Shown here piece after piece: positions 1-64,000 of a stretch of 64,000 nucleotides of DNA. The position numbers were made by a program, and so were the translations under genes. A model generated the notes under the pieces. It saw only the letters and a program-made list of their open reading frames with translations, did not search any database and was not told the origin of the DNA. Origin of the DNA: Pectobacterium wasabiae CFBP 3304 (GTDB taxonomy: Bacteria; Pseudomonadota; Gammaproteobacteria; Enterobacterales; Enterobacteriaceae); NCBI RefSeq assembly GCF_001742185.1, contig NZ_CP015750.1, positions 496,001 through 560,000 of the forward strand, given 5' to 3'. Numbering within the stretch: the stretch's first letter is position 1; every line of letters starts with the position of its first letter.

Positions 1-168
1 CATGTCCGGCGCATTCCCCTTGATTATGACGGTTTTGTTTGGAATAGCAGAACAACGAGAGGAAAGCAGGAAGTAAAGTGTCATTACGTGGCAAATATCG
101 TGTCGAACGATAACAAAATAGTGCACGCGGCTTCAGCACCGCACGCCGTTTATGCTCAGGCGCACAGG
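1..168. other. Intergenic edge downstream of rseC
   Basis: No gene is visible. In E. coli lepA follows rseC on the same strand. A CAT at bases 1-3 would read as an ATG leftwards on the minus strand, but three bases are not enough to call a start. No clear terminator was seen. Confidence 0.4.
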
Positions 169-621
169 TCAATTTTGTAACAGCGTTCCAGGTAGCGCGA
201 TTTGCAGGATAACAGGCTCATAACGCTTATTTTTACCTAATCGCTTTGCCCAGCGTTTAACGCCGATAAACGCCAAACAGCCCCCCAACAATGCGCCGAT
301 AACCGCAGCCAGATCGGTGCTGAATAACGTTTGGAATATCACAGCCCCGAACAGCAATCCAACCAACGGAACAAAGTAAACCAGAGCGGCAGAAAGCAGC
401 AACCGCCCCTCGGAAATACCCAATTCCACTTTTTGTCCGACATCCAAAGGACGATCGTAAGGGACATACAGCGTATTTTCGGCGGAAAGCCCAAGCTGAC
501 TTAATAGGCCAGTTCCACACGACGAGCGAGATTTACAACTACCACACCCCGCGCTTGGCTCACACCGCAGTTCTGCGATTCCATCCTGCCATGACACAAC
601 CGTTGCCCACTCTTTGATCAT
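169..621 (-). CDS. rseC: SoxR-reducing / sigma-E system protein RseC
   Basis: Inner-membrane protein of the RseC/MucC family, linked in E. coli to the sigma-E operon and to reduction of the SoxR iron-sulfur cluster. The 150-residue product has an N-terminal Cys cluster (C20, C26, C29, C35) and two hydrophobic segments at about residues 73-99 and 104-118, followed by a basic tail. It is the last gene of rpoE-rseA-rseB-rseC, and its ATG overlaps the rseB stop in an ATGA, so the two are translationally coupled. E. coli RseC is slightly longer (159 aa). Family and synteny agree fully. Confidence 0.95.
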   Translation of the reverse strand: MIKEWATVVSWQDGIAELRCEPSAGCGSCKSRSSCGTGLLSQLGLSAENTLYVPYDRPLDVGQKVELGISEGRLLLSAALVYFVPLVGLLFGAVIFQTLFSTDLAAVIGALLGGCLAFIGVKRWAKRLGKNKRYEPVILQIALPGTLLQN

Positions 622-1580
622 GGTTGCACCTTCAGAACAATACTTTCAGCCACGCGCTTAGCCGTAGAGGGCGGAATATCACCGACAACGGTAATCTCGT
701 GATTGCCCCGCATGACAGTGTAAATAGAGCGTCGACCGGTGAGCAGTGACTGCTCCTCACTCATGTCAGAAGACGGGTTAATATTAATCGAAAAACTAAA
801 CAGACCATCGCTGTACAGGCGTGTTTCCATCGGAAGAGATGATCCGGGCAAGATTTTTTTGCTATGCGAAAGCGCTTTCATTCCTGTAGGCAACCATTCT
901 GGCTCCCAAGAAAAATCGCCTTTTTCTGCGGCAGGCGCGGGTAGAACAGAAGGCAATGTGATCCCTTCTAGCGGACGCATTACGCTCACCACATCATCAT
1001 CAACAATTAGCGATGTTGTTAAGAATTGTTCCAACCGCTTGTCACCATTACGATCCTGTAAATCGATACGCAATGGAAGTTTAGATTCTGCATCAATCCA
1101 CACGGTATAACTGTAGCGTGTGCCATCGCGTGAAATAACGCGAACGCCCAGTGCCAGACGATCGGCAATACGCACCCGCCCATCTGCGGGAACAAAATCA
1201 TAATAGGGCGATAACTTCTGGAAATCGGCAAAGACGAGGGAAGGGAGAGAGTCGACGATATGATCGCTGGCGAGTGTAAATGGCTCAAAACCGGGATCGA
1301 AGTAGCTGACCTCATTGCCACGCTGCACAATTTCGCGCCGCGGGCCATCCATAAATAGCAGTTGCGCCAAGGAATGATTGTTGACCACGGCATGACGATA
1401 CCGTACCGACTCGAATCCTTGCGGGGTGATGTTGATAAATGAAATTTCGTAATTCAGAGAACGAACTGCGCCATTCATCTGCTGCAGCAGCGCGCCCGGC
1501 TCAACATTTTGAGCCGGAGCGAACGTAGAATAAAACAGGCTGCCAATCAGAAAACAGGCGGCGGACCAGGCATGCTTCAT
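618..1580 (-). CDS. rseB: Sigma-E regulatory periplasmic protein RseB
   Basis: Periplasmic sensor that binds the periplasmic domain of RseA and shields it from DegS until mislocalised lipopolysaccharide is sensed. The 320-residue product begins with a Sec signal peptide (charged MKHAW, hydrophobic core, likely cleavage near residue 23 after APA). The rest is a MucB/RseB-type domain. Its start overlaps the last base of rseA and its end overlaps rseC, so the genes are translated as a unit. Length matches the family (about 318 aa). Confidence 0.96.
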   Translation of the reverse strand: MKHAWSAACFLIGSLFYSTFAPAQNVEPGALLQQMNGAVRSLNYEISFINITPQGFESVRYRHAVVNNHSLAQLLFMDGPRREIVQRGNEVSYFDPGFEPFTLASDHIVDSLPSLVFADFQKLSPYYDFVPADGRVRIADRLALGVRVISRDGTRYSYTVWIDAESKLPLRIDLQDRNGDKRLEQFLTTSLIVDDDVVSVMRPLEGITLPSVLPAPAAEKGDFSWEPEWLPTGMKALSHSKKILPGSSLPMETRLYSDGLFSFSININPSSDMSEEQSLLTGRRSIYTVMRGNHEITVVGDIPPSTAKRVAESIVLKVQP

Positions 1581-2227
1581 TACCGAGGCTGTGTTCCTAA
1601 TGATTGAGTACCGGGAACCTGAATGGCCGCTTGCTGATCGTCCTGTGGCAGAGCATGCTCTGCATGCAACCGACGCTGTAATTCGTAGTCCTGCAAAATA
1701 GCGTTAAGGCGGTTACGCTGCATATCAGATTTCTGTTGCCCGCTGTGAGGAGCAATATTCTCTGACGGCACGCCCAGACTCACAGGGGAAGCCGTACCCA
1801 TAGCGGGTAAGGTACTGAATACGCCGGATTCCACAACATGTTCGGGCGCATTACCTTGCTGATAATTTTGTACACCGACAATCACGGCTAAAGAGACGCA
1901 GGCAGCAACACCGACTTGCGTCAGTTGGCTGCCCCACGGGCGGATTTTGTGCCAGAACGGCATCTTCATCCACTCGACAGGTTGTGGCTGAGATTCAGGC
2001 TGCGCTTGTGGAACTAGACGAACAGGCTCTTTTTCGATTGCAGCGGCAACACGAGAAGCAATGTCCAAGTGAATCACGTTTTCACTCACATCACCACGTA
2101 ACGCATCACGAATTAGATGATAACTTTGCCAACTTTGCTGCAACGCGTCATCCCGTGACAGTGCGCCCAACAGCTCGGAATCTACGGCTTCGCCATCCAT
2201 TAAAGCGGAAAGTTTCTCTTTCTGCAT
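1580..2227 (-). CDS. rseA: Anti-sigma-E factor RseA
   Basis: Single-pass inner-membrane anti-sigma factor that sequesters RpoE on its cytoplasmic side and is destroyed stepwise by DegS, RseP and ClpXP on envelope stress. The 215-residue protein has a cytoplasmic sigma-binding domain (about residues 1-95), one transmembrane helix at about 101-121 and a periplasmic tail rich in Gln. It lies 59 bp after rpoE and overlaps rseB by one base. Assignment rests on sequence resemblance and on operon order, which is as in E. coli. Confidence 0.96.
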   Translation of the reverse strand: MQKEKLSALMDGEAVDSELLGALSRDDALQQSWQSYHLIRDALRGDVSENVIHLDIASRVAAAIEKEPVRLVPQAQPESQPQPVEWMKMPFWHKIRPWGSQLTQVGVAACVSLAVIVGVQNYQQGNAPEHVVESGVFSTLPAMGTASPVSLGVPSENIAPHSGQQKSDMQRNRLNAILQDYELQRRLHAEHALPQDDQQAAIQVPGTQSLGTQPR

Positions 2228-2286
2228 ACCGACACCCTTACCTTGTCAAATCCATCATTAGTCATGCGGATAGCTAGAAACGCTCG

Positions 2287-2862
2287 CTAGCGCTGAATAA
2301 GCGGTTGTACTTTATTATCAATAGCTTCCCGCGCCCGGAAAATACGAGAACGAACCGTGCCGACGGGACAATCCATAATCACGGCAATCTCTTCGTAGCT
2401 TAAACCGTCCAACTCACGCAGCGTAATCGCTAAACGTAAATCTTCCGGTAAAGACTCGATAGTTCGGAAAACTATGCTTCGCAGTTCTTCTGACAACATT
2501 AAATTCTCAGGGTTCGATATTTCTTTCAGCGCACCCGCATTTTCATAGTTTTCCGCGTCATTGGCATCAATGTCGCTAGAAGGCGGACGGCGGCCCTGAG
2601 CTACCAGATAATTCTTGGCCGTATTCACGGCAATACGATACAACCATGTGTAAAACGCACTATCGCCGCGGAATGATTCTAACGCGCGATATGCTTTAAT
2701 AAACGATTCCTGTACCACGTCCGGCACGTCCCCTTGTGGAACATACCGCGATACCAGGCTCGCTACCTTATGCTGATAACGAACGACCAACAAGTTAAAC
2801 GATTTTTGATCGCCCTTTTGGACTCGCTCGACCAGAACCTGATCTGCCAGTTGCTCGCTCAT
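2287..2862 (-). CDS. rpoE: RNA polymerase sigma-E (sigma-24) factor
   Basis: ECF-family sigma factor that drives the envelope stress regulon. The 191-residue product has region 2 (including YRIAVNTAKNYLV) and region 4 with the helix-turn-helix near LDGLSYEEIAVIMDCPVGT. It is nearly invariant relative to E. coli RpoE, with identical length. It heads the rpoE-rseABC operon and is preceded by a sigma-E-type promoter of its own, so it should be autoregulated. The start ATG follows GAGGTA-type sequence weakly resembling a ribosome-binding site. Confidence 0.98.
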   Translation of the reverse strand: MSEQLADQVLVERVQKGDQKSFNLLVVRYQHKVASLVSRYVPQGDVPDVVQESFIKAYRALESFRGDSAFYTWLYRIAVNTAKNYLVAQGRRPPSSDIDANDAENYENAGALKEISNPENLMLSEELRSIVFRTIESLPEDLRLAITLRELDGLSYEEIAVIMDCPVGTVRSRIFRAREAIDNKVQPLIQR

Positions 2863-3261
2863 CCGAGGTAATCTCTACTCAAACCGTTCTCCACACATAA
2901 AATAGTACTGCCAGATATATAAGCCATATTTAGAGCAAGCTCCTCATTAGAACCAAGACATTCAATAAAGTTCCGGGCCATCATTTTTCTTTTACTTAGC
3001 GCCGCAACTCGTCTTTGCGATGCGTATCATGACGCATTCTCTTCATCACACATTGTCTTTATCTGAATACACGGTCTTCATCTGAGACTTCTACGCTCTT
3101 CCCTGGATGATACGATAAATCCGGGGTATTCGCACGATTCACCATGTTGTGCCATTCGCTTATCCTTTATAGCGTAGCGAAGGGACGAAAAACCGATACG
3201 GCAATCGACCATTGGGTGCTAACATCGGATTTCCTCTTCTTTTTGCATCCACGACACAACC
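2863..3261. other. Divergent intergenic region rpoE / nadB
   Basis: A 399-bp non-coding region between divergently transcribed rpoE and nadB. It holds the sigma-E promoter for rpoE (2947-2974). No convincing nadB promoter elements or additional small ORF with a good ribosome-binding site were recognised. Confidence 0.6.
2947..2974 (-). promoter_or_regulatory. Sigma-E-dependent promoter of rpoE
   Basis: On the minus strand a -35 element GGAACTT (2974-2968) is followed after exactly 16 bp by TCTAA (2951-2947), which fits the sigma-E consensus GGAACTT-N16-TCTGA. It points at rpoE, whose start is 85 bp downstream, as expected for the autoregulated promoter known in E. coli. Transcription itself is inferred. 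Confidence 0.85.
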
Positions 3262-4863
3262 ATGCAAACGACCACTGAATACGTCTGTGATGTTTTAATC
3301 ATTGGCAGCGGCGCTGCCGGGCTTTCACTGGCGCTGCGTCTGGCTTCGCAGGCCAACGTGACGGTATTAAGCAAGGGCCCGCTTAACGAAGGCGCGACGT
3401 TTTATGCTCAGGGTGGCATCGCCGCTGTTTTCGATGAAGCCGACACCATTGATTCTCATATCGAAGATACCCTGATCGCTGGCGATGGCCTGTGTGAACG
3501 GGAAGCCGTTGAATTCATCGCCAGCAATGCCAAACACTGCGTGCAATGGCTGATTGAACAAGGCGTGCTATTTGATACCGAAACCAGCACCAGCGGCGAA
3601 GAACGTTATCATCTCACGCGCGAAGGTGGCCATAGCCACCGCCGAATCCTACACGCTGCGGATGCAACCGGAAAAGAAGTAGAAAATACGTTGGTGCAAA
3701 AAGCGTTATCTCATCCGAATATTCGGATTATGGAACGCTGCAACGCCGTCGACTTAATTACCTCCAATAAGCTAGGTTTGCCTGGTACTCGCCGCATTAT
3801 TGGTGCTTATATATGGAACCGTGAGCGGGAACGCGTAGAATCCTGCCGGGCGAAAACGGTCGTTTTAGCAACCGGTGGCGCATCCAAAGTTTATCAATAC
3901 ACCACGAATCCCGATATTTCTTCCGGCGACGGTATCGCCATGGCGTGGCGTGCGGGTTGTCGCGTAGCAAACCTGGAATTCAATCAGTTTCACCCAACCT
4001 GTCTGTTCCATCCACAGGCGCGAAACTTCCTGCTGACGGAAGCATTACGCGGTGAAGGTGCGTACCTTAAACGCCCAGACGGCACACGTTTTATGCCCGA
4101 TTTCGATGCCAGAGGCGAGTTGGCTCCGCGCGATGTGGTCGCCAGAGCCATTGACCATGAGATGAAACGGCTTGGTGCAGACTGCATGTATCTGGACATC
4201 AGCCACAAACCCGAAGCGTTCATCAAACAGCACTTCCCCACCATCGATGAAAAACTACACTCTCTCGGCATCGATCTGACCCGTGAAGCGATACCGATCG
4301 TACCGGCAGCGCACTATACCTGTGGTGGCGTGATGGTCGACCAACATGGGCGTACCGACCTTGACGGCCTGTATGCGATTGGCGAAGTCAGCTATACCGG
4401 ATTGCACGGCGCAAACCGCATGGCATCTAATTCACTGCTGGAATGTCTGGTTTATGGCTGGTCAGCCGCCGAAGATATTTTGCAGCGCTTACCGCAAATC
4501 AAAGCGGTGAAAAAATTGCCGGATTGGGATGAAAGTCAGGTCGACAACTCCGACGAACAGGTGGTGATCCAGCATAACTGGCACGAGCTGCGTTTGTTTA
4601 TGTGGGATTACGTTGGGATCGTGCGCACCACTAAGAGATTAGAACGCGCACAACGCCGCATCCATCTGCTCCAGCAGGAAATCAATGAGTACTACTCTCA
4701 CTTCCGTATTTCCAACAATTTGCTGGAGCTACGTAATCTGGTGCAGGTTGCCGAACTCATCGTCCGCTGTGCGTTGGAAAGGAAAGAAAGTCGCGGGCTG
4801 CATTATACACTGGACTATCCAGAACAGTTCGAGGCACCGACACCAACGATTCTGGTGCCATAA
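3262..4863 (+). CDS. nadB: L-aspartate oxidase
   Basis: FAD flavoprotein that oxidises L-aspartate to iminoaspartate, the first step of de novo NAD synthesis, in the cytoplasm. The 533-residue product has the N-terminal dinucleotide-binding motif [11 protein letters not shown] at residues 15-25, the active-site [16 protein letters not shown] stretch, and a C-terminal helical domain of the succinate dehydrogenase flavoprotein family. It is divergent from rpoE as in E. coli. Length is about that of E. coli NadB (540 aa). Confidence 0.97.
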
Positions 4864-4908
4864 TTCATAAAAATCGTGGTTCACAAAAACCATAGTTCAC
4901 TCAGAAAA

Positions 4909-4935
4909 GGCAGACGCGGCGACAAAGCGTCTGCC
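4909..4935 (-). terminator. Intrinsic terminator between nadB and trmN
   Basis: A perfect 9-bp stem (GGCAGACGC / GCGTCTGCC) with a 9-nt loop. On the minus strand the stem is followed by TTTTCTG, so it works best for trmN and may also act on nadB transcripts. Confidence 0.75.
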
Positions 4936-4937
4936 AC

Positions 4938-5684
4938 CTACATGAAAAGATAAAAATCTTTTGTCAGTTGCTGAAAGTCCATCGAATAACGCCTTTCTGC
5001 ATCACGGATTACCAATGAGGAATTCACACATCCCCTTTCCTGACGAGACAGCGTCAGCAAAACGCGGTGCACAGGTCTCTCTTCCTGTTCAGATACGCAA
5101 AGCTGCTGCTGGACATGCCAATTATGTTGCTGCGCCAGAGGAATAAAGTGCTCCGCAACCTGAACGGGTAGCACCACGCAAAAAAGCCCTTCAGGCATCA
5201 GCAACTGATGAGCACAGCACAATAGCACGTCATGGGTTAACAAGGTGGTGTAGCGCGCCTGTTCACGCTGAGCTGAACCACACGCGATCCCCGGCGGAAA
5301 ATAAGGCGGATTACTTATAATCAACGAATAATCAGTACTTCGCGTCGCGGTGAAACCCACGATATCTTCAGCATAAACCGTTATTCTGTCAGCCCATGGA
5401 GAGGCTGCAATATTTTCTTTTGCCTGCTGACTGGCCGCGCTATCCAGTTCGACGGCATCAATCTGAACATGCTGTTCAGAACGCTGCGCCAGCATCAGCG
5501 CGAGGAGACCGGAACCGCTGCCGATATCCAGAATTCGCATGTCTGAGGACACGGGCGCCCAGGCCCCCAGCAAAATACCATCGGTTCCAACCTTCATTGC
5601 ACAGCGATCGTGCGCTACAAAAAATTGCTTGAAGGTGAATCCATCCCGACGCAATGTCAGTTTATTATCAGCCTGATGACTCAT
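4938..5684 (-). CDS. trmN: tRNA1(Val) (adenine(37)-N6)-methyltransferase
   Basis: SAM-dependent enzyme (YfiC/TrmN6) that methylates A37 of tRNA-Val(UAC), the same tRNA encoded three times in this window at 12.0-12.3 kb. It has the class I SAM-binding motif [11 protein letters not shown] and the catalytic NPPY motif (SNPPYFPPG) of N6-adenine methyltransferases. The open frame extends upstream to 5966, but I place the start at the ATG of MSHQADNK, giving 248 residues against about 245 in E. coli; the upstream extension has no family resemblance and would run into srmB. Confidence 0.92.
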
Positions 5685-5818
5685 GAAAATAAGATTCCAA
5701 ACGCAAACCGCAGTAGCATAGGTGAAACATCCGTGCAGGAAAAGTGCCGATGTCTGCTTAAACAGGTGAAGAAATCGGCCAATCCGTCTATAATCGGCGC
5801 CCCAAATAGAGGTAGACC

Positions 5819-7144
5819 ATGACTGTAACCAATTTTTCCGAGCTCGATCTTGATGAAAGCCTGTTAGACGCCCTGCGCGATATGGGTTATGAACGTCCGA
5901 CTGCGATTCAAGCCGAGGCAATCCCTCCGGCGATGGAAGGCCGCGACGTACTGGGCTCCGCGCCAACAGGAACAGGTAAAACCGCCGCCTATCTGCTGCC
6001 GGTTTTGCAGCATCTTATCGATTTTCCTCGTAAAAAATCAGGTCCACCTCGTATTCTGATCCTCACGCCAACTCGTGAGCTCGCTATGCAGGTTGCCGAT
6101 CAGGCGCGTGCATTTGCGGCGCATACGCATCTGGATATCGCCACAATCACTGGCGGCGTGGCATATATGAACCACGCAGAAGTGTTCAGTGAGAATCAGG
6201 ACGTCGTCGTCGCGACGACTGGCCGTTTGCTGCAATACATCAAAGAAGAAAACTTCGATTGCCGCGCGGTAGAAACACTGATTCTGGATGAAGCGGACAG
6301 AATGCTGGATATGGGCTTCGCCCAGGATATTGAACACATCGCCGGAGAAACCCGCTGGCGCAAGCAAACGCTGCTGTTTTCTGCGACGCTGGAAGGGGAC
6401 GCGATCAAGGATTTCGCCGAGCGTCTGCTCAACGAACCAGTTGAAATCGAATCCGACCCATCGCGTCGGGAACGTAAAAAAATTCTGCAATGGTATTACC
6501 GCGCCGACGATCTCAAACACAAAACGGCCCTGCTCTGCAATCAGTTAAAACAGCCAGATGTGACACGCTCAATCATCTTTGTACGCAAGCGTGAGCGGGT
6601 GCATGAGCTGGTATCCTGGCTGCATGAAGCTGGCATTAACTCATGCTATCTCGAAGGCGAAATGGTGCAAGCTAAGCGTAATGAGGCGATCAAACGCATG
6701 AGCGATGGCCGGGTTAACGTGCTGGTAGCAACAGATATCGCCGCGCGTGGTATTGATATTAACGATGTCAGCCACGTATTTAACTTCGACTTGCCGCGTA
6801 CAGCAGATACTTACCTTCACCGTATCGGCCGCACCGGCCGCGCGGGTCGCAAAGGCTGTGCCATCTCTTTCGTTGAAGCGCACGATCACCTGCTGCTGGG
6901 AAAAATCAGCCGCTACCTGAATGAGCCGCTAAAACCGCGCGTCATTGAGGAACTTCGCCCAGAGACCAAAGCGCCAAGCGCCAAAACCACGGGCAAACCG
7001 TCGAAAAAAGTGCTCGCTAAGCGGAAAGAGAAAAAAGAGAAGGAAAAAGAAAAAGTTAAAGTGAAGGTTCGCGATCGCGACAGTAAAAATGTCGGTAAGC
7101 GTCGCCAGCCAACAAAGAAAACTGACGAACCGTCTGCTGAATAA
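5819..7144 (+). CDS. srmB: ATP-dependent RNA helicase SrmB
   Basis: DEAD-box helicase that helps early assembly of the 50S ribosomal subunit. Motifs appear in order: Q-motif region, Walker A ([10 protein letters not shown]), PTRELA, DEAD within [15 protein letters not shown] (FSATLEG), and HRIGRTGR near residue 340. The 441-residue product ends in a basic Lys/Glu-rich tail (about 390-441), a typical RNA-binding extension. It is divergent from trmN with a 134-bp gap, the same neighbourhood as in E. coli. Confidence 0.97.
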
Positions 7145-7170
7145 AACTGTCGATATTTTATATAGATATA

Positions 7171-7196
7171 AAAAAGGGAGCTTCGGCTCCCTTTCT
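7171..7196. terminator. Bidirectional terminator between srmB and grcA
   Basis: A stem AAAGGGAGC / GCTCCCTTT around a TTCG tetraloop, flanked by an A-run on the left and Ts on the right, placed between convergent srmB and grcA. It can serve both strands. Confidence 0.85.
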
Positions 7197-7216
7197 GTTA
7201 ATGCTTGAGTAACAGC

Positions 7217-7600
7217 TTACAGGCTCGCGGTAAAAGTACGAGCGATAACGTCGCGCTGTTGTTCCGGCGTCAGTGAGTTGAAACGAACAGCGTAGCCAGA
7301 TACGCGGATAGTCAGTTGCGGATAGTTTTCCGGGTGCTTAACGGCATCTTCCAGCGTCTCACGGCGCAGAACGTTGACGTTCAGGTGTTGACCACCTTCC
7401 ACACGCACTTCAGGTTTGATTTCCAACGGAATTTCACGATACTCGATTTGACCCAGATCGCTCACTGGAACGATTTGGTCTTCGCTATAACCCGATTTAG
7501 CACATACGCAACGCGCCTGTGATTTCTCTTCATCCAGCAACCAGAAGGAATTGATCAGAGCGCTGTCGTTAGCCTTGGTGATTTGAATACCAGTAACCAT
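7217..7600 (-). CDS. grcA: Autonomous glycyl radical cofactor GrcA (YfiD)
   Basis: Small protein that replaces the damaged glycyl-radical domain of pyruvate formate-lyase after oxygen exposure. The 127-residue product carries the C-terminal glycyl radical motif RVSGYAVRF, near-identical to the end of PflB, and matches E. coli YfiD in length. Upstream lie two FNR-like boxes 53 bp apart, the spacing reported for E. coli yfiD, so it should be induced when oxygen falls. Confidence 0.97.
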
Positions 7601-7767
7601 AATTGCCTCCGTAAAACGGCGTGTTATTGTCTTAGTTAAAAACCGACATCGTTAAAAACTAGCTTAGTAAAAATCGCTATCGGCAAAAAAACTGCCAGAT
7701 TTCATAACGATCGTATAAAACTATGTATCTCTGTTCTCTTATATACCAGTCTGATAACCAGACATCC

Positions 7768-7781
7768 TTGACTTAAATCAA
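7768..7781 (-). promoter_or_regulatory. FNR box (promoter-proximal) for grcA
   Basis: TTGACTTAAATCAA matches the FNR consensus TTGAT-N4-ATCAA at 9 of 10 positions. Its centre (7774.5) would lie at about -40.5 if transcription starts near 7734, and a TATATA at 7740-7745 (minus strand) is in place as the -10 element. Confidence 0.8.
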
Positions 7782-7820
7782 TTTTAAAACCCATCAACCT
7801 AGTAGCGCACTGGCAATATA

Positions 7821-7834
7821 TTGTTTTATATCAA
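7821..7834 (-). promoter_or_regulatory. FNR box (upstream) for grcA
   Basis: TTGTTTTATATCAA, a weaker FNR-like site centred at 7827.5, exactly 53 bp from the proximal box. E. coli yfiD has sites at -40.5 and -93.5, also 53 bp apart, where the upstream site tunes expression to microaerobic conditions. Conservation of the spacing supports the call despite the weaker match. Confidence 0.65.
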
Positions 7835-7990
7835 TTTTACCAACACACCGAATTGCAAATATTTTTGTAAATTTTCAATTTTTTTTCAATAAAAGACCCT
7901 TTCATCCCGACAATTGCGGTTACGGTTTTACCTCGGCACGATAGATCGGTAAGCTACCTACAACACCATTTAACCTGTAAAAAAGAGTGC

Positions 7991-8680
7991 ATGATGGCGA
8001 CCTCTCTCACTTGGCATGACGTGCTGGCACAAGAAAAGCAGCAGCCTTACTTCATCAACACCCTTGAATTCGTAGGGAAAGAACGGGCTGCTGGTAAGAC
8101 GATTTATCCCCCGCAGAAGGATGTTTTTAACGCGTTCCGCTTTACCGAACTGAATCAAGTCAAAATCGTCATTCTGGGGCAAGATCCTTATCACGGCCCA
8201 AATCAGGCACACGGGCTGTCATTTTCTGTACGTCCGGGCGTCCCCGCCCCACCTTCTTTGGGTAACATTTATAAAGAACTGGCGAACGACATCCCTGGAT
8301 TTGAAATTCCACGGCACGGTTTTCTGCAAAGCTGGGCGGAGCAAGGCGTTTTACTGCTAAACACGGTATTAACGGTTGAAGCTGGGCAAGCGCACTCACA
8401 TGCCAATCTGGGCTGGGAAACTTTTACTGATCGCGTCATTGCTGCATTAAATGAACAGCGGGAAGGTTTGGTCTTTCTCTTGTGGGGCTCGCATGCACAG
8501 AAAAAAGGCAACATCATTGACCAACAGCGCCACCATATTCTGAAATCGCCGCACCCTTCCCCACTGTCTGCACACCGTGGATTTCTGGGCTGTAAGCATT
8601 TTTCGCAGGCCAATCAGCTTCTGGAACAGCAAGGATTATCGCCAATAGACTGGACGCCAAGGCTTCCGGAAGAGGCCTAA
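7991..8680 (+). CDS. ung: Uracil-DNA glycosylase
   Basis: Removes uracil from DNA in base excision repair. The family 1 UDG motifs are clear: the water-activating motif GQDPYHGP (Asp at residue 65) and the C-terminal [10 protein letters not shown] loop that inserts into the minor groove. The 229 residues match E. coli Ung. Two adjacent ATGs (7991 and 7994) are possible starts; the sequence AAAAGAG upstream cannot separate them. It is divergent from grcA, as in E. coli. Confidence 0.97.
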
Positions 8681-8857
8681 GCGGTAACGGTTTGGTTGTT
8701 TTCAAACAATGGGAGCAACCGACTACCCTTTACAAAGAACCGTTTATAAAAAATCGTTAACAAGAAGCTACTTACACGTGTATTAAGCAAATGAAAAACG
8801 TTGATTGAATGCGGATAAGTCGAGAAAAAGAAATGACTAGGAAATAACGCGATGATT

Positions 8858-8933
<76 letters not shown>

Positions 8934-8980
8934 ACAACGTGTGGAATGTTCGTGATAACTAACCAAACAGAGGGAGTGTT

Positions 8981-9056
<76 letters not shown>

Positions 9057-9305
9057 GTATCTTACAGCATTACCGTAAAGGCAAGTACTGTGCGAACGCG
9101 TCGCATAATATGAAACCCGATTAGCAGTGTCAACGGCTAAATCCGGTTATCCGATCAACCGCTGAAAAAGACGCCAAAGGTAAGAAAAAAAAGGCGGCAA
9201 TTTCGGTGTCATATCATCATAAGCACAATAAAAGCTGCCAACGATAACGCGATTTATTATCATCGCTCTACGTTACGCTTTTGTCTTCTATTAAGCACCC
9301 AGCAC

Positions 9306-10190
9306 ATGCGCTATTTTCCTATGATTGTATTTTCTCTGATGGTATCAACATCTGGCATATTGCCCGTTCGGGCTGAGCCGACTACTCCTGATATTACCGA
9401 ACAAGCAAAAGCTCAATTTGAGATCAGGCACGTTGAGATGCAAAGCGGCGCACAACATTCCTATCGACTTTTCATCGCGCTTCCCCGTCAACCCGCACCA
9501 GAAGGCGGCTATCCGGTGCTGTACATGCTGGACGGCAATGCCCAGTTTCCCGTTGCCGTAAATAGCTATAACGCGAAAAATGGCGCGGCACCGCTGATTG
9601 TCGCTATCGGTTATCCGATCGATAAGCCTTACGATATTCCCGCCAGAACGCGAGACTACACGCCACCAACCACACTCACCGACCCAGATTTTGCCGCAGG
9701 CGGCGAAGCTGAGGCGTTTTATCAATTCCTGCAATCCACGGTAAAACCCTGGGTTGAAGCGAACTACGCCGTGAATAAGCAAAAACAAACGCTGGCCGGA
9801 CACTCTTTCGGCGGTCTGTTTACGCTCTATACGCTTTTTAACCACACCGAATCTTTCCAGCGTTATGTTGCCGCAAGCCCATCTATCTGGTGGGGAAATG
9901 GCGTTGCGATTCCGGCAAGAATGCCGCTGCTCGCTACACCGCCGCAGTCAATTACCGTCACGGCAGGGGCAAATGAAGATGAGCCAGCCAAAACACAGGC
10001 GGGTAAACCCGTTGATGAAAAGCGGGCAGAACGGCTCAGCCAGAGAAAAATGGTGGAAAGAGCAAAAACGCTAGCTGACCGGCTCAATGAGCAAGGCACA
10101 AAAGCCGACTTTATTCTGTTCCCAGGAAAAGGACATGGCGACGTGATCCCTGATGCTATCGGCAAAGCGGTCGCTATCGCTGGTCAATAA
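9306..10190 (+). CDS. Exported alpha/beta-hydrolase, putative (IroE/Fes-like) esterase
   Basis: A 294-residue protein of the putative esterase family (the fold of enterobactin esterases and IroE). It starts with a Sec signal peptide (about residues 1-23, cleavage near VRA-EP). The nucleophile elbow GHSFGG places the catalytic Ser at residue 167, and a GKGHGD motif near the C-terminus supplies the likely catalytic His. The substrate is unknown: relatives hydrolyse cyclic siderophores, but no siderophore genes lie nearby, so a general periplasmic esterase is equally possible. It is convergent with gltX and shares a terminator. Confidence 0.8.
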   Translation: MRYFPMIVFSLMVSTSGILPVRAEPTTPDITEQAKAQFEIRHVEMQSGAQHSYRLFIALPRQPAPEGGYPVLYMLDGNAQFPVAVNSYNAKNGAAPLIVAIGYPIDKPYDIPARTRDYTPPTTLTDPDFAAGGEAEAFYQFLQSTVKPWVEANYAVNKQKQTLAGHSFGGLFTLYTLFNHTESFQRYVAASPSIWWGNGVAIPARMPLLATPPQSITVTAGANEDEPAKTQAGKPVDEKRAERLSQRKMVERAKTLADRLNEQGTKADFILFPGKGHGDVIPDAIGKAVAIAGQ

Positions 10191-10207
10191 TCATTATTCG
10201 ATGTCAT

Positions 10208-10240
10208 AAAAAACCCCGACATTTTGCCGGGGTCTGTTCT
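10208..10240. terminator. Terminator between the esterase gene and gltX
   Basis: An A-run, CCCCG / CGGGG stem and a T-rich tail, located between convergent genes. It is a plausible bidirectional intrinsic terminator. Confidence 0.7.
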
Positions 10241-10257
10241 ATATAGCACTATAACGA

Positions 10258-11673
10258 TTACTGCTGGGCTTCACGCTCCGCGATAAACGCCAACGCTTTA
10301 TCAATGCGCGCCAGCGAACGCTGTTGACCAACAGCGTGCACGGTAACGTCAACGCCTGGAGACTGGCCTGCGCCCGTTACCGCAACGCGCAGCGGCATAC
10401 CGACTTTGCCCATGCCCTGACCCAACTCGTCCGCCGTACCCTGAATGGCGTGGTGGATATTCTCTGCCGTCCAGCTAGTAATCGCTGCCAGTTTTTCACG
10501 TACCAGCTCAAGCGGCTGACGCGCAACTGGACGCAGATGTTTCTTCGCAGCATCTGCATCAAACTCAGCAAAATCTTCATAGAAATAACGGCAAGAGTCC
10601 GCCATTTCTTTCAAGGTCTTACAACGCTCTCCCAGCAAACCGATCAGTTCGCTCAACTGCGGGCCGGTGCGCGTATCAATTCCAGCCTGCTCAATATGCC
10701 ATGACAAATGTGTCGCCACGTATTCTGCTGGCAGATGGTTAATATAGTGATGGTTCAGCCACTGCAGCTTCTCAGTATTGAAGGCGCTCGCCGATTTATT
10801 AACGGCATCCAATGAGAACAGAGACTTCATCTCATCGATAGAGAAGATTTCCTGATCGCCAGATGACCAGCCTAAACGCACCAGATAGTTCAGCAGTGCC
10901 TCCGGCAGGTAGCCGTCATCGCGATATTGCATCACACCGACAGCGCCGTGACGTTTGGACAATTTCTTACCGTCATCACCCAGAATCATCGACACATGCG
11001 CATACTCTGGCACTGGTGCACCCAGCGCTTTCAGGATATTAATCTGACGCGGCGTGTTGTTAATATGGTCTTCACCACGAATAACGTGCGTAATTTCCAT
11101 ATCCCAGTCATCGATAACGACACAGAAGTTGTAGGTTGGTGAACCGTCAGTACGGCGGATGATCAGATCGTCGAGTTCCTGATTGCTGAATTCGATCGGC
11201 CCGCGAATACGGTCATTAAAGATGACTGAGCCTGCCTGCGGGTTAAGGAAACGGACAACGTGCGGTTCATTATCAGCATGGTGCTCGTGAGAACCACGGC
11301 AGCAGCCGTCGTAGCGTGGCTTATCACCCTTTTCCATCTGCTGCTCACGCAGCGCTTCCAGACGCTCTTTCGAACAGTAACACTTATATGCCGTACCGTT
11401 TTCCAGCATCTGGTCAATAACGGCGTTGTAACGGTCAAAGCGTTTAGTCTGGTAGTACGGGCCTTCATCCCAGTTCAGGCTCAGCCAGTTCATACCATCC
11501 ATAATGGCATCAATTGCGTCCTGAGTTGAACGCTCCAGATCGGTATCTTCAATACGCAGTACAAACTCACCGTCCTGATGACGGGCAAACAGCCAAGAGT
11601 ACAGTGCGGTACGAGCGCCACCGACGTGAAGATAGCCAGTAGGGCTAGGGGCGAAACGGGTTTTGATTTTCAT
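10258..11673 (-). CDS. gltX: Glutamyl-tRNA synthetase
   Basis: Class I aminoacyl-tRNA synthetase charging tRNA-Glu. The 471 residues include the HIGH-type motif in [11 protein letters not shown] (9-19) and the KMSKS-type motif KLSKRHG near residue 240. An insert with CYC and CC/H residues resembles the zinc-binding site of E. coli GltX. It is divergent from the tRNA-Val/Lys operon as in E. coli. Its truncated paralogue gluQ is also in this window at 45.7 kb. Confidence 0.98.
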
Positions 11674-11702
11674 TTGGGATTACAGCCTTATTACGCAACG
11701 GC

Positions 11703-11720
11703 TGTCGGCATAGACCGACA
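11703..11720. other. Hairpin in the gltX 5' region
   Basis: A perfect 6-bp inverted repeat TGTCGG-N6-CCGACA, 30 bp upstream of the gltX start codon. It may fold in the gltX leader; function unknown. Confidence 0.35.
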
Positions 11721-11919
11721 TAAGCTCAGAGAACAAAAGTGGGCAACATTCTATCACTCTGCTTCGATTCCTCAACGCCGTAACATGTCGCACGCGCTTT
11801 TATTGTGGTTGACGGAACAAGATAGCTGACTGAATTGCACAAGGATGCGGCGCCAATGACGATAAATACGACGCCTTGCCTAATTTTGCAACGAACAATC
11901 ATTTTAGTTTTAAAAAGCG

Positions 11920-11947
11920 TTGACTCATATTCAAGGATCCCTATAAT
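11920..11947 (+). promoter_or_regulatory. Sigma-70 promoter of the tRNA-Val/Lys operon
   Basis: TTGACT (11920-11925), 16 bp spacer, then a perfect TATAAT (11942-11947) followed by GCGACTCC, a GC-rich discriminator typical of stringently controlled stable-RNA promoters. The first tRNA begins 18 bp after the -10 box. Confidence 0.9.
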
Positions 11948-11964
11948 GCGACTCCACACAGCGG

Positions 11965-12040
11965 GGGTGATTAGCTCAGCTGGGAGAGCACCTCCCTTAC
12001 AAGGAGGGGGTCGGCGGTTCGATCCCGTCATCACCCACCA
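11965..12040 (+). tRNA. valU: tRNA-Val (UAC), first copy
   Basis: A 76-nt cloverleaf with TAC anticodon and encoded CCA, first gene of the operon downstream of a strong promoter. It is identical to the next two copies. Symbol assigned by synteny with E. coli valU-valX-valY-lysV beside gltX. Confidence 0.97.
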
Positions 12041-12098
12041 CTCTTTACTGATTTTAAGTAAGAGTAGCTCGCTGTGTAGAGTAAGAAGATTTGAGATT

Positions 12099-12174
12099 GG
12101 GTGATTAGCTCAGCTGGGAGAGCACCTCCCTTACAAGGAGGGGGTCGGCGGTTCGATCCCGTCATCACCCACCA
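12099..12174 (+). tRNA. valX: tRNA-Val (UAC), second copy
   Basis: Identical 76-nt tRNA-Val with TAC anticodon and CCA, 58 bp after the first copy. This is the natural substrate of TrmN, which is also encoded in this window. Confidence 0.97.
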
Positions 12175-12240
12175 ATCTCTACCAGCTGGTCTTCTTATTA
12201 GAAGTTGAAGTAAGTATCGAAGTAAACGTAGTTCAGAAGT

Positions 12241-12316
12241 GGGTGATTAGCTCAGCTGGGAGAGCACCTCCCTTACAAGGAGGGGGTCGGCGGTTCGATC
12301 CCGTCATCACCCACCA
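12241..12316 (+). tRNA. valY: tRNA-Val (UAC), third copy
   Basis: Third identical 76-nt tRNA-Val, 66 bp after the second and only 7 bp before tRNA-Lys. Confidence 0.97.
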
Positions 12317-12323
12317 CTTCTGC

Positions 12324-12399
12324 GGGTCGTTAGCTCAGTCGGTAGAGCAGTTGACTTTTAATCAATTGGTCGCAGGTTCGAATCCTGCACGACCCACCA
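12324..12399 (+). tRNA. lysV: tRNA-Lys (UUU)
   Basis: A 76-nt cloverleaf with TTT anticodon and encoded CCA. It is intact. Its 3' 18 bases recur twice downstream in the tandem repeat. Confidence 0.97.
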
Positions 12400-12555
12400 C
12401 TTCCGCAAAGTGAATCCTTCCTGAAGTAAATCCATCCAATGTTATATATTGCACGTGTCGTGTGGGTGAGAACCTGCGCTCAGGTTCGAGCCGAGCGAAG
12501 CGAGACAGCAACGCGCTAGCGTTGACCCCGAAGGGGCGAGGCCAAAGGCCGAGTC
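12382..12555 (+). repeat. Tandem repeat unit 1 (174 bp), tRNA-Lys 3' end plus palindromes
   Basis: Begins inside lysV at ATCCTGCACGACCCACCA and runs through about 85 bp of spacer, then a chain of short palindromes: GAACCTG-CGCT-CAGGTTC, AACGC-GCTA-GCGTT, CCCC-GAA-GGGG and GGCC-AAA-GGCC. The next unit then restarts with the tRNA tail. The palindrome chain is framed by CAGGTTCGA and ATCCTGC, i.e. the T-arm of tRNA-Lys, as if inserted there. Confidence 0.85.
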
Positions 12556-12714
12556 ATCCTGCACGACCCACCACTTCCGCAAAGTGAACCCTTCCTGAAG
12601 TAAATCCATCCAATGTTATATATTGCACGTGTCGTGTAGGTGAGAACCTGCGCTCAGGTTCGAGCCGAGCGAAGCGAGACAGCAACGCGCTAGCGTTGAC
12701 CCGAAGGGCGAGTC
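12556..12714 (+). repeat. Tandem repeat unit 2 (159 bp)
   Basis: Near-identical copy of the preceding unit but 15 bp shorter: it lacks the GGCC-AAA-GGCC module and its linker (13 bp), and the CCCC/GGGG stem is reduced by one pair (2 bp). Both sides of the stem shrank together. A few other substitutions separate the units. Confidence 0.85.
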
Positions 12715-12732
12715 ATCCTGCACGACCCACCA
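12715..12732 (+). repeat. Third copy of the tRNA-Lys 3' end
   Basis: ATCCTGCACGACCCACCA, identical to the last 18 bases of lysV, closes the tandem array immediately before the operon terminator. Units 1 and 2 do not contain complete tRNAs: acceptor 5' strand, D-arm and anticodon arm are all absent. Confidence 0.85.
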
Positions 12733-12735
12733 ATG

Positions 12736-12765
12736 TAAAAAGGCGCCCTAAAGGCGCCTTTTTGC
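12736..12765. terminator. Terminator of the tRNA operon
   Basis: AAAAAGGCGCC-CTAAA-GGCGCCTTTTT: an A-run, a strong GC stem and a T-run. It ends the tRNA operon and can also end the convergent SDR gene, whose stop codon abuts it. Confidence 0.9.
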
Positions 12766-13586
12766 TATCTGTCATTTACGTCAAGCTGAAGATTCTTTCG
12801 GATACCAGAATCCAGCATACTCGGCGCAAAGCGACGCAATAAGGTCAGACGAGCCGCCGCCGCACCAGCCGTGTAGCGGATTTTTGGGTGCTTCGCTTGG
12901 GCCGCTTTCAGCACAACCTTAGCTACGACAATTGGGTTGTCTGCATTTTCCATCGCCTGCTTCAACACTTTGCCTAATTCGCGCCGTACAAACGCATATT
13001 CATCCAACATCGCATCCGGCTGCACATTATTCGCTTCAAACTGCGTCTTCGTATATGCAGGTTCAATGACAGAAACTCGGATACCACGAGGGCGCAATTC
13101 GTGATCCAGCGCTTCCGAGTAGCCTTCTACCGCATGCTTGCTGGCAACATAAAGCGCGGTATAAGGCATCGGCACGACGCCCAGAATAGAACTGATATTG
13201 ATGATACGACCAGCCCTTTGCTGACGCATGTGAGGTACGACAGCCTGAATCATCCGAACAACCCCCAAAAAATTGGTATCAAGGATTGCCTGAGCCTGCT
13301 CAAGCGAGCTTTCCTCCGCTCCTGCGGGACTCAACCCAAAACCAGCATTGTTCACTAACAGATCGATACGCCCCTCCCGCCGAACGAGTTCACCCACAGC
13401 CTCTTTAACTGACTTATCGCTGGTCACATCCAAAGACAGCATTTCAAACCGCTTATTCCCTAATGATGCACCTCGTCTGCTGGTTCCGTATACGGTATAA
13501 CCCGCAAGTGCCAGTTGCTCCGCGATAGCCTCCCCAATCCCCGATGATGCGCCAGTAACCAGCGCGACAACTTTATCTGACGCCAT
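12765..13586 (-). CDS. Short-chain dehydrogenase/reductase
   Basis: Classical SDR family oxidoreductase of 273 residues with the NAD(P)-binding motif TGASSGIG at the N-terminus, the NNAG motif and the catalytic Y-x3-K in YVASKHAVEG. Substrate unknown. The open frame extends to 13739, but the upstream part is AT-rich and not SDR-like, so I take the ATG of MASDKV. It lies 149 bp downstream of an old-yellow-enzyme gene on the same strand, and a 20-bp sequence 38 bp upstream of its start recurs in the promoter region of that neighbour. Confidence 0.88.
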   Translation of the reverse strand: MASDKVVALVTGASSGIGEAIAEQLALAGYTVYGTSRRGASLGNKRFEMLSLDVTSDKSVKEAVGELVRREGRIDLLVNNAGFGLSPAGAEESSLEQAQAILDTNFLGVVRMIQAVVPHMRQQRAGRIINISSILGVVPMPYTALYVASKHAVEGYSEALDHELRPRGIRVSVIEPAYTKTQFEANNVQPDAMLDEYAFVRRELGKVLKQAMENADNPIVVAKVVLKAAQAKHPKIRYTAGAAAARLTLLRRFAPSMLDSGIRKNLQLDVNDR

Positions 13587-13623
13587 AAAAAGTGCCTTAT
13601 CTGTTAAATTCTTGAATTTTAAA

Positions 13624-13643
13624 TGATGAATGACATATATAAT
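13624..13643. promoter_or_regulatory. Shared 20-bp motif, copy upstream of the SDR gene
   Basis: TGATGAATGACATATATAAT, matching 19 of 20 bases with the copy at 14974-14993. It contains a TATAAT-like -10 sequence (plus strand) and TATATA (minus strand). It may be an operator for the nearby TetR regulator or a shared promoter core. Confidence 0.5.
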
Positions 13644-13735
13644 GAGAAAATAAAGCCGACATGGCACAATCCGATATCGGCAGAAAAATATATTGTCATG
13701 CTGCCACAGCCTTAATTCGCCACGGCACCTGAAGG

Positions 13736-14842
13736 TCACGCCAGTACGGCTAAATCCGCTGCATCAAAGCCGCGTAATTTATCGGTCTGCCCAGCTCGTA
13801 CTTTTTGTACCCATTGTGCGTCAGAGAGCAGTACCCGGCCGACCGCGATCAAATCAAATTCTTCTCGCTCCATACGGGCATACAGGTTGTCCAGCGCTGC
13901 CGTACCGGAACCCTCGCCACCAAACGCAGCAAAGAAATCCGAACTCAGCCCTACCGAGCCAACGCTGATTGTCGCCGCACCGGTCAGCTTCTTCGCCCAA
14001 CCGGCGAAATTCAACCCTTCGGCCCCATCAATCTCAGGGAACTCCGGTTCCCAGAAACGGCGCTGAGAACAGTGGAGAACATCCACACCCGCCTCAACCA
14101 GCGGTGCCAGCCAGTCCGTCATCTCCTGCGGTGAGGTGGCAAGCCGTGCGCTGTAATCTTGCTGTTTCCACTGGCTCACGCGCAGGATCAGCGGAAAATC
14201 CTCACCAACAGCGGCGCGGACCGCGCGGATAACCTCTGCGGCAAAGTGGGAACGCTCACGGATCGTTGCTCCACCGAAGACATCTGAACGCTTATTCGTA
14301 CCCGGCCAGAAAAATTGATCGATCAGGTAGCCATGTGCGCCATGCAGCTCCAGCGTGTCAAACCCCAAACGTTTGGCATCGGCTGCCGCACGGGCGAAAG
14401 CCGCCACGGTATCCGCGATAGCTTCTTCCGTCATCACCACACCGCGAGGCTCATCGGGCCCAACCAGCCCAGAAGGGCTCTCAACAGGAGCACCCGGTTC
14501 CCAGCCGCGACCGTGCGTTGATCCCGTGTGCCAAATTTGTGGACCAATACGACCACCAGCGGCATGAACCGCTTTAGCCACCGCATCCCAGCCTGCCAGC
14601 GCCGCCTCGCCATGGAAAAACGGAATCCCTGGCATATTGCGCGAAGCGGGACGATCGACAACGGTTCCCTCCGTTAGAATCAGTCCTACGCTGCCTTCGG
14701 CACGGCGTCGGTAATATTCCGCATTCGCCGGACCGGGAATCCCCTCTTCTGCCATACTCCGCGTCATGGGTGCCATAACGATGCGATTGGGAAGGGTTAA
14801 CCCTTTCACCGTGAAGGGACTAAACAGAATATCGTCAGACAT
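13736..14842 (-). CDS. NADH:flavin oxidoreductase, old-yellow-enzyme family
   Basis: FMN-binding ene-reductase of 368 residues, related to NemA and plant-pathogen OYE proteins. Visible family features are the N-terminal PFTVKGLTLPNRIVMAPMTR strand, the conserved HGAHGYLIDQF motif around the flavin, and NKRSDVFGG. Such enzymes reduce electrophilic alkenes and nitro compounds; the physiological substrate is not evident. It is divergent from the aldo/keto reductase gene, and both may be controlled by the TetR protein downstream. Its stop overlaps an ATG that I reject as the SDR start. Confidence 0.88.
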   Translation of the reverse strand: MSDDILFSPFTVKGLTLPNRIVMAPMTRSMAEEGIPGPANAEYYRRRAEGSVGLILTEGTVVDRPASRNMPGIPFFHGEAALAGWDAVAKAVHAAGGRIGPQIWHTGSTHGRGWEPGAPVESPSGLVGPDEPRGVVMTEEAIADTVAAFARAAADAKRLGFDTLELHGAHGYLIDQFFWPGTNKRSDVFGGATIRERSHFAAEVIRAVRAAVGEDFPLILRVSQWKQQDYSARLATSPQEMTDWLAPLVEAGVDVLHCSQRRFWEPEFPEIDGAEGLNFAGWAKKLTGAATISVGSVGLSSDFFAAFGGEGSGTAALDNLYARMEREEFDLIAVGRVLLSDAQWVQKVRAGQTDKLRGFDAADLAVLA

Positions 14843-14973
14843 GGATATTTCCTTTTAAGGTTTAACGCCATAGTGACGTTGCACATTGATTAAAAACGCA
14901 ATTCATGCAGTTAAGCAACCCTCATTAGCGTGGCCTTCCGTAAAGAGAATGTCACCCTGCTTGCACTTATAGA

Positions 14974-14993
14974 TGATGTATGACATATATAAT
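14974..14993. promoter_or_regulatory. Shared 20-bp motif, copy in the OYE / aldo-keto reductase divergent promoter
   Basis: TGATGTATGACATATATAAT, one mismatch from the copy at 13624-13643. Here it also forms an inverted repeat TGACAT-N9-ATGTCA (14981-15001) with flanking sequence. It lies 132 bp from the OYE start and 37 bp from the aldo/keto reductase start, so a single repressor could cover both. Confidence 0.55.
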
Positions 14994-15029
14994 AAATGTC
15001 AATCAACATTTAAATGTAAGGTGAACGGT

Positions 15030-16079
15030 ATGAAATACACGACGTTTGGACGGAATACAGGTTTACGCGTCTCTGAGCTGGCTCTCGGAACAGGAAACTT
15101 TGGCACCGGCTGGGGCTATGGTTCTGAAAAAGAACAGGCTAAACAGGTGTTTGATCGTTATGCCAACGCTGGCGGCAACTTCATCGATACGGCGGATGCT
15201 TACCAGTTGGGCCAATCTGAGCAAATGGTCGGAGAATTCATTGCCACAGATCGCGATCATTTTGTCGTGGCGACGAAATACACCCTAAGTGCCATGCCGG
15301 ATGCCGGAATTTCCCAAACTGGCAATAGCCGTAAGAACATGATCTCATCGGTAGAAAACAGCCTGAAAAGACTGAAAACCGATCGTATCGATGTGCTGTG
15401 GGCACACTTTGATGACCAATTAACTCCGTTGGAAGAGATTGTTCGCGCTTTCGACGATCTCATTCGGGCAGGGAAAATCCAGTATGCGGGCTTCTCTAAT
15501 TTCCCAGCCTGGCGCATTGCCCGAGCGAGCACCATCGCGGAACTGCGCGGCTGGTCGCGAATTGCCGGTATTCAGGTGGAATACAGTCTGGTGCAGCGCA
15601 CCGCAGAGCGAGAACTGCTACCGATGGCAGAAGCTATGGGGCTGGCAGCAACGCTTTGGTCTCCGTTAGGTGGCGGTCTGCTGACGGGCAAATACCGGCA
15701 AAGCAAAGAAGGCCGACTGATCGGCTTCGGTGGAAGATTAGTACACACCGAGCAAGACACAACCTTGTTGGATGAGGTATTTCGCGTTGCAAACGATTTA
15801 AACGTCATGCCAATACAGATCGCCATCGCCTGGTTGCGGCATAAATCCGCTCGCGCCAGCACCAGCCTGATCCCTATTTTAGGTTCCCGCACGCTGGCAC
15901 AGTTGGACGATACGCTACTCGCCTTAGATGTGACGCTAAGTGAAGATCAAGTTACGCGACTGGATGACGTCAGTGCGATTTCACTGGGAACGCCGCACGA
16001 TCAGATCGCGGGTACATTACCTCGGGCTCAGGGAGGCAACAGCGCTAATATCATTACGCCGTATCCACCACGCGCCTGA
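15030..16079 (+). CDS. Aldo/keto reductase
   Basis: NADPH-dependent oxidoreductase, 349 residues, TIM-barrel AKR family. The catalytic tetrad can be read in order: Asp and Tyr in IDTADAYQLG, Lys in VVATKYT, His in LWAHFDD. The start is the ATG preceded by AAGGTGA at 15018-15024; an upstream in-frame ATG at 14973 falls in the promoter motif and is unlikely. It is followed after 84 bp by the TetR gene on the same strand. Substrate unknown; with the OYE and SDR neighbours it suggests detoxification of reactive carbonyls or electrophiles. Confidence 0.88.
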   Translation: MKYTTFGRNTGLRVSELALGTGNFGTGWGYGSEKEQAKQVFDRYANAGGNFIDTADAYQLGQSEQMVGEFIATDRDHFVVATKYTLSAMPDAGISQTGNSRKNMISSVENSLKRLKTDRIDVLWAHFDDQLTPLEEIVRAFDDLIRAGKIQYAGFSNFPAWRIARASTIAELRGWSRIAGIQVEYSLVQRTAERELLPMAEAMGLAATLWSPLGGGLLTGKYRQSKEGRLIGFGGRLVHTEQDTTLLDEVFRVANDLNVMPIQIAIAWLRHKSARASTSLIPILGSRTLAQLDDTLLALDVTLSEDQVTRLDDVSAISLGTPHDQIAGTLPRAQGGNSANIITPYPPRA

Positions 16080-16163
16080 TCTGGCTATTGATGAAAGGCA
16101 TCATCTATTGAGTCTGGCTTTTTCATACCCTAAGATGGTGCCTGACAGAAAAAGGAGAACAGA

Positions 16164-16745
16164 ATGGCCCGTGTATCAAAACAGCAGATGGAGCGTAATC
16201 GAGAGGAAATTATCCAGGTTTCCTCACAGCTCTTTCGTGAACGGGGCCTGAACGGCGTCAGCGTGAACGACTTGATGGCCGCGGCTGGATTAACCCACGG
16301 TGGCTTTTATGGTCATTTTGCTTCTAAAGATGAGCTCGCCGCTATCGCCAGCCGTAAAGCACTTGAAGATTCCGGTTCTCGCTGGCAGGAAATAAGCCAA
16401 CACGCCGATCAACATAACCTACGAACGATGGTGGAGCACTATCTTTCCCCCACCCATCGTGACGGTGCCAAAGATGGCTGTGCGATCACCGCGTTAGCCA
16501 GCGACATCGCCAGAGAAAGTGAAGACAAGCCGGTACGTGAAGTTTATCTCAGCGGCGTCAGGGCAATGCTGGACAGGCTGGAATCCCTCTCTACGATAGA
16601 AGACAAAGAACAACGTAGACTGCATGCGCTGGCGCAATTTGCCCTATTATCCGGCGCATTAACGTTAGCGCGCGCAACGGCTGGTGATGCCTTGTCGGAT
16701 GACTTTCTCAGCGCAGCAAAAAAAGCGCTGCTTGGCGAAGCATAG
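16164..16745 (+). CDS. TetR-family transcriptional regulator
   Basis: A 193-residue repressor-type regulator. The N-terminal helix-turn-helix spans about residues 13-58, with the typical LTHGGFYGHFASKDEL sequence ending the HTH domain. The C-terminal domain, which would bind a ligand, is of the TetR_C type common in regulators of reductase genes. The context makes it the likely local regulator of the aldo/keto reductase, OYE and SDR genes. The ribosome-binding site AAGGAG lies just upstream of the ATG. Its stop codon is followed directly by an inverted-repeat element. Confidence 0.88.
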   Translation: MARVSKQQMERNREEIIQVSSQLFRERGLNGVSVNDLMAAAGLTHGGFYGHFASKDELAAIASRKALEDSGSRWQEISQHADQHNLRTMVEHYLSPTHRDGAKDGCAITALASDIARESEDKPVREVYLSGVRAMLDRLESLSTIEDKEQRRLHALAQFALLSGALTLARATAGDALSDDFLSAAKKALLGEA

Positions 16746-16875
16746 ATATGTTATGAAAAGGGGCCTACCGCATCCGTGATAAGCCCCAACCGTGTTCTTT
16801 GTTAAAAATATTCCTTTATACCATTCATTTTCTGACCGTTGGCCGCTCAGGTCACTGCCCCTTCTCATAACATAT
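16746..16875. repeat. 130-bp element with 19-bp terminal inverted repeats
   Basis: The left end ATATGTTATGAAAAGGGGC (16746-16764) and the right end GCCCCTTCTCATAACATAT (16857-16875) are inverted repeats with one mismatch in 19. The interior (92 bp) has no ORF. The element begins at the base after the TetR stop codon. It looks like a miniature inverted-repeat element; no target duplication is obvious. Confidence 0.65.
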
Positions 16876-17067
16876 TGTTATTGCGTTATTCTCATCCATC
16901 ATTAGGCCGCCCTAATTACGGTGCTATGCTTATTCGCGTTGACACGCTTCACCTAATTTTTTGACAGAAAATATCAAATTTATTTGTTTTCTATTCAGGC
17001 GCTAAATCGACGACACTGCCGCCTTATACCAAATAGCACTTTTCGCTTACTCATGAGGTTGTCTAGT
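16876..17067. other. Intergenic, upstream of the DoxX gene
   Basis: With the adjacent inverted-repeat element this makes a 322-bp gap between the TetR and DoxX genes. An AT-rich stretch at 16955-17000 probably holds the DoxX promoter, but no clear -35/-10 pair was identified. Confidence 0.4.
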
Positions 17068-17502
17068 ATGATTTCTCAGTTGAATCAGTGGTTCACGCGT
17101 TTAACCGATCATCCCGATGCAGGAAAACTTTTACTGCGTTTAACCGTGGGTATTCTGCTGCTGTTTCACGGCGTAGCAAAAGTTGAGCACGGCGTAGGCT
17201 GGATCGTAGAAATGCTGCAAGGCGCAGGCCTGCCAGGTTTTATCGCTTATGGCGTTTATGTGGGTGAAGTCGTTGCGCCAATTCTGATTATTTTGGGCGT
17301 GTTTACCCGTATTTCTGGCCTGATCGCCGCATTGACGCTGGTAGTGGCTACGCTGATGGTGGGCACGGGTAAATTCTTTACCCTGACCAACGTGGGTGCA
17401 TGGGCGCTGGAAGTCGAAGCGCTCTATTTCTTTGCTGGCCTCATTATTATGCTGGTGGGCAGTGGTCGTTACTCTGTAGCCTCTAACCCTGCTTATCGTT
17501 AA
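17068..17502 (+). CDS. DoxX family inner-membrane protein (YphA-like)
   Basis: A 144-residue protein with four predicted transmembrane segments (about 22-40, 55-75, 80-103, 112-135). The DoxX-family GILLLFHGVAKVEHG motif sits near the first segment. Close in length to E. coli YphA (140 aa). Function in enterobacteria is unclear; some relatives take part in thiol or quinone redox. I chose the ATG 9 bp after GAGG (17055-17058) over upstream in-frame ATGs at 16984 and 17053. Confidence 0.82.
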   Translation: MISQLNQWFTRLTDHPDAGKLLLRLTVGILLLFHGVAKVEHGVGWIVEMLQGAGLPGFIAYGVYVGEVVAPILIILGVFTRISGLIAALTLVVATLMVGTGKFFTLTNVGAWALEVEALYFFAGLIIMLVGSGRYSVASNPAYR

Positions 17503-17534
17503 TTCTTTCAACCGAAAGCATTAACCGTAAACGC

Positions 17535-17563
17535 AAAAAACCCGCGAATTTCGCGGGTTTTTT
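17535..17563. terminator. Terminator between the DoxX gene and cysA
   Basis: AAAAAACCCGCGA-ATT-TCGCGGGTTTTTT, a strong stem with A- and T-runs between convergent genes; bidirectional. Confidence 0.9.
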
Positions 17564-17581
17564 ATTTCTATGGCTTACCGA

Positions 17582-18574
17582 TCAGATTTCCCAATCGTGG
17601 TTATAGCGCTTGGGCTTAAACTGAATCACGTCACCTTTCTGCAACCCTTCGAGGCTCACATCGTCTTTTGCAACTTCGGCTTCAATCAGTTCCGACTGTT
17701 CGCCCAGCTTCAGCGACAGACGCGTCAAAGCACCAAGCGGGCGAATATCACGCACGGTCACCGCCTGATAGCCATCCTGTGCCTGAACGGATAGCGACAC
17801 TTCATGCGGACGGAACAGAATGGTTTCTTCCGTTTGCGCCACTTTCAAGCGGTTGCTGTCGCCAAGGAAATGGTAAACAAATTCGCTGGCTGGGTTGTTA
17901 TACACCTCTGCCGGTGTACCGATTTGTTCAATCACGCCTTTGTTCATCAACACGATACGGTCGGCGACTTCCATCGCCTCTTCCTGATCGTGTGTCACAA
18001 ATACCGATGTCAGATCGATATCTTCATGCAACTGAGACAGCCAGCGGCGTAGCTCCTTACGCACCTTGGCATCCAGCGCGCCAAAGGGTTCATCCAGCAG
18101 CAGAATGCTCGGCTCGACGATCAACGCACGTGCCAGCGCAATACGCTGACGCTGGCCGCCAGAAAGCTGTTCAGGGTAGCGATCCCCCAGCCAGTCCAAC
18201 TGCACCAGATTCAGCAATTCATGCACTTTCTTTTCGATCTCACTCTTCGACGGGCGGATATTCTTCGGCTTCATTCGCAGCCCAAACGCGACGTTATCGA
18301 ACACCGTCATGTGGCGAAACAGCGCATAGTGCTGGAAGACAAACCCGACGTTACGCTTACGTACATCGTGAACGGACACGTCCTGACCGTGGAAAATGAT
18401 GCTACCGCTATCCGGCTGCTCCAGCCCGGCGATAATACGCAGCAGCGTCGTCTTACCGCAGCCTGATGGCCCCAGCAGCGCCACCAGCTCGCCGCTGTGG
18501 ATCGACAAATTAATCTCGTTCAGCGCCCGAAACTGGCCAAATTGTTTATTAATATTGCGGATCTCAATGCTCAT
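17582..18574 (-). CDS. cysA: Sulfate/thiosulfate ABC transporter ATP-binding protein CysA
   Basis: ATPase of the sulfate permease. The 330 residues show Walker A ([12 protein letters not shown]), Q-loop (VFQHYALF), signature LSGGQRQR, Walker B ([12 protein letters not shown]) and the H-loop (VTHDQEEA), then a C-terminal TOBE-like regulatory domain shorter than in E. coli CysA (365 aa). It overlaps cysW by 11 bp. Last gene of sbp-cysT-cysW-cysA; there is no cysM after it, unlike in E. coli. Confidence 0.96.
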
Positions 18575-19445
18575 TTTTGGCCAACTCCTGTTGTTTCTGT
18601 ATTTGCTTCGTCAACCGACCTTCACTCCATTGGCGCAGTAACAGCACCACCAGCGACATCAGCAGCAGCAGAATCGCCACGCTGAAGGCAGCAACAATGT
18701 TGTACTCGTTATAAAGAATTTCGATATGCAGCGGTAGCGTGTTAGTCAGGCCACGAATATGGCCGGAAATGACGGAAACCGCGCCAAATTCTCCCATCGC
18801 ACGTGCAGTACACAGCACCACGCCGTAAATCAGCGCCCATTTCACATTCGGCAGCGTAATGTGCCAGAACATTTGCCAGCCATTCGCCCCCAACAATCGT
18901 GCCGCTTCTTCTTCCTGCGAACCCTGTTCTTCCATTAGAGGAATCAGCTCACGGGCAACATAAGGCAGTGTGACGAAAATCGTCGCCAGTACGATGCCCG
19001 GTACGGCGTAGACAATTTCCAGATTGTGTTCGAGCAGGAAGGGATGGATTTTGCTTTGCGCCCCAAACAGCAGCACATACACCAGCCCCGCAACAACGGG
19101 TGAAACGGAGAAGGGCAAATCGATCAGCGCCAGCAGAAAACTCTTGCCACGAAATTCAAATTTCGTCACACACCACGCCGTCGCCAGCCCGAACACGACG
19201 TTTAACGGCACGGAAATGACGGTTGCGAGTAACGTCAGCTTAAGCGCGGAGATCGCATCCGGTTCGCTAATCGCGTCCCAAAATGCGCCAACGCCTTTAT
19301 CCAGCCCCTGAGTCACCACCATCATCAGCGGCAGTACCAGAATCAGGAAAAAGACGACCCACGCCAGTGAAACCAGAATGTAATAGGCTGCGGGCTGTTT
19401 TTTTCTTTTAGCCGCGCTGGCCTGAGAGGAAATAACCTGTTCCAT
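18564..19445 (-). CDS. cysW: Sulfate/thiosulfate ABC transporter permease CysW
   Basis: Inner-membrane permease subunit, 293 residues, about six transmembrane helices, with the cytoplasmic EAA loop ([22 protein letters not shown]) that contacts CysA. It forms the channel with CysT. It follows cysT by 12 bp and overlaps cysA, consistent with one transcript. Confidence 0.96.
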
Positions 19446-19457
19446 GACGACCAGCCC

Positions 19458-20270
19458 TTATAGTTTCGGTTGAATGCGGCGCTGCAACACGTTAATCAGC
19501 AGCAGCATAATGAAAGAAACCAACAGCATGAATACGCCGATCCCAGTTGCTCCCTTGTAGTCATACTGATCGAGCTTAGAGACGATCAGCAGCGGCAGAA
19601 TTTCGGTTTTAAACGGAATGTTTCCCGCAATAAACACCACCGAACCGTATTCCCCCACGCCGCGGGCAAAGGCTAGAGCAAAGCCCGTCAGCCATGCCGG
19701 TAACAGTGCGGGAAGTAATACATGGCGGAAAACCTGAAGCGGACGCGCACCAAGGCAGGCGGCGGCTTCTTCCACTTCTTTGGGAATATCGGCCAACACC
19801 GGCTGTAGCGTTCTGACCACGAAAGGCAGCGTGACAAAAATGAGCGCCAGCGTGATGCCGATGCCGGTGTAGGCAATTTTGAATGGAAATAACGAACCAA
19901 TCAGGCCATTTGGTGCATACAGCGCCGTCAGAGCAATCCCCGCCACTGCGGTTGGCAGGGCGAAGGGCATGTCGATCATGGCATCGATCACTTTACGGCC
20001 GGGGAAGGTATAACGTACCAGTACCCACGCCAGCAGCGTCCCGAGAATACCGTTAATAAAAGCGGCAGCCAATGCAGTACCAAACGAAAGCCGCAGAGAA
20101 AAAAGCACCTGACGGCTGGTGATCAGCTCCCAAAACTGGCCGAACGTTAATTGGCTTGCATATAAAAACATCCCTGCCAATGGGATGAGGACAACTAATC
20201 CTAAATAGCTCAGGCTAAACCCTAACGTTAGCCCGAAACCGGGAATCACTGAGGAAGAACGCTGTGACAT
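19458..20270 (-). CDS. cysT: Sulfate/thiosulfate ABC transporter permease CysT (CysU)
   Basis: Permease partner of CysW, 270 residues with about six transmembrane helices and an EAA loop (EEAAACLGARPLQVFRHVLLP). Slightly shorter at the N-terminus than E. coli CysU (277 aa). It starts 156 bp after the binding-protein gene, with an intrinsic terminator in that gap, so permease expression should be lower than binding-protein expression. Confidence 0.95.
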   Translation of the reverse strand: MSQRSSSVIPGFGLTLGFSLSYLGLVVLIPLAGMFLYASQLTFGQFWELITSRQVLFSLRLSFGTALAAAFINGILGTLLAWVLVRYTFPGRKVIDAMIDMPFALPTAVAGIALTALYAPNGLIGSLFPFKIAYTGIGITLALIFVTLPFVVRTLQPVLADIPKEVEEAAACLGARPLQVFRHVLLPALLPAWLTGFALAFARGVGEYGSVVFIAGNIPFKTEILPLLIVSKLDQYDYKGATGIGVFMLLVSFIMLLLINVLQRRIQPKL

Positions 20271-20374
20271 ACCGTGCCTTTAATTTTCATACTCACTACC
20301 CAGCCAACAACTGCTTGCCGACACGCGCTACCTGACAGAGCGCTTCAGGCGGCAGTTTCCCTGCCTCTGTAACC

Positions 20375-20402
20375 TGAAAAAAGCCGCTACGGTAATAGCG
20401 GC
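20375..20402 (-). terminator. Internal terminator between sbp and cysT
   Basis: On the minus strand GCCGCTATTACCGTAGCGGC is followed by TTTTTTC: a 6- to 8-bp stem plus T-run. It lies 24 bp after the sbp stop, inside the operon, and would allow partial read-through into cysTWA. Confidence 0.8.
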
Positions 20403-20426
20403 CTCGATCCGTCAAACGTTATAAAT

Positions 20427-21437
20427 TTACTTATTGATCTCTTTAAAGATTTTGTCGAACACGCCGCCATCGTTAAAGAATTTGTCCTGTGCCGCTTTCC
20501 AGCCGCCGAAATCTTTATCGATCGTGACCAGATTCACCGGTGCAAACTGATCTTTAAACTCTTCGGCAATCTTGGCATTACGTGGGCGGTAGAAATTTTT
20601 ACCGATGATACGCTGCGCTTCATCGCTATAGAGGTATTGCAGATAAGCTTCAGCCTGTTTCTGTGTCCCTTTGCGCTCCACCACTTTATCAACGACGGCA
20701 ACCGGCGGTTCGGCCAGAATCGACAGTGACGGTGTGACGATCTCAAGCTGATCGCCACCCTGCTCATTCAGAGACAGATAAGCCTCGTTTTCCCACGCCA
20801 GTAGCACGTCGCCTAACTGACGTTGTACAAAGCTAATCGTTGCCCCACGCGCACCGGTATCCAGTACAGGAGCATGGCGATACAGTTCAGTGACAAATTT
20901 CAGTGCGGTTTCATCATTGCCGCCCGGTTGCGCTTTGGCATAAGCCCATGCAGCCAGGAAGTTCCAACGTGCGCCGCCGGAGGTTTTCGGGTTTGGCGTG
21001 ATCACTTCAACACCCGGCTTCACCAGATCGTTCCAGTCTTTGATTTGCTTCGGGTTACCTTTGCGCACCAGGAAAACGATGGTGGAGGTGTAAGGGGTAC
21101 TGTTGTCAGGCAAACGCGCCTGCCATTTAGGATCGATCAGCGGTTGGTTCAGGTTTAATGCATCAATGTCGCCCGCCAGCGCCAATGTCACCACATCAGC
21201 CTGCAAACCGTCGATGACCGAACGTGCCTGCTTGCCAGAACCACCGTGCGAGTTTTTGATGGAAATATCTTCACCCGTGGTTGCTTTCCAATGCTTAATA
21301 AACGCCGCATTGTATTGCTGATACAGTTCACGCGTCGGATCGTAAGACACGTTTAATAATTCGGTAGCCGCCGAGGCCACACCGGAAAACAACAATGCTG
21401 CCGTAGCAACAGATAACCCCAGACGACGTATTGACAT
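20427..21437 (-). CDS. sbp: Periplasmic sulfate-binding protein (Sbp type)
   Basis: Substrate-binding protein of the sulfate ABC transporter, 336 residues, with a Sec signal peptide (about 1-23, cleavage at ASA-AT). [21 protein letters not shown] and ADVVTLALA read as E. coli Sbp rather than CysP (which has LLNSSYDVSRELF, HAGSSKQA). It occupies the position cysP has in E. coli. A GTG nine bases upstream is in frame, but AGGGAG is spaced 8 bp from the ATG and abuts the GTG, so I take the ATG. CysB control is expected from the pathway; no CysB site was identified. Confidence 0.88.
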
Positions 21438-21500
21438 TCTTATCACTCCCTAATGCTCGAAAGTATCAGATAAAATCATGACGGATGTGACTGATTAATA

Positions 21501-21576
21501 ACTTAAATAATTCGATTTGCAGGACAAGACATTATCGTTTTGAACCGCGTATATGCCGCTTGAAGTAGGACGGGTA
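21501..21576. repeat. Deletion remnant (76 bp) of the TACCC/GGGTA palindromic element
   Basis: Keeps both ends of the family (CTTAAATAATTCGATTTGCA on the left, CCGCTTGAAGTAGGACGGGTA on the right) but only about 35 bp of interior, including ATTATCGTTTTGAAC. It lies 64 bp upstream of sbp, within the presumed promoter region. Confidence 0.7.
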
Positions 21577-21827
21577 TATCAGGCTGACAACATGGAAGTG
21601 ACAATAGTGGATATAAGGAAGGGGCAAAAATATTGTTTCGCGATAATTTATGCTATCGCGTTATATTGTTAATGATTATGTAATAGTTTTCAGTCTAAGC
21701 AATTTTGTTGCAGCGGTAATATTTTACGACGGGATATGAGGTAACCCTGATGCCGTGCGGCATCAGGTGAATACGGTGCAAGGTAAGCTTGAATCACAGT
21801 GGGCGTAAAACGAGGTGTCTTTCTGCC
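21577..21827. other. Intergenic between sbp and cdaR
   Basis: AT-rich, no ORF. A 9-bp perfect stem CCTGATGCC-GTGC-GGCATCAGG lies at 21746-21767, downstream of cdaR; it lacks a clear T-run but may end cdaR transcripts. The sbp promoter should lie near 21480-21700. Confidence 0.5.
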
Positions 21828-22985
21828 CTACTCTTCTTCATCCAGTTGTAAAGCAACGTACAGCAGCAGGCGGTCGTCGAAATTCCCCAGATCTAATCCC
21901 GTCAGTTCAGAGATACGATTAAGACGATACTCCAGCGTATTACGGTGGATAAACAGCGCTTTTGCCGTCGCACCGGGTTGAACATTATTACGGAACCAGG
22001 CACCCAGCGTTCGCCGCAGCAAACCATTACCGTCCATCGCCTTGAGCTTAGAAAGCGGGCGTACCAGTTCGTTTGCCTGCCAACCGCCGCGCAGGCTATC
22101 CAGCAGCACGGGCAACATCAAATCCTGATAGTAATAACAGCGTTGAGCGGGCATACGCTGTTTACCTACACTCATTGTCGTTCGCGCCGTGCGATAAGAA
22201 CGCGCGATACTGCCGGGGCCAGAAAAATAGTTCCCCAACGCCAGCCGCACCCGCAGTCGGCTACTTTCTGCCATGCGCGACATCAGCGTGTCCACACGGC
22301 GCCGATGCTCTTCTGCATCCCAGCGCCCGTGGCTGTTCAGCGCCGGTTTTAGTACTACCATTTCCGTTAGAGAGACAATCGCGATTAGGTTGTCACGCTC
22401 CGGCGTAGTCAGCAGCGTCTGCAACTGCTGTAGCTCTGCCATAGCAGAGTCTACGCCAAGCTGTCCGCTGTCCACTTCGATAACCGCAGCAACACGGGGC
22501 TTATTCAGATCGATGCCTAAACGCTGCGCCCACTCCATGAGAGCGGGAGACAGATCGTCGGTGCGGACCAGATTCAACACTAGCTCTTCGCGCAGACGAC
22601 TGTCCTGTGCCAGCATATGCAGCAGCCTCGCCTGTTCCAGCATCATTTCCGCTGTCATACAGACAAGTTCGCCGTATTGTCGCAGTTGGCTGGGATTCCC
22701 GGTCAGGCCGATAACACCAACAATCTCACCGTCGATGCGCAAGGGTAAATTGATACCCGGACGCACGCCGTGCAAATGGCGAGCTACGGCATCATCAATA
22801 TCGACAACCCGTCCTTGCGAGAGCGCCAACAGCGCCCCTTCGTGCAATTCCCCCAATCGTTCCTGATCGCCACTGCCGATAATCTTACCGCGAGCATCCA
22901 TCACGTTGATATTACTATCAATGATCTGCATCGTTCGCGCGACAATATCCTGTGCCATCTTGGCATTGAGATGATACGACGCCAT
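21828..22985 (-). CDS. cdaR: Carbohydrate diacid regulator CdaR
   Basis: Transcription activator of glucarate, galactarate and glycerate use in E. coli. The 385 residues match E. coli CdaR exactly: an N-terminal sugar diacid recognition domain (starting MASYHLNAKMAQDIV) and a C-terminal PucR-type HTH (ATAKALFIHRNTLEYRLNRI). The open frame continues upstream to 23063, but the family start is MASYH. It lies beside degP and dgt as in E. coli. The target genes are not in this window. Confidence 0.94.
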   Translation of the reverse strand: MASYHLNAKMAQDIVARTMQIIDSNINVMDARGKIIGSGDQERLGELHEGALLALSQGRVVDIDDAVARHLHGVRPGINLPLRIDGEIVGVIGLTGNPSQLRQYGELVCMTAEMMLEQARLLHMLAQDSRLREELVLNLVRTDDLSPALMEWAQRLGIDLNKPRVAAVIEVDSGQLGVDSAMAELQQLQTLLTTPERDNLIAIVSLTEMVVLKPALNSHGRWDAEEHRRRVDTLMSRMAESSRLRVRLALGNYFSGPGSIARSYRTARTTMSVGKQRMPAQRCYYYQDLMLPVLLDSLRGGWQANELVRPLSKLKAMDGNGLLRRTLGAWFRNNVQPGATAKALFIHRNTLEYRLNRISELTGLDLGNFDDRLLLYVALQLDEEE

Positions 22986-23131
22986 TTTTACCTCTGAGAG
23001 GAACATTGACAATTGCACCAGCATACCGCCACGCGGTGCGCCACACATTGTGCAAATTAACAAAGAAACGGGAATTAGGTTAAATCTGTGGGGGAACTCA
23101 CAAAAGCGCTTTCATGGGGAAAAGAGAAATA

Positions 23132-23153
23132 GCTGGGCACCTGAGCGCCCAGC
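23132..23153 (-). terminator. Putative terminator of degP
   Basis: A 7-bp perfect stem GCTGGGC / GCCCAGC, with TATTTCTCTTTTCC following on the minus strand. T-rich tail but interrupted. Confidence 0.5.
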
Positions 23154-23217
23154 CAGACAATCAACGTAATGTATTGTCTTAAAAGGAAATTACTTATTTA
23201 CACGTTGAACAACTCGA

Positions 23218-24684
23218 TTATTGAGCCAGAAGATAAATCGAGCTGTCGCCGCGGCGTACATTCAAGGCTAATACCGCTGGTTTGCTGTCCAGGATTTTGC
23301 GCAGCTCACCAATATTCTGTACCGCCTGCTGGTTAACACCGAGAATGATGTCATCCTTCTTCAGGCCGATTTTAGCCGCAGCAGAACCGGGTTTGACGTT
23401 ATCCACTTTAACGCCTTTTTCGCCATCCACCTGAGTATTGCTCAACTCCGCACCTTCAATACCGGAATAGAGATTACCGGAAGCCACCTGAGCCTGATTG
23501 CTTTGTTGCAGCGTCACCTCGACGGTCAGCGGTTTACCCTCACGCAGCAGCCCCAGCGCCACTTTGCTGCCCACCGGCAACGAACCGACCTGAGCACGCA
23601 ACGCGGAGAAGCTGCTCACCGCTTTACCATTCAGCGTGACGATCACATCGCCAGCCTTGATGCCTGCCACATCTGCCGCCGATTTCGGCCGCACTTGACT
23701 CACAAACGCACCGCGCTGCGCATCAACCTTCATCGCCTGTGCCAGTTCGGAGTTCAGTTCTGTTCCGGTAATGCCCAACTCACCGCGTTTCACTTCACCA
23801 AATTCGATAATCTGTGCGACAACGCTTTTCACCATATTGCTAGGAATAGCGAAGCCAATCCCGATATTACCGCCACCTGGGGCAAGGATCGCGGTATTCA
23901 GCCCAATCAGTTCACCATTCAGGTTCACCAGCGCACCGCCGGAATTTCCGCGGTTGATCGCCGCATCGGTCTGAATAAAGTTCTCGTAGTTTTCAATATT
24001 CAAGCCGCTACGCCCCAGCGCGGACACGATGCCCGATGTCGCCGTTTCTCCCAGACCATACGGGTTACCAATCGCTACCGTGTAATCACCGACCCGCAAC
24101 TGATCGGAATCTGCGATCTTAATCGCCGTCAGATTTTTAAAGTCTTTCAACTGTACCAGTGCGATATCTGAACGCGGATCTTTGCCTAGCACTTTGCCGT
24201 CATACTTGCGGCCGTCGCTGAGCCGAATCTGAATCTTATCGGCGTTATCCACCACATGGCTGTTGGTCACCACGTAGCCTTTTTCCGCATTAATCACGAC
24301 GCCCGCGCCCAGCGCCTGGAAGTTTTCCTGCTTCGGTTGCGGTTGACCATCATCATCGTCGTCACCGTCTCTCTGACACATCGGCGACGACTGGAATGGC
24401 GACCCTTCCTGACAGAAAGGTGAGTTTTCACCAAAAAACGGCTGGAGCTGCGGCGGAATATTTTCTTTGCCTACATTATTTTCTTTACCCTGATTGGTGG
24501 TATGCCCTTCCACATAGATGCTCACGACGGACGGCATAACATTTTCCAACATAGGAGCCAGGCTGGGTAATTGACCCGATGCCGCAGCAGATGCCGCTGA
24601 TTCAGCCGCATTCGCCGCAGTGGAACCCATCGCCATCGCCAGACTTAACGCCAGCGCACTCAGGACCAGTGATTTTCTTTTCAT
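23218..24684 (-). CDS. degP: Periplasmic serine endoprotease/chaperone DegP
   Basis: HtrA-family protease degrading misfolded periplasmic proteins. The 488-residue product has a signal peptide (cleavage near ANA-AE, residue 26), a trypsin-like domain with triad H143, D173 and S248 (GNSGGAL), then two PDZ domains. The LA loop carries two Cys (91 and 103) and a run of five Asp (108-112) followed by Gln/Pro-rich sequence, making the protein 14 residues longer than E. coli DegP (474). A sigma-E-type promoter lies upstream, tying it to rpoE at the start of the window. Confidence 0.97.
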   Translation of the reverse strand: MKRKSLVLSALALSLAMAMGSTAANAAESAASAAASGQLPSLAPMLENVMPSVVSIYVEGHTTNQGKENNVGKENIPPQLQPFFGENSPFCQEGSPFQSSPMCQRDGDDDDDGQPQPKQENFQALGAGVVINAEKGYVVTNSHVVDNADKIQIRLSDGRKYDGKVLGKDPRSDIALVQLKDFKNLTAIKIADSDQLRVGDYTVAIGNPYGLGETATSGIVSALGRSGLNIENYENFIQTDAAINRGNSGGALVNLNGELIGLNTAILAPGGGNIGIGFAIPSNMVKSVVAQIIEFGEVKRGELGITGTELNSELAQAMKVDAQRGAFVSQVRPKSAADVAGIKAGDVIVTLNGKAVSSFSALRAQVGSLPVGSKVALGLLREGKPLTVEVTLQQSNQAQVASGNLYSGIEGAELSNTQVDGEKGVKVDNVKPGSAAAKIGLKKDDIILGVNQQAVQNIGELRKILDSKPAVLALNVRRGDSSIYLLAQ

Positions 24685-24766
24685 AGGAGTCTATCTCATA
24701 GTAATCAACACGCGAGTCTTACGGCCCGTGTACCCGACACCGGGTACACTCAGTGGTCGTGCTGTA

Positions 24767-24794
24767 TGAGATAAATATGGACCAACAAGGTTCC
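24767..24794 (-). promoter_or_regulatory. Candidate sigma-E promoter of degP
   Basis: Minus strand: GGAACCT (24794-24788), 16-bp spacer, TCTCA (24771-24767). One mismatch in each element to GGAACTT-N16-TCTGA, correct spacing, 83 bp upstream of the start codon. E. coli degP is a classical sigma-E target. Confidence 0.75.
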
Positions 24795-24873
24795 CGAGGG
24801 GAAGATCGTGAAGCGTAAGGAAATATTGAACGGCTTTACAAAACCCACGATTTCCATTGCAGCCTGTTCACCG

Positions 24874-26385
24874 CTAATCCGCTGCCATCAGCTTGCGATA
24901 TTCATCGTAGGCGTATAAGTCCGTCATACCGCTGATGTAATCCTGAATCAGGCGGGCCCGATAATAATATTCACGAATGATCTGCTCGTTTTCTGGTAAC
25001 CCTTCCAATTCAGTGACGGCTTCACGATAGGCCAGACAATGCTTGCTGGATAGCTTGTGATAAAGCCGCGTTTCGATCGGATAACGCCTGTGGGTATCCT
25101 CGCGGACAAGCTGACTGAAATCCAGATAGGGCATCTCAAGCAGCGGGCTATAAATATCCAGCAGGCCGCGGATCACACGGTCACCCTGTAGCTCCAGTTG
25201 CTCAACCTCATGATGGTTAAAAACATGCTTTAAGGCGACATGTTTAAAGATGCCTAACAGACGATTCTGCGGGCTGTCGTCCTCAAGCAAGGCCTGATTG
25301 AACGAGCCGGCATAGACCGCCGGCAGATTGTCGATAAAACGCAGCGCGGCATGCGGGACCATCTGCCCCACGGTGTAAACACGGAGATTCATGAAGAACT
25401 GGTCATCGTGACTGCGCCACTGAAAACGCTCGCGCTCCTTGTAAGCGCGTTCAATCGTTTTAGCGAAGATGTCTTTCTCTGCGCCTGCCCCCCAATTCTC
25501 GCGTAGACGATCGTAAAGTTCTTCGATCGTGAGAATCTCTTTCTCAACAGCATCTTCTAAATCCGCGATACAGTAGGACACATCATCGGCCGCTTCCATA
25601 ATGTAGCTCAGCGGGTGGCGATGAAATTCGCCCATATCCAGCTCTTCACGCAGCCTGACGACAAAGGCTTCCTCTGACAGATAGTAGCCCGGTTTCTTCA
25701 TCAAATAATCGTAATCAGCGGGAAGCTCACCGCGCCAATACGCAGGGCGGGTATATTTCAGAATACAGGCCACTTGCCCGTAGGTCAGATTGAGCTTCAG
25801 CAACGTATGCACCAGACGGATCGCCTGCGCATTACCTTCAAAATGGCTGAGATCTTGCCGGATCTGCCCACGTAGATCGTCCAACCCATCCTGCCGCATC
25901 CGCAGCACAGGAACGTTACAATCATCGACGCGTTCCGGGGATTCACTGTCCAGATAGTGGCTATCCAGCAATTTTCTGAACCATTGATTAATCGCCGATT
26001 CGCCAAAATGGCCAAACGGCGGATTACCGATGTCGTGCATCAGGCATGCCATTTCAACCAGGCTTTCAAACGGCGTTTGCCTGTCAGTCAGCCCGAGCGA
26101 TGCCAGTCGGTCGTCGGTTTGCAGGCGGTGCAAAATCTCTTTGGCGATATAACGGCCAACCTGCTGAACTTCCATCGAGTGGGTGAGACGGGAACGGACC
26201 GCCGCGTTACGTTCCAGCGGAAAGACCTGGGTTTTTTGCTGTAAGCGGCGAATGGCAGCGGAGTTAATAATCCGACCGCGATCGCTTTCAAACTGACGCA
26301 CAATCGCATATTCACTCTCAGCCGTTTTAGGTCGACTGAAATGCCGTTGAAAGCTCATTTTTTTGGCAAAATCGATATCAGACAT
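24874..26385 (-). CDS. dgt: Deoxyguanosinetriphosphate triphosphohydrolase
   Basis: Hydrolyses dGTP to deoxyguanosine and triphosphate. The 503-residue product has the HD-domain metal ligands in [12 protein letters not shown] and [16 protein letters not shown], the signature of the dGTPase family. Length agrees with E. coli Dgt (505). It is upstream of degP on the same strand (189-bp gap containing the degP promoter) and divergent from mtnN, as in E. coli. Confidence 0.96.
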
Positions 26386-26470
26386 ACGGTTCTCCCTGTC
26401 ATTACGCTACAGCACAATGATGGACACTCCATCTCCCCCTGCTAGCCATGATAGACTAACGCCCGCGATA

Positions 26471-26539
26471 TATACCTAATGCTGGTCATTTAACGATCGA
26501 GATACAGGGATGGGGCTTCAGTGACCAGCATTAGGTATA
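26471..26539. repeat. 69-bp element with perfect 18-bp inverted repeats
   Basis: TATACCTAATGCTGGTCA (26471-26488) and TGACCAGCATTAGGTATA (26522-26539) are exact inverted repeats enclosing 33 bp. The element lies in the divergent dgt/mtnN promoter region and ends 36 bp before the mtnN ATG, so it probably falls in the promoter or 5' leader of mtnN. Confidence 0.75.
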
Positions 26540-26575
26540 CACCTTCCATTTATAACAGAATTTACGGGGAACCTT

Positions 26576-27274
26576 ATGAAAGTCGGTATTATTGGTGCGA
26601 TGGAACAAGAAGTAACGCTGCTGCGCGATCGGATTGAAAACCGTCAAACCTTCCAGCGTGCGGGTTGCGAAATCTACACCGGACACATCAACGGCGTAGA
26701 AGTCGCACTGCTGAAATCTGGTATCGGTAAAGTCTCCGCTGCACTCGGCACCACGCTGCTGCTGGAATACAGCAAGCCAGACGTGGTGATTAACACCGGT
26801 TCCGCAGGCGGACTGGCTCCCACACTGAATGTCGGCGATATCGTCGTTTCTGACGAAGTCCGTTACCACGATGCCGACGTCACGGCCTTTGGCTATGAAC
26901 CCGGCCAGATGGCGGGCTGCCCTGCCGCTTTCCCTGCTGATGAAAAACTCATCGCGCTGGCGCAGGAAGCGATTACCGATTTACAACTGAATGCCGTGCG
27001 CGGTCTGGTTGTCAGCGGCGACGCCTTCATTAACGGCGCAGAGCCGTTAGCCCGTATCCGCACCACTTTCCCAAAGGCAATTGCCGTGGAAATGGAAGCC
27101 ACCGCGATCGCCCATGTCTGCCATCAGTTTGCCGTACCGTTTGTGGTGGTTCGCGCGATTTCTGATGTGGCAGATAAAGCCTCACACCTGAGTTTCGATG
27201 AATTCCTGAGCGTTGCCGCACAGCAATCAACGCGCATGGTAGAAGTGATTCTGGCCAAGTTAGCGGCTCGCTAA
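26576..27274 (+). CDS. mtnN: 5'-methylthioadenosine/S-adenosylhomocysteine nucleosidase
   Basis: Cleaves methylthioadenosine and S-adenosylhomocysteine to adenine plus thioribose compounds, recycling SAM by-products and feeding AI-2 synthesis. The 232 residues match E. coli Mtn, with the conserved IGAMEQEV start (catalytic Glu), the [12 protein letters not shown] motif and ISDVAD near the end (catalytic Asp). Three bases separate it from btuF, so the two are co-transcribed as in E. coli. Confidence 0.97.
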
Positions 27275-27277
27275 TCG

Positions 27278-28117
27278 ATGACCTTCAGGCTCCTCTGCTG
27301 GCTGAGCGGTCTGCTGCTTTGCTCTGCCGCTTATGCTATTCCGCAACGTGTGATCAGTCTCGCGCCGCACGCGACGGAAATGGCCTACGCGGCTGGAATG
27401 GGCGAACAGATGATTGCGGTCAGCGCCTGGTCAGATTACCCGCCGGAAGCGAAAAAGCTGGAACAGGTTGCCTCCTGGCAGGGCATCAACCTGGAGCGGA
27501 TCCTCGCACTCAAGCCTGATCTTATTCTGGCCTGGCGCGAGGGTAACCCGCAGCGTCCGCTGGAACAGCTCGCCAACTTCTCGATTCCCATCGTTTATCT
27601 GGATGCGAAAACGTTAGACGATATTCCAACGTCATTGCGACAGTTGGCAACTTATAGCCGCCATCCTGAGCAAGCCGAACGGGCTGCGGCAAATTTTCAG
27701 CAGCAAATAGGCGAGTTACAGCACGCGGGTGAGAAACATAAGGCGGCACGCACAGCACCGTTGCGGGTATTCATTCAATTCGGCACTCAACCGCTGTTTA
27801 CCTCTTCGAAAGCGACGCTGCAAAGCCAGATCGTTTCACTATGTGGCGCAGAAAATATCTTTGCCGACAGTCCCGTGCCCTGGCCGCAGGTCAGTCGTGA
27901 ACAGGTATTAAGACGGCAACCACAGGCCATTATCGTCAGTGGTACACCTGATAAAATTGCTAGCGTGCAGGCATTTTGGCAGCCACAGCTCGCAGCCCCG
28001 GTGATTACCGTCAATGAAGACTGGTTTAGCCGCAGCGGCCCTCGGTTGCTATTGGCAGCACAGCAAATTTGTTCTCAATTAGCAGAATTAAGATCCACGT
28101 CTTCGTCAGCAAAGTGA
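27278..28117 (+). CDS. btuF: Periplasmic vitamin B12-binding protein BtuF
   Basis: Binding protein of the BtuCD cobalamin ABC transporter. The 279 residues start with a Sec signal peptide (cleavage near AYA-IP, residue 20) and contain the TroA/BtuF-type lobes ([31 protein letters not shown]). It is 3 bp after mtnN. In E. coli yadS and erpA follow; yadS is absent here. No cobalamin riboswitch was seen. Confidence 0.94.
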
Positions 28118-28295
28118 TTGTTAATTAACACTGTGAAATCATCTCGATAACAATAGCTTCATTAGTATACAAGTTGTAACACTAGCAGGCTTTTATTTCG
28201 CCAGTATTTGCCGATAATCTGAGCGTAAGAGTGGAATCATAGATACCAACTAAGGTGCTGATTACTGCTCGCCATAACGAAATCAGAAAAAATTT

Positions 28296-28311
28296 GAACC
28301 GATATCGGTTC
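28296..28311. promoter_or_regulatory. Perfect 16-bp palindrome upstream of the small exported-protein gene
   Basis: GAACCGATATCGGTTC, fully self-complementary, 24 bp before the ATG at 28336. It resembles a dimeric repressor operator (LacI/GalR-like symmetry). The cognate regulator is not identifiable from this window. Confidence 0.5.
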
Positions 28312-28335
28312 TTTTAACACCAGGTAGCAGAGAAC

Positions 28336-28614
28336 ATGAAAAATGCGTTGCTTTACGCGGGCTTGCTAATGGCGGCCTGTAGCACGGCATATGCAGGGAG
28401 CCAGAGTGGGCAAATTAATGCTCAATTGACGATATTACCGTCGTGTGGCGTAACGCCACAATCCGGTCAATATCAAATGAACTGTAACGTAGCGTCTGTA
28501 CCCCAACCTAAAATTACTGAGTCACGTATTCAGGTCGATCGGGCAAAACTTTCGACATCTACGGCAAAAACGACGCAAGGTACGGAAACACGTCTGATTA
28601 CGGTCGAATGGTAA
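28336..28614 (+). CDS. Small exported protein, truncated fimbrial/spore-coat-U-like
   Basis: A 92-residue protein with a clear signal peptide (residues 1-20, AYA-GS). The mature part begins GQINAQLTILPSCGV and has two Cys (37 and 50); the C-terminus TRLITVEW looks like a closing beta-strand. The pattern recalls the Csu/SCPU fimbrial domain but with its middle missing, since such domains are about 130-150 residues. It stands alone with no chaperone or usher nearby. Function not recognised. It has its own terminators and a palindromic site upstream. Confidence 0.65.
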   Translation: MKNALLYAGLLMAACSTAYAGSQSGQINAQLTILPSCGVTPQSGQYQMNCNVASVPQPKITESRIQVDRAKLSTSTAKTTQGTETRLITVEW

Positions 28615-28621
28615 TCACAGT

Positions 28622-28644
28622 AAAAAACGTTCTCTACGTTTTTT
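28622..28644 (+). terminator. Terminator 1 after the small exported-protein gene
   Basis: AAAAAACGT-TCTCT-ACGTTTTTT, a weak AT-rich hairpin with T-run, 8 bp after the stop codon. Confidence 0.6.
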
Positions 28645-28672
28645 AACGCCTCGGTGACAGGCTAATTGTTGT

Positions 28673-28716
28673 AAAAAAGCCGTGTCTTGGTGACAAGACA
28701 CGGCTTTTATTTTTTA
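28673..28716. terminator. Strong bidirectional terminator before erpA
   Basis: AAAAAAGCCGTGTCTTG and its complement CAAGACACGGCTTTT form a 13-bp stem with A- and T-runs, between the small-protein gene and convergent erpA. Confidence 0.9.
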
Positions 28717-28741
28717 GTCGGTGAATAACCGCAATGCGGGA

Positions 28742-29089
28742 TCAGACGCTGAAAGAGGAACCACAGCCGCAGGTAGATTTCGCATTTGGATTCGTCACGA
28801 TGAAGCGAGAACCTTCCAGCCCTTCGGTATAATCGACCGCACCGCCAACCAGATATTGCAGGCTCATCGGATCAACCACCAGCGCAACGCCCTGCTTCTC
28901 AATAGTCATATCGCCGTCGTTGATTTGATCATCAAAGGTAAAACCATACTGGAAACCGCTACAGCCGCCGCCCGTGATATACACACGCAGTTTCAGCTCA
29001 GGGTTTTCTTCATCAGCAATCAGGTTTTTCACCTTGCTTGCCGCCGCATCGGTAAATTGCAGAGGCAGTGCTGCTATATCGTCGCTCAT
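28742..29089 (-). CDS. erpA: Iron-sulfur cluster insertion protein ErpA
   Basis: A-type carrier delivering Fe-S clusters to apoproteins, including isoprenoid enzymes IspG/IspH. The 115 residues have the three conserved ligand Cys in [11 protein letters not shown] and the C-terminal CGCGSSF. Length and sequence match E. coli ErpA (114 aa). It is divergent from hemL; a 194-bp palindromic element lies between them. Confidence 0.97.
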
Positions 29090-29185
29090 ATTTTTACTCC
29101 CAACTCAGGGCTTATCAGGTGATAGACCCATATTCATACGCTTATTATCCGGCAGGATTAGAAAACGTTCAAGATTTGACAGCCA

Positions 29186-29379
<194 letters not shown>

Positions 29380-29552
29380 GATTGTTGAAATAATCGCCGC
29401 ATTATGCCGCTTCATCTCTCCCCCAGCCAGTACTCTCAGTGGGTATGATGCCACACGTTTTCAGGTGAAAACCTGCACAGCGATTTCATAACGGCGGTCA
29501 GTTCATTAGAATACCCCTACATTTTACGATTAAGACCAGTCAGGACCGCGTA

Positions 29553-30833
29553 ATGAACAAATCTGAAAGCCTGTATGCTGCGGCACAGCAACTTATTCCC
29601 GGCGGTGTGAACTCACCGGTTCGCGCCTTTAACGGCGTCGGCGGCACACCGCTGTTCATCGAACGGGCTGATGGCGCTTATCTCTACGACGCTGACGAGC
29701 AAGCGTACATCGATTACGTGGGATCGTGGGGTCCGATGGTGCTGGGCCACAACCATCCGGCGATTCGTGATGCCGTGATTGCTGCCGCAGAACGCGGTCT
29801 GAGCTTTGGTGCGCCGACTGAAATGGAAGTGCAGATGGCGCGTCTGGTCACCTCGTTAGTGCCCAGTATGGATATGGTACGGATGGTCAACTCCGGCACA
29901 GAAGCCACCATGAGCGCAATCCGTCTGGCGCGTGGTTACACGGGCCGCGATAAAATCATCAAATTTGAAGGCTGCTACCATGGTCACGCCGACTGCCTGC
30001 TGGTAAAAGCCGGCTCTGGTGCGCTGACGTTGGGTCAACCGAACTCTCCCGGCGTTCCGGCCGATTTCGCCCACCACACGCTGACCTGTGTCTATAACGA
30101 TCTGTCATCCGTTCGCGCCGCGTTTGAACAATACCCTGATGAGATCGCCGCAATTATCGTGGAACCCGTTGCGGGCAACATGAACTGCGTTCCACCGCTG
30201 CCAGATTTCCTTCCCGGCCTGCGCGCCCTGTGTGACGAGTTTGGTGCCCTGTTCATCATCGATGAGGTGATGACTGGCTTCCGTGTTGCACTGGCAGGTG
30301 CACAGTCGCACTACGGCGTAGTACCGGATTTGACCTGTCTGGGGAAAATCATTGGCGGCGGGATGCCCGTCGGCGCATTCGGCGGCAAGCGTGAAATTAT
30401 GCAAGCGCTCGCACCGACGGGTCCGGTTTATCAGGCAGGTACGCTCTCCGGCAACCCCATCGCCATGGCGGCAGGTTTTGCCTGTTTGACGGAAGTGGCG
30501 AAACCCGGTGTACATGAAAAGCTCACCGCGTTGACCAATCAACTGGCTGACGGCCTGTTGGCTGCCGCGAAAGCGGAAAACATTCCGCTGGTGGTTAATC
30601 AGGCGGGTGGCATGTTCGGTTTGTTCTTTACTGATGCCGACAGCGTCACCTGCTATCAGGATGTGATGAAGTGCGACGTCGAGCGCTTTAAGCGTTTCTT
30701 CCATATGATGCTGGAAGAAGGGATTTATCTCGCACCATCCGCTTTTGAAGCGGGCTTTATGTCTCTGGCACATACGCCACAGGACATCGAACGCACCATC
30801 GAAGCGGCACAGCTCTGCTTCTCACGTCTTTAA
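29553..30833 (+). CDS. hemL: Glutamate-1-semialdehyde 2,1-aminomutase
   Basis: PLP enzyme forming 5-aminolevulinate from glutamate-1-semialdehyde, the entry to tetrapyrrole synthesis. The 426 residues match E. coli HemL. Conserved features include [16 protein letters not shown], the [19 protein letters not shown] stretch and the PLP-binding Lys in [16 protein letters not shown]. It lies between erpA and the fhu genes, as in E. coli. Confidence 0.98.
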
Positions 30834-30846
30834 GCGTACTCGTACA

Positions 30847-30873
30847 CCATGGCGTCACTGAGTGACGCCATGG
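30847..30873. terminator. Near-perfect palindrome after hemL
   Basis: CCATGGCGTCACT-G-AGTGACGCCATGG: 13-bp arms around one base, 14 bp after the hemL stop. No T-run follows, so it may be a transcript-end stabilising hairpin rather than a textbook terminator. Confidence 0.6.
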
Positions 30874-30994
30874 CTGCTCAATAACCGCCACTCCTCCGCC
30901 CCCACTTTTTTCATCAGGATCCCCGTTTGCGAATGACAAGCCCTCTCAAATTGGTTATGAGTAAGTCTACTTGCCTGAAAATAGCGGAGAAGTC

Positions 30995-31618
30995 ATGTTA
31001 AAGGTTCTAGGACGCACGTCGTCAATCAACGTTCGGAAAGTGTTGTGGCTGTGTGATGAGTTGGCGATCCCCTTTCAGCGTGAAGACTGGGGTGATGGCT
31101 ATAAGTCACCGCAATCACCGGAATTTTTGGCCCTTAATCCTAATGCCATGATACCGGTTATTCAGGACGACGATTTCGTCATGTGGGAATCGAACGCGAT
31201 TTTACGCTACCTCGCCAACGAGAAGGATGGGGGTTGGCTCTACCCGCAAGATCCGCGTAGCCGCGCGTCGATCGATCAATGGATCGACTGGCAGGCCACC
31301 GAACTCAATCCCTCATGGCGTTACGCCTTTATGTCGCTGGTGCGCCAGTCTCCCGCACATCAGGAGCCGCAGCTACTGGCAGAATCCTGCGCGCTTTGGT
31401 CACGCACCATGGGCATTTTGAATCAGCAATTGGAGCGGACTGGCCACTATGTTGCAGGACAAGTATTTACGCTCGCCGATATTCCTATCGGGCTATCGGT
31501 AAACCGCTGGTATGAAACACCGCTGGAACATACCGACTACCCTGCCGTCCGCGCCTACTATGAGCGCTTAAGCGCGCGCGCAGGCTACCTGACCTGGGGA
31601 CGAAACGGCACACCATAA
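30995..31618 (+). CDS. Glutathione S-transferase family protein
   Basis: A 207-residue cytosolic GST with an N-terminal thioredoxin-like domain (GRTSSINVRKVLWLCDEL, then NPNAMIPVIQDDDFVMWESNAILRYL, which carries the glutathione-contacting ES motif) and an all-helical C-terminal domain. Substrate unknown. The ATG at 30995 follows GGAGA with good spacing; the frame opens further upstream at 30971 without a ribosome-binding site. Convergent with the MocR gene with a 2-bp gap. Confidence 0.88.
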   Translation: MLKVLGRTSSINVRKVLWLCDELAIPFQREDWGDGYKSPQSPEFLALNPNAMIPVIQDDDFVMWESNAILRYLANEKDGGWLYPQDPRSRASIDQWIDWQATELNPSWRYAFMSLVRQSPAHQEPQLLAESCALWSRTMGILNQQLERTGHYVAGQVFTLADIPIGLSVNRWYETPLEHTDYPAVRAYYERLSARAGYLTWGRNGTP

Positions 31619-31620
31619 CG

Positions 31621-33099
31621 CTATTCTGCGCTACCCGGCCCGATACCGCTCATTTCACATGCCAGTGCACCAGCACGCTTAAGCGCATAGGTGTAGCGTT
31701 CATCAAACGGGTAGCAGCAAGACAGCCGAAGCGCGTGCTTACAGCGACCGCTCAGCGTGTAGAGCTCGCCGGGCGTGACGCAAATCTTCTCTTGCAGCAG
31801 GCGATGAAATAACTCAACCCCATCCACACCGCCCGGTAATTCCAACCAGAAGACAAACCCGCCCTGCGGCTGCGTTGCTCGTGTACCTTGAGGAAAATGT
31901 CGGGCAATCAGCCCACGCGCCTCATCCATCTGCGCGGCATAGCGGCGGCGTAGCGTGCGCAGATGATGATCGTAGCCACCCGATTCCAGAAACTGCGCCA
32001 GCGTTTCTGATAACAGCGCCGATTCTGCCATCGACGACACCGCTTTCAATCGCGCCACCTTTGCCCGAAAACGACCCGACGCCATCCAGCCAATGCGAAA
32101 ATCAGGCGCCAGCGTTTTCGTGAAGCTGGAGCAGTAAATCACCCAGCCCTCACGGTCGAAGGCTTTCACCGTCGGCGACAGCGGCCAGCTAAACTGAAGT
32201 TCGCTGTATAATCCATCCTCGATAAGCGGCACTTGATAATCATTGACCAGCTTTGCCAGCCGCTTTTTATCCGCCAGTGTCATGCTGCACCCTAACGGAT
32301 TCTGCGCATTCGGCATGGCGATAATCGCCTGTAATCGCTGTTCTGATAACAACAACTCCAACGCATCCAGCGCGAGTCCGCGTTGCGGATCGGTCGGGAT
32401 CTCCACCGTTTTCAATCCTAGACTGGCGAGCAGGGGAAAGAGATAAAAATAGGTTGGCGTTTCCAACCCCACGCAGTCACCCGGCTGTGTGACTGTGCGT
32501 AGCGCCAACTGTAGCGCCTCCATGCAGCCGTGAGTGATCGTTATATCCTCGCGGGTCAATGTCATACCCAAATCCATCGCTCGCCGTGCCACTTCGCGCC
32601 GTAATCGTTCACTGCCCGGCGGCAGCGCATAGCGACCAATCAATTCAGGCTGTCGCCGCAGCAAGGACGCGGCAATACGGCTGATCTTCTCGGTAGGATA
32701 GAAATCGGCATGCTGCGGGCACGCCAGAGAAATATTGGTGTAGTCGGGGTGCGTCTGAGCCGCGAACACGGTATCAATCAGATCCAGCTTTTCACTGCCC
32801 GGCACAATCACCTGCGCACGGTGAGGCTTACTTTCCGTTAGCGACGGCAGACGCCCTCGAACAAAGTAGCCAGACTGCGGTCGTGCTTCGATCAACCCGC
32901 GATCTTCGAGAATACGCCAGGCATTCAACACGGTGTTCACACTCACCTGATGTGAACCAGCCACTCGACGGATAGAAGGCAAACGGCTTCCCGATGCTAA
33001 CGTCCCTTGATGAATGGCCATAGCGAAGGTTTCCGCTAGCTGTTGATAGAGCGTACTTTCTTGTGAGTCGATGATGGACACAGTTCCCCCGTCAGCCAA
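31621..33099 (-). CDS. MocR-type PLP-dependent transcriptional regulator
   Basis: Fusion of an N-terminal GntR-type winged helix (about residues 12-80, including SIRRVAGSHQVSVNTVLNAWRILED) with a C-terminal class I aminotransferase domain that binds PLP through the Lys in SSFTKTLAPDFRIGW. Such regulators sense an amino acid or amine. It is divergent from a LysE-family exporter gene, the classic target arrangement. The start is unsure: a TTG at 33099 gives 492 residues, while a GTG at 33081 also follows a G-rich stretch. Confidence 0.88.
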   Translation of the reverse strand: MADGGTVSIIDSQESTLYQQLAETFAMAIHQGTLASGSRLPSIRRVAGSHQVSVNTVLNAWRILEDRGLIEARPQSGYFVRGRLPSLTESKPHRAQVIVPGSEKLDLIDTVFAAQTHPDYTNISLACPQHADFYPTEKISRIAASLLRRQPELIGRYALPPGSERLRREVARRAMDLGMTLTREDITITHGCMEALQLALRTVTQPGDCVGLETPTYFYLFPLLASLGLKTVEIPTDPQRGLALDALELLLSEQRLQAIIAMPNAQNPLGCSMTLADKKRLAKLVNDYQVPLIEDGLYSELQFSWPLSPTVKAFDREGWVIYCSSFTKTLAPDFRIGWMASGRFRAKVARLKAVSSMAESALLSETLAQFLESGGYDHHLRTLRRRYAAQMDEARGLIARHFPQGTRATQPQGGFVFWLELPGGVDGVELFHRLLQEKICVTPGELYTLSGRCKHALRLSCCYPFDERYTYALKRAGALACEMSGIGPGSAE

Positions 33100-33125
33100 T
33101 GAGTACAGTTAACGATTAATGCAAT

Positions 33126-33140
33126 TTGTACCCATTACAA
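33126..33140. promoter_or_regulatory. Candidate MocR operator in the divergent promoter
   Basis: TTGTA-CCCAT-TACAA, a perfect 5-bp inverted repeat with 5-bp spacer, between the MocR and LysE genes. A related TTGTG-TATC-TGTAA follows at about 33150-33162. Inferred operator only. Confidence 0.4.
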
Positions 33141-33216
33141 TAATCATTTTGTGTATCTGTAACCATTTCTTTTTTCTGCCTACCATAGTGTTCTTTCCCA
33201 TCATCAGGATAACACC

Positions 33217-33807
33217 ATGCTTGACCCTTCTTTTTTCAGCTACGTCACCGTTATGTCGATCACACCGGGGCCAAATAATCTGCTGCTGGCAACGTCAGGC
33301 GTCAATTTTGGCCTGCGTCGAACGTTGCCGATGATGATGGGCATTTCCGTTGGCTGTGGGATACAAACGGCGCTGATGGGGGTGGCATTGGAGTTTCTGC
33401 TGAGCTGGATGAGCATGATCCGCCTCCCGCTCACCGTGCTGGGCTGCATCTATCTGCTGTGGCTATCGTGGAAAATCGTGCGTTCATCAGCACCGGAGTT
33501 ACAAGGGCGAGTACAGCCGATGACCGTACTGCAAGGGACGCTATTCCAAGCGGTGAATCCGAAAGCCTGGCTGATGTCCAGCAACATTGCGTTGCTTTAT
33601 GCCGCCAGCGGCGGCCTTTTCACCACGGTAGTCGCCTTTATGGTACTCAATCTGCCCTGTATTTTAGTCTGGGCACTACTCGGCGATCGTATCGGTAAAC
33701 ATCTTCAGGAACCGTGGAAACTGAAAGCCTTCAACGGCGTCATGGCACTTTCTCTGGTGCTCACCACGTTCTGGATGTTGGTCGAAGCCATCAACCTCTC
33801 CAGCTAA
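33217..33807 (+). CDS. LysE-family amino acid exporter
   Basis: Inner-membrane exporter of 196 residues with about six transmembrane helices and the family motif SITPGPNNLLL near the N-terminus. Members such as LysE, RhtB and EamB export amino acids. The substrate cannot be told from sequence; the divergent MocR gene suggests that the inducer is an amino acid or related amine. Ribosome-binding site AGGA lies about 8 bp before the ATG. Convergent with fhuB. Confidence 0.88.
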   Translation: MLDPSFFSYVTVMSITPGPNNLLLATSGVNFGLRRTLPMMMGISVGCGIQTALMGVALEFLLSWMSMIRLPLTVLGCIYLLWLSWKIVRSSAPELQGRVQPMTVLQGTLFQAVNPKAWLMSSNIALLYAASGGLFTTVVAFMVLNLPCILVWALLGDRIGKHLQEPWKLKAFNGVMALSLVLTTFWMLVEAINLSS

Positions 33808-33818
33808 TCGCACAGTAT

Positions 33819-33840
33819 CGGCGGGTTTCCTTTCCCGCCG
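33819..33840. terminator. Hairpin between the LysE gene and fhuB
   Basis: CGGCGGG-TTTCCTTT-CCCGCCG between convergent genes, immediately before the fhuB stop. No long T-run. Confidence 0.5.
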
Positions 33841-33849
33841 ACGCTCGCA

Positions 33850-35868
33850 TTATTTCACCTGCTTGCGTAGCAGATATACAAAGTAAGGTGCCCCAATAAA
33901 CGTCGCGAGCAGCCCTGCCGGGATCTGCGCCGGAAAGAGGATCATTCGACCACACCAGTCCGCAATCACCATCAGCGCGCCACCAATCAGCGCAGAACTG
34001 GCGATTTGCGGCAGCACACGGCTAAAACCCAGCATCCGCGCCATATGCGGTGCCATGAGGCCCACAAAGCTCATCGGCCCGACCATCAGGGTTGCCATCG
34101 CGGTCAGCACCGATGCCAGCAATAAGACCAGCAGGCGGACTGGTGTGACGGCCACACCAAGCGATCTGGCCGTTGTCGTACCCAGCGGCAGAATACGCAG
34201 CCAACGCTGGCACAGCGGGACGATCAACAGCAGCAAGACGGCAATCACCGCCGTGCGTATCGCGTCTACAGGTTCGACCGCATAGGTTGAACCTGACAGC
34301 CAGGTCAACACCGTCCCCATACGCGGATCGCCACTGGCCAACAGCAGCGCAATCACGGTGGAAAACGCCATACTCAACGCGATCCCCGCCAGCAGCATAC
34401 GCTGCGTAGAGAAACCGCCTCGTCCGGCGATAATCACCATAACCAGCAGCGACAACGCCGCCCCCGCACTACCGGCGGGAAGCAGCCACACAAACGCATT
34501 GCCGGGAATGAAGAACAGTAAAATAATGACGCCAAACGATGCGCCAGAGCTAATCCCTAGCACTTCCGGGCTTCCCATCGGGTTGCCCGTCAGTTTTTGG
34601 ATTAACGTTCCCGCTACCGCCAGCATGACTCCAGCGGTTAGCGCCGCCAGAACCCGAGGCCAACGCCATGAAAGCAATTGCGCGAGTACATCACCACCGC
34701 CCCATTGCCAACCTTCCGCATCTTTTCCCAACATCAGCGCCGTAATAACCACCATTCCCAGCAGTACAATACCAAGCACCAGCCACTTTCCCCACAGGCT
34801 GCGTTCAGCCGTCAGCGTGCTGTTACTGTCGACCATCGCGGGTTGGGTACTATTACGCAGACGGGGCAGCAGCCACAGTAGCAGAGGTGCACCAATCAAC
34901 GCTGTCGCCGCCCCCGTAGGGACTTCAAACCAAATGCGGCTCAGCCAGATAACCCCCTGATCGGCAACGCTCAGCAGCAGCGCACCGAGCAGCGGTGCGA
35001 ATAAGAGGCGGTGAAGCAAGCGCCGTGCGCCCAACATTTTCGCCAGCAGCGGCGCAAAAAGGCCGATAAACCCGATAATGCCCGCCGCATTCACTAATTG
35101 GGCACACAGAAAAATCCCCAGCCCAAGCGCACTCAAACGCGCCAGCGACAGCCCAAGCCCCAGATTACGCGCAATGCCGTCATCCAACCCCAGCAACGTT
35201 AGCGGGCGAATCAAAAGCAGAGCCAGACAGAAACACACCACGAGACGCGGGAGAACAAATTGCACATTGCTCCAGTCCTGTTGGTTCAGCACGCCGCTAC
35301 TCCACAGGAACAACCCCTGAAGCCGCTCATGATGGAAAAGCACCAGTAACTGGTTGACCGCACTACAATAGAAACTCAGCACCAGCCCCGCCAGTATCAG
35401 CGTCACTGGTGATAATCGCTTGCCCCAGGCGACACCAAACACCAGCGTGCCAACCACCAGCGCCCCGATCATCGCCGCAGCCTGCTGGATCCATGCGCCA
35501 CCGGGCAGCGCCCATAGCGTTACGACGGTGATCCCTAAGTGTGCTCCCGTGGCAATCCCCAACGTTGATGGCTCGGCCAGCGGATTGCGCAAGACCTGTT
35601 GGAACAGTACGCCACACAGTCCCAGCCCCGCGCCAATTAGCGGCGCTAATACCATGCGCGGCAGCAAACTGTAGTGAAACAGCAGTTGCTGCATATCTTC
35701 TAACGCAGGCTGTGTCAGTGCCTGAAACCACTGCGATACCGGTAATTGCTGCTGCAAATTGTAACCGCCCATTCCCATGGTCACGAGTAGCAGAAAACCA
35801 GTTAAAACAATGGGAAGCACTAGCGGGTGCACAGCACGCTTATGTGCGACAGACAGAGAATTAGGCAT
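33850..35868 (-). CDS. fhuB: Ferric hydroxamate ABC transporter permease FhuB
   Basis: Inner-membrane permease made of two fused BtuC-like halves (about residues 1-340 and 341-672), roughly 20 transmembrane helices in total. Each half has its own FecCD-type conserved sequence: RNPLAEPSTLGIATGA in the first and GNPMGSPEVLGISSGA in the second. The 672-residue size is as in E. coli (660). It overlaps fhuD by 8 bp and is the last gene of fhuC-fhuD-fhuB. Confidence 0.97.
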   Translation of the reverse strand: MPNSLSVAHKRAVHPLVLPIVLTGFLLLVTMGMGGYNLQQQLPVSQWFQALTQPALEDMQQLLFHYSLLPRMVLAPLIGAGLGLCGVLFQQVLRNPLAEPSTLGIATGAHLGITVVTLWALPGGAWIQQAAAMIGALVVGTLVFGVAWGKRLSPVTLILAGLVLSFYCSAVNQLLVLFHHERLQGLFLWSSGVLNQQDWSNVQFVLPRLVVCFCLALLLIRPLTLLGLDDGIARNLGLGLSLARLSALGLGIFLCAQLVNAAGIIGFIGLFAPLLAKMLGARRLLHRLLFAPLLGALLLSVADQGVIWLSRIWFEVPTGAATALIGAPLLLWLLPRLRNSTQPAMVDSNSTLTAERSLWGKWLVLGIVLLGMVVITALMLGKDAEGWQWGGGDVLAQLLSWRWPRVLAALTAGVMLAVAGTLIQKLTGNPMGSPEVLGISSGASFGVIILLFFIPGNAFVWLLPAGSAGAALSLLVMVIIAGRGGFSTQRMLLAGIALSMAFSTVIALLLASGDPRMGTVLTWLSGSTYAVEPVDAIRTAVIAVLLLLIVPLCQRWLRILPLGTTTARSLGVAVTPVRLLVLLLASVLTAMATLMVGPMSFVGLMAPHMARMLGFSRVLPQIASSALIGGALMVIADWCGRMILFPAQIPAGLLATFIGAPYFVYLLRKQVK

Positions 35869-36781
35869 GTTTTTTCGCCTCCAATGCCTGATTCAATACA
35901 CGGCAGAAGCGCATCGCCGAGAGCGTTCCGCCATACAACCAGACGGCAGGCACACGTTGTACACGCTGCTGACGCACAAATGGCATGGCCTGCCAGAGAG
36001 GATTATTATCAAGCTGTGCGCTGATCGCGCTATCGCCGTGCTCGAAACAGAGTACGTTGGCATCACCAATGTCTGCCAAACTTTCAATACCCACAATCGT
36101 GCTGCCCCAGAAGCTGGTTTCACCCTGCCAGGCATTCTCTATCCCGATATGGTCCATCACTTCCTGAAACAGGCTATTCTTACCAATCACCAGCACATGG
36201 CGGCTATCGATCAGCGTGATGAGCAGCAGAGGCCGCTGGGTATACGGTTGAAGCGTGATTTTTTCCTGCTGGAGAAACTGCGCCAGTTCGGTCAGGTGCC
36301 GCTCTCCGGCAGCCCTGATATTCAGCGCCTCGGCCAGCCGCATGACCGAAGCCTGTGCTGACGTCAGCGGTTTTCCCTGTTCACTGCTAAAGCCAAAGCC
36401 CAGTATCGGAGAAATGCGCTTCATTTTTGCGGCTGACGGGCCGTAACCTTCAGCATAAAGAATCAGTGACGGGCGGATCTGCGTCAACAGTTCCAGGTTA
36501 GGCTCGGTACGCAGCCCCACATCGATCACCGACTCAGGTAACGCAGGCTCTTGCACCCACAGGTTGTAATTACGCTTATCGGCAATCGCAAGTGGCGTGA
36601 TCCCCAATGCCATTAGCAGTTCCACCGTCCCCCATTCCAGCGCCACAATACGATTCAAATCAGGAAACGTTGATCCCCGGCTTGCCGCCGAATAAACCAG
36701 TGGAGACAGCAACAGTGCAGTCAGTAAACGACGGCGCAGCGGGTCGGGAGAGGATTGAGAAGAAAAAAGTTCAGACATCAT
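35861..36781 (-). CDS. fhuD: Ferric hydroxamate-binding periplasmic protein FhuD
   Basis: Binding protein for hydroxamate siderophores such as ferrichrome. The N-terminus carries a twin-arginine-type signal (RRRLLTALLLSPLVYSA), like E. coli FhuD. Strong family matches are NRIVALEWGTVELLMALGI, VIDVGLRTEPNLELLTQI and AWQGETSFWGSTIVGI. Two adjacent ATGs at 36781 and 36778 give 306 or 305 residues (E. coli 296); neither has a clear ribosome-binding site and coupling to fhuC, 16 bp upstream, is likely. Confidence 0.94.
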   Translation of the reverse strand: MMSELFSSQSSPDPLRRRLLTALLLSPLVYSAASRGSTFPDLNRIVALEWGTVELLMALGITPLAIADKRNYNLWVQEPALPESVIDVGLRTEPNLELLTQIRPSLILYAEGYGPSAAKMKRISPILGFGFSSEQGKPLTSAQASVMRLAEALNIRAAGERHLTELAQFLQQEKITLQPYTQRPLLLITLIDSRHVLVIGKNSLFQEVMDHIGIENAWQGETSFWGSTIVGIESLADIGDANVLCFEHGDSAISAQLDNNPLWQAMPFVRQQRVQRVPAVWLYGGTLSAMRFCRVLNQALEAKKHA

Positions 36782-36797
36782 GAGCTGGGAAACCGAG

Positions 36798-37595
36798 TTA
36801 ACAAACAAAGCTGACCGGTGCGCCACCAGCCGGATGAGGCAGAATGCCCATGGGAATGCCGTAGATATTTTCCAGCACATCCCCTTGCATTAGTGCGACA
36901 GGTTCACCCTGTGCAATCATTTTTCCACCGCGCAGTGCCACCAAATGATCGCAATAGCGGGCAGCCATATTGATATCGTGCAACACCGCAATGACGGTAA
37001 TGCCGCGTTCGCGGCTCATACGCTGAATCAGCGCCAGAACCTCAACCTGATGCGCAATATCCAGTGCGGAAGTCGGTTCATCCAACAGCAGGCAGTTGCT
37101 GTCTTGTGCCACCGTCATCGCCAACCAGGCTCGCTGCCGTTCACCGCCGGACAGGCTATCCACCAGACGGTTAGCAAATGGCTTTAATCCCACGAGCGCG
37201 ATGGCTTCTTCGACCTTTTCCCGATCGGCGCTGCCGAAACGGCCTAATGCGCCATGCCACGGGTAGCGCCCTACAGCAACCAACTCACGCACGGTCATCC
37301 CTTCAGCAGCGGGAAGCTGCTGCGGTAAATAAGCAACCTGACGGGCAAACAATTTGCTGTCCCAACTTCCGGTCGCCTGTTCGCCCAACAGCGCGGTACC
37401 GCTGCTGGCGGGCTGATGGCGACCCAAAATTTTCAGCAATGTCGATTTGCCTGAACCATTGTGCCCAATCAGACCACACACTTTCCCTACGGGAAACGTG
37501 ATCGATAACGGGTGTAACAGCATACGCCCAGCGACGGAAAAGCTCACGTCGTCCAGTCTGAAGGTGGTATCAGGCAGTACAGTTTGATTTTGCAT
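36798..37595 (-). CDS. fhuC: Ferric hydroxamate ABC transporter ATPase FhuC
   Basis: ATPase energising FhuB. 265 residues, the same as E. coli, starting MQNQTVLPDTTF; an upstream in-frame ATG at 37619 is less likely. Walker A GHNGSGKSTLLK, Q-loop (YLPQQLP), signature LSGGERQRAW and Walker B CLLLDEPTSALD are intact. First gene of fhuCDB. A Fur-like site lies about 105 bp upstream. In E. coli fhuA would precede it, but no TonB-dependent receptor is present here. Confidence 0.96.
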   Translation of the reverse strand: MQNQTVLPDTTFRLDDVSFSVAGRMLLHPLSITFPVGKVCGLIGHNGSGKSTLLKILGRHQPASSGTALLGEQATGSWDSKLFARQVAYLPQQLPAAEGMTVRELVAVGRYPWHGALGRFGSADREKVEEAIALVGLKPFANRLVDSLSGGERQRAWLAMTVAQDSNCLLLDEPTSALDIAHQVEVLALIQRMSRERGITVIAVLHDINMAARYCDHLVALRGGKMIAQGEPVALMQGDVLENIYGIPMGILPHPAGGAPVSFVC

Positions 37596-37699
37596 AGTGC
37601 TTTTGATTTTTAATGTCACAGACGGAAGGGGTATAAGCAGGCATCGCTATTCCCGTAACTATCGAACCAGATCCAATAACGACCAAGCCAAAAGAGAAC

Positions 37700-37718
37700 G
37701 ATAATGATTACGATAGAT
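37700..37718 (-). promoter_or_regulatory. Candidate Fur box upstream of fhuC
   Basis: GATAATGATTACGATAGAT matches the 19-bp Fur consensus GATAATGATAATCATTATC at about 12 positions, including the first nine in a row. Placed 105 bp from the fhuC start, it suggests iron repression. Confidence 0.65.
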
Positions 37719-37919
37719 GAAGGCAGCATGATAGGCGCAACGGAATGCCAATCGCAAGACTTTTACCTATTGGTAGCCGATAGCATGGAAGGAAAAGCGG
37801 TATCAGGCAGGACGTGACCCTTCTCGAAAAACGGCAGGCACAAAAAATATCCCCAAATTAATCCTGTTCCTTATACACAAGTCTAGAAGACTCACGGTTT
37901 TTGCCGTGGTCAGGCGTAA
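37719..37919. other. Intergenic left part of the fhuC-mrcB gap
   Basis: No ORF with a credible start. One hairpin, CACGG-TTTTTG-CCGTG (about 37893-37909), lies just before the large structured block. Confidence 0.5.
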
Positions 37920-38110
37920 AAATTATGCTGAGGAGGTAGCTGGCTTCGGATGAGCCGCAGGACGCGGCGAAAGCTTGCGCCACGTAGGGAACGTGTCGCA
38001 AGCGGTCCGCTAAGCCAGATACCGACGAAGGTACCGCGTCAGCGGCATAATTTCCGCCGAAAGCCTGGGGTCACGGGGCGGCGGCGTTTGAGCCGCCTCG
38101 TGTCGGGCGC
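37920..38110. repeat. Highly structured non-coding block at the expected fhuA position
   Basis: AAATTATGC (37920-37928) pairs with GCATAATTT (38045-38053). Nested inside are CTGGCTT / AAGCCAG, GAGCCGC with GCGGC, GCTTGCG-N16-CGCAAGC containing ACGT/ACGT, and GGTACC-type pairs, giving a branched fold of about 134 nt. A further GGCGGC-N9-GCCGCC hairpin follows at about 38087-38107. No ORF. It could be a repeat element, a structured RNA, or a scar of fhuA loss. Confidence 0.65.
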
Positions 38111-38217
38111 GTGCTACGAGGTAGCATAAAATAACCGTATTGTAAGCGCACGAAACCGTCTCTCAGGCTGCATAAAAATATGGCTAGGAGACGTCAACCA
38201 GTTGAAGCATCGATAGA

Positions 38218-40695
38218 TTATTGACCAAACATTTCTTTGATCCAGTCAGCGACGCCTTCACCGTTTTGCTGGTCCGGCTGCGCGGAAAGCTGCGGCTGGC
38301 TAGCCTGACACAGCGCCTGCGGATTATCCGTCCAGACCGGCAACACACGCCCAGCGCTGCTACCGTTACAGATAAAGTTACCGCTGGCATCCACCGTCAT
38401 AGTCGTAATACCTTCCGGCGGCGTCAGCATCAATGGCAACGGAGTTTGGTTTTCCAGATAGCGACGATAGATCGTCAGCGCACCGTTCGCGCCGGTCAAC
38501 TTAGCCGGGCCATTGTTATCGCGCCCTACCCAGCTAATCGCCACTTCTTTACCGTCAATCCCGGCAAACCAACTGTCACGCAGGTCATTGGTGGTACCGG
38601 TTTTTGCCGCCAGATGATAATTCGGGAATTTCACTGCCAGCGAACGCGATGTACCCCGTTCGACCACCTGTTGCATACCATACAGCGTCAAATAGGCTGC
38701 CTGCGCCGGAACCGCCCGTTCAGCCTGCGGGAAGCTCTGATACAGCACCGTGCCATCTTCCGCAATCACCGAACGCAGTGAGGAAAGCGGAGCACGATTA
38801 CCGCCGCTGGCGATCGTCTGGTATTCCTGCGCCACTTCCATCGGCGTTAGGCTGATCGCCCCCAACAGCATCGCCGGTACGGGCTGAATTACGTTTTCGG
38901 GGATGCCTAAACGCTTCAACGTTGCCGTGACCTGATCCAGCCCTACGGCCATCCCCAGATTGACGGTCGGGACGTTCAGCGAATTTGCCAGCGCATCGAC
39001 TAACATGACGCGGCCACGGAATTCACGATCGTAGTTCTTAGGCTGCCATAATTGTCCATTAGGCTGCTTGAGCGACAGCGGCTCATCCGCCAACAGGGTA
39101 TTCAAACGATAAGTATCTGGCTGGCTCAATGCCGTCAGGTAAGTCGGCGGCTTCGCCAGCGATCCGACGGGACGACGCGCCTGTAGCGCACGGTTAAACC
39201 CGGCATACTGCGTTTGAGCACCACCAACCATCGCGCGGACTTCGCCACTGAAACGATCGACAATCACCATTGCCGCTTCCAGATCGCTGACGTTACGACC
39301 TGCACGCAGTGCTGGCACGCCCACTTCCACTGCTTTTTCCGCCGCATCCTGCGAGACGGGATCGAGCGTGGTAAAGACCTTCACGCCGGAGAGATCGTTA
39401 ACCTTGTCGCCAAGCCGCTGTTGTAGCTCCTGACGTACCATCTGCATAAACGCGGGCTGAGGACTGATTACGCCGCCTTTCGGCTGTACGCCCAGCGGGC
39501 GCGCACTCAGCATGTTGTACAGATCGGCATCAATTACCTGCTGATTCTGCAACAGGCGCAGCACCAGATTGCGTCGCTCTAACGTAATATCTGGGTTACG
39601 CCATGGGTTGTACAGCGATGCCCCTTTCACCATCCCCACCAGCAGAGCCTGCTGATCGAGACTCAGTTCATTCACCGGACGGCCAAAGTAATACAGGCTG
39701 GCAAGCGGGAAACCACGGATCTGATCGTTACCGCTCTGACCGAGGTACACCTCGTTAAGATACAGCTCAAGGATACGATCCTTGCTGTAGCGGTAATCCA
39801 TAATCAGCGCCATATAGGCTTCGTTAGCTTTACGCCACAGCGAACGTTCGTTGGTCAGGAACAGGTTCTTCACTAACTGCTGCGTCAACGTACTCCCGCC
39901 TTGCACTGCACGTCCGGCGGTGATGTTCGCTAAAAACGCACGACCAATCGAGTACAAACTGATGCCATCGTGCTCATAAAAATGGCGATCTTCGGTCGCA
40001 ACCAGCGTATCCACTAACAGATCGGGGAAACCAGCACGCGGCACGAACAAACGCTGTTCGCCGTTCGGCGACTGCATCATGGTGATCAGTTTTGGATCGA
40101 GACGGAAAAAGCCGAAATTACGCTGGTTGTCCAGGTTCTGGATCTGCGACAAGCGATCGTTGGCAAACGTCAGACGTGCCTGAATCTGCCCTTCTTTTCC
40201 ATCAGGGAAATCAAACGGGCGGCGTAGCATATCGATGCTGTTACCACGCACGCTGAATTCACCCGGACGGGTAATGCGACTCACCTGACGGTATTGCATA
40301 CCTTCCAGCAGGCTAATCATCTCTTTCTGGCTATAGGCCATGCCGGGCTCAAGGTTAACCATCCGTCCATAGACGGCAGCAGGCAATTGCCAGACTTTGC
40401 CTTCAATACGACTACGGATCTGGCTGTCAAGGTACACGCCATAAATCGCCATCGCCACGGCAAAGATCAGGAACAGTTTGATCGCCAGCCCCAGCCAGCG
40501 CCGTCTTCTTTGCGATTTCCGCGTCATGGCATCATCGCCGTCGTAATCATCATCGTCGTCATAGTCGTCCTGATAATCGTCATAGTCATCATCATAGTCG
40601 TCATCCCTGCGACGTCGTATGGCCTGCTTGCGTTCAGGCTTACGTTTTGGCGCTTTCCCTTTACGTCCGATAGGTTCGCGGTCATCCCGAGACAT
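38218..40695 (-). CDS. mrcB: Penicillin-binding protein 1B
   Basis: Bifunctional class A PBP that polymerises and cross-links peptidoglycan. The 825-residue product has a cytoplasmic tail with an unusually Asp-rich stretch (about residues 30-55) bounded by basic clusters, a transmembrane helix (about 67-88), a glycosyltransferase domain with [10 protein letters not shown] (catalytic Glu), and a transpeptidase domain with SLAKP (catalytic Ser), SLN and KTGTT motifs. Size is close to E. coli PBP1B (844). It follows hrpB by 102 bp on the same strand. Confidence 0.97.
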
Positions 40696-40797
40696 TACAA
40701 TAACTTCTCCATCAGGTTGTTCACGGCTATCAGCTCTGCGCTCAAGCCGCCTACTCTGTTTCCAGCTCCCTTTTTGGGAAAGCGGAAACGTCTGAAA

Positions 40798-43248
40798 TTA
40801 GTGATTCTGATATTTCTTGGTACGCCTCGTCGGAGCCGTATTCGCCGGATCGTCCGGCCAGACATGTTTGGGGTAACGCCCCTTCATTTCTTTTTGCACC
40901 TCGCGGTAAGTGCCTTGCCAAAATGCGGCTAAATCCCGCGTAATCTGTAATGGACGCTGTGCTGGTGATAAAAGTTCCAACACCAGCGCCACACGACCTT
41001 CCGCCAGCAGCGGACTCTGCTGCTCGCCGAACATTTCCTGCATCCGTACCGACAGCACCGGTGGCTTATCGTCATAATAGGCAATGGGCAAACGGCTACC
41101 GCCGGGCGCGGTGTAGTGCGTGGGCAGCGCACTATCCAACCGCTGGCGTAGCGACCAGTCCAACAGCCGCAACAGGGCATCGCTTAAATTAATCTGGTGC
41201 AGCGCACGTAAATCGCGCACGCCAGACAGTGACGGCTGCAACCAGATCTCCAGCGTTGCCAGTAGCGTGTCGTCATCCACCTGCGGCCAGTCAACCTCAG
41301 GTAACCACTGGCAAGCACACTGTAGCCGCGCGCGTAGCTGCAACGCTGCGGCATCCCAATTTAATGCTTTAAGCCCCTGCTCCCGAATCCAGAATAGCAT
41401 CGCCTGCTGTAATGCCTCATCGGAAGGCTTATTCAACGGGCGTGTTCGCAGAACCAGACAACCTATCTGGTCGCGCTGGCTGGCGCGCAGAGTACCCTTT
41501 TCTTCGTCCCAGTGCACCACGTTACGTTCATTTATTAATCCAGATAACCGCCGTTCCAGCCGTTCAATATCCAACGGCAACGCCAGTAGGATCCGCGCGT
41601 CTGCACTCTGACTATTCTGCAATAGCGCCGGAGCCAGCAGCCACTCGTTGCCTGACAACGCGTCATCCGCCGACATCATCGCGCCGCTACCGTTAGCGAG
41701 TTGGTAACGCCCATCCTGACTGCGCCGCCGGGCGATACGGTCAGGGAAAGCCTGTGCCAGCAGCCAGTCGGCTTCTCCGCCGTCAATTCGTTCCGAAGCC
41801 GTCGATAAACGGCGCGTTAACTGCTTTGCCCGCCGTAGCCAGTGCGGCAATGGGCGATGCAGCCAGTCAGCCAGATTGATCGATCCGCTACGCGGTGGCT
41901 CTTCAAGTATCGCCGCCAGGCACCCTGCGGTAGCCAACGCATCTGGACCTTGCTGTGACGCGGCATACAGCATCGTCGCCAAACGAGCATCGCTGCCGAG
42001 TGCCGCAATCTTGCGCCCCTCGGCGGTCAACCGCCCATGTTCATCAGTGATACCAAGCTGGCGCAGCAGTTGACGTGCGGCATAAAGCGCAGGTGCTGGC
42101 GGCGTATCCAGCCAGGTTAACTGCGCCACATCGGTACAGCCCCACTGTAGTAAATCCAGCCAGACGCTGCTTAAATCACTATTCAGGATCTCGGCTTCGC
42201 TTTGTACTGCCGCACGTTCGGCCTGTTCACGAGAGCACAAATGCCAGCAAATACCGGGACTTAAACGTCCCGCACGCCCCGCGCGCTGAATCATAGATGC
42301 CTGACTGATGCGCTGTGTCACCAACCGAGTGACGCCGCTTTTTACATCAAAGCTGGCTACGCGTTCAAGGCCGCAGTCCACCACCAGCCGGATACCTTCA
42401 ATTGTCAGACTGGTTTCCGCAATATTGGTGGCTAACACCACCTTACGACGACCTGGACCCGCAGGCAGAATGGCCTTTTGCTGCTCCGCCAGCGTCAATG
42501 CGCCATATAAAGGGCAGAGATCCGTCTCACTCGACACGCTATTTTCCAGCAGCGCCTGCACGCGGCGAATTTCCGCGACGCCGGGCAGAAACAGCAACAG
42601 AGAGCCGTCTTCTTCACTGAGCAGACGCCGCACCTGCCGTGCAGCGCCCTCTTCTAAACGTTCCTGGCTATTTAGCGGTGCATAACACCGTTCTACCGGG
42701 TAGCTGCGACCTTCGGAAACCACGCAGACGGCTTCCGGCAGCAGCATCGCCAGCCGCGCATTGTCGAGTGTCGCCGACATAATCAGCAGTTTTAAATCGT
42801 CGCGCAGCCCTTGTTGCACATCAAGCAGCAACGCCAATGCCAAATCGGCCTGCACGCTGCGCTCATGGAATTCATCAAGGATAATCAGCGCTACGCCTTG
42901 CAATTCCGCATCCTGTTGCAGCAAACGGGTTAACATACCTTCGGTGACAACTTCCAGCGTCGTTGAATTGCTCACGCAGGTTTCCGAGCGCATCCGATAA
43001 CCTATCGTTTGCCCCGGTTCTTCACCTAACTGCTGTGCCAACCGCCAGGCAACGCTCTTCGCTGCCAGTCGGCGCGGCTCCAGCATGATAATGCGCCCGT
43101 TCAAATTGCCCTGTTGCAGTAATTGCAACGGCAGCCAGGTTGATTTCCCCGCCCCCGTTGGGGCATTGAGCAGCACCTGAGGCGCAGTATGTAGCGCCAT
43201 TATCACATCATCCAGCACGGCGCTGACGGGCGGTAAAATCACAGACAT
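40798..43248 (-). CDS. hrpB: ATP-dependent helicase HrpB
   Basis: DEAH/DExH-box family helicase of 816 residues, role unknown in most bacteria. Walker A APTGAGKST (29-37), the DEFH box in LDEFHERS, SAT (IMSATLD) and motif VI QRAGRAGR are all present, followed by the HrpB C-terminal domain. The gene order hrpB-mrcB-fhu and divergent thpR is as in E. coli. Confidence 0.96.
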   Translation of the reverse strand: MSVILPPVSAVLDDVIMALHTAPQVLLNAPTGAGKSTWLPLQLLQQGNLNGRIIMLEPRRLAAKSVAWRLAQQLGEEPGQTIGYRMRSETCVSNSTTLEVVTEGMLTRLLQQDAELQGVALIILDEFHERSVQADLALALLLDVQQGLRDDLKLLIMSATLDNARLAMLLPEAVCVVSEGRSYPVERCYAPLNSQERLEEGAARQVRRLLSEEDGSLLLFLPGVAEIRRVQALLENSVSSETDLCPLYGALTLAEQQKAILPAGPGRRKVVLATNIAETSLTIEGIRLVVDCGLERVASFDVKSGVTRLVTQRISQASMIQRAGRAGRLSPGICWHLCSREQAERAAVQSEAEILNSDLSSVWLDLLQWGCTDVAQLTWLDTPPAPALYAARQLLRQLGITDEHGRLTAEGRKIAALGSDARLATMLYAASQQGPDALATAGCLAAILEEPPRSGSINLADWLHRPLPHWLRRAKQLTRRLSTASERIDGGEADWLLAQAFPDRIARRRSQDGRYQLANGSGAMMSADDALSGNEWLLAPALLQNSQSADARILLALPLDIERLERRLSGLINERNVVHWDEEKGTLRASQRDQIGCLVLRTRPLNKPSDEALQQAMLFWIREQGLKALNWDAAALQLRARLQCACQWLPEVDWPQVDDDTLLATLEIWLQPSLSGVRDLRALHQINLSDALLRLLDWSLRQRLDSALPTHYTAPGGSRLPIAYYDDKPPVLSVRMQEMFGEQQSPLLAEGRVALVLELLSPAQRPLQITRDLAAFWQGTYREVQKEMKGRYPKHVWPDDPANTAPTRRTKKYQNH

Positions 43249-43281
43249 CTCCGTATAAGGTTAACTTTCAGCGGCGGGCAT

Positions 43282-43314
43282 TGTAGCATCTGGATGAATG
43301 TAGCATCGGATGGA
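43282..43314. repeat. Short direct repeat in the hrpB/thpR divergent promoter
   Basis: TGTAGCATCTGGATGAA followed by TGTAGCATCGGATGGA: two near-identical tandem units of 17 and 16 bp. Purpose unknown. Confidence 0.5.
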
Positions 43315-43335
43315 ATCAGAACAAGAGAGAGCACC

Positions 43336-43878
43336 ATGCCACCCACCCGCCGCCTGTTTTTTGCCTTATCACTGCCGGAAGCCACACAGCAAGAGATTAT
43401 CCGCTGGCGTGCCGAACACTTCCCTCTGGACGCTGGCCGTCCAATCGCCGCAGCCAATCTTCATCTGACGCTGGCATTTTTAGGCGATGTGAGTGAGCAA
43501 AAGGCGCAGGTCTTACAGACCTTAGCAAGCCGTATCCGCCAGCCCGCGTTTCCCCTCACGCTGAATGATGCCGGACACTGGCCGCGTCCCGGCGTGGTCT
43601 GGCTGGGCTGCCGCCGTGCACCGCGTGGATTATTACAGCTCGCGGAACTGTTGCGCTCTCAGGCCGCACGCAACGGCTGCTATCAAACGGCTTTGCCTTT
43701 TCACCCACATATTACGTTATTGCGCGGTGCCACTCGACCTGTGGCAATTCCCCCAGCGACGTTCAGTTGGCAGGACGATATGACGCACTTTTCCCTTTAT
43801 CAGTCACTTTTCGACAACGGTAAAACCCGCTATCAAAAGCTGGAAAGCTGGTCATTTATTAAACAAGAAAACAGTTAG
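43336..43878 (+). CDS. thpR: RNA 2',3'-cyclic phosphodiesterase ThpR (LigT family)
   Basis: 2H-superfamily phosphoesterase of 180 residues (E. coli 176) that opens 2',3'-cyclic phosphates and can join tRNA halves in vitro. The two catalytic HxTx motifs are HLTLAFLG and HITLLRG. I place the start at MPPTRRLFFAL, 7 bp after a GAGAG stretch, rather than the in-frame ATG at 43294. A palindromic element starts 4 bp after its stop. Confidence 0.93.
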   Translation: MPPTRRLFFALSLPEATQQEIIRWRAEHFPLDAGRPIAAANLHLTLAFLGDVSEQKAQVLQTLASRIRQPAFPLTLNDAGHWPRPGVVWLGCRRAPRGLLQLAELLRSQAARNGCYQTALPFHPHITLLRGATRPVAIPPATFSWQDDMTHFSLYQSLFDNGKTRYQKLESWSFIKQENS

Positions 43879-43881
43879 ATA

Positions 43882-44145
43882 TACCCTAAATAATTCGAGT
43901 TGCATGACAAAACGTTAGCGTTTTGAACAACGCTCTGCGTTGACCCTTTAGGGCAAGGCCCATTTATGGCCTTGTAACGCGGCAACCGAGCGAATCCCCA
44001 GGAGCTTACACAGGTAAGTGACTGGGGTAAGTAAGGACAAATTGGTTTAGCCAATTTGAACGCCGTTTACGGCGGCCCTTCAGGGCGAGGCTCAGAGATG
44101 AGCCGAGTATTGCCAACGCACAAGCAGCTTGAAGTATGACGGGTA
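43882..44145. repeat. Palindromic element copy C (264 bp)
   Basis: Ends TACCCTAAATAATTCGAG and CTTGAAGTATGACGGGTA as in copy A, but the interior carries extra modules: AAAACG/CGTTTT, CCC-TTTA-GGG, AAGGCC/GGCCTT, AAATTGG/CCAATTT, CGCCG/CGGCG and CCC-TTCA-GGGCGAGGC-loop-GCC. The CCCCA (43996-44000) / TGGGG (44023-44027) stem is kept. It fills the thpR-sfsA gap. The modules match those in the tRNA-Lys tandem repeat. Confidence 0.85.
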
Positions 44146-44168
44146 TAAACGAATAAAACAGGATACGC

Positions 44169-44873
44169 ATGAACTATACCCCACGCCTACAACCTGCTCG
44201 CTTGATTAAACGTTACAAACGCTTTTTGGCCGATGTCGTGACGCCGGAAGGCGAAACGCTCACGCTGCACTGTGCCAACACCGGTGCCATGACGGGCTGT
44301 GCCACACCCGGTGATACCGTCTGGTACTCAACGTCCGATAACCCTAAACGTAAGTATCCGCAAAGTTGGGAACTGACTGAAACGCAACAAAATCACTGGA
44401 TTTGTGTCAATACTCTGCGTGCCAACACATTATTGTACGAAGCCTTATTAGAGAATCGCATAGAAGAGCTGGCGGGCTATCCGGACATAAAAACGGAAGT
44501 GAAATATGGTACGGAAAACAGCCGAATCGACCTGCTTTTACAGGCGACAGATAAGATTGACTGCTATATTGAGGTGAAATCTGTCACATTATTGCAACAT
44601 GAATGTGGTTACTTTCCCGATGCGGTTACACTCAGAGGGCAAAAGCATCTGCGTGAACTGCAACAGATGGTCTCTAATGGAAAACGCGCCGTCCTTTTTT
44701 TCGCCGTTCTTCATTCAGGGATCCAGCAGGTTTCTCCTGCCCGGCATATTGATTCACGCTATGCAGAATTATTTATCGAAGCACAGCAGGCAGGGGTTGA
44801 AATTTTATGTTACGGCTCCACATTATGCCCTGACGGTATTAAATTGACGCATAAGCTACCGTTATTGGGATGA
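44169..44873 (+). CDS. sfsA: Sugar fermentation stimulation protein SfsA
   Basis: A 234-residue nucleic-acid-binding protein with a nuclease-like fold, the same length as E. coli SfsA. Overexpression in E. coli raises maltose metabolism; the true role is uncertain. Conserved stretches include [25 protein letters not shown] and YIEVKSVTL, the last resembling a PD-(D/E)xK core. It precedes dksA as in E. coli. Confidence 0.95.
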
Positions 44874-45141
44874 CGTACAAGCATTGCATAACACGCCAAA
44901 CGTACCACTAAAGGCGTAACACATTGTTTATTATTTAATGTAAGCAGGTTGTTCCTCACACTTTATCAGGCCGGTGTCAGGAAGCATTGCCAACCCCATC
45001 TTCATCTGCTATTTATAGCGGCCTGTTTTTTCCCCCCTTTGGGGGCCGATATACCCAGATAGCTGAAGTTCTGGTCAACAACGCCGCAACTTCACTGCAT
45101 AAAAGGGTATTATGCGTGTCGTGTTATGTAGGAGAAGCAAC
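44874..45141. other. Intergenic, dksA promoter region
   Basis: 268 bp without a gene. It contains a C-run/G-run hairpin (CCCCCCTTTGGGGG, about 45034-45048). The dksA promoter presumably lies here, but no clear consensus elements were assigned. Confidence 0.4.
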
Positions 45142-45597
45142 ATGCAAGAAGGGCAAAATCGTAAGACATCTTCTCTGAGCATTCTCGCAATTGCCGGAGT
45201 AGAGCCGTACCAAGAAAAGCCGGGCGAAGAGTATATGAACGACGCTCAACTGGCTCATTTCAAGCGTATTCTTGAAGCATGGCGCAACCAACTCATGGAT
45301 GAAGTGGATCGGACTGTATCGCACATGCGCGATGAAGCCGCTAATTTTCCCGATCCCGTGGATCGCGCGGCGCAGGAAGAAGAGTTCAGTCTCGAACTGC
45401 GTAACCGTGACCGTGAGCGCAAGCTGATCAAGAAAATCGCCAAAACGCTGGTGAAAATCGAAGATGAGGATTTCGGATTCTGTGAATCCTGTGGCGTCGA
45501 GATTGGCATCCGCCGTCTGGAGGCTCGTCCGACTGCCGATCTATGTATCGACTGCAAAACACTGGCAGAGATACGCGAAAAACAAATGGCAGGATAA
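45142..45597 (+). CDS. dksA: RNA polymerase-binding transcription factor DksA
   Basis: Secondary-channel factor that, with ppGpp, represses stable RNA promoters and activates amino-acid operons. The 151 residues are nearly identical to E. coli DksA: coiled-coil with the tip residues in [13 protein letters not shown] and the zinc finger CESCG-N17-CIDC. The ATG at 45142 follows GGAGAAGCAAC; the frame opens earlier at 45112 without support. It would act on the tRNA operon in this window, whose discriminator is GC-rich. Confidence 0.97.
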
Positions 45598-45608
45598 TTT
45601 TCCTGTCC

Positions 45609-45642
45609 AAAATCGGCTCCTGCCACTCGCAGGGGCCGTTTT
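45609..45642 (+). terminator. Terminator after dksA
   Basis: CGGCTCCTGC-CACTC-GCAGGGGCCG with a TTTT tail and AAAA upstream, 12 bp after the dksA stop. Confidence 0.8.
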
Positions 45643-45724
45643 CGGATAATTTACTGCTGATGAATGGCATTCATCACTCTATCTTCTGTCTGGATAAACG
45701 CTGACGAGATAGCACCAACCTCTT

Positions 45725-46693
45725 ATGTCTGTGACCGATTGTTTTACCCAAGCTAATAATTTTACCCAAATTAATCATTTTACCGAAACTCATCGTTATG
45801 TCGGGCGTTTTGCTCCATCTCCCTCTGGTGACCTGCATTTTGGCTCACTGATCGCCGCACTAGGTAGTTATCTTCAAGCTCGTTCCCAACAAGGGCGCTG
45901 GCTGGTACGCATTGAAGATATCGATCCTCCACGGGAAATTCCCGGAGCCGCTTCCCGCATACTGGCACAGCTAGAGCACTACGGTCTGCACTGGGACGGT
46001 GAGGTGGTTTATCAGTCACAGCGTCATGCACGTTATCGCGAAATTCTTCAGAAACTTCAACAGCAGGGAATGAGCTATTACTGCACCTGTACGCGTAGCC
46101 GTATTCAGCAGCTAGGTGGGCACTATGATGGGTATTGCCGAACCCGCAACCTGCCCGCCGATAACGCGGCATTACGCCTGCGCCAGACGACGCCAGTATT
46201 GCACTTTTACGATAGATTGCGTGGCGATCTGTATGCCGACCACGCGCTCGCTCAGGAAGATTTTATTATCCACCGCCGCGACGGGCTATTTGCCTATAAT
46301 CTGGCCGTGGTGATCGATGATAACGATCAGGGGATTACCGAGATCGTGCGCGGTGCCGATCTTATCGAGCCCACTGTTCGGCAAATCTCGCTCTATCGCC
46401 AGTTGGGTTACACGCTCCCCACCTACGTTCATCTGCCGCTGGTGCTGAATACTGAGGGAAATAAGCTTTCCAAACAAAATCATGCCCCCTCACTACCGAA
46501 CGGCGATCCGCGTCCAGCGCTGCTTGCCGCACTGCAATTTTTGCATCAACCGCTGCCAGAAAACAGCCAAGATATGACACTTGCCGCGCTTCTGGCATGG
46601 TCTGTCGCACACTGGTCCTTGGATACCGTCCCGTTACAAGCAGCAATAAACGCGTCCGCGATCACATCAGCATTCTCAAAGGGGCATTGGTGA
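45725..46693 (+). CDS. gluQ: Glutamyl-queuosine tRNA(Asp) synthetase
   Basis: GltX paralogue lacking the anticodon-binding domain; attaches glutamate to queuosine at position 34 of tRNA-Asp (such a tRNA-Asp is encoded at 62.7 kb). The 322 residues show the [15 protein letters not shown] class I motif, zinc ligands in YYCTCTRSR and GHYDGYC, and KLSKQ. The N-terminus has an extension of about 18 residues built from three 6-residue units ([18 protein letters not shown]) that E. coli GluQ (308 aa) lacks. No other ATG lies before the conserved YVGRF, so the extension is probably translated. The ribosome-binding site is weak. Confidence 0.93.
45742..45795 (+). repeat. Three 18-bp tandem units inside the gluQ 5' end
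   Basis: Units TTTTACCCAAGCTAATAA, TTTTACCCAAATTAATCA and TTTTACCGAAACTCATCG are in frame and encode the repeated N-terminal residues of GluQ. Confidence 0.8.
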
Positions 46694-46799
46694 GCTATCA
46701 TTAGCCGCTATTTTTCGTGGCGCGCCATCCTTAGCCGCCCCTTTGGGGGGCGACGCCAATGCTGTGCTGTTGATTTATCCATCACTATCGAGGTGTATT

Positions 46800-48212
46800 A
46801 TCTTTTCCCGAGTTGCTAATTTTTGTCGTAAAGTACTGAATCGTGAGAACGAAATGGTCGAATCAGAGGAACCACGTCAGCATCTGACGGTGATCCCGCG
46901 TGACCAACATACTATTTCACGCAGTGACATCAGCGATAACGCGCTGAAAGTACTTTATCGCCTGAATAAAGCGGGCTACGAAGCTTATCTGGTTGGCGGC
47001 GGAGTACGCGATCTGCTGCTGGGCAAAAAGCCGAAGGATTTTGATATCACCACTAACGCCACGCCCGATCAGGTGCGCAAGTTGTTCCGCAACTGTCGTT
47101 TAGTTGGGCGTCGTTTCCGTCTCGCACATATCATGTTCGGGCCAGAGGTGATTGAAGTTGCCACGTTCCGTGGTCACCACGATCAGCATCAGGAGCAGCA
47201 AGAAGTCAAAAACTCTTCTCAGCAGGCTCAGAGCGGCATGCTGTTGCGCGATAACATTTTTGGTTCGGTAGAAGAAGACGCTCAACGCCGTGATTTCTCG
47301 ATCAATAGCCTCTACTACAGCATTGCTGATTTCAGTGTTCGCGATTATACCAATGGCCTGAACGATCTGCGTCAGGGTGTCATTCGCATGATCGGCGATC
47401 CTGAAACGCGCTACCGAGAAGATCCCGTGCGCATGCTGCGTGCCGTTCGTTTCGCCGCCAAGCTGAACATGACCGTCAGCCCAGAAACTGCCGAACCGAT
47501 TCCTCGTCTAGCCTCATTGCTGCACGATATTCCCGCCGCGCGGATGTTTGAAGAGTCGCTGAAGCTGCTTCAGTCAGGCTATGGCTATCCAACCTATAAA
47601 ATGCTGTGTGAATATCAACTGTTCCAGCCGCTTTTTCCGCTGCTGAGCCGTCATTTCACACCAAACGGCGATTCCACGCTGGAACGCATGGTTGCTCAGG
47701 TGTTGAAAAACACCGATCAGCGTTTGCAAAACGACATGCGGGTAAATCCGGCATTTTTGTTCTCCGCCATGCTGTGGTATCCGCTGATTGAACATGCGCA
47801 AAAGCTGGCTCAGGAAAGCGGTCTGGCCTACTTCGATGCGTTCGCGCTGGCAATGAACGATGTACTGGACGAACAGTGCCGTTCTCTGGCGATCCCTAAG
47901 CGTATTACCTCGTTAGTCCGCGATATTTGGCAACTACAGACGCGCCTGTCTCGTCGTCAGGGTAAGCGCGCTTACAAGCTAATGGAACATCCTAAATTCC
48001 GCGCCGCGTATGACCTATTGTGCCTGCGTGCCGAAATCGAAAACCATCAGGAGCTGTTGCGTCTGGCTCAGTGGTGGGGAGAATTCCAGGTTGCGACACC
48101 GCCACGCCAACAAACCATGCTGAGATCGCTGGATGACGGCCCGACACCACATCGTCGCTCCCGCCCTCGTCGTCCACGTAAACCGACGACGGCACGCAGG
48201 GATCAAGCCTGA
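46800..48212 (+). CDS. pcnB: Poly(A) polymerase I
   Basis: Adds poly(A) tails that promote RNA decay and controls ColE1-type plasmid copy number. Class II nucleotidyltransferase motif [19 protein letters not shown], a central RNA-binding domain with [14 protein letters not shown], and an Arg-rich C-terminus. Alignment to E. coli [12 protein letters not shown] puts the start at an ATC (46800), with an ATT at the preceding codon (46797); GAGG lies at 46790-46793. E. coli pcnB is known to start at AUU. This gives 470 residues (E. coli 465). An ATG at 46854 would drop the conserved N-terminus. Confidence 0.93.
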
Positions 48213-48709
48213 TGGCACGCGTGTATCTGGCGCTGGGCAGCAATCTTGCCCAGCCTTTGCAACAGGTACGCGCCGCACTGGCTGCGCTGGATACGATTCC
48301 ACAGACTCACGTCGTTCGCTGTTCCTCGTTTTATCGTAGCCGCCCGCTCGGCCCACAGGATCAGCCGGATTATCTTAATGCCGTCGTTGAACTGGAAACT
48401 GCATTAGCCGCCGAGTCATTGCTCGATTGCACACAGGCTATTGAGCTGGAACAAGGCCGCGAACGTAAAGCGCACCGCTGGGGCCCGCGCACGTTGGATC
48501 TGGACATCCTGCTGTTCGGTGATGCCACTATCCAGACGGAACGTCTGACAGTGCCGCATTACGATATGAAAAATCGTGAATTCATGCTCTACCCGCTCGC
48601 AGAAATCGCCCCTGATCTGACATTCCCCGACGGCGAAACGCTCGTGCAACGACTAACCCATGTCGATCGCAACGGTCTGACATTGTGGAACGACAACAAT
48701 CCCACCTGA
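48212..48709 (+). CDS. folK: 2-amino-4-hydroxy-6-hydroxymethyldihydropteridine pyrophosphokinase
   Basis: Folate-pathway HPPK that transfers pyrophosphate from ATP to the pterin. The 165 residues (E. coli 159) contain the N-terminal VYLALGSNL and the ATP/metal motif GPRTLDLDILLFG. Its ATG overlaps the pcnB stop in TGATG, so the two are translationally coupled, as in E. coli. Confidence 0.96.
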   Translation: MARVYLALGSNLAQPLQQVRAALAALDTIPQTHVVRCSSFYRSRPLGPQDQPDYLNAVVELETALAAESLLDCTQAIELEQGRERKAHRWGPRTLDLDILLFGDATIQTERLTVPHYDMKNREFMLYPLAEIAPDLTFPDGETLVQRLTHVDRNGLTLWNDNNPT

Positions 48710-48716
48710 GCCACAA

Positions 48717-48754
48717 TAACGCCAACAGACAAGCAGATTGAAGCATGGCGGGTA
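48717..48754. repeat. Right-end remnant of the palindromic element
   Basis: GCCAACAGACAAGCAGATTGAAGCATGGCGGGTA matches the right end of copies A-C (GCCAACGCAC..CTTGAAGTATGACGGGTA). No left end is present. It lies between folK and panB. Confidence 0.65.
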
Positions 48755-48825
48755 TATCGCTACACGTCGGCTTACATTAGAATGTTCCCCTCAATTCTTC
48801 GCCCTATTGACATAGGAAGACCGTC

Positions 48826-49620
48826 ATGAAACCGACGACTATCTCCCACTTGCGCCAATGGAAACAAGAGCAGCGAAAATTCGCTACGATAACGGCTTAC
48901 GACGCCAGCTTTTCTCGTTTGTTTTTTGAACAAGGTATTCGTGTGATGCTGGTGGGTGACTCTCTGGGAATGACCGTGCAAGGTCATGATTCCACTTTGC
49001 CCGTAACCACACACGACATCGTCTACCATACACAGTGCGTTCGACGCGGTGCGCCACTCGCGCTGGTTCTCTCCGATATGCCGTTTATGACCTATGCCAC
49101 GCCAGAACAAACATTTAGCCAGGCGGCAGAACTGATGCGTGCCGGTGCGAATATGGTCAAGCTGGAAGGTGGAAGCTGGCTTGCCCCAACGGTAAAAATG
49201 CTGACTGAACGGGCCGTACCCGTTTGCGGTCATCTGGGCCTGACGCCGCAGTCCGTTAATATCTTCGGTGGCTATAAAATTCAGGGCCGCAGCGAAACCG
49301 ATGCCAACCAGTTGCTGGCTGATGCTCTGGCGTTAGAAGACGCTGGCGCGCAGTTGCTTGTACTAGAATGCGTGCCTGTCGCGCTGGCTAAACGCGTAAC
49401 GGATGCGCTGTCGATTCCGGTGATCGGTATTGGCGCAGGCAATGTTACCGACGGGCAGATTCTCGTCATGCATGATGCCTTCGGCATAACTGGCGACAAC
49501 ACGCCTAAGTTCGCCAAGAACTTTCTGGCGCAAAGCGGTGATATTCGTGCAGCGGCACGCCTGTATGTACAGGAAGTCGAACAGGGTCTCTATCCAGCCG
49601 AAGCGCATTCATTTCATTGA
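48826..49620 (+). CDS. panB: 3-methyl-2-oxobutanoate hydroxymethyltransferase
   Basis: First step of pantothenate synthesis, making ketopantoate from alpha-ketoisovalerate. The 264 residues match E. coli PanB. Conserved stretches are [28 protein letters not shown], the VKLEGG metal/substrate region and [19 protein letters not shown]. Heads the panB-panC-panD cluster with 62 bp to panC. Confidence 0.97.
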
Positions 49621-49682
49621 GAACACTCGTTTCATTAAAGAACGAGCACTCCATTAACCGGGCTATTTTTAGGAGTACGGGT

Positions 49683-50537
49683 GTGTTAATTATCGAAACC
49701 CCTCTGCTGCTGCGTCGCGAAATTCGTCGCTGGCGTCAGGAAGGGAAACGCATTGCTTTGGTTCCCACTATGGGCAATTTGCACGACGGGCATATGACGC
49801 TAGTCGATGAAGCCAGAGCGCGCGCTGACATCGTTATTGTCAGCATTTTTGTCAATCCCATGCAGTTTGAGCGGCCAGATGATTTAGCCCGCTACCCACG
49901 GACGTTGCAGGAAGATTGCGAGAAATTGAACCGCCGTGGTGCCGATCTGGTTTTCGCACCGAGCCCGGATGTGGTATACCCAAATGGACTGGAATCGCAA
50001 ACGTTTGTCGATGTACCCGGCCTGTCTGCTATGTTGGAAGGGGCCAGCCGTCCAGGCCACTTCCGGGGCGTAGCCACCATCGTTAGCAAGCTGTTCAATC
50101 TGGTACAGCCGGATTTGGCCTGCTTCGGCGAGAAGGATTACCAACAGTTAGCGCTGATTCGGCAGCTTGTTCGCGACATGGGCTATGACATTGATATTGT
50201 CGGCGTTCCTATCGTGCGTGCAAAAGATGGTTTGGCATTGAGTTCGCGTAATGGCTATCTCAGTGCGGAAGAGCGCCAGCTAGCACCACAACTTTATCAG
50301 TTGATGATGGCGCTCTCAGCGCAGTTGGACAACGGCGATCGCCAGATCGATACATTACTGGAACAAACGACAGAGAAATTGCACGAAGCAGGCTTTACGC
50401 CTGATGAACTGTTTATTCGCGATGCTGATACGCTACAACCGCTGAGCACTGCCAGCACGCGTGCAGTGATTTTGATGGCTGCCTGGTTAGGCAAGGCCAG
50501 ATTGATTGATAACCACCAGGTCGATTTGACTGTATGA
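49683..50537 (+). CDS. panC: Pantothenate synthetase
   Basis: Joins pantoate and beta-alanine using ATP. The family starts MLIIET; here the equivalent codon is GTG at 49683, preceded by AGGAG at 49671-49675, giving 284 residues (E. coli 283). A longer frame from 49617 overlaps panB and lacks family similarity. Nucleotidyltransferase motif [11 protein letters not shown], the [12 protein letters not shown] loop and the KMSKS-like region LSSRNGYLS are present. Its stop falls 18 bp before the panD ATG. Confidence 0.95.
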
Positions 50538-50554
50538 ACCGAGGTAACAAAGCG

Positions 50555-50935
50555 ATGATACGTACCATGCTGCAAGGCAAGCTGCACCGGGTCAAAGTGA
50601 CTCAGGCTGACTTGCATTATGAAGGCTCTTGCGCCATCGATCAGGATTTTATGGATGCTGCCGGCATTCTGGAATACGAAGCGATTGATATCTACAACGT
50701 TGATAACGGTCAGCGTTTCTCTACCTACGCTATTGCAGGCGAAAGAGGCTCACGCATTATCTCCGTGAACGGTGCCGCCGCTCGCTGCGCCTGCGTGGGC
50801 GACAAGCTGATTATCTGTTCCTACGTGCAGATGTCGGATGAGCAAGCCAGAAGCCACAGTCCTAAGGTTGCCTATTTCTCTGGCGAGAACGAACTGCAAC
50901 GTCAGGCCAAAGCGATTCCGGTCCAGGTCGCCTGA
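50555..50935 (+). CDS. panD: Aspartate 1-decarboxylase proenzyme
   Basis: Makes beta-alanine for pantothenate. Self-cleaves at Gly24-Ser25 (YEGSCA) to form the pyruvoyl cofactor. 126 residues, the same as E. coli, starting [12 protein letters not shown]; the frame opens 21 bp earlier inside panC, but the family start is clear. In E. coli a gene of another frame separates panC and panD; here they are only 17 bp apart and form a tight panBCD cluster. Confidence 0.96.
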
Positions 50936-50952
50936 TCGCTTTATCGACAAGC

Positions 50953-50978
50953 AAAAGGCGGTGTTACCACCGCCTTCT
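50953..50978. terminator. Terminator between panD and yadH
   Basis: AAAAGGCGGTG-TTAC-CACCGCCTTCTC: an 8-bp stem with A-run and short T-rich tail between convergent genes. Confidence 0.75.
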
Positions 50979-51003
50979 CATCAAGCTATATATAACTGAC
51001 AAA

Positions 51004-51774
51004 TTATGTCCGCAGCCCGCGTCCGCGTTCAATCAGCCACCAGACCAGCAGATAAAACACCACGATAAAGGCAATCAGTACCGACATCGTGAACAGCAGC
51101 GGCACATCCTGAATCCCGAGGAAGCCGTAGCGGAAGCCGCTGATCATGTACACCACCGGGTTCAGTTTGGAAATGGCCTGCCAGACAGGCGGCAACAGCG
51201 TCAATGAGTAGAACACGCCGCCCAGATAGGTCAGAGGCGTCAACACAAACGTTGGAATCAGACTGATGTCATCAAAGGTTTTCGCAAACACCGCATTCAG
51301 CAATCCCGCCAGCGAGAACAGCGTCGCTGTTAGTAATAGTGTCAGAACAATAACCCACCAGGCATGCACATGCAGCGGAACGAAGAACAGCGACACCGCA
51401 GTGACCAGAATCCCTACGCACACACCACGCGCGATCCCACCGCCAATATAACCCGCAATGATCACGTGTGTTGGCACAGGCGCGACCAGCAGTTCTTCAA
51501 TATTGCGCTGAAACTTGGCACTAAAAAAGGAAGAGGCTACGTTGGCATAGGCGTTGGTAATCACCGCCATCATGATCAGGCCCGGTACGATAAACTGCAT
51601 GTAGGTAAAACCGTGCATTTCGCCAATACGTGAACCAATCAGGTTACCGAAAATAATAAAGTACAACGTCATGGTGATCACTGGCGGCACCAGCGTCTGA
51701 ATCCAGATCCGACCAAATCGGGTCACTTCTTTAACCCAGATACTCTGTAGCGCCACCCAATACAAACGCATCAT
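51004..51774 (-). CDS. yadH: ABC-2 type transporter permease YadH
   Basis: Inner-membrane permease, 256 residues, about six transmembrane helices, ABC-2 family. Works with the ATPase YadG encoded upstream (4-bp ATGA overlap). The substrate is unknown; relatives export polysaccharides or drugs. Same position beside panD as in E. coli. Confidence 0.93.
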   Translation of the reverse strand: MMRLYWVALQSIWVKEVTRFGRIWIQTLVPPVITMTLYFIIFGNLIGSRIGEMHGFTYMQFIVPGLIMMAVITNAYANVASSFFSAKFQRNIEELLVAPVPTHVIIAGYIGGGIARGVCVGILVTAVSLFFVPLHVHAWWVIVLTLLLTATLFSLAGLLNAVFAKTFDDISLIPTFVLTPLTYLGGVFYSLTLLPPVWQAISKLNPVVYMISGFRYGFLGIQDVPLLFTMSVLIAFIVVFYLLVWWLIERGRGLRT

Positions 51775-52709
51775 GCCTTTTCTCCCTTACCGTTCACCCC
51801 GTCCCCATTAACCAACGTGACAAACAGCTCTTCTAACCGGTTAGCTTTATTACGCATACTTAATATTGTTATCCCTTGCGCGCTTAGCTGGCTGAATAAC
51901 GCGTTCAAACCTTGCTCACGCATCACATCCACTTCCAGCGTTGACGTATCCATCAGGCGGAACGCATAACCTTCAAGCTGTGGTAACGGGCTTTTTGCCG
52001 CCAGATCAAAAATAAACGTTTCAGACTTCAGTTGAGCAAGTAACTGCTTCATCGAGGTGTTCTCCACCAGCTCACCCCGCTGAATGATCCCGATATTGCG
52101 GCACAGCATTTCCGCTTCTTCCAGATAGTGCGTCGTCAGGATAATCGTGGTGCCCTGTGCATTTAGCTCTTTCAAAAAGCCCCACATGGAACGACGCAAT
52201 TCGATATCCACACCCGCCGTTGGTTCATCAAGAATCAGCAACTTAGGCTCGTGCATTAATGCACGCGCAATCATCAGGCGGCGCTTCATCCCCCCCGACA
52301 ACATCATTGCTTTTTCGCTGCGTTTCTCCCACAGATCGAGCTGTTTCAGGTATTTTTCCGCACGTAGCAATGCATCCTGACGTTTCACACCGTAGTAGCC
52401 AGCCTGATTAACCACAATCTGTAATACCGTCTCGAACTGATTGAAGTTAAATTCCTGCGGAACCAGCCCCAACTGGCGTTTCGCATTCACTTTATCCAGC
52501 TCAAGATCGTAACCAAAGACGCGGACTTTACCGGCAGTTTTGTTCACCAACGAGCTGATAATTCCAATCGTAGTGGATTTTCCTGCGCCATTCGGCCCCA
52601 GCAGTGCATAGAAATCCCCCGCTTCCACGTTCAGGTCGATCCCCCGTAACGCCTTGACGCCTCCCGAATAAGTTTTGGTTAGTTGCGCCAGTTCCAGTGC
52701 ATATGTCAT
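51771..52709 (-). CDS. yadG: ABC transporter ATP-binding protein YadG
   Basis: ATPase partner of YadH, 312 residues (E. coli 308). Walker A GPNGAGKSTTIG, Q-loop (LVPQEFNF), signature LSGGMKRRL and Walker B LLILDEPTAGVD are intact, with a DrrA-type C-terminal domain. Substrate unknown. A palindromic element begins 59 bp upstream, between it and can. Confidence 0.94.
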   Translation of the reverse strand: MTYALELAQLTKTYSGGVKALRGIDLNVEAGDFYALLGPNGAGKSTTIGIISSLVNKTAGKVRVFGYDLELDKVNAKRQLGLVPQEFNFNQFETVLQIVVNQAGYYGVKRQDALLRAEKYLKQLDLWEKRSEKAMMLSGGMKRRLMIARALMHEPKLLILDEPTAGVDIELRRSMWGFLKELNAQGTTIILTTHYLEEAEMLCRNIGIIQRGELVENTSMKQLLAQLKSETFIFDLAAKSPLPQLEGYAFRLMDTSTLEVDVMREQGLNALFSQLSAQGITILSMRNKANRLEELFVTLVNGDGVNGKGEKA

Positions 52710-52767
52710 AAGAAATGGATTGCCTTATTATCAGTGAGTTCTACAGATTCGAAGTGTGACAAATAAA

Positions 52768-52961
<194 letters not shown>

Positions 52962-53042
52962 TAAACTATCGTTTTTCAAACGACGCATGTTGCCTTATAT
53001 TACTCCCCACTGCCCCTTGTTTGTTACAGGTCATTTACTTTC

Positions 53043-53684
53043 ATGAAAGAAATCGAAACGCTCATCGCCAATAACCAGCTTTGGTCTAAAACGATGGTGG
53101 AAGAGGATCCTGGCTATTTTGAACGTCTGGCGCAGGCGCAACGTCCCCGCTTTCTATGGATTGGATGCTCGGACAGTCGCGTACCTGCGGAAAGTCTGAC
53201 CAGCCTTGAGCCTGGTGAACTGTTTGTTCACCGTAACGTCGCAAATCTGGTTATTCACACCGACCTAAATTGCCTGTCTGTCGTGCAATATGCCGTCGAA
53301 GTTCTCGAAGTCGAACACATCATCATCTGCGGCCACTACGGCTGTGGCGGTGTTCAGGCGGCGGTGGAAAACCCGGAGCTGGGTTTGATTAACAACTGGC
53401 TGCTGCATATCCGTGATTTGTGGTACAAGCATAGTTCGCTGCTGGGGGAATTGCCTCCCGAACAGCGCCTGAATACGCTATGTGAAATCAACGTTGTCGA
53501 GCAGGTTTATAACCTCGGCCACTCCACCATCATGCAGTCCGCATGGAAACGTGGGCAGAAAGTCACGATCCACGGTTGGGTATACGGTATTCAGGATGGC
53601 CGACTGCGCGATCTGGAAGTGACGGCAACCAACCGGGAGACGCTGGAACAGCGTTATCGCCGCGCGATTTCCACTCTGTCTTGA
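53043..53684 (+). CDS. can: Beta-class carbonic anhydrase
   Basis: Zinc enzyme interconverting CO2 and bicarbonate, needed for growth in air. The zinc ligands and dyad are visible: C42, D44, R46 in GCSDSRVP, and H98, C101 in CGHYGCGG. The 213 residues are close to E. coli Can (220). Divergent from yadG and convergent with hpt, as in E. coli. Confidence 0.97.
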
Positions 53685-53694
53685 GTCGCTGCCT

Positions 53695-53715
53695 GACGCC
53701 CACTCACTGGGCGTC
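53695..53715. terminator. Hairpin between can and hpt
   Basis: GACGCCCA-CTCAC-TGGGCGTC, a perfect 8-bp stem between convergent genes, without a long T-run. Confidence 0.55.
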
Positions 53716-53743
53716 GCTCACGGCATCGGCTTTATCTTGATCG

Positions 53744-54277
53744 TTATTCTTGCGGAACAACCTTGCCGACGTAAGGTAAATGGCGATAGTGCTGAGCATA
53801 GTCGATGCCGTAACCCACGACGAACTCATCAGGGATCGAGAACCCAACCCACTCCACTTTTACTGCCACTTCACGGCGCTCTGGTTTGTCCAGCAGCGTA
53901 CAGATAGCCAACGATTTCGGCTCACGCAGTTGTAGAATTTCCCGCACTTTGCTCAGGGTATTGCCTGAGTCGATGATATCTTCAACGATCAATACGTCTT
54001 TGCCGCGAATATCTTCATCCAGATCTTTCAGGATTTTAACATCGCGCGTACTGTTCATACCGCTGCCATAGCTGGATGCCGTCATGAAATCCACTTCGTG
54101 AGGAACATCGATCGTCCGGCATAAATCGGCCATAAAGATAAACGAGCCGCGCAATAACCCCACCAGCACCATATCGCTGCCGCTATTACGGTAGTGTTCG
54201 CTGATCTGTTGCCCCAGTTCGGTAACCCGCGCCATCACTTCCTGCTCAGAAATCATGACTTCCACGGTATGTTTCAT
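53744..54277 (-). CDS. hpt: Hypoxanthine phosphoribosyltransferase
   Basis: Purine salvage enzyme making IMP from hypoxanthine and PRPP. 177 residues from MKHTVEVMI (E. coli 178); a further ATG directly upstream and an extension to 54316 are less likely. The PRPP-binding motif [14 protein letters not shown] and the [11 protein letters not shown] loop are conserved. Confidence 0.96.
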
Positions 54278-54429
54278 CATACTGATAACTCTTTGAAGTA
54301 AGGTATTCAGCACCATCGGAAAAACGATTGACCCATTATCGATGATGCGCCAATGCTGACGTTTAAATCAGTCTGGGCAGTGCCCAAGCGCGCGAAGTAT
54401 ATCAGAAACCACACCGTGAAGGAGACATC

Positions 54430-54864
54430 ATGAGCACACCCCCCGTGGATGTTTGCTACAAAGTGAACGCCCCACTTTCTCGCCAGCAGTTCGTTGAGCT
54501 GTTAGCGAAAACTTCATTAGGACCACGTCGCCCACTGGATGATGAGGTAGCGATTGCAGGTATGCTTAAGCACGCCAACCTGCTGGTTTCCGCATGGCGA
54601 GGGGGAACACTGGTGGGGATTGCACGCAGCGTAACGGATTTTCATTTTTGCTGTTATCTGTCCGATCTGGCGGTATCAGAGGACTGTCAGCATGCCGGGA
54701 TAGGAAAGAAGTTGATTCAGGAAACCGCTCAGCAGTTGGAAAAAGGCTGCAAAATCATTTTGCTGGCCGCACCGCTAGCGGTAGATTACTACCCGAAACT
54801 AGGGTTTGAAAAGCACAACAGCGCCTGGATCAGGCCTGCATCAGATTTACACGCAGACGCGTAA
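54430..54864 (+). CDS. GNAT-family N-acetyltransferase
   Basis: A 144-residue acetyltransferase. The acetyl-CoA motif A is visible in LAVSEDCQHAGIGKKLI (Q/RxxGxG/A as QHAGIG). The substrate cannot be inferred. A ribosome-binding site GAAGGAG lies 8 bp before the ATG. Its stop codon directly abuts the stop of the convergent ABC ATPase gene. Confidence 0.85.
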   Translation: MSTPPVDVCYKVNAPLSRQQFVELLAKTSLGPRRPLDDEVAIAGMLKHANLLVSAWRGGTLVGIARSVTDFHFCCYLSDLAVSEDCQHAGIGKKLIQETAQQLEKGCKIILLAAPLAVDYYPKLGFEKHNSAWIRPASDLHADA

Positions 54865-55950
54865 TCATTTCTTTTCAGAACCGTCAGCCGGACTGCTGAC
54901 GGCCGGCAAAGCCGGATACAGAACCGGAGGATCCGTCTTAATGCTCAAACGTATCTGCTGTCCTGGTTCAAACCAGTTTCCGGTCTGCACCAATAACATC
55001 AGCTCCCCCAATTTCACCCGATACAAGTTTGATGTGCCCATAAACAGCCGATCTTCGATAAATGCCGGGCCATCAGGATCAAGCGCCAACGCCACATCAG
55101 CCGGACGAACCATCCAATCGCACTGCGAATCGATCGGCTGATTGAGAGGGTGTGTTGCATGATGATCGCCCAATGGGCTCTGCCATTGATGGTCACTCAT
55201 AATTTTCACAGGTAAATAGTTCGTATTCCCCATAAAATCAGCCACAAAGCGACTATTCGGGCGATGATACAGCTCAGATGGATAGCCCTGCTGCATAATT
55301 TTCCCTTCATCCAGCAGAATCAGATGGTCGGCACAGGCAAAAGCTTCTTCCCGACTGTGCGTGGCGAACACCGCCGCGACATGACGCTGTTTCAGAACCT
55401 GCCGCAATTCAGTAATCAGGCGATAGCGGGTCTGGCTGTCCAAACCGGGAAACGGCTCATCCAGCAGCAATAATTTTGGTTCACAGGCTAGCGCGCGGGC
55501 TATGGCCAAACGCTGTTGCTGTTCATTTGATAGCTCGTGTGGATAACGCGCGGCAACCTCGTCCAGTTGGAAAAGCGCCAGCATCTCCGCACAAATTGGC
55601 TTCACCTCGCTTTCCGGGCGGCCATATAACCCAAACGCAATGTTACCTTCAACGGTCAGATGCGGGAAAAGTGCATAGTCCTGAAAAATCAGCCCAACCT
55701 GACGCTGTTCAGGCAGGACATATTCTTGCGGTGAGCTGACGGGCTCACCGTCCAACAAAATTTTGCCCTGCGTAATCGGCAGCAGGCCCGCAATCACCTG
55801 TAGTAGCGCCGTTTTGCCGCAGTTGTTCCTGCCTAGCAGACAGATTGTCTCATCGTCGCGCACGGCAAATGAGATGTTCTCCAACACCTGAGATTGCTGC
55901 AACGAACAACTTACCGACTGAACGCTCAGAATATCTATCGACGCGGCCAT
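54865..55950 (-). CDS. Iron(III)-type ABC transporter ATPase (FbpC/SfuC-like)
   Basis: A 361-residue ATPase of the ferric/spermidine importer class, with an N-terminal NBD and a C-terminal TOBE-type domain. Walker A reads GRNNCGKT (GxxxxGKT kept, the usual fourth-position Gly is Asn), the Q-loop is IFQDYALF, Walker B LLLLDEPFPGLD and the switch His is in ATHSREEA. The signature is LSNEQ rather than LSGGQ. Four bp after the permease gene. Substrate is inferred from family only. Confidence 0.82.
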   Translation of the reverse strand: MAASIDILSVQSVSCSLQQSQVLENISFAVRDDETICLLGRNNCGKTALLQVIAGLLPITQGKILLDGEPVSSPQEYVLPEQRQVGLIFQDYALFPHLTVEGNIAFGLYGRPESEVKPICAEMLALFQLDEVAARYPHELSNEQQQRLAIARALACEPKLLLLDEPFPGLDSQTRYRLITELRQVLKQRHVAAVFATHSREEAFACADHLILLDEGKIMQQGYPSELYHRPNSRFVADFMGNTNYLPVKIMSDHQWQSPLGDHHATHPLNQPIDSQCDWMVRPADVALALDPDGPAFIEDRLFMGTSNLYRVKLGELMLLVQTGNWFEPGQQIRLSIKTDPPVLYPALPAVSSPADGSEKK

Positions 55951-55954
55951 GTGA

Positions 55955-57640
55955 TTATCCTTTTATGTTCAATGCGCGATTCAGCCCAAAAATCGGTATC
56001 AACCCTACCGCCACCAGCACCAGCGCAGGAAAGGCAAATGACGCTATCTGCTCACTCGCCGTAAAGCGAAAAACATAGGTTGCCAGCGTATCGATCCCAA
56101 AAGGACGCAACAGCAGCGAGACATTCAACTCTTTCATGCTTTCCGTGAAGATCAGCAACGCGCCGATGAACACACTGCGACGCAACAACGGTAGATGCAC
56201 GCGTGACCAACGGTTGAGGGGGGAAGCGCCCAGCACAAGGCTCGCGCTATCCAGCGACCGCGGAATAGCGTCCATGCTGCGCTCAAGACTGTCTAGCATC
56301 AAACGCCCAAATTTAACGCTATAGGCGAGGATGAGAATAAACAGCGATCCCGCCAGCCAGGCATCTGCCGTGGGTAACCCAGCAGCGCTGGCAAATAGAT
56401 TAATTCCGCTGTCCACCAGCGACAGCAAAGTAAACAGCCCAACGGCCAGTACCGTACCAGGCAAGGCAAAACTCAGGCTCACCAGCCGCACTGGCGTCTG
56501 ATTGGCAAACACGCCAGCCGTGCGCGTGTAGAAGATAAACGACAGTGTCATTAGCGTAATGATGACGGTCGCCGTGGCGGATGCCAACAGGCTGTTCATT
56601 ACCGCGTGAAGGAATGCCATATCCCATATCGACATCATGTGCCGCAGAGCAAGAAATAATAGGTACATCACTGGGAACAGGAACGAAAGACAAACGACGC
56701 CCCAGCAATAACTGCGAACCGCCCTGCTGCGCCACCCACTCAACACAGGCGGCACCACCAGAGAGGAATTCGCCTGAGCTTGATAAATTTTCTGCTTCCG
56801 ACGCCAGAAATTCACCAGAAACATCAAGAGAAAGATCGCGGGCAGAATCAATACCCCAAGACGCGCGGCTGCCCCCAAATCGCCCTGTCCCTGCCAGATA
56901 TCCAGTACCTGTGTTGTCATGGTTGGAATACCCAGATAAGACGCCGCACCATAATCACCCAGCGTCTCGACCACCACTAACGCGCCGCCACAGGCAATCG
57001 CTGGCAGTGCAATAGGCAAACATAAGCGACGGAATACCTGAGCACGCGTCTGATTCAGTAAGCGGGCTGAATGAATCAGACTAGCAGGTTGTTTCACTAA
57101 CGCTTCGCGCACCAACAGGTAAATGTAGGGGTACAACACCAGCGCCAGAACCAAACTCACACAGCCGAGTGAAACGGCTAGCCCAGCAACGTGAGATTCT
57201 CCCCACGGCGATGTTATCTGTAGCCCTCCTTCCCTTAACAACAGGAACAAGTGTTGTAACGCATCGGTATAAAGGTAAGCGAGCAGGAAAGCGGGCATCG
57301 CAAGCGGCAGGCAAAGCGCCCATTGCAACACGCGATGGCCGGGAAAGCGGTACATGGCGATAAACCAGGCCGAAGGCAAGCCAAACAGTAGACTGAAGAA
57401 AAGCGTCCCCATCACGATGACCGCGGAATGCATCAGGTAGGTAGGTAAACCGATTTGCCACAGTTGGGTAAATCCGAGTCCTCCGGCAAAAAAAGCCTGA
57501 TAAAAAACCGTCGCTAAAGGAAGCAGCAACAGTCCCGCCAACAACCAACTACTGACGCGCCAGACACCGGAGATCATAGAATAAAAACTGTATTGGATAA
57601 GATCGTTGTTATTAATAACAGAGCCTGACAGCGACGTCAT
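55955..57640 (-). CDS. Iron(III)-type ABC transporter permease (FbpB/SfuB-like)
   Basis: A 561-residue inner-membrane protein with two fused Binding_protein-dependent permease halves, about 12 transmembrane helices, as in FbpB and SfuB. EAA-type loops can be found in LLNQTRAQVFRRLCLPIALP and LVLGASPLNRWSRVHLPLL. No periplasmic binding-protein gene is adjacent: upstream lies a repeat remnant and then yacC on the other strand. The start is uncertain; MISGVWRVSS at 57577 is an alternative to the ATG at 57640, and neither has a ribosome-binding site. Confidence 0.82.
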   Translation of the reverse strand: MTSLSGSVINNNDLIQYSFYSMISGVWRVSSWLLAGLLLLPLATVFYQAFFAGGLGFTQLWQIGLPTYLMHSAVIVMGTLFFSLLFGLPSAWFIAMYRFPGHRVLQWALCLPLAMPAFLLAYLYTDALQHLFLLLREGGLQITSPWGESHVAGLAVSLGCVSLVLALVLYPYIYLLVREALVKQPASLIHSARLLNQTRAQVFRRLCLPIALPAIACGGALVVVETLGDYGAASYLGIPTMTTQVLDIWQGQGDLGAAARLGVLILPAIFLLMFLVNFWRRKQKIYQAQANSSLVVPPVLSGWRSRAVRSYCWGVVCLSFLFPVMYLLFLALRHMMSIWDMAFLHAVMNSLLASATATVIITLMTLSFIFYTRTAGVFANQTPVRLVSLSFALPGTVLAVGLFTLLSLVDSGINLFASAAGLPTADAWLAGSLFILILAYSVKFGRLMLDSLERSMDAIPRSLDSASLVLGASPLNRWSRVHLPLLRRSVFIGALLIFTESMKELNVSLLLRPFGIDTLATYVFRFTASEQIASFAFPALVLVAVGLIPIFGLNRALNIKG

Positions 57641-57992
57641 CGTATCAAACAGCGATAAATAGGCTCTAATCCTGCGATTAATCTGATACGACTTTTACCA
57701 TCGAAATAAAATAGAATAAAAAGCTTACATTTCAGATATTTATTAAAATCACCTTTCCTTCATTGCGGATCTTTTTTTATTGCGATCCCCGCAATAATTC
57801 GAGTTGCCAAACACGATGTTACCGTTTTTGAACAACACGGCGCGTTGACCCACGAATGCGTACTTAAGAAAAACAGACCGACATGCAGCTTGAAGGATGA
57901 CAGGGCTATCAGATGTTTCCCGTAAGAAAGCTTGGAAAACCCTGTAATATCTGTGATAACGTCACCCGACAACATTTGGAACAGGTTCAACC
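57641..57992. other. Intergenic between the ABC permease gene and yacC, with repeat remnant
   Basis: 352 bp, AT-rich on the left. A remnant of the palindromic element occupies 57790-57909. A hairpin ATTGCGGATC / GATCCCCGCAAT spans about 57762-57794, overlapping its left edge. No ORF with support. Confidence 0.5.
57790..57909. repeat. Degenerate copy (about 120 bp) of the palindromic element
   Basis: GCAATAATTCGAGTTGCCAAACACGATGTTACCG-type left end and ATGCAGCTTGAAGGATGACAGGGCTA right end match the family. The interior keeps GTTGACCC but has lost the other hairpins. Confidence 0.65.
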
Positions 57993-58340
57993 ATGAAAAA
58001 CTCTGCGCTGGCTCTGCTCCTGCTAAGCCTGATGAGCTTCTCTTCCGCCAGCAAGGCACTGAATGAATTTGAGGCGGAAGATCTAGCCGATCTGACTGCG
58101 ATCTTTGTTTATCTGAAAAACCACTGTGGCTACCAAGACCTGCCAAATGAACAGGTTCGTCGGACGTTGGTTGCATTTGCTCAACAGAATCGCTGGGATC
58201 TCAGTAATTATAGCGCCTATGACATGACGGCAATGGGTGAAGACAGCTATCGCGACCTCAGTAAAATCGCAATCCCAACCCCGAAGAAATGCCAGTCTCT
58301 GGCACGCAACTCGCTCGGTTTGCTCTCCTACGCGCAGTAA
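57993..58340 (+). CDS. yacC: Exported protein YacC (PulS/OutS pilotin family)
   Basis: A 115-residue protein, strongly similar in sequence and identical in length to E. coli YacC. Signal peptide at about residues 1-22 (cleavage near SKA-LN); no lipobox Cys. Two Cys (about 45 and 100) are conserved. PulS/OutS relatives escort secretins of type II secretion, but YacC itself has no established role, and no out genes lie nearby. In E. coli it neighbours speED; here nrdHIEF follows. Confidence 0.9.
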   Translation: MKNSALALLLLSLMSFSSASKALNEFEAEDLADLTAIFVYLKNHCGYQDLPNEQVRRTLVAFAQQNRWDLSNYSAYDMTAMGEDSYRDLSKIAIPTPKKCQSLARNSLGLLSYAQ

Positions 58341-58445
58341 TTCCCCTCCTCCACGCAGACTGGAATTTGACCGAGCAAGCGACAAAAGGGTCGGCTATGG
58401 TAGCGCGCCAATTTTCATAGCTGCTATCGCATAGGAGACCCTGAC

Positions 58446-58490
58446 ATGTCCCAAAAAGAAATTTTCCCATCCTGTAATCGACAGTCTTAG
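58446..58490 (+). CDS. Possible 14-residue leader peptide ORF
   Basis: ATG at 58446 preceded by AGGAG (58433-58437) with 8-bp spacing, encoding MSQKEIFPSCNRQS. The stop codon is immediately followed by an intrinsic terminator. This arrangement looks like a short transcript or an attenuation leader. No homologue is recognised and translation is unproven. Confidence 0.4.
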   Translation: MSQKEIFPSCNRQS

Positions 58491-58509
58491 GCAGCGGCGC
58501 TGCTTTTTT
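58491..58509 (+). terminator. Intrinsic terminator after the 14-codon ORF
   Basis: GCAGC-GGC-GCTGC followed by six Ts. It may serve yacC, 150 bp upstream, or a short leader transcript. Confidence 0.8.
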
Positions 58510-58640
58510 CGTTTTTCCCGCACACTATTTCGTCAAGAATGATGTGCATCACATTTATTTCTTTCTGCATTTTTTACTTGCATTCTCTACCAGCCTTGCC
58601 ACATCTGGGTTTGCGTTAATTTAGATAAGGCCAACTAAAA

Positions 58641-58656
58641 ATCATATATCTTGTGT
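58641..58656 (+). promoter_or_regulatory. Candidate NrdR box 1 upstream of nrdH
   Basis: ATCATATATCTTGTGT resembles the NrdR consensus ACACWATATATWGTGT, best in its right half. Class Ib nrd operons in enterobacteria carry paired NrdR boxes here. Confidence 0.5.
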
Positions 58657-58680
58657 GGTTGAAATTTTAAATACCTACAT

Positions 58681-58696
58681 CTAGTATTCTTCGTGT
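58681..58696 (+). promoter_or_regulatory. Candidate NrdR box 2 upstream of nrdH
   Basis: CTAGTATTCTTCGTGT, a weaker match whose right end lies exactly 40 bp after that of box 1, close to four helical turns. Confidence 0.35.
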
Positions 58697-58802
58697 AGCA
58701 CTCGCGTAACGGGTCGCTACCCAGTGGATCGGTTCGGGTGAATGCGCCCTGAAGATAGCCGCTCCGACATACTTCTTTCACGCCAAAGGGTAAATACGAA
58801 TC

Positions 58803-59042
58803 ATGCGTATTACTATTTTCACTAAGCCAGATTGTGTTCAATGCAACGCCACATGTCGTGCGCTGGATAAGCAGGGAATTAACTATCAACTGGTGGACTT
58901 AACTGAAGATGAACAGGCGTTACAGCAGGTAAGAGCGTTGGGCTATCAGCAGGTGCCCGTCGTGATGACGGCCAATGACCATTGGAGCGGTTTCCGCCCG
59001 GATAAGATCAGTACTCTGAACGCTGCCCTGCCATTGCAGTAA
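58803..59042 (+). CDS. nrdH: Glutaredoxin-like electron donor NrdH
   Basis: Small redoxin that reduces the class Ib ribonucleotide reductase NrdEF. 79 residues with the CVQC active site at C11-C14 and the WSGFRPD signature. First gene of nrdHIEF; 10 bp to nrdI. Confidence 0.97.
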
Positions 59043-59052
59043 GGGAGGCCAT

Positions 59053-59460
59053 ATGAACCCGCTGGTCTATTTCTCCAGCCAGTCGGAAAACACGCATCGC
59101 TTCATTTCCAGGGTTGGTTTACCAGCCCTGAGAATTCCGATAGCGACAGAACAGCCTGCATTGAAAGTTGATCGCCCCTATATACTGGTTGTCCCCAGCT
59201 ATGGCGGAGGCAGCACGAAAGGGGCTGTGCCGCGTCAGGTCATCATCTTTCTCAACGATCCGCACAATCGCGCTTATCTGCGCGGCGTGATTGCCGCAGG
59301 CAATACCAATTTCGGTGCAGCGTACTGCATCGCCGGTGACATCATCGCGCAGAAATGTCAGGTTCCCTACCTGTATCGCTTTGAATTACTCGGCACGCCA
59401 GAAGACGTTGCAAATGTGCGTAAGGGAGTAACTGAATTTTGGCAACAACAGACCACGTGA
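59053..59460 (+). CDS. nrdI: Flavodoxin-like NrdI
   Basis: FMN protein that supplies superoxide to assemble the dimanganese-tyrosyl radical cofactor of NrdF. 135 residues with the [12 protein letters not shown] phosphate-binding loop, the VPSYGGG motif and GNTNFG region. Ribosome-binding site AGGGAGG upstream. It overlaps nrdE by 22 bp. Confidence 0.97.
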
Positions 59461-61604
59461 GTGCAAAGGCAACCAAGGCCGACGCGGAAGCCCACTCGCT
59501 CGATTACCATGCGCTGAACGCCATGCTGAACCTCTACGACGCAGAGGGAAATATCCAGTTCGAGATGGATAAACTCGCGGCACGCCGTTATTTTCTGCAA
59601 CATGTGAACCAGAACACCGTGTTTTTCCACAATCTGGAAGAAAAGCTGCGTTATCTGGTTGAAGAAGGCTACTACGAAGCGGACGTGTTAGATCAATACC
59701 ACTTCGATTTCATCAAGAGTCTTTTCCAGCAGGCTTACGCTCACAAATTCCGCTTCCAAACTTTCCTAGGTGCGTTCAAATACTACACTGGCTATACGCT
59801 GAAAACCTTTGATGGCAAACGCTATCTGGAGCGCTACGAAGATCGCGTCTGCCTCGTAGCACTCGCCCTCGCCAAAGGGGATACCGCACTGGCTAGCGCG
59901 CTGGTCGACGAGATCATCAGCGGACGCTTCCAGCCTGCCACACCCACGTTCCTCAACTGCGGCAAAAAGCAGCGCGGTGAACTGGTCTCTTGCTTCCTGC
60001 TGCGTATCGAAGACAATATGGAGTCGATTGGTCGAGCGATTAACTCCGCGCTTCAGCTATCAAAACGTGGCGGTGGCGTGGCCTTCATGCTCAGCAACAT
60101 CCGTGAAACGGGTGCGCCAATCAAGCGTATCGAAAATCAGTCATCCGGCATTATTCCTATCATGAAAATGCTGGAAGATGCATTCTCCTACGCCAACCAG
60201 CTTGGCGCACGTCAGGGTGCTGGCGCGGTGTACCTCAACGCACACCACCCGGATATTCTGCGTTTTCTGGATACCAAGCGGGAAAATGCCGATGAGAAAA
60301 TCCGTATCAAGACGCTATCTTTGGGTGTAGTCATCCCCGATATCACGTTCCAACTTGCCAAGAATAATCAGGTGATGTACCTGTTCTCGCCCTATGATGT
60401 CGAACAGGTTTATGGCGTGCCGCTGTCAGAAATTAGCGTCACCGAAAAATACCACGAGATGGTCAACGACAAACGCATCCGTAAATCCCAAATTAAGGCG
60501 CGCGAATTCTTCCAGATCCTCGCCGAAATCCAGTTCGAATCCGGTTATCCCTACATGATGTTTGAGGATACGGTGAATCGCACGAACCCGATTCACGGCC
60601 GTATCAATATGAGTAATCTGTGCTCCGAGATTTTGCAGGTCAACGAAGCCAGCCTGTACAACGACGATCTTGGCTACAGCCACATTGGTAAAGACATCTC
60701 CTGCAACCTCGGTTCGATGAATATCGCCAACGCAATGGCATCGCCTGATTTCGGCCAGACGGTTGAAATGGCGATCCGCGCGCTAACTGCCGTTTCCGAT
60801 ATGAGCCACATCAGTTCAGTGCCATCTATCGAAAAAGGCAACGACCAATCACATGCGATTGGTTTAGGCCAGATGAACCTGCATGGCTACCTAGCGAAAG
60901 AGCGTATCTTTTATGGCACAGAAGAAGCCGTCGATTTCACCAATATCTATTTCTACACCGTTGCTTTCCACGCGATTCGGGCATCGAATGCGCTAGCGAT
61001 AGAGCGTAACCAGCGCTTCTCTGGTTTTGAACTCTCAAAATACGCCACAGGCGAGTATTTTGATAAATACATCGAACAGCACTGGGAACCGACAACAGCT
61101 CGCGCACGTGAACTGTTTGAGCAGGCAGGCATCCACATTCCTACCCAGCAGGACTGGGCGGCGCTGCGCGAATCCGTCATTGCACACGGTATTTATAACC
61201 AGAACTTGCAGGCGGTTCCGCCGACCGGTTCGATTTCGTATATCAACCACTCGACGTCCAGCATCCACCCGATTGTGTCACGCATCGAAATTCGTAAAGA
61301 GGGCAAGATTGGCCGCGTCTACTACCCAGCCCCCTATATGAACAACGACAACCTGGAGTATTACCAGGATGCCTATGAGATCGGGCCGCAAAAGATCATC
61401 GACACCTACGCCGCCGCAACGCAGCACGTCGATCAGGGGCTGTCGCTAACACTATTTTTCCGCGATACCGCCACCACGCGTGACATCAATAAAGCGCAGA
61501 TCTACGCCTGGACTAAGGGTATTAAAACTATTTATTACATTCGCATACGGCAGATGGCGCTGGAAGGCACCGAAGTTCAGGGCTGTGTGTCCTGTGCGCT
61601 ATAA
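59439..61604 (+). CDS. nrdE: Class Ib ribonucleotide reductase alpha subunit NrdE
   Basis: Catalytic subunit reducing ribonucleotides to deoxyribonucleotides. 721 residues. The start is TTG (59439), giving MATT as in E. coli NrdE (714 aa); a GTG at 59457 is the alternative. [16 protein letters not shown], the active-site NLCSEILQ, the [11 protein letters not shown] loop and the C-terminal redox pair CVSCAL are present. It overlaps nrdI by 22 bp. Confidence 0.97.
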
Positions 61605-62590
<986 letters not shown>

Positions 62591-62591
<1 letters not shown>

Positions 62592-62626
62592 AAAATGGCC
62601 ACCGCATTCTGGGTGGCCATTTTTTC
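62591..62626 (+). terminator. Terminator of nrdHIEF
   Basis: AAAAATGGCCACC-GCATTCT-GGGTGGCCATTTTTT, a 10-bp stem with A- and T-runs, directly after the nrdF stop. Confidence 0.9.
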
Positions 62627-62671
62627 TATAAGCTATTCTCTACCGCTCTTTTTCTATAAGAGCCTGAAATG

Positions 62672-62701
62672 AAAAAACCCTGAACCATTGCTGATTCAGG
62701 G
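62672..62701 (-). terminator. Terminator of tRNA-Asp
   Basis: On the minus strand CCCTGAATC-AGCAATG-GTTCAGGG is followed by TTTTTTC, 13 bp downstream of the tRNA 3' end. Confidence 0.85.
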
Positions 62702-62714
62702 CCTTCATAATAAG

Positions 62715-62791
62715 TGGCGGAACGGACGGGGCTCGAACCCGCGACCCCCTGCGTGACAGGCAGGTATTCTAACCAACTGAACTACCGCTCC
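62715..62791 (-). tRNA. aspV: tRNA-Asp (GUC)
   Basis: A 77-nt cloverleaf on the minus strand, GTC anticodon, CCA encoded. G34 of this tRNA is the queuosine site used by GluQ, encoded at 45.7 kb. In E. coli aspV lies next to dnaQ, which supports the symbol. Confidence 0.95.
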
Positions 62792-62962
62792 ACTCATGCT
62801 CACTGAGCGGGATGAATACTAAGATGATGACACTATTACGTCAATGTTTTTTATAACTAACTGCTTCTGTTTGCTTATAATTTCAGCTTGGTGACGATTA
62901 TCTCACCCATAACGTCACCAACCTACTTATTTTGCTATGCAAGGGGCGATACTTCAGCGGTG

Positions 62963-63700
62963 TTATTCTGCCCGCCACAGACAACTACCCCCTTTTTTAG
63001 CAATCAGATCCAAGCGTTGTTCATGCGCCAGCAGCTCGGCCTCGTCGGCGTAAAGCACCGTTAGTGCCGACTGTGGACGGACAATTCTTTGGATCGTTTC
63101 ACTATTCTCATTCTGCTGCTGTGTATCACCGTCCATCGAAAAAGTCAGAGACGTTTGACCACCAGTCATCGCCAGATAAACTTCTGCCAGAATCTCGGCA
63201 TCGAGCAATGCGCCGTGCAACGTACGCTTGCTGTTGTCTATCAAATAGCGATCGCAGAGCGCATCCAAACTGTTACGCTTACCGGGAAAGATCTTCCGCG
63301 CCATAAACAGGCTATCGGTGATCTTACAGAACGTTTCCGTCTTGGGAATATCCCGATTCAACAACCGAGATTCGTAATCCATAAAGCCGATATCAAACGT
63401 CGCGTTATGAATGACCAATTCCGCGCCACGGATAAAATCGAGAAAATCATCCGCAATATCAGCATACGTCGGTTTATCAGCAAGGAACTCATCGCTGATA
63501 CCATGTATGTTATAGGCCTCTGGGTCCACTAAACGATCGGGTTTGATGTAGACGTGAAAATGACGGCCAGTCAGGCGGCGGTTAATCACCTCGACCGCAC
63601 CGATCTCGATAATTTTATGTCCTTCGTAGTGAACCCCCAGCTTATTCATACCGGTGGTTTCTGTATCCAGGACGATTTGTCGCGTAATTTCAGTGCTCAT
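62963..63700 (-). CDS. dnaQ: DNA polymerase III epsilon subunit
   Basis: 3'-5' proofreading exonuclease of the replicase. 245 residues. DEDDh motifs: D12 and E14 in [20 protein letters not shown] (ExoII) and the HGALLDAEI ExoIII region. The C-terminal part binds the alpha subunit. Divergent from rnhA with a 55-bp gap, the same arrangement as in E. coli where the promoters overlap. Confidence 0.97.
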
Positions 63701-63755
63701 CGTTTTCGTTTATGTCAGACTTGCCGTTTTTATCATAAGGGAGAGTCTACCAGAG

Positions 63756-64000
63756 ATGCGCAAACAGGTAGAAATTTTCACCGACGGATCTTGCCTCGGT
63801 AATCCCGGCCCCGGCGGTTATGGCGCCCTACTGCGCTACAAGCAGCACGAAAAAGCGTTAAGCGCAGGCTATCGTCTTACGACGAATAACAGAATGGAGC
63901 TGATGGCCGCAATTGCAGCGCTTGAAACGCTGACTACTGGCTGTGACGTGGTGCTCAGCACAGATAGTCAATATGTTCGTCAGGGTATCACCAGTTGGAT
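63756..64000 (+). CDS. rnhA: Ribonuclease HI (5' part, runs off the window)
   Basis: Degrades RNA in RNA-DNA hybrids. Only the first 81 codons are present. The catalytic residues D10 ([15 protein letters not shown]), E48 (NNRMELMAA) and D70 (LSTDSQYV) are all visible. Truncated by the window edge, not by mutation. Confidence 0.97.

Follow-up and report, generated by a model that had tools for sequence, protein, structure and literature searches.

tRNA-linked repeats (TLRs, also called RtT RNA) were first described in 1978 and catalogued by Rudd in 1999, and PMC8144298 places 22 of them at ten loci of Escherichia coli K-12, where the last 18-19 bp of each repeat exactly the 3' end of the adjacent upstream gene. 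The same source assigns TLRs no known function and notes that a role once claimed for the tyrT TLR was later retracted; those in rRNA operons are processed and bind Hfq and CsrA, and the 19 in tRNA operons score below 0.01 as CsrA binders (PMC8144298). Excerpts from other sources report covariation support for a helix or pair around a tandem GA in RtT RNA (PMC7657543, PMC8250186), similarity of rtT to repeated elements assigned to BIMEs (PMC2965389), and a table of Salmonella indels in which rtT RNA copy number differs by 175 bp (PMC2658671). REP/BIME palindromes, according to the title of a further paper, are GTAG- or CGTC-tagged (PMC3733652, which also mentions Rickettsia palindromic elements).

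Two repeat units behind lysV

The window, the 64,000-nt stretch of the Pectobacterium wasabiae CFBP 3304 genome that was analysed, contains an operon with the order tRNA-Val (three copies), tRNA-Lys, unit 1, unit 2 and terminator. Its features, in window positions, are:

11920-11947: promoter-like TTGACT-N16-TATAAT, upstream of the tRNA-Val genes
11965-12040, 12099-12174 and 12241-12316, + strand: three tRNA-Val (TAC) genes (ARAGORN)
12324-12399, + strand: tRNA-Lys gene (lysV), whose last 18 nt (12382-12399) are the repeated tail
12400-12573, + strand: TLR/RtT unit 1, 174 bp (Rfam RF00391 match at 12446-12573, 100.3 bits)
12457-12478, + strand: inverted flank of unit 1, copied from the tRNA-Lys 3' end
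12490-12555, + strand: core of unit 1, a 66-nt palindrome chain bounded by TTCGA and ATCC from the split T-arm
12556-12573, + strand: tail copy closing unit 1
12574-12732, + strand: TLR/RtT unit 2, 159 bp (RF00391 match at 12620-12732, 96.8 bits)
From 12631, + strand: inverted flank of unit 2
12664-12714, + strand: core of unit 2, 51 nt, one palindrome fewer than in unit 1
12715-12732, + strand: tail of unit 2
12735-12765, + strand: predicted intrinsic terminator hairpin directly after the last tail (-21.5 kcal/mol, z -6.5)

Both units exceeded the RF00391 gathering score (45 bits) with the model matched over its full length, and no second Rfam family overlapped them at gathering thresholds. 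The 18-nt lysV tail, ATCCTGCACGACCCACCA, occurs three times (12382-12399, 12556-12573 and 12715-12732) at spacings of 174 and 159, in agreement with the preliminary description of this DNA. TLRs lie in tRNA or rRNA operons at one to five per locus and share their 3' end with the upstream gene; here two units stand behind Val-Val-Val-Lys, and both end in a sequence identical to that of lysV at 18/18 positions. Sequence comparison thus assigns the array to the TLR (RtT RNA) family, as a fresh pair of members behind lysV. At the same site, an E. coli strain has gltX, three tRNA-Val genes, tRNA-Lys, an annotated 'RtT sRNA' and xapR. Four rather than three tRNA-Val genes precede lysV in one genome (G015, L072).

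The two units share a duplicated stretch of 147 nt with 2 differences (99%), far above chance: a T to C substitution in the linker (12415/12589) and a G to A substitution (12464/12638) that turns a G-U pair of the closing helix into A-U. The palindrome chains are preceded by CAGGTTCGA (12481-12489 and 12655-12663) and followed by ATCCTGC, two sequences that are contiguous in the intact lysV T-arm (12373-12399); the coordinates bear out the framing by T-arm-adjacent sequences given in the preliminary description. The core of unit 1 consists of four short GA-linked palindromes by eye (the minimum-energy fold shows three). Its length exceeds that of the unit 2 core by 15 nt: a GGCC-AAA-GGCC hairpin and the attached GA linker account for 13 nt, and a single C-G pair in a CCCC/GGGG stem for the rest, which is the difference of a hairpin module and one balanced pair that had been described. 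Each unit thus repeats the tRNA 3' end with a chain of GA-linked palindromes breaking up the T-loop, and has as its 5' flank an inverted copy of the same 3' end that can pair with the tail in RNA.

The preliminary description placed both units inside the operon, and the predicted terminator hairpin does follow unit 2 only: none was seen by eye between lysV and unit 2. An automatic terminator scan of 11700-12900 returned nothing, its rule being blind to hairpins whose A-run pairs with the T-run. Across the wider collection of units described below, a terminator-like stem with a T-run occurred within the first 75 nt, between tRNA and unit, in 40/176 units (Pro 14/17, Ser 13/22, Lys 13/80, Tyr 0/45, Arg 0/9, Glu 0/3); therefore co-transcription, or any role that needs it in full, is not general. 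The window units folded only modestly better than shuffled sequences (z -1.9 each); the closing helix was present in the folds of both, and the minimum-energy fold of unit 2 was without the small hairpins. Open frames across the units reached 56 aa. A basic 41-aa open frame with a GTG start (12462-12587) crosses unit 1 and recalls the protamine-like tpr frame of E. coli tyrT.

Tails, inverted flanks and unit number across genomes

We searched two sets of genomes with RF00391, under strict filters by which weak matches were lost. Set 1 comprised 59 genomes (the P. wasabiae genome included), of which 34 had a match at E 0.001 or better and 33 a match above the cut-off; 122 of the 125 matches listed were examined and 3 left out. 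Set 2 comprised 295 genomes drawn from the order (again including P. wasabiae), with a match at 1e-5 in 49 and above the cut-off in 43 (21/99 genera); it yielded 115 matches from genomes outside set 1 (plus G049), 101 of them in loci examined. Tails were compared with the nearest upstream tRNA over 18 positions. At most 2 mismatches were found in 99/122 matches of set 1 (3-5 in 10, more in 11, no tRNA in the stretch read in 2) and in 77/101 of set 2 (3-5 in 4, more in 10, no tRNA in 10). The tail of the nearest upstream tRNA was therefore copied in 176/223 examined matches overall, the exceptions being 21 tails with more than 5 mismatches, 14 with 3-5 and 12 without a tRNA in the stretch read. 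Host tRNAs were those for six amino acids (Lys, Tyr, Ser, Pro, Arg, Glu).

One case is accounted for among the ten set-2 matches without a tRNA: three units (L220) have an integrase gene (Pfam) and a tRNA-Ser 3' remnant in front of them. In G269 (L238, 1607-2920), TLR units follow a tRNA-Ser 3' remnant that is itself directly preceded by an integrase gene (PF00589, PF12167); an island inside the tRNA seems to have separated it from its TLRs. Behind the tRNA-Arg copies of the P. wasabiae genome (L007, 2812-3180) stand two TLR units, of which one ends in an intact Arg tail and the other has decayed.

The 5' part of a TLR is, from comparison with the host tRNA, an inverted copy of that tRNA's own 3' end. 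Examples are tRNA-Tyr CGAAGGTTCGAATCCTTCCCC against CGAAGGATCTCATCCTTCCCC in a flank from G026, and tRNA-Lys CGCAGGTTCGAATCCTGCACGAC against CGCAGGTTCTCAT-CTACACGAC in one lysV unit of G016. We scored flanks by local alignment against the 25-nt end of the own tRNA and against tRNAs for other amino acids, taking means over host-by-genus groups; the set-2 loci were fetched only after the idea of an inverted flank had arisen. The own tRNA scored above the mean foreign tRNA in 17/18 groups (set 1) and 26/27 groups (set 2), and above the best foreign tRNA in 13/18 and 23/27, respectively. It fell below the best foreign tRNA in Arg g1, Lys g4, Pro g42 and Pro g64 and equalled it in Arg g10, Lys g2, Lys g40, Pro g10 and Pro g44. 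In G041, with a single Tyr unit, the tRNA has a different T-stem (GCTGG/CCAGC) and the flank carries the same one. The inverted copy is exact, reading GATTCGAA(C/T)CTGC, in 5 Lys units from three genera and also at E. coli lysV. In unit 1 of the window, pairing with the tail is possible for 12457-12466.

The closing helix could be anchored by motif in 132/176 units (42 groups). In register, 226/336 group cells paired, compared with 130-196 when the strands were slid by 1-3; at positions one to six, 203/252 paired, with AT, GC, CG and TA pairs tracking the host. At the spot between the two host-matched helices, a pattern search covering 145 units found GA in 105, TC in 28, AA in 7, TT in 4 and GG in 1. 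TC would be expected of a plain inverted copy, and the excess of GA is what a process that kept the tandem-GA motif would leave, in agreement with the published covariation. Where tRNA and unit tail differ, the flank followed the host only at 20 positions, the unit only at 5, both at 8 and neither at 6 (11 units being unanchored); these differences involve mostly decayed tails, and we read them as slow decay rather than selection.

Competition between flank and tRNA was also modelled by folding, for the window and for 64 tRNA-unit pairs out of 100 that qualified (no more than 3 for any host and genus), in a model free of tertiary structure and modification. In 53/64 the flank preferred the tail of the tRNA to that of the unit, and the acceptor stem fell below 0.5 in 63/64. 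With shuffled flanks as a control the cloverleaf also fell below 0.5 in 61/64, and we therefore draw no inference from this folding.

Occupied lysV sites are set apart from empty ones by complete units. In E. coli, sites are empty (L129, L131), carry one unit of 156 bp (L038) or carry two (L130); a terminator lies between tRNA and unit there, and the repeated segment includes it. Within Pectobacterium, lysV could be read in 23/25 genomes, with two tails (within 3 mismatches) in five, one in eight and none in ten. Among the ten tail-less sites the terminator directly follows lysV in G017 only, where the first 47 nt behind lysV are identical to the sequence after the unit 2 tail of the window; the other nine retain a unit-type linker. 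This variation in unit number is explained by recombination, with identical tails or linkers as the partners. Plasmid NZ_CP098226.1 (L133) carries a gltX-Val-Val-Val-Lys-xapR piece with broken genes, and the chromosome of that strain has the locus as well (L038); by its looks the plasmid copy is a displaced piece of chromosome, perhaps an assembly artefact, and it was left out of the comparison.

Palindrome cores and ERIC elements

The core lies between GGTTCGA and ATCC in most units, with GGATA replacing GGTTCGA in short units of Arg and Lys tRNAs. Comparison in both directions was possible for 126 of the 142 distinct cores: 92 were closest to a core at the same tRNA in another genus and 34 to one at another tRNA in the same genus. 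Cores of short Arg and Lys units reached 95% identity over 44 nt, their ends differing. Cores are thus mainly inherited with the locus, and some seem to have moved to another tRNA, with ends matching the new host. At the other tRNA-Lys locus of the genus, some 30 nt of the tRNA-Lys body survive immediately upstream of the core in 11 units, and a similar remnant is present in the P. wasabiae genome (L006, 3022-3092).

ERIC elements with internal insertions have been published. The window core had seven matches in its own genome. Three are itself, unit 2 and a decayed unit from the other Lys locus (L006); the remaining four are outside tRNA loci (E 2.7e-8 to 2.2e-6) and cover palindromes 2-4. 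All four lie between ERIC ends, with 1-5 mismatches of 20 on the left and 1-3 of 24 on the right. The first palindrome of the window unit (GCCGAGCGAAG) is not of the CAAA type, and the ERIC likeness is limited to the remaining palindromes. ERIC ends are absent around the window core itself, which is flanked by tRNA 3'-end sequence.

With up to 2 mismatches allowed, 120 ERIC left ends occur in the genome, against 0 for the reversed-pattern control. Thirty exact left ends were read; by the patterns used, 13 elements were insert-free (including the shortened L260) and 17 carried cassettes, each about 70 nt long, at one to three positions: site 1 was occupied in 12 (cut short in L266), site 3 in 8 and site 2 in 5-6, depending on the pattern. 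At site 2, plain GGGA^ATCCC becomes GA/CAAATTCG...CATTTC/ATCCC, to be set beside a CAA-type TLR core, GGTTCGA/CAAAACCG...CGAATT/ATCC. ERIC cassettes thus have a 5' junction like that of TLR cores (GA/CAAA) and at one site share the 3' neighbour ATCC. The preliminary description had proposed insertion of a palindromic element into a T-arm, and this part of it is supported by like cassettes, with the GA/CAAA junction, in ERICs that also occur cassette-free, and by the 11 units that keep tRNA-Lys body before the core. A GGTTCGA/CAA start was counted in 41/176 units, a bare count given that the pattern itself required it, and two units of G012 have an extra CAAA-type chain nested at TGAGA^ACC.

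We compared 82 of the 142 cores (at most 3 per group) with 16 ERIC inserts from the P. wasabiae genome. Shuffles and reverse complements were used in place of a covariance model of the inserts, which contained 7 base pairs only. Fifty-nine of the 82 cores resembled ERIC inserts better than every one of 60 dinucleotide shuffles (23 did not), and 80 scored above their own reverse complement, the other 2 scoring equal. The ERIC likeness therefore extends to sequence and polarity, beyond mere palindromicity; several distant groups show it weakly (Ser g18, Ser g69, Tyr g10). With an ERIC insert as the query, matches came from 6/12 other genera. Among 12 loci read from these matches, L282 had both ERIC ends, L271 and L280 had both with 3-5 mismatches each, L273 and L278 had an exact left end and the others had no clear pair of ends; in L272 (G027) a palindrome chain stands free.

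Elsewhere in the window, an ERIC at 29190-29375 carries a palindrome cassette at site 2, and further ERIC left ends lie, among the matches listed, near 21503, 43886 and 52772. The P. wasabiae genome also has a dispersed intergenic palindrome repeat (12 matches including the query; L119, L120, L121, L124, L125 and L128 among the loci), whose hairpin module, like AACGTTGCGTAAGCAACGGCCCGAAGGGTGA, comes near the cores of short Lys and Arg TLRs.

Origin, role and relation to known elements

Two regularities make the origin and function of TLRs, which have been without consensus for decades, testable. First, the core is of the same kind as ERIC inserts, an indication of a mobile cassette. Second, most units track the host tRNA at both ends, by a direct copy at one and an inverted copy at the other, an indication of either an RNA fold or an observable copying process. 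The antisense flank also raises the question of whether a TLR disturbs or guards the maturation of its own tRNA.

Our preferred account, to which we give a probability of about 0.7 as a whole, is that the lysV TLRs derive from a palindrome cassette placed in an inverted repeat of a tRNA 3' end and persist as near-neutral passengers. A mobile cassette without a transposase, of a kind that also enters ERICs, would have entered such an inverted repeat just behind TTCGA. GGTTCGA and ATCC, common to the T-loops of the tRNAs seen here, offer microhomology that could then allow cores to pass to other tRNA genes, and recombination together with template switching may hold both unit ends matched to the host. 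The window units are probably co-transcribed with the Val-Lys precursor, from which tRNA 3'-end trimming enzymes might excise them as short structured RNAs, by analogy with the TLRs of E. coli rRNA operons. Most likely the units are near-neutral passengers with a constrained fold rather than a dedicated regulator. A wider proposal would treat TLR cores, ERIC inserts and some free-standing palindromes as one mobile cassette family entering after GA (GA^ATCC, in T-loops and at ERIC site 2), which gives a TLR when it lands in a tRNA 3' end, where the antisense flank may compete with tRNA folding or processing and the tail copy may act as a sink; we hold this only tentatively and lean against it.

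A functional small RNA encoded by the units and tied to tRNA transcription, serving as a sponge for CsrA, Hfq or another RNA as proposed for RrA/RrB/RrF, appears unlikely. The processing and the Hfq and CsrA binding recorded in excerpts on rRNA-operon TLRs (PMC8144298) would suit it, as would closing-helix pairs that follow the host; against it stand the very low CsrA scores of the 19 tRNA-operon TLRs, the lack of a known function and the retracted tyrT claim in the same source, and the absence of units from some E. coli strains and some species of the genus. The preliminary description read the array as the remnant of a second tRNA-Lys, hit by a palindromic element and then decayed or multiplied by slippage. 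This is rather less probable still, even though the units that keep tRNA-Lys body at the other Lys locus of the genus, and the similar remnant in the P. wasabiae genome, speak for it. The lysV-type units are fronted by an inverted tRNA 3' end instead of a tRNA body, and in 13/23 lysV loci of the genus (P. wasabiae included) one or two intact-tail units stand behind a single lysV, which by the criterion set in the preliminary description does not favour a second full tRNA-Lys at this place. Since units form a recurrent family at many tRNA genes, the majority of them with intact, host-matched tails (176/223), decay or slippage is doubtful as a general account. The decoy role that the preliminary description gives to the extra CCA-ended tails would be a speculative one.

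Exact duplication of the tail and the existence of empty sites resemble the att sites of a site-specific integrative element, and the PF00589 integrase gene at the tRNA-Ser 3' remnant before the TLR array in L238 could be taken the same way. That array is better explained by an island entering a tRNA that already bore it, and in E. coli the repeated segment takes in the terminator. We rejected an att or integration origin because the sequence between successive tails of the window (156 and 141 bp) has no frame above 56 aa and could not encode an integrase; such an origin is very improbable.

In the excerpts of TLR literature that we searched, no mention was found of a tRNA-following inverted flank or of an ERIC-like core, nor did excerpts of the other literature searched mention a link between ERICs and TLRs, for which prior print is possible. 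The window units can be compared with several described elements. Rickettsia palindromic elements are small, palindromic and inserted within genes; they belong to other hosts. ERICs with insertions share with TLRs the GA-linked palindrome cassettes and the GA/CAAA 5' junction, whereas the window unit has no ERIC ends, a core in a tRNA 3' end and a different first palindrome. The RrA/RrB/RrF sRNAs of E. coli rRNA operons are themselves TLRs, with tails that copy the 5S 3' end and RNA that is processed; unlike the window units they lie behind 5S, between two terminators, and bind CsrA, whereas tRNA-operon TLRs are predicted non-binders. Closest are the described TLR/RtT repeats, which likewise stand behind a tRNA in one to five units, with an 18-19 nt tail from that tRNA and a palindromic body; from these the window array differs in its place at lysV and in its shortened second core.
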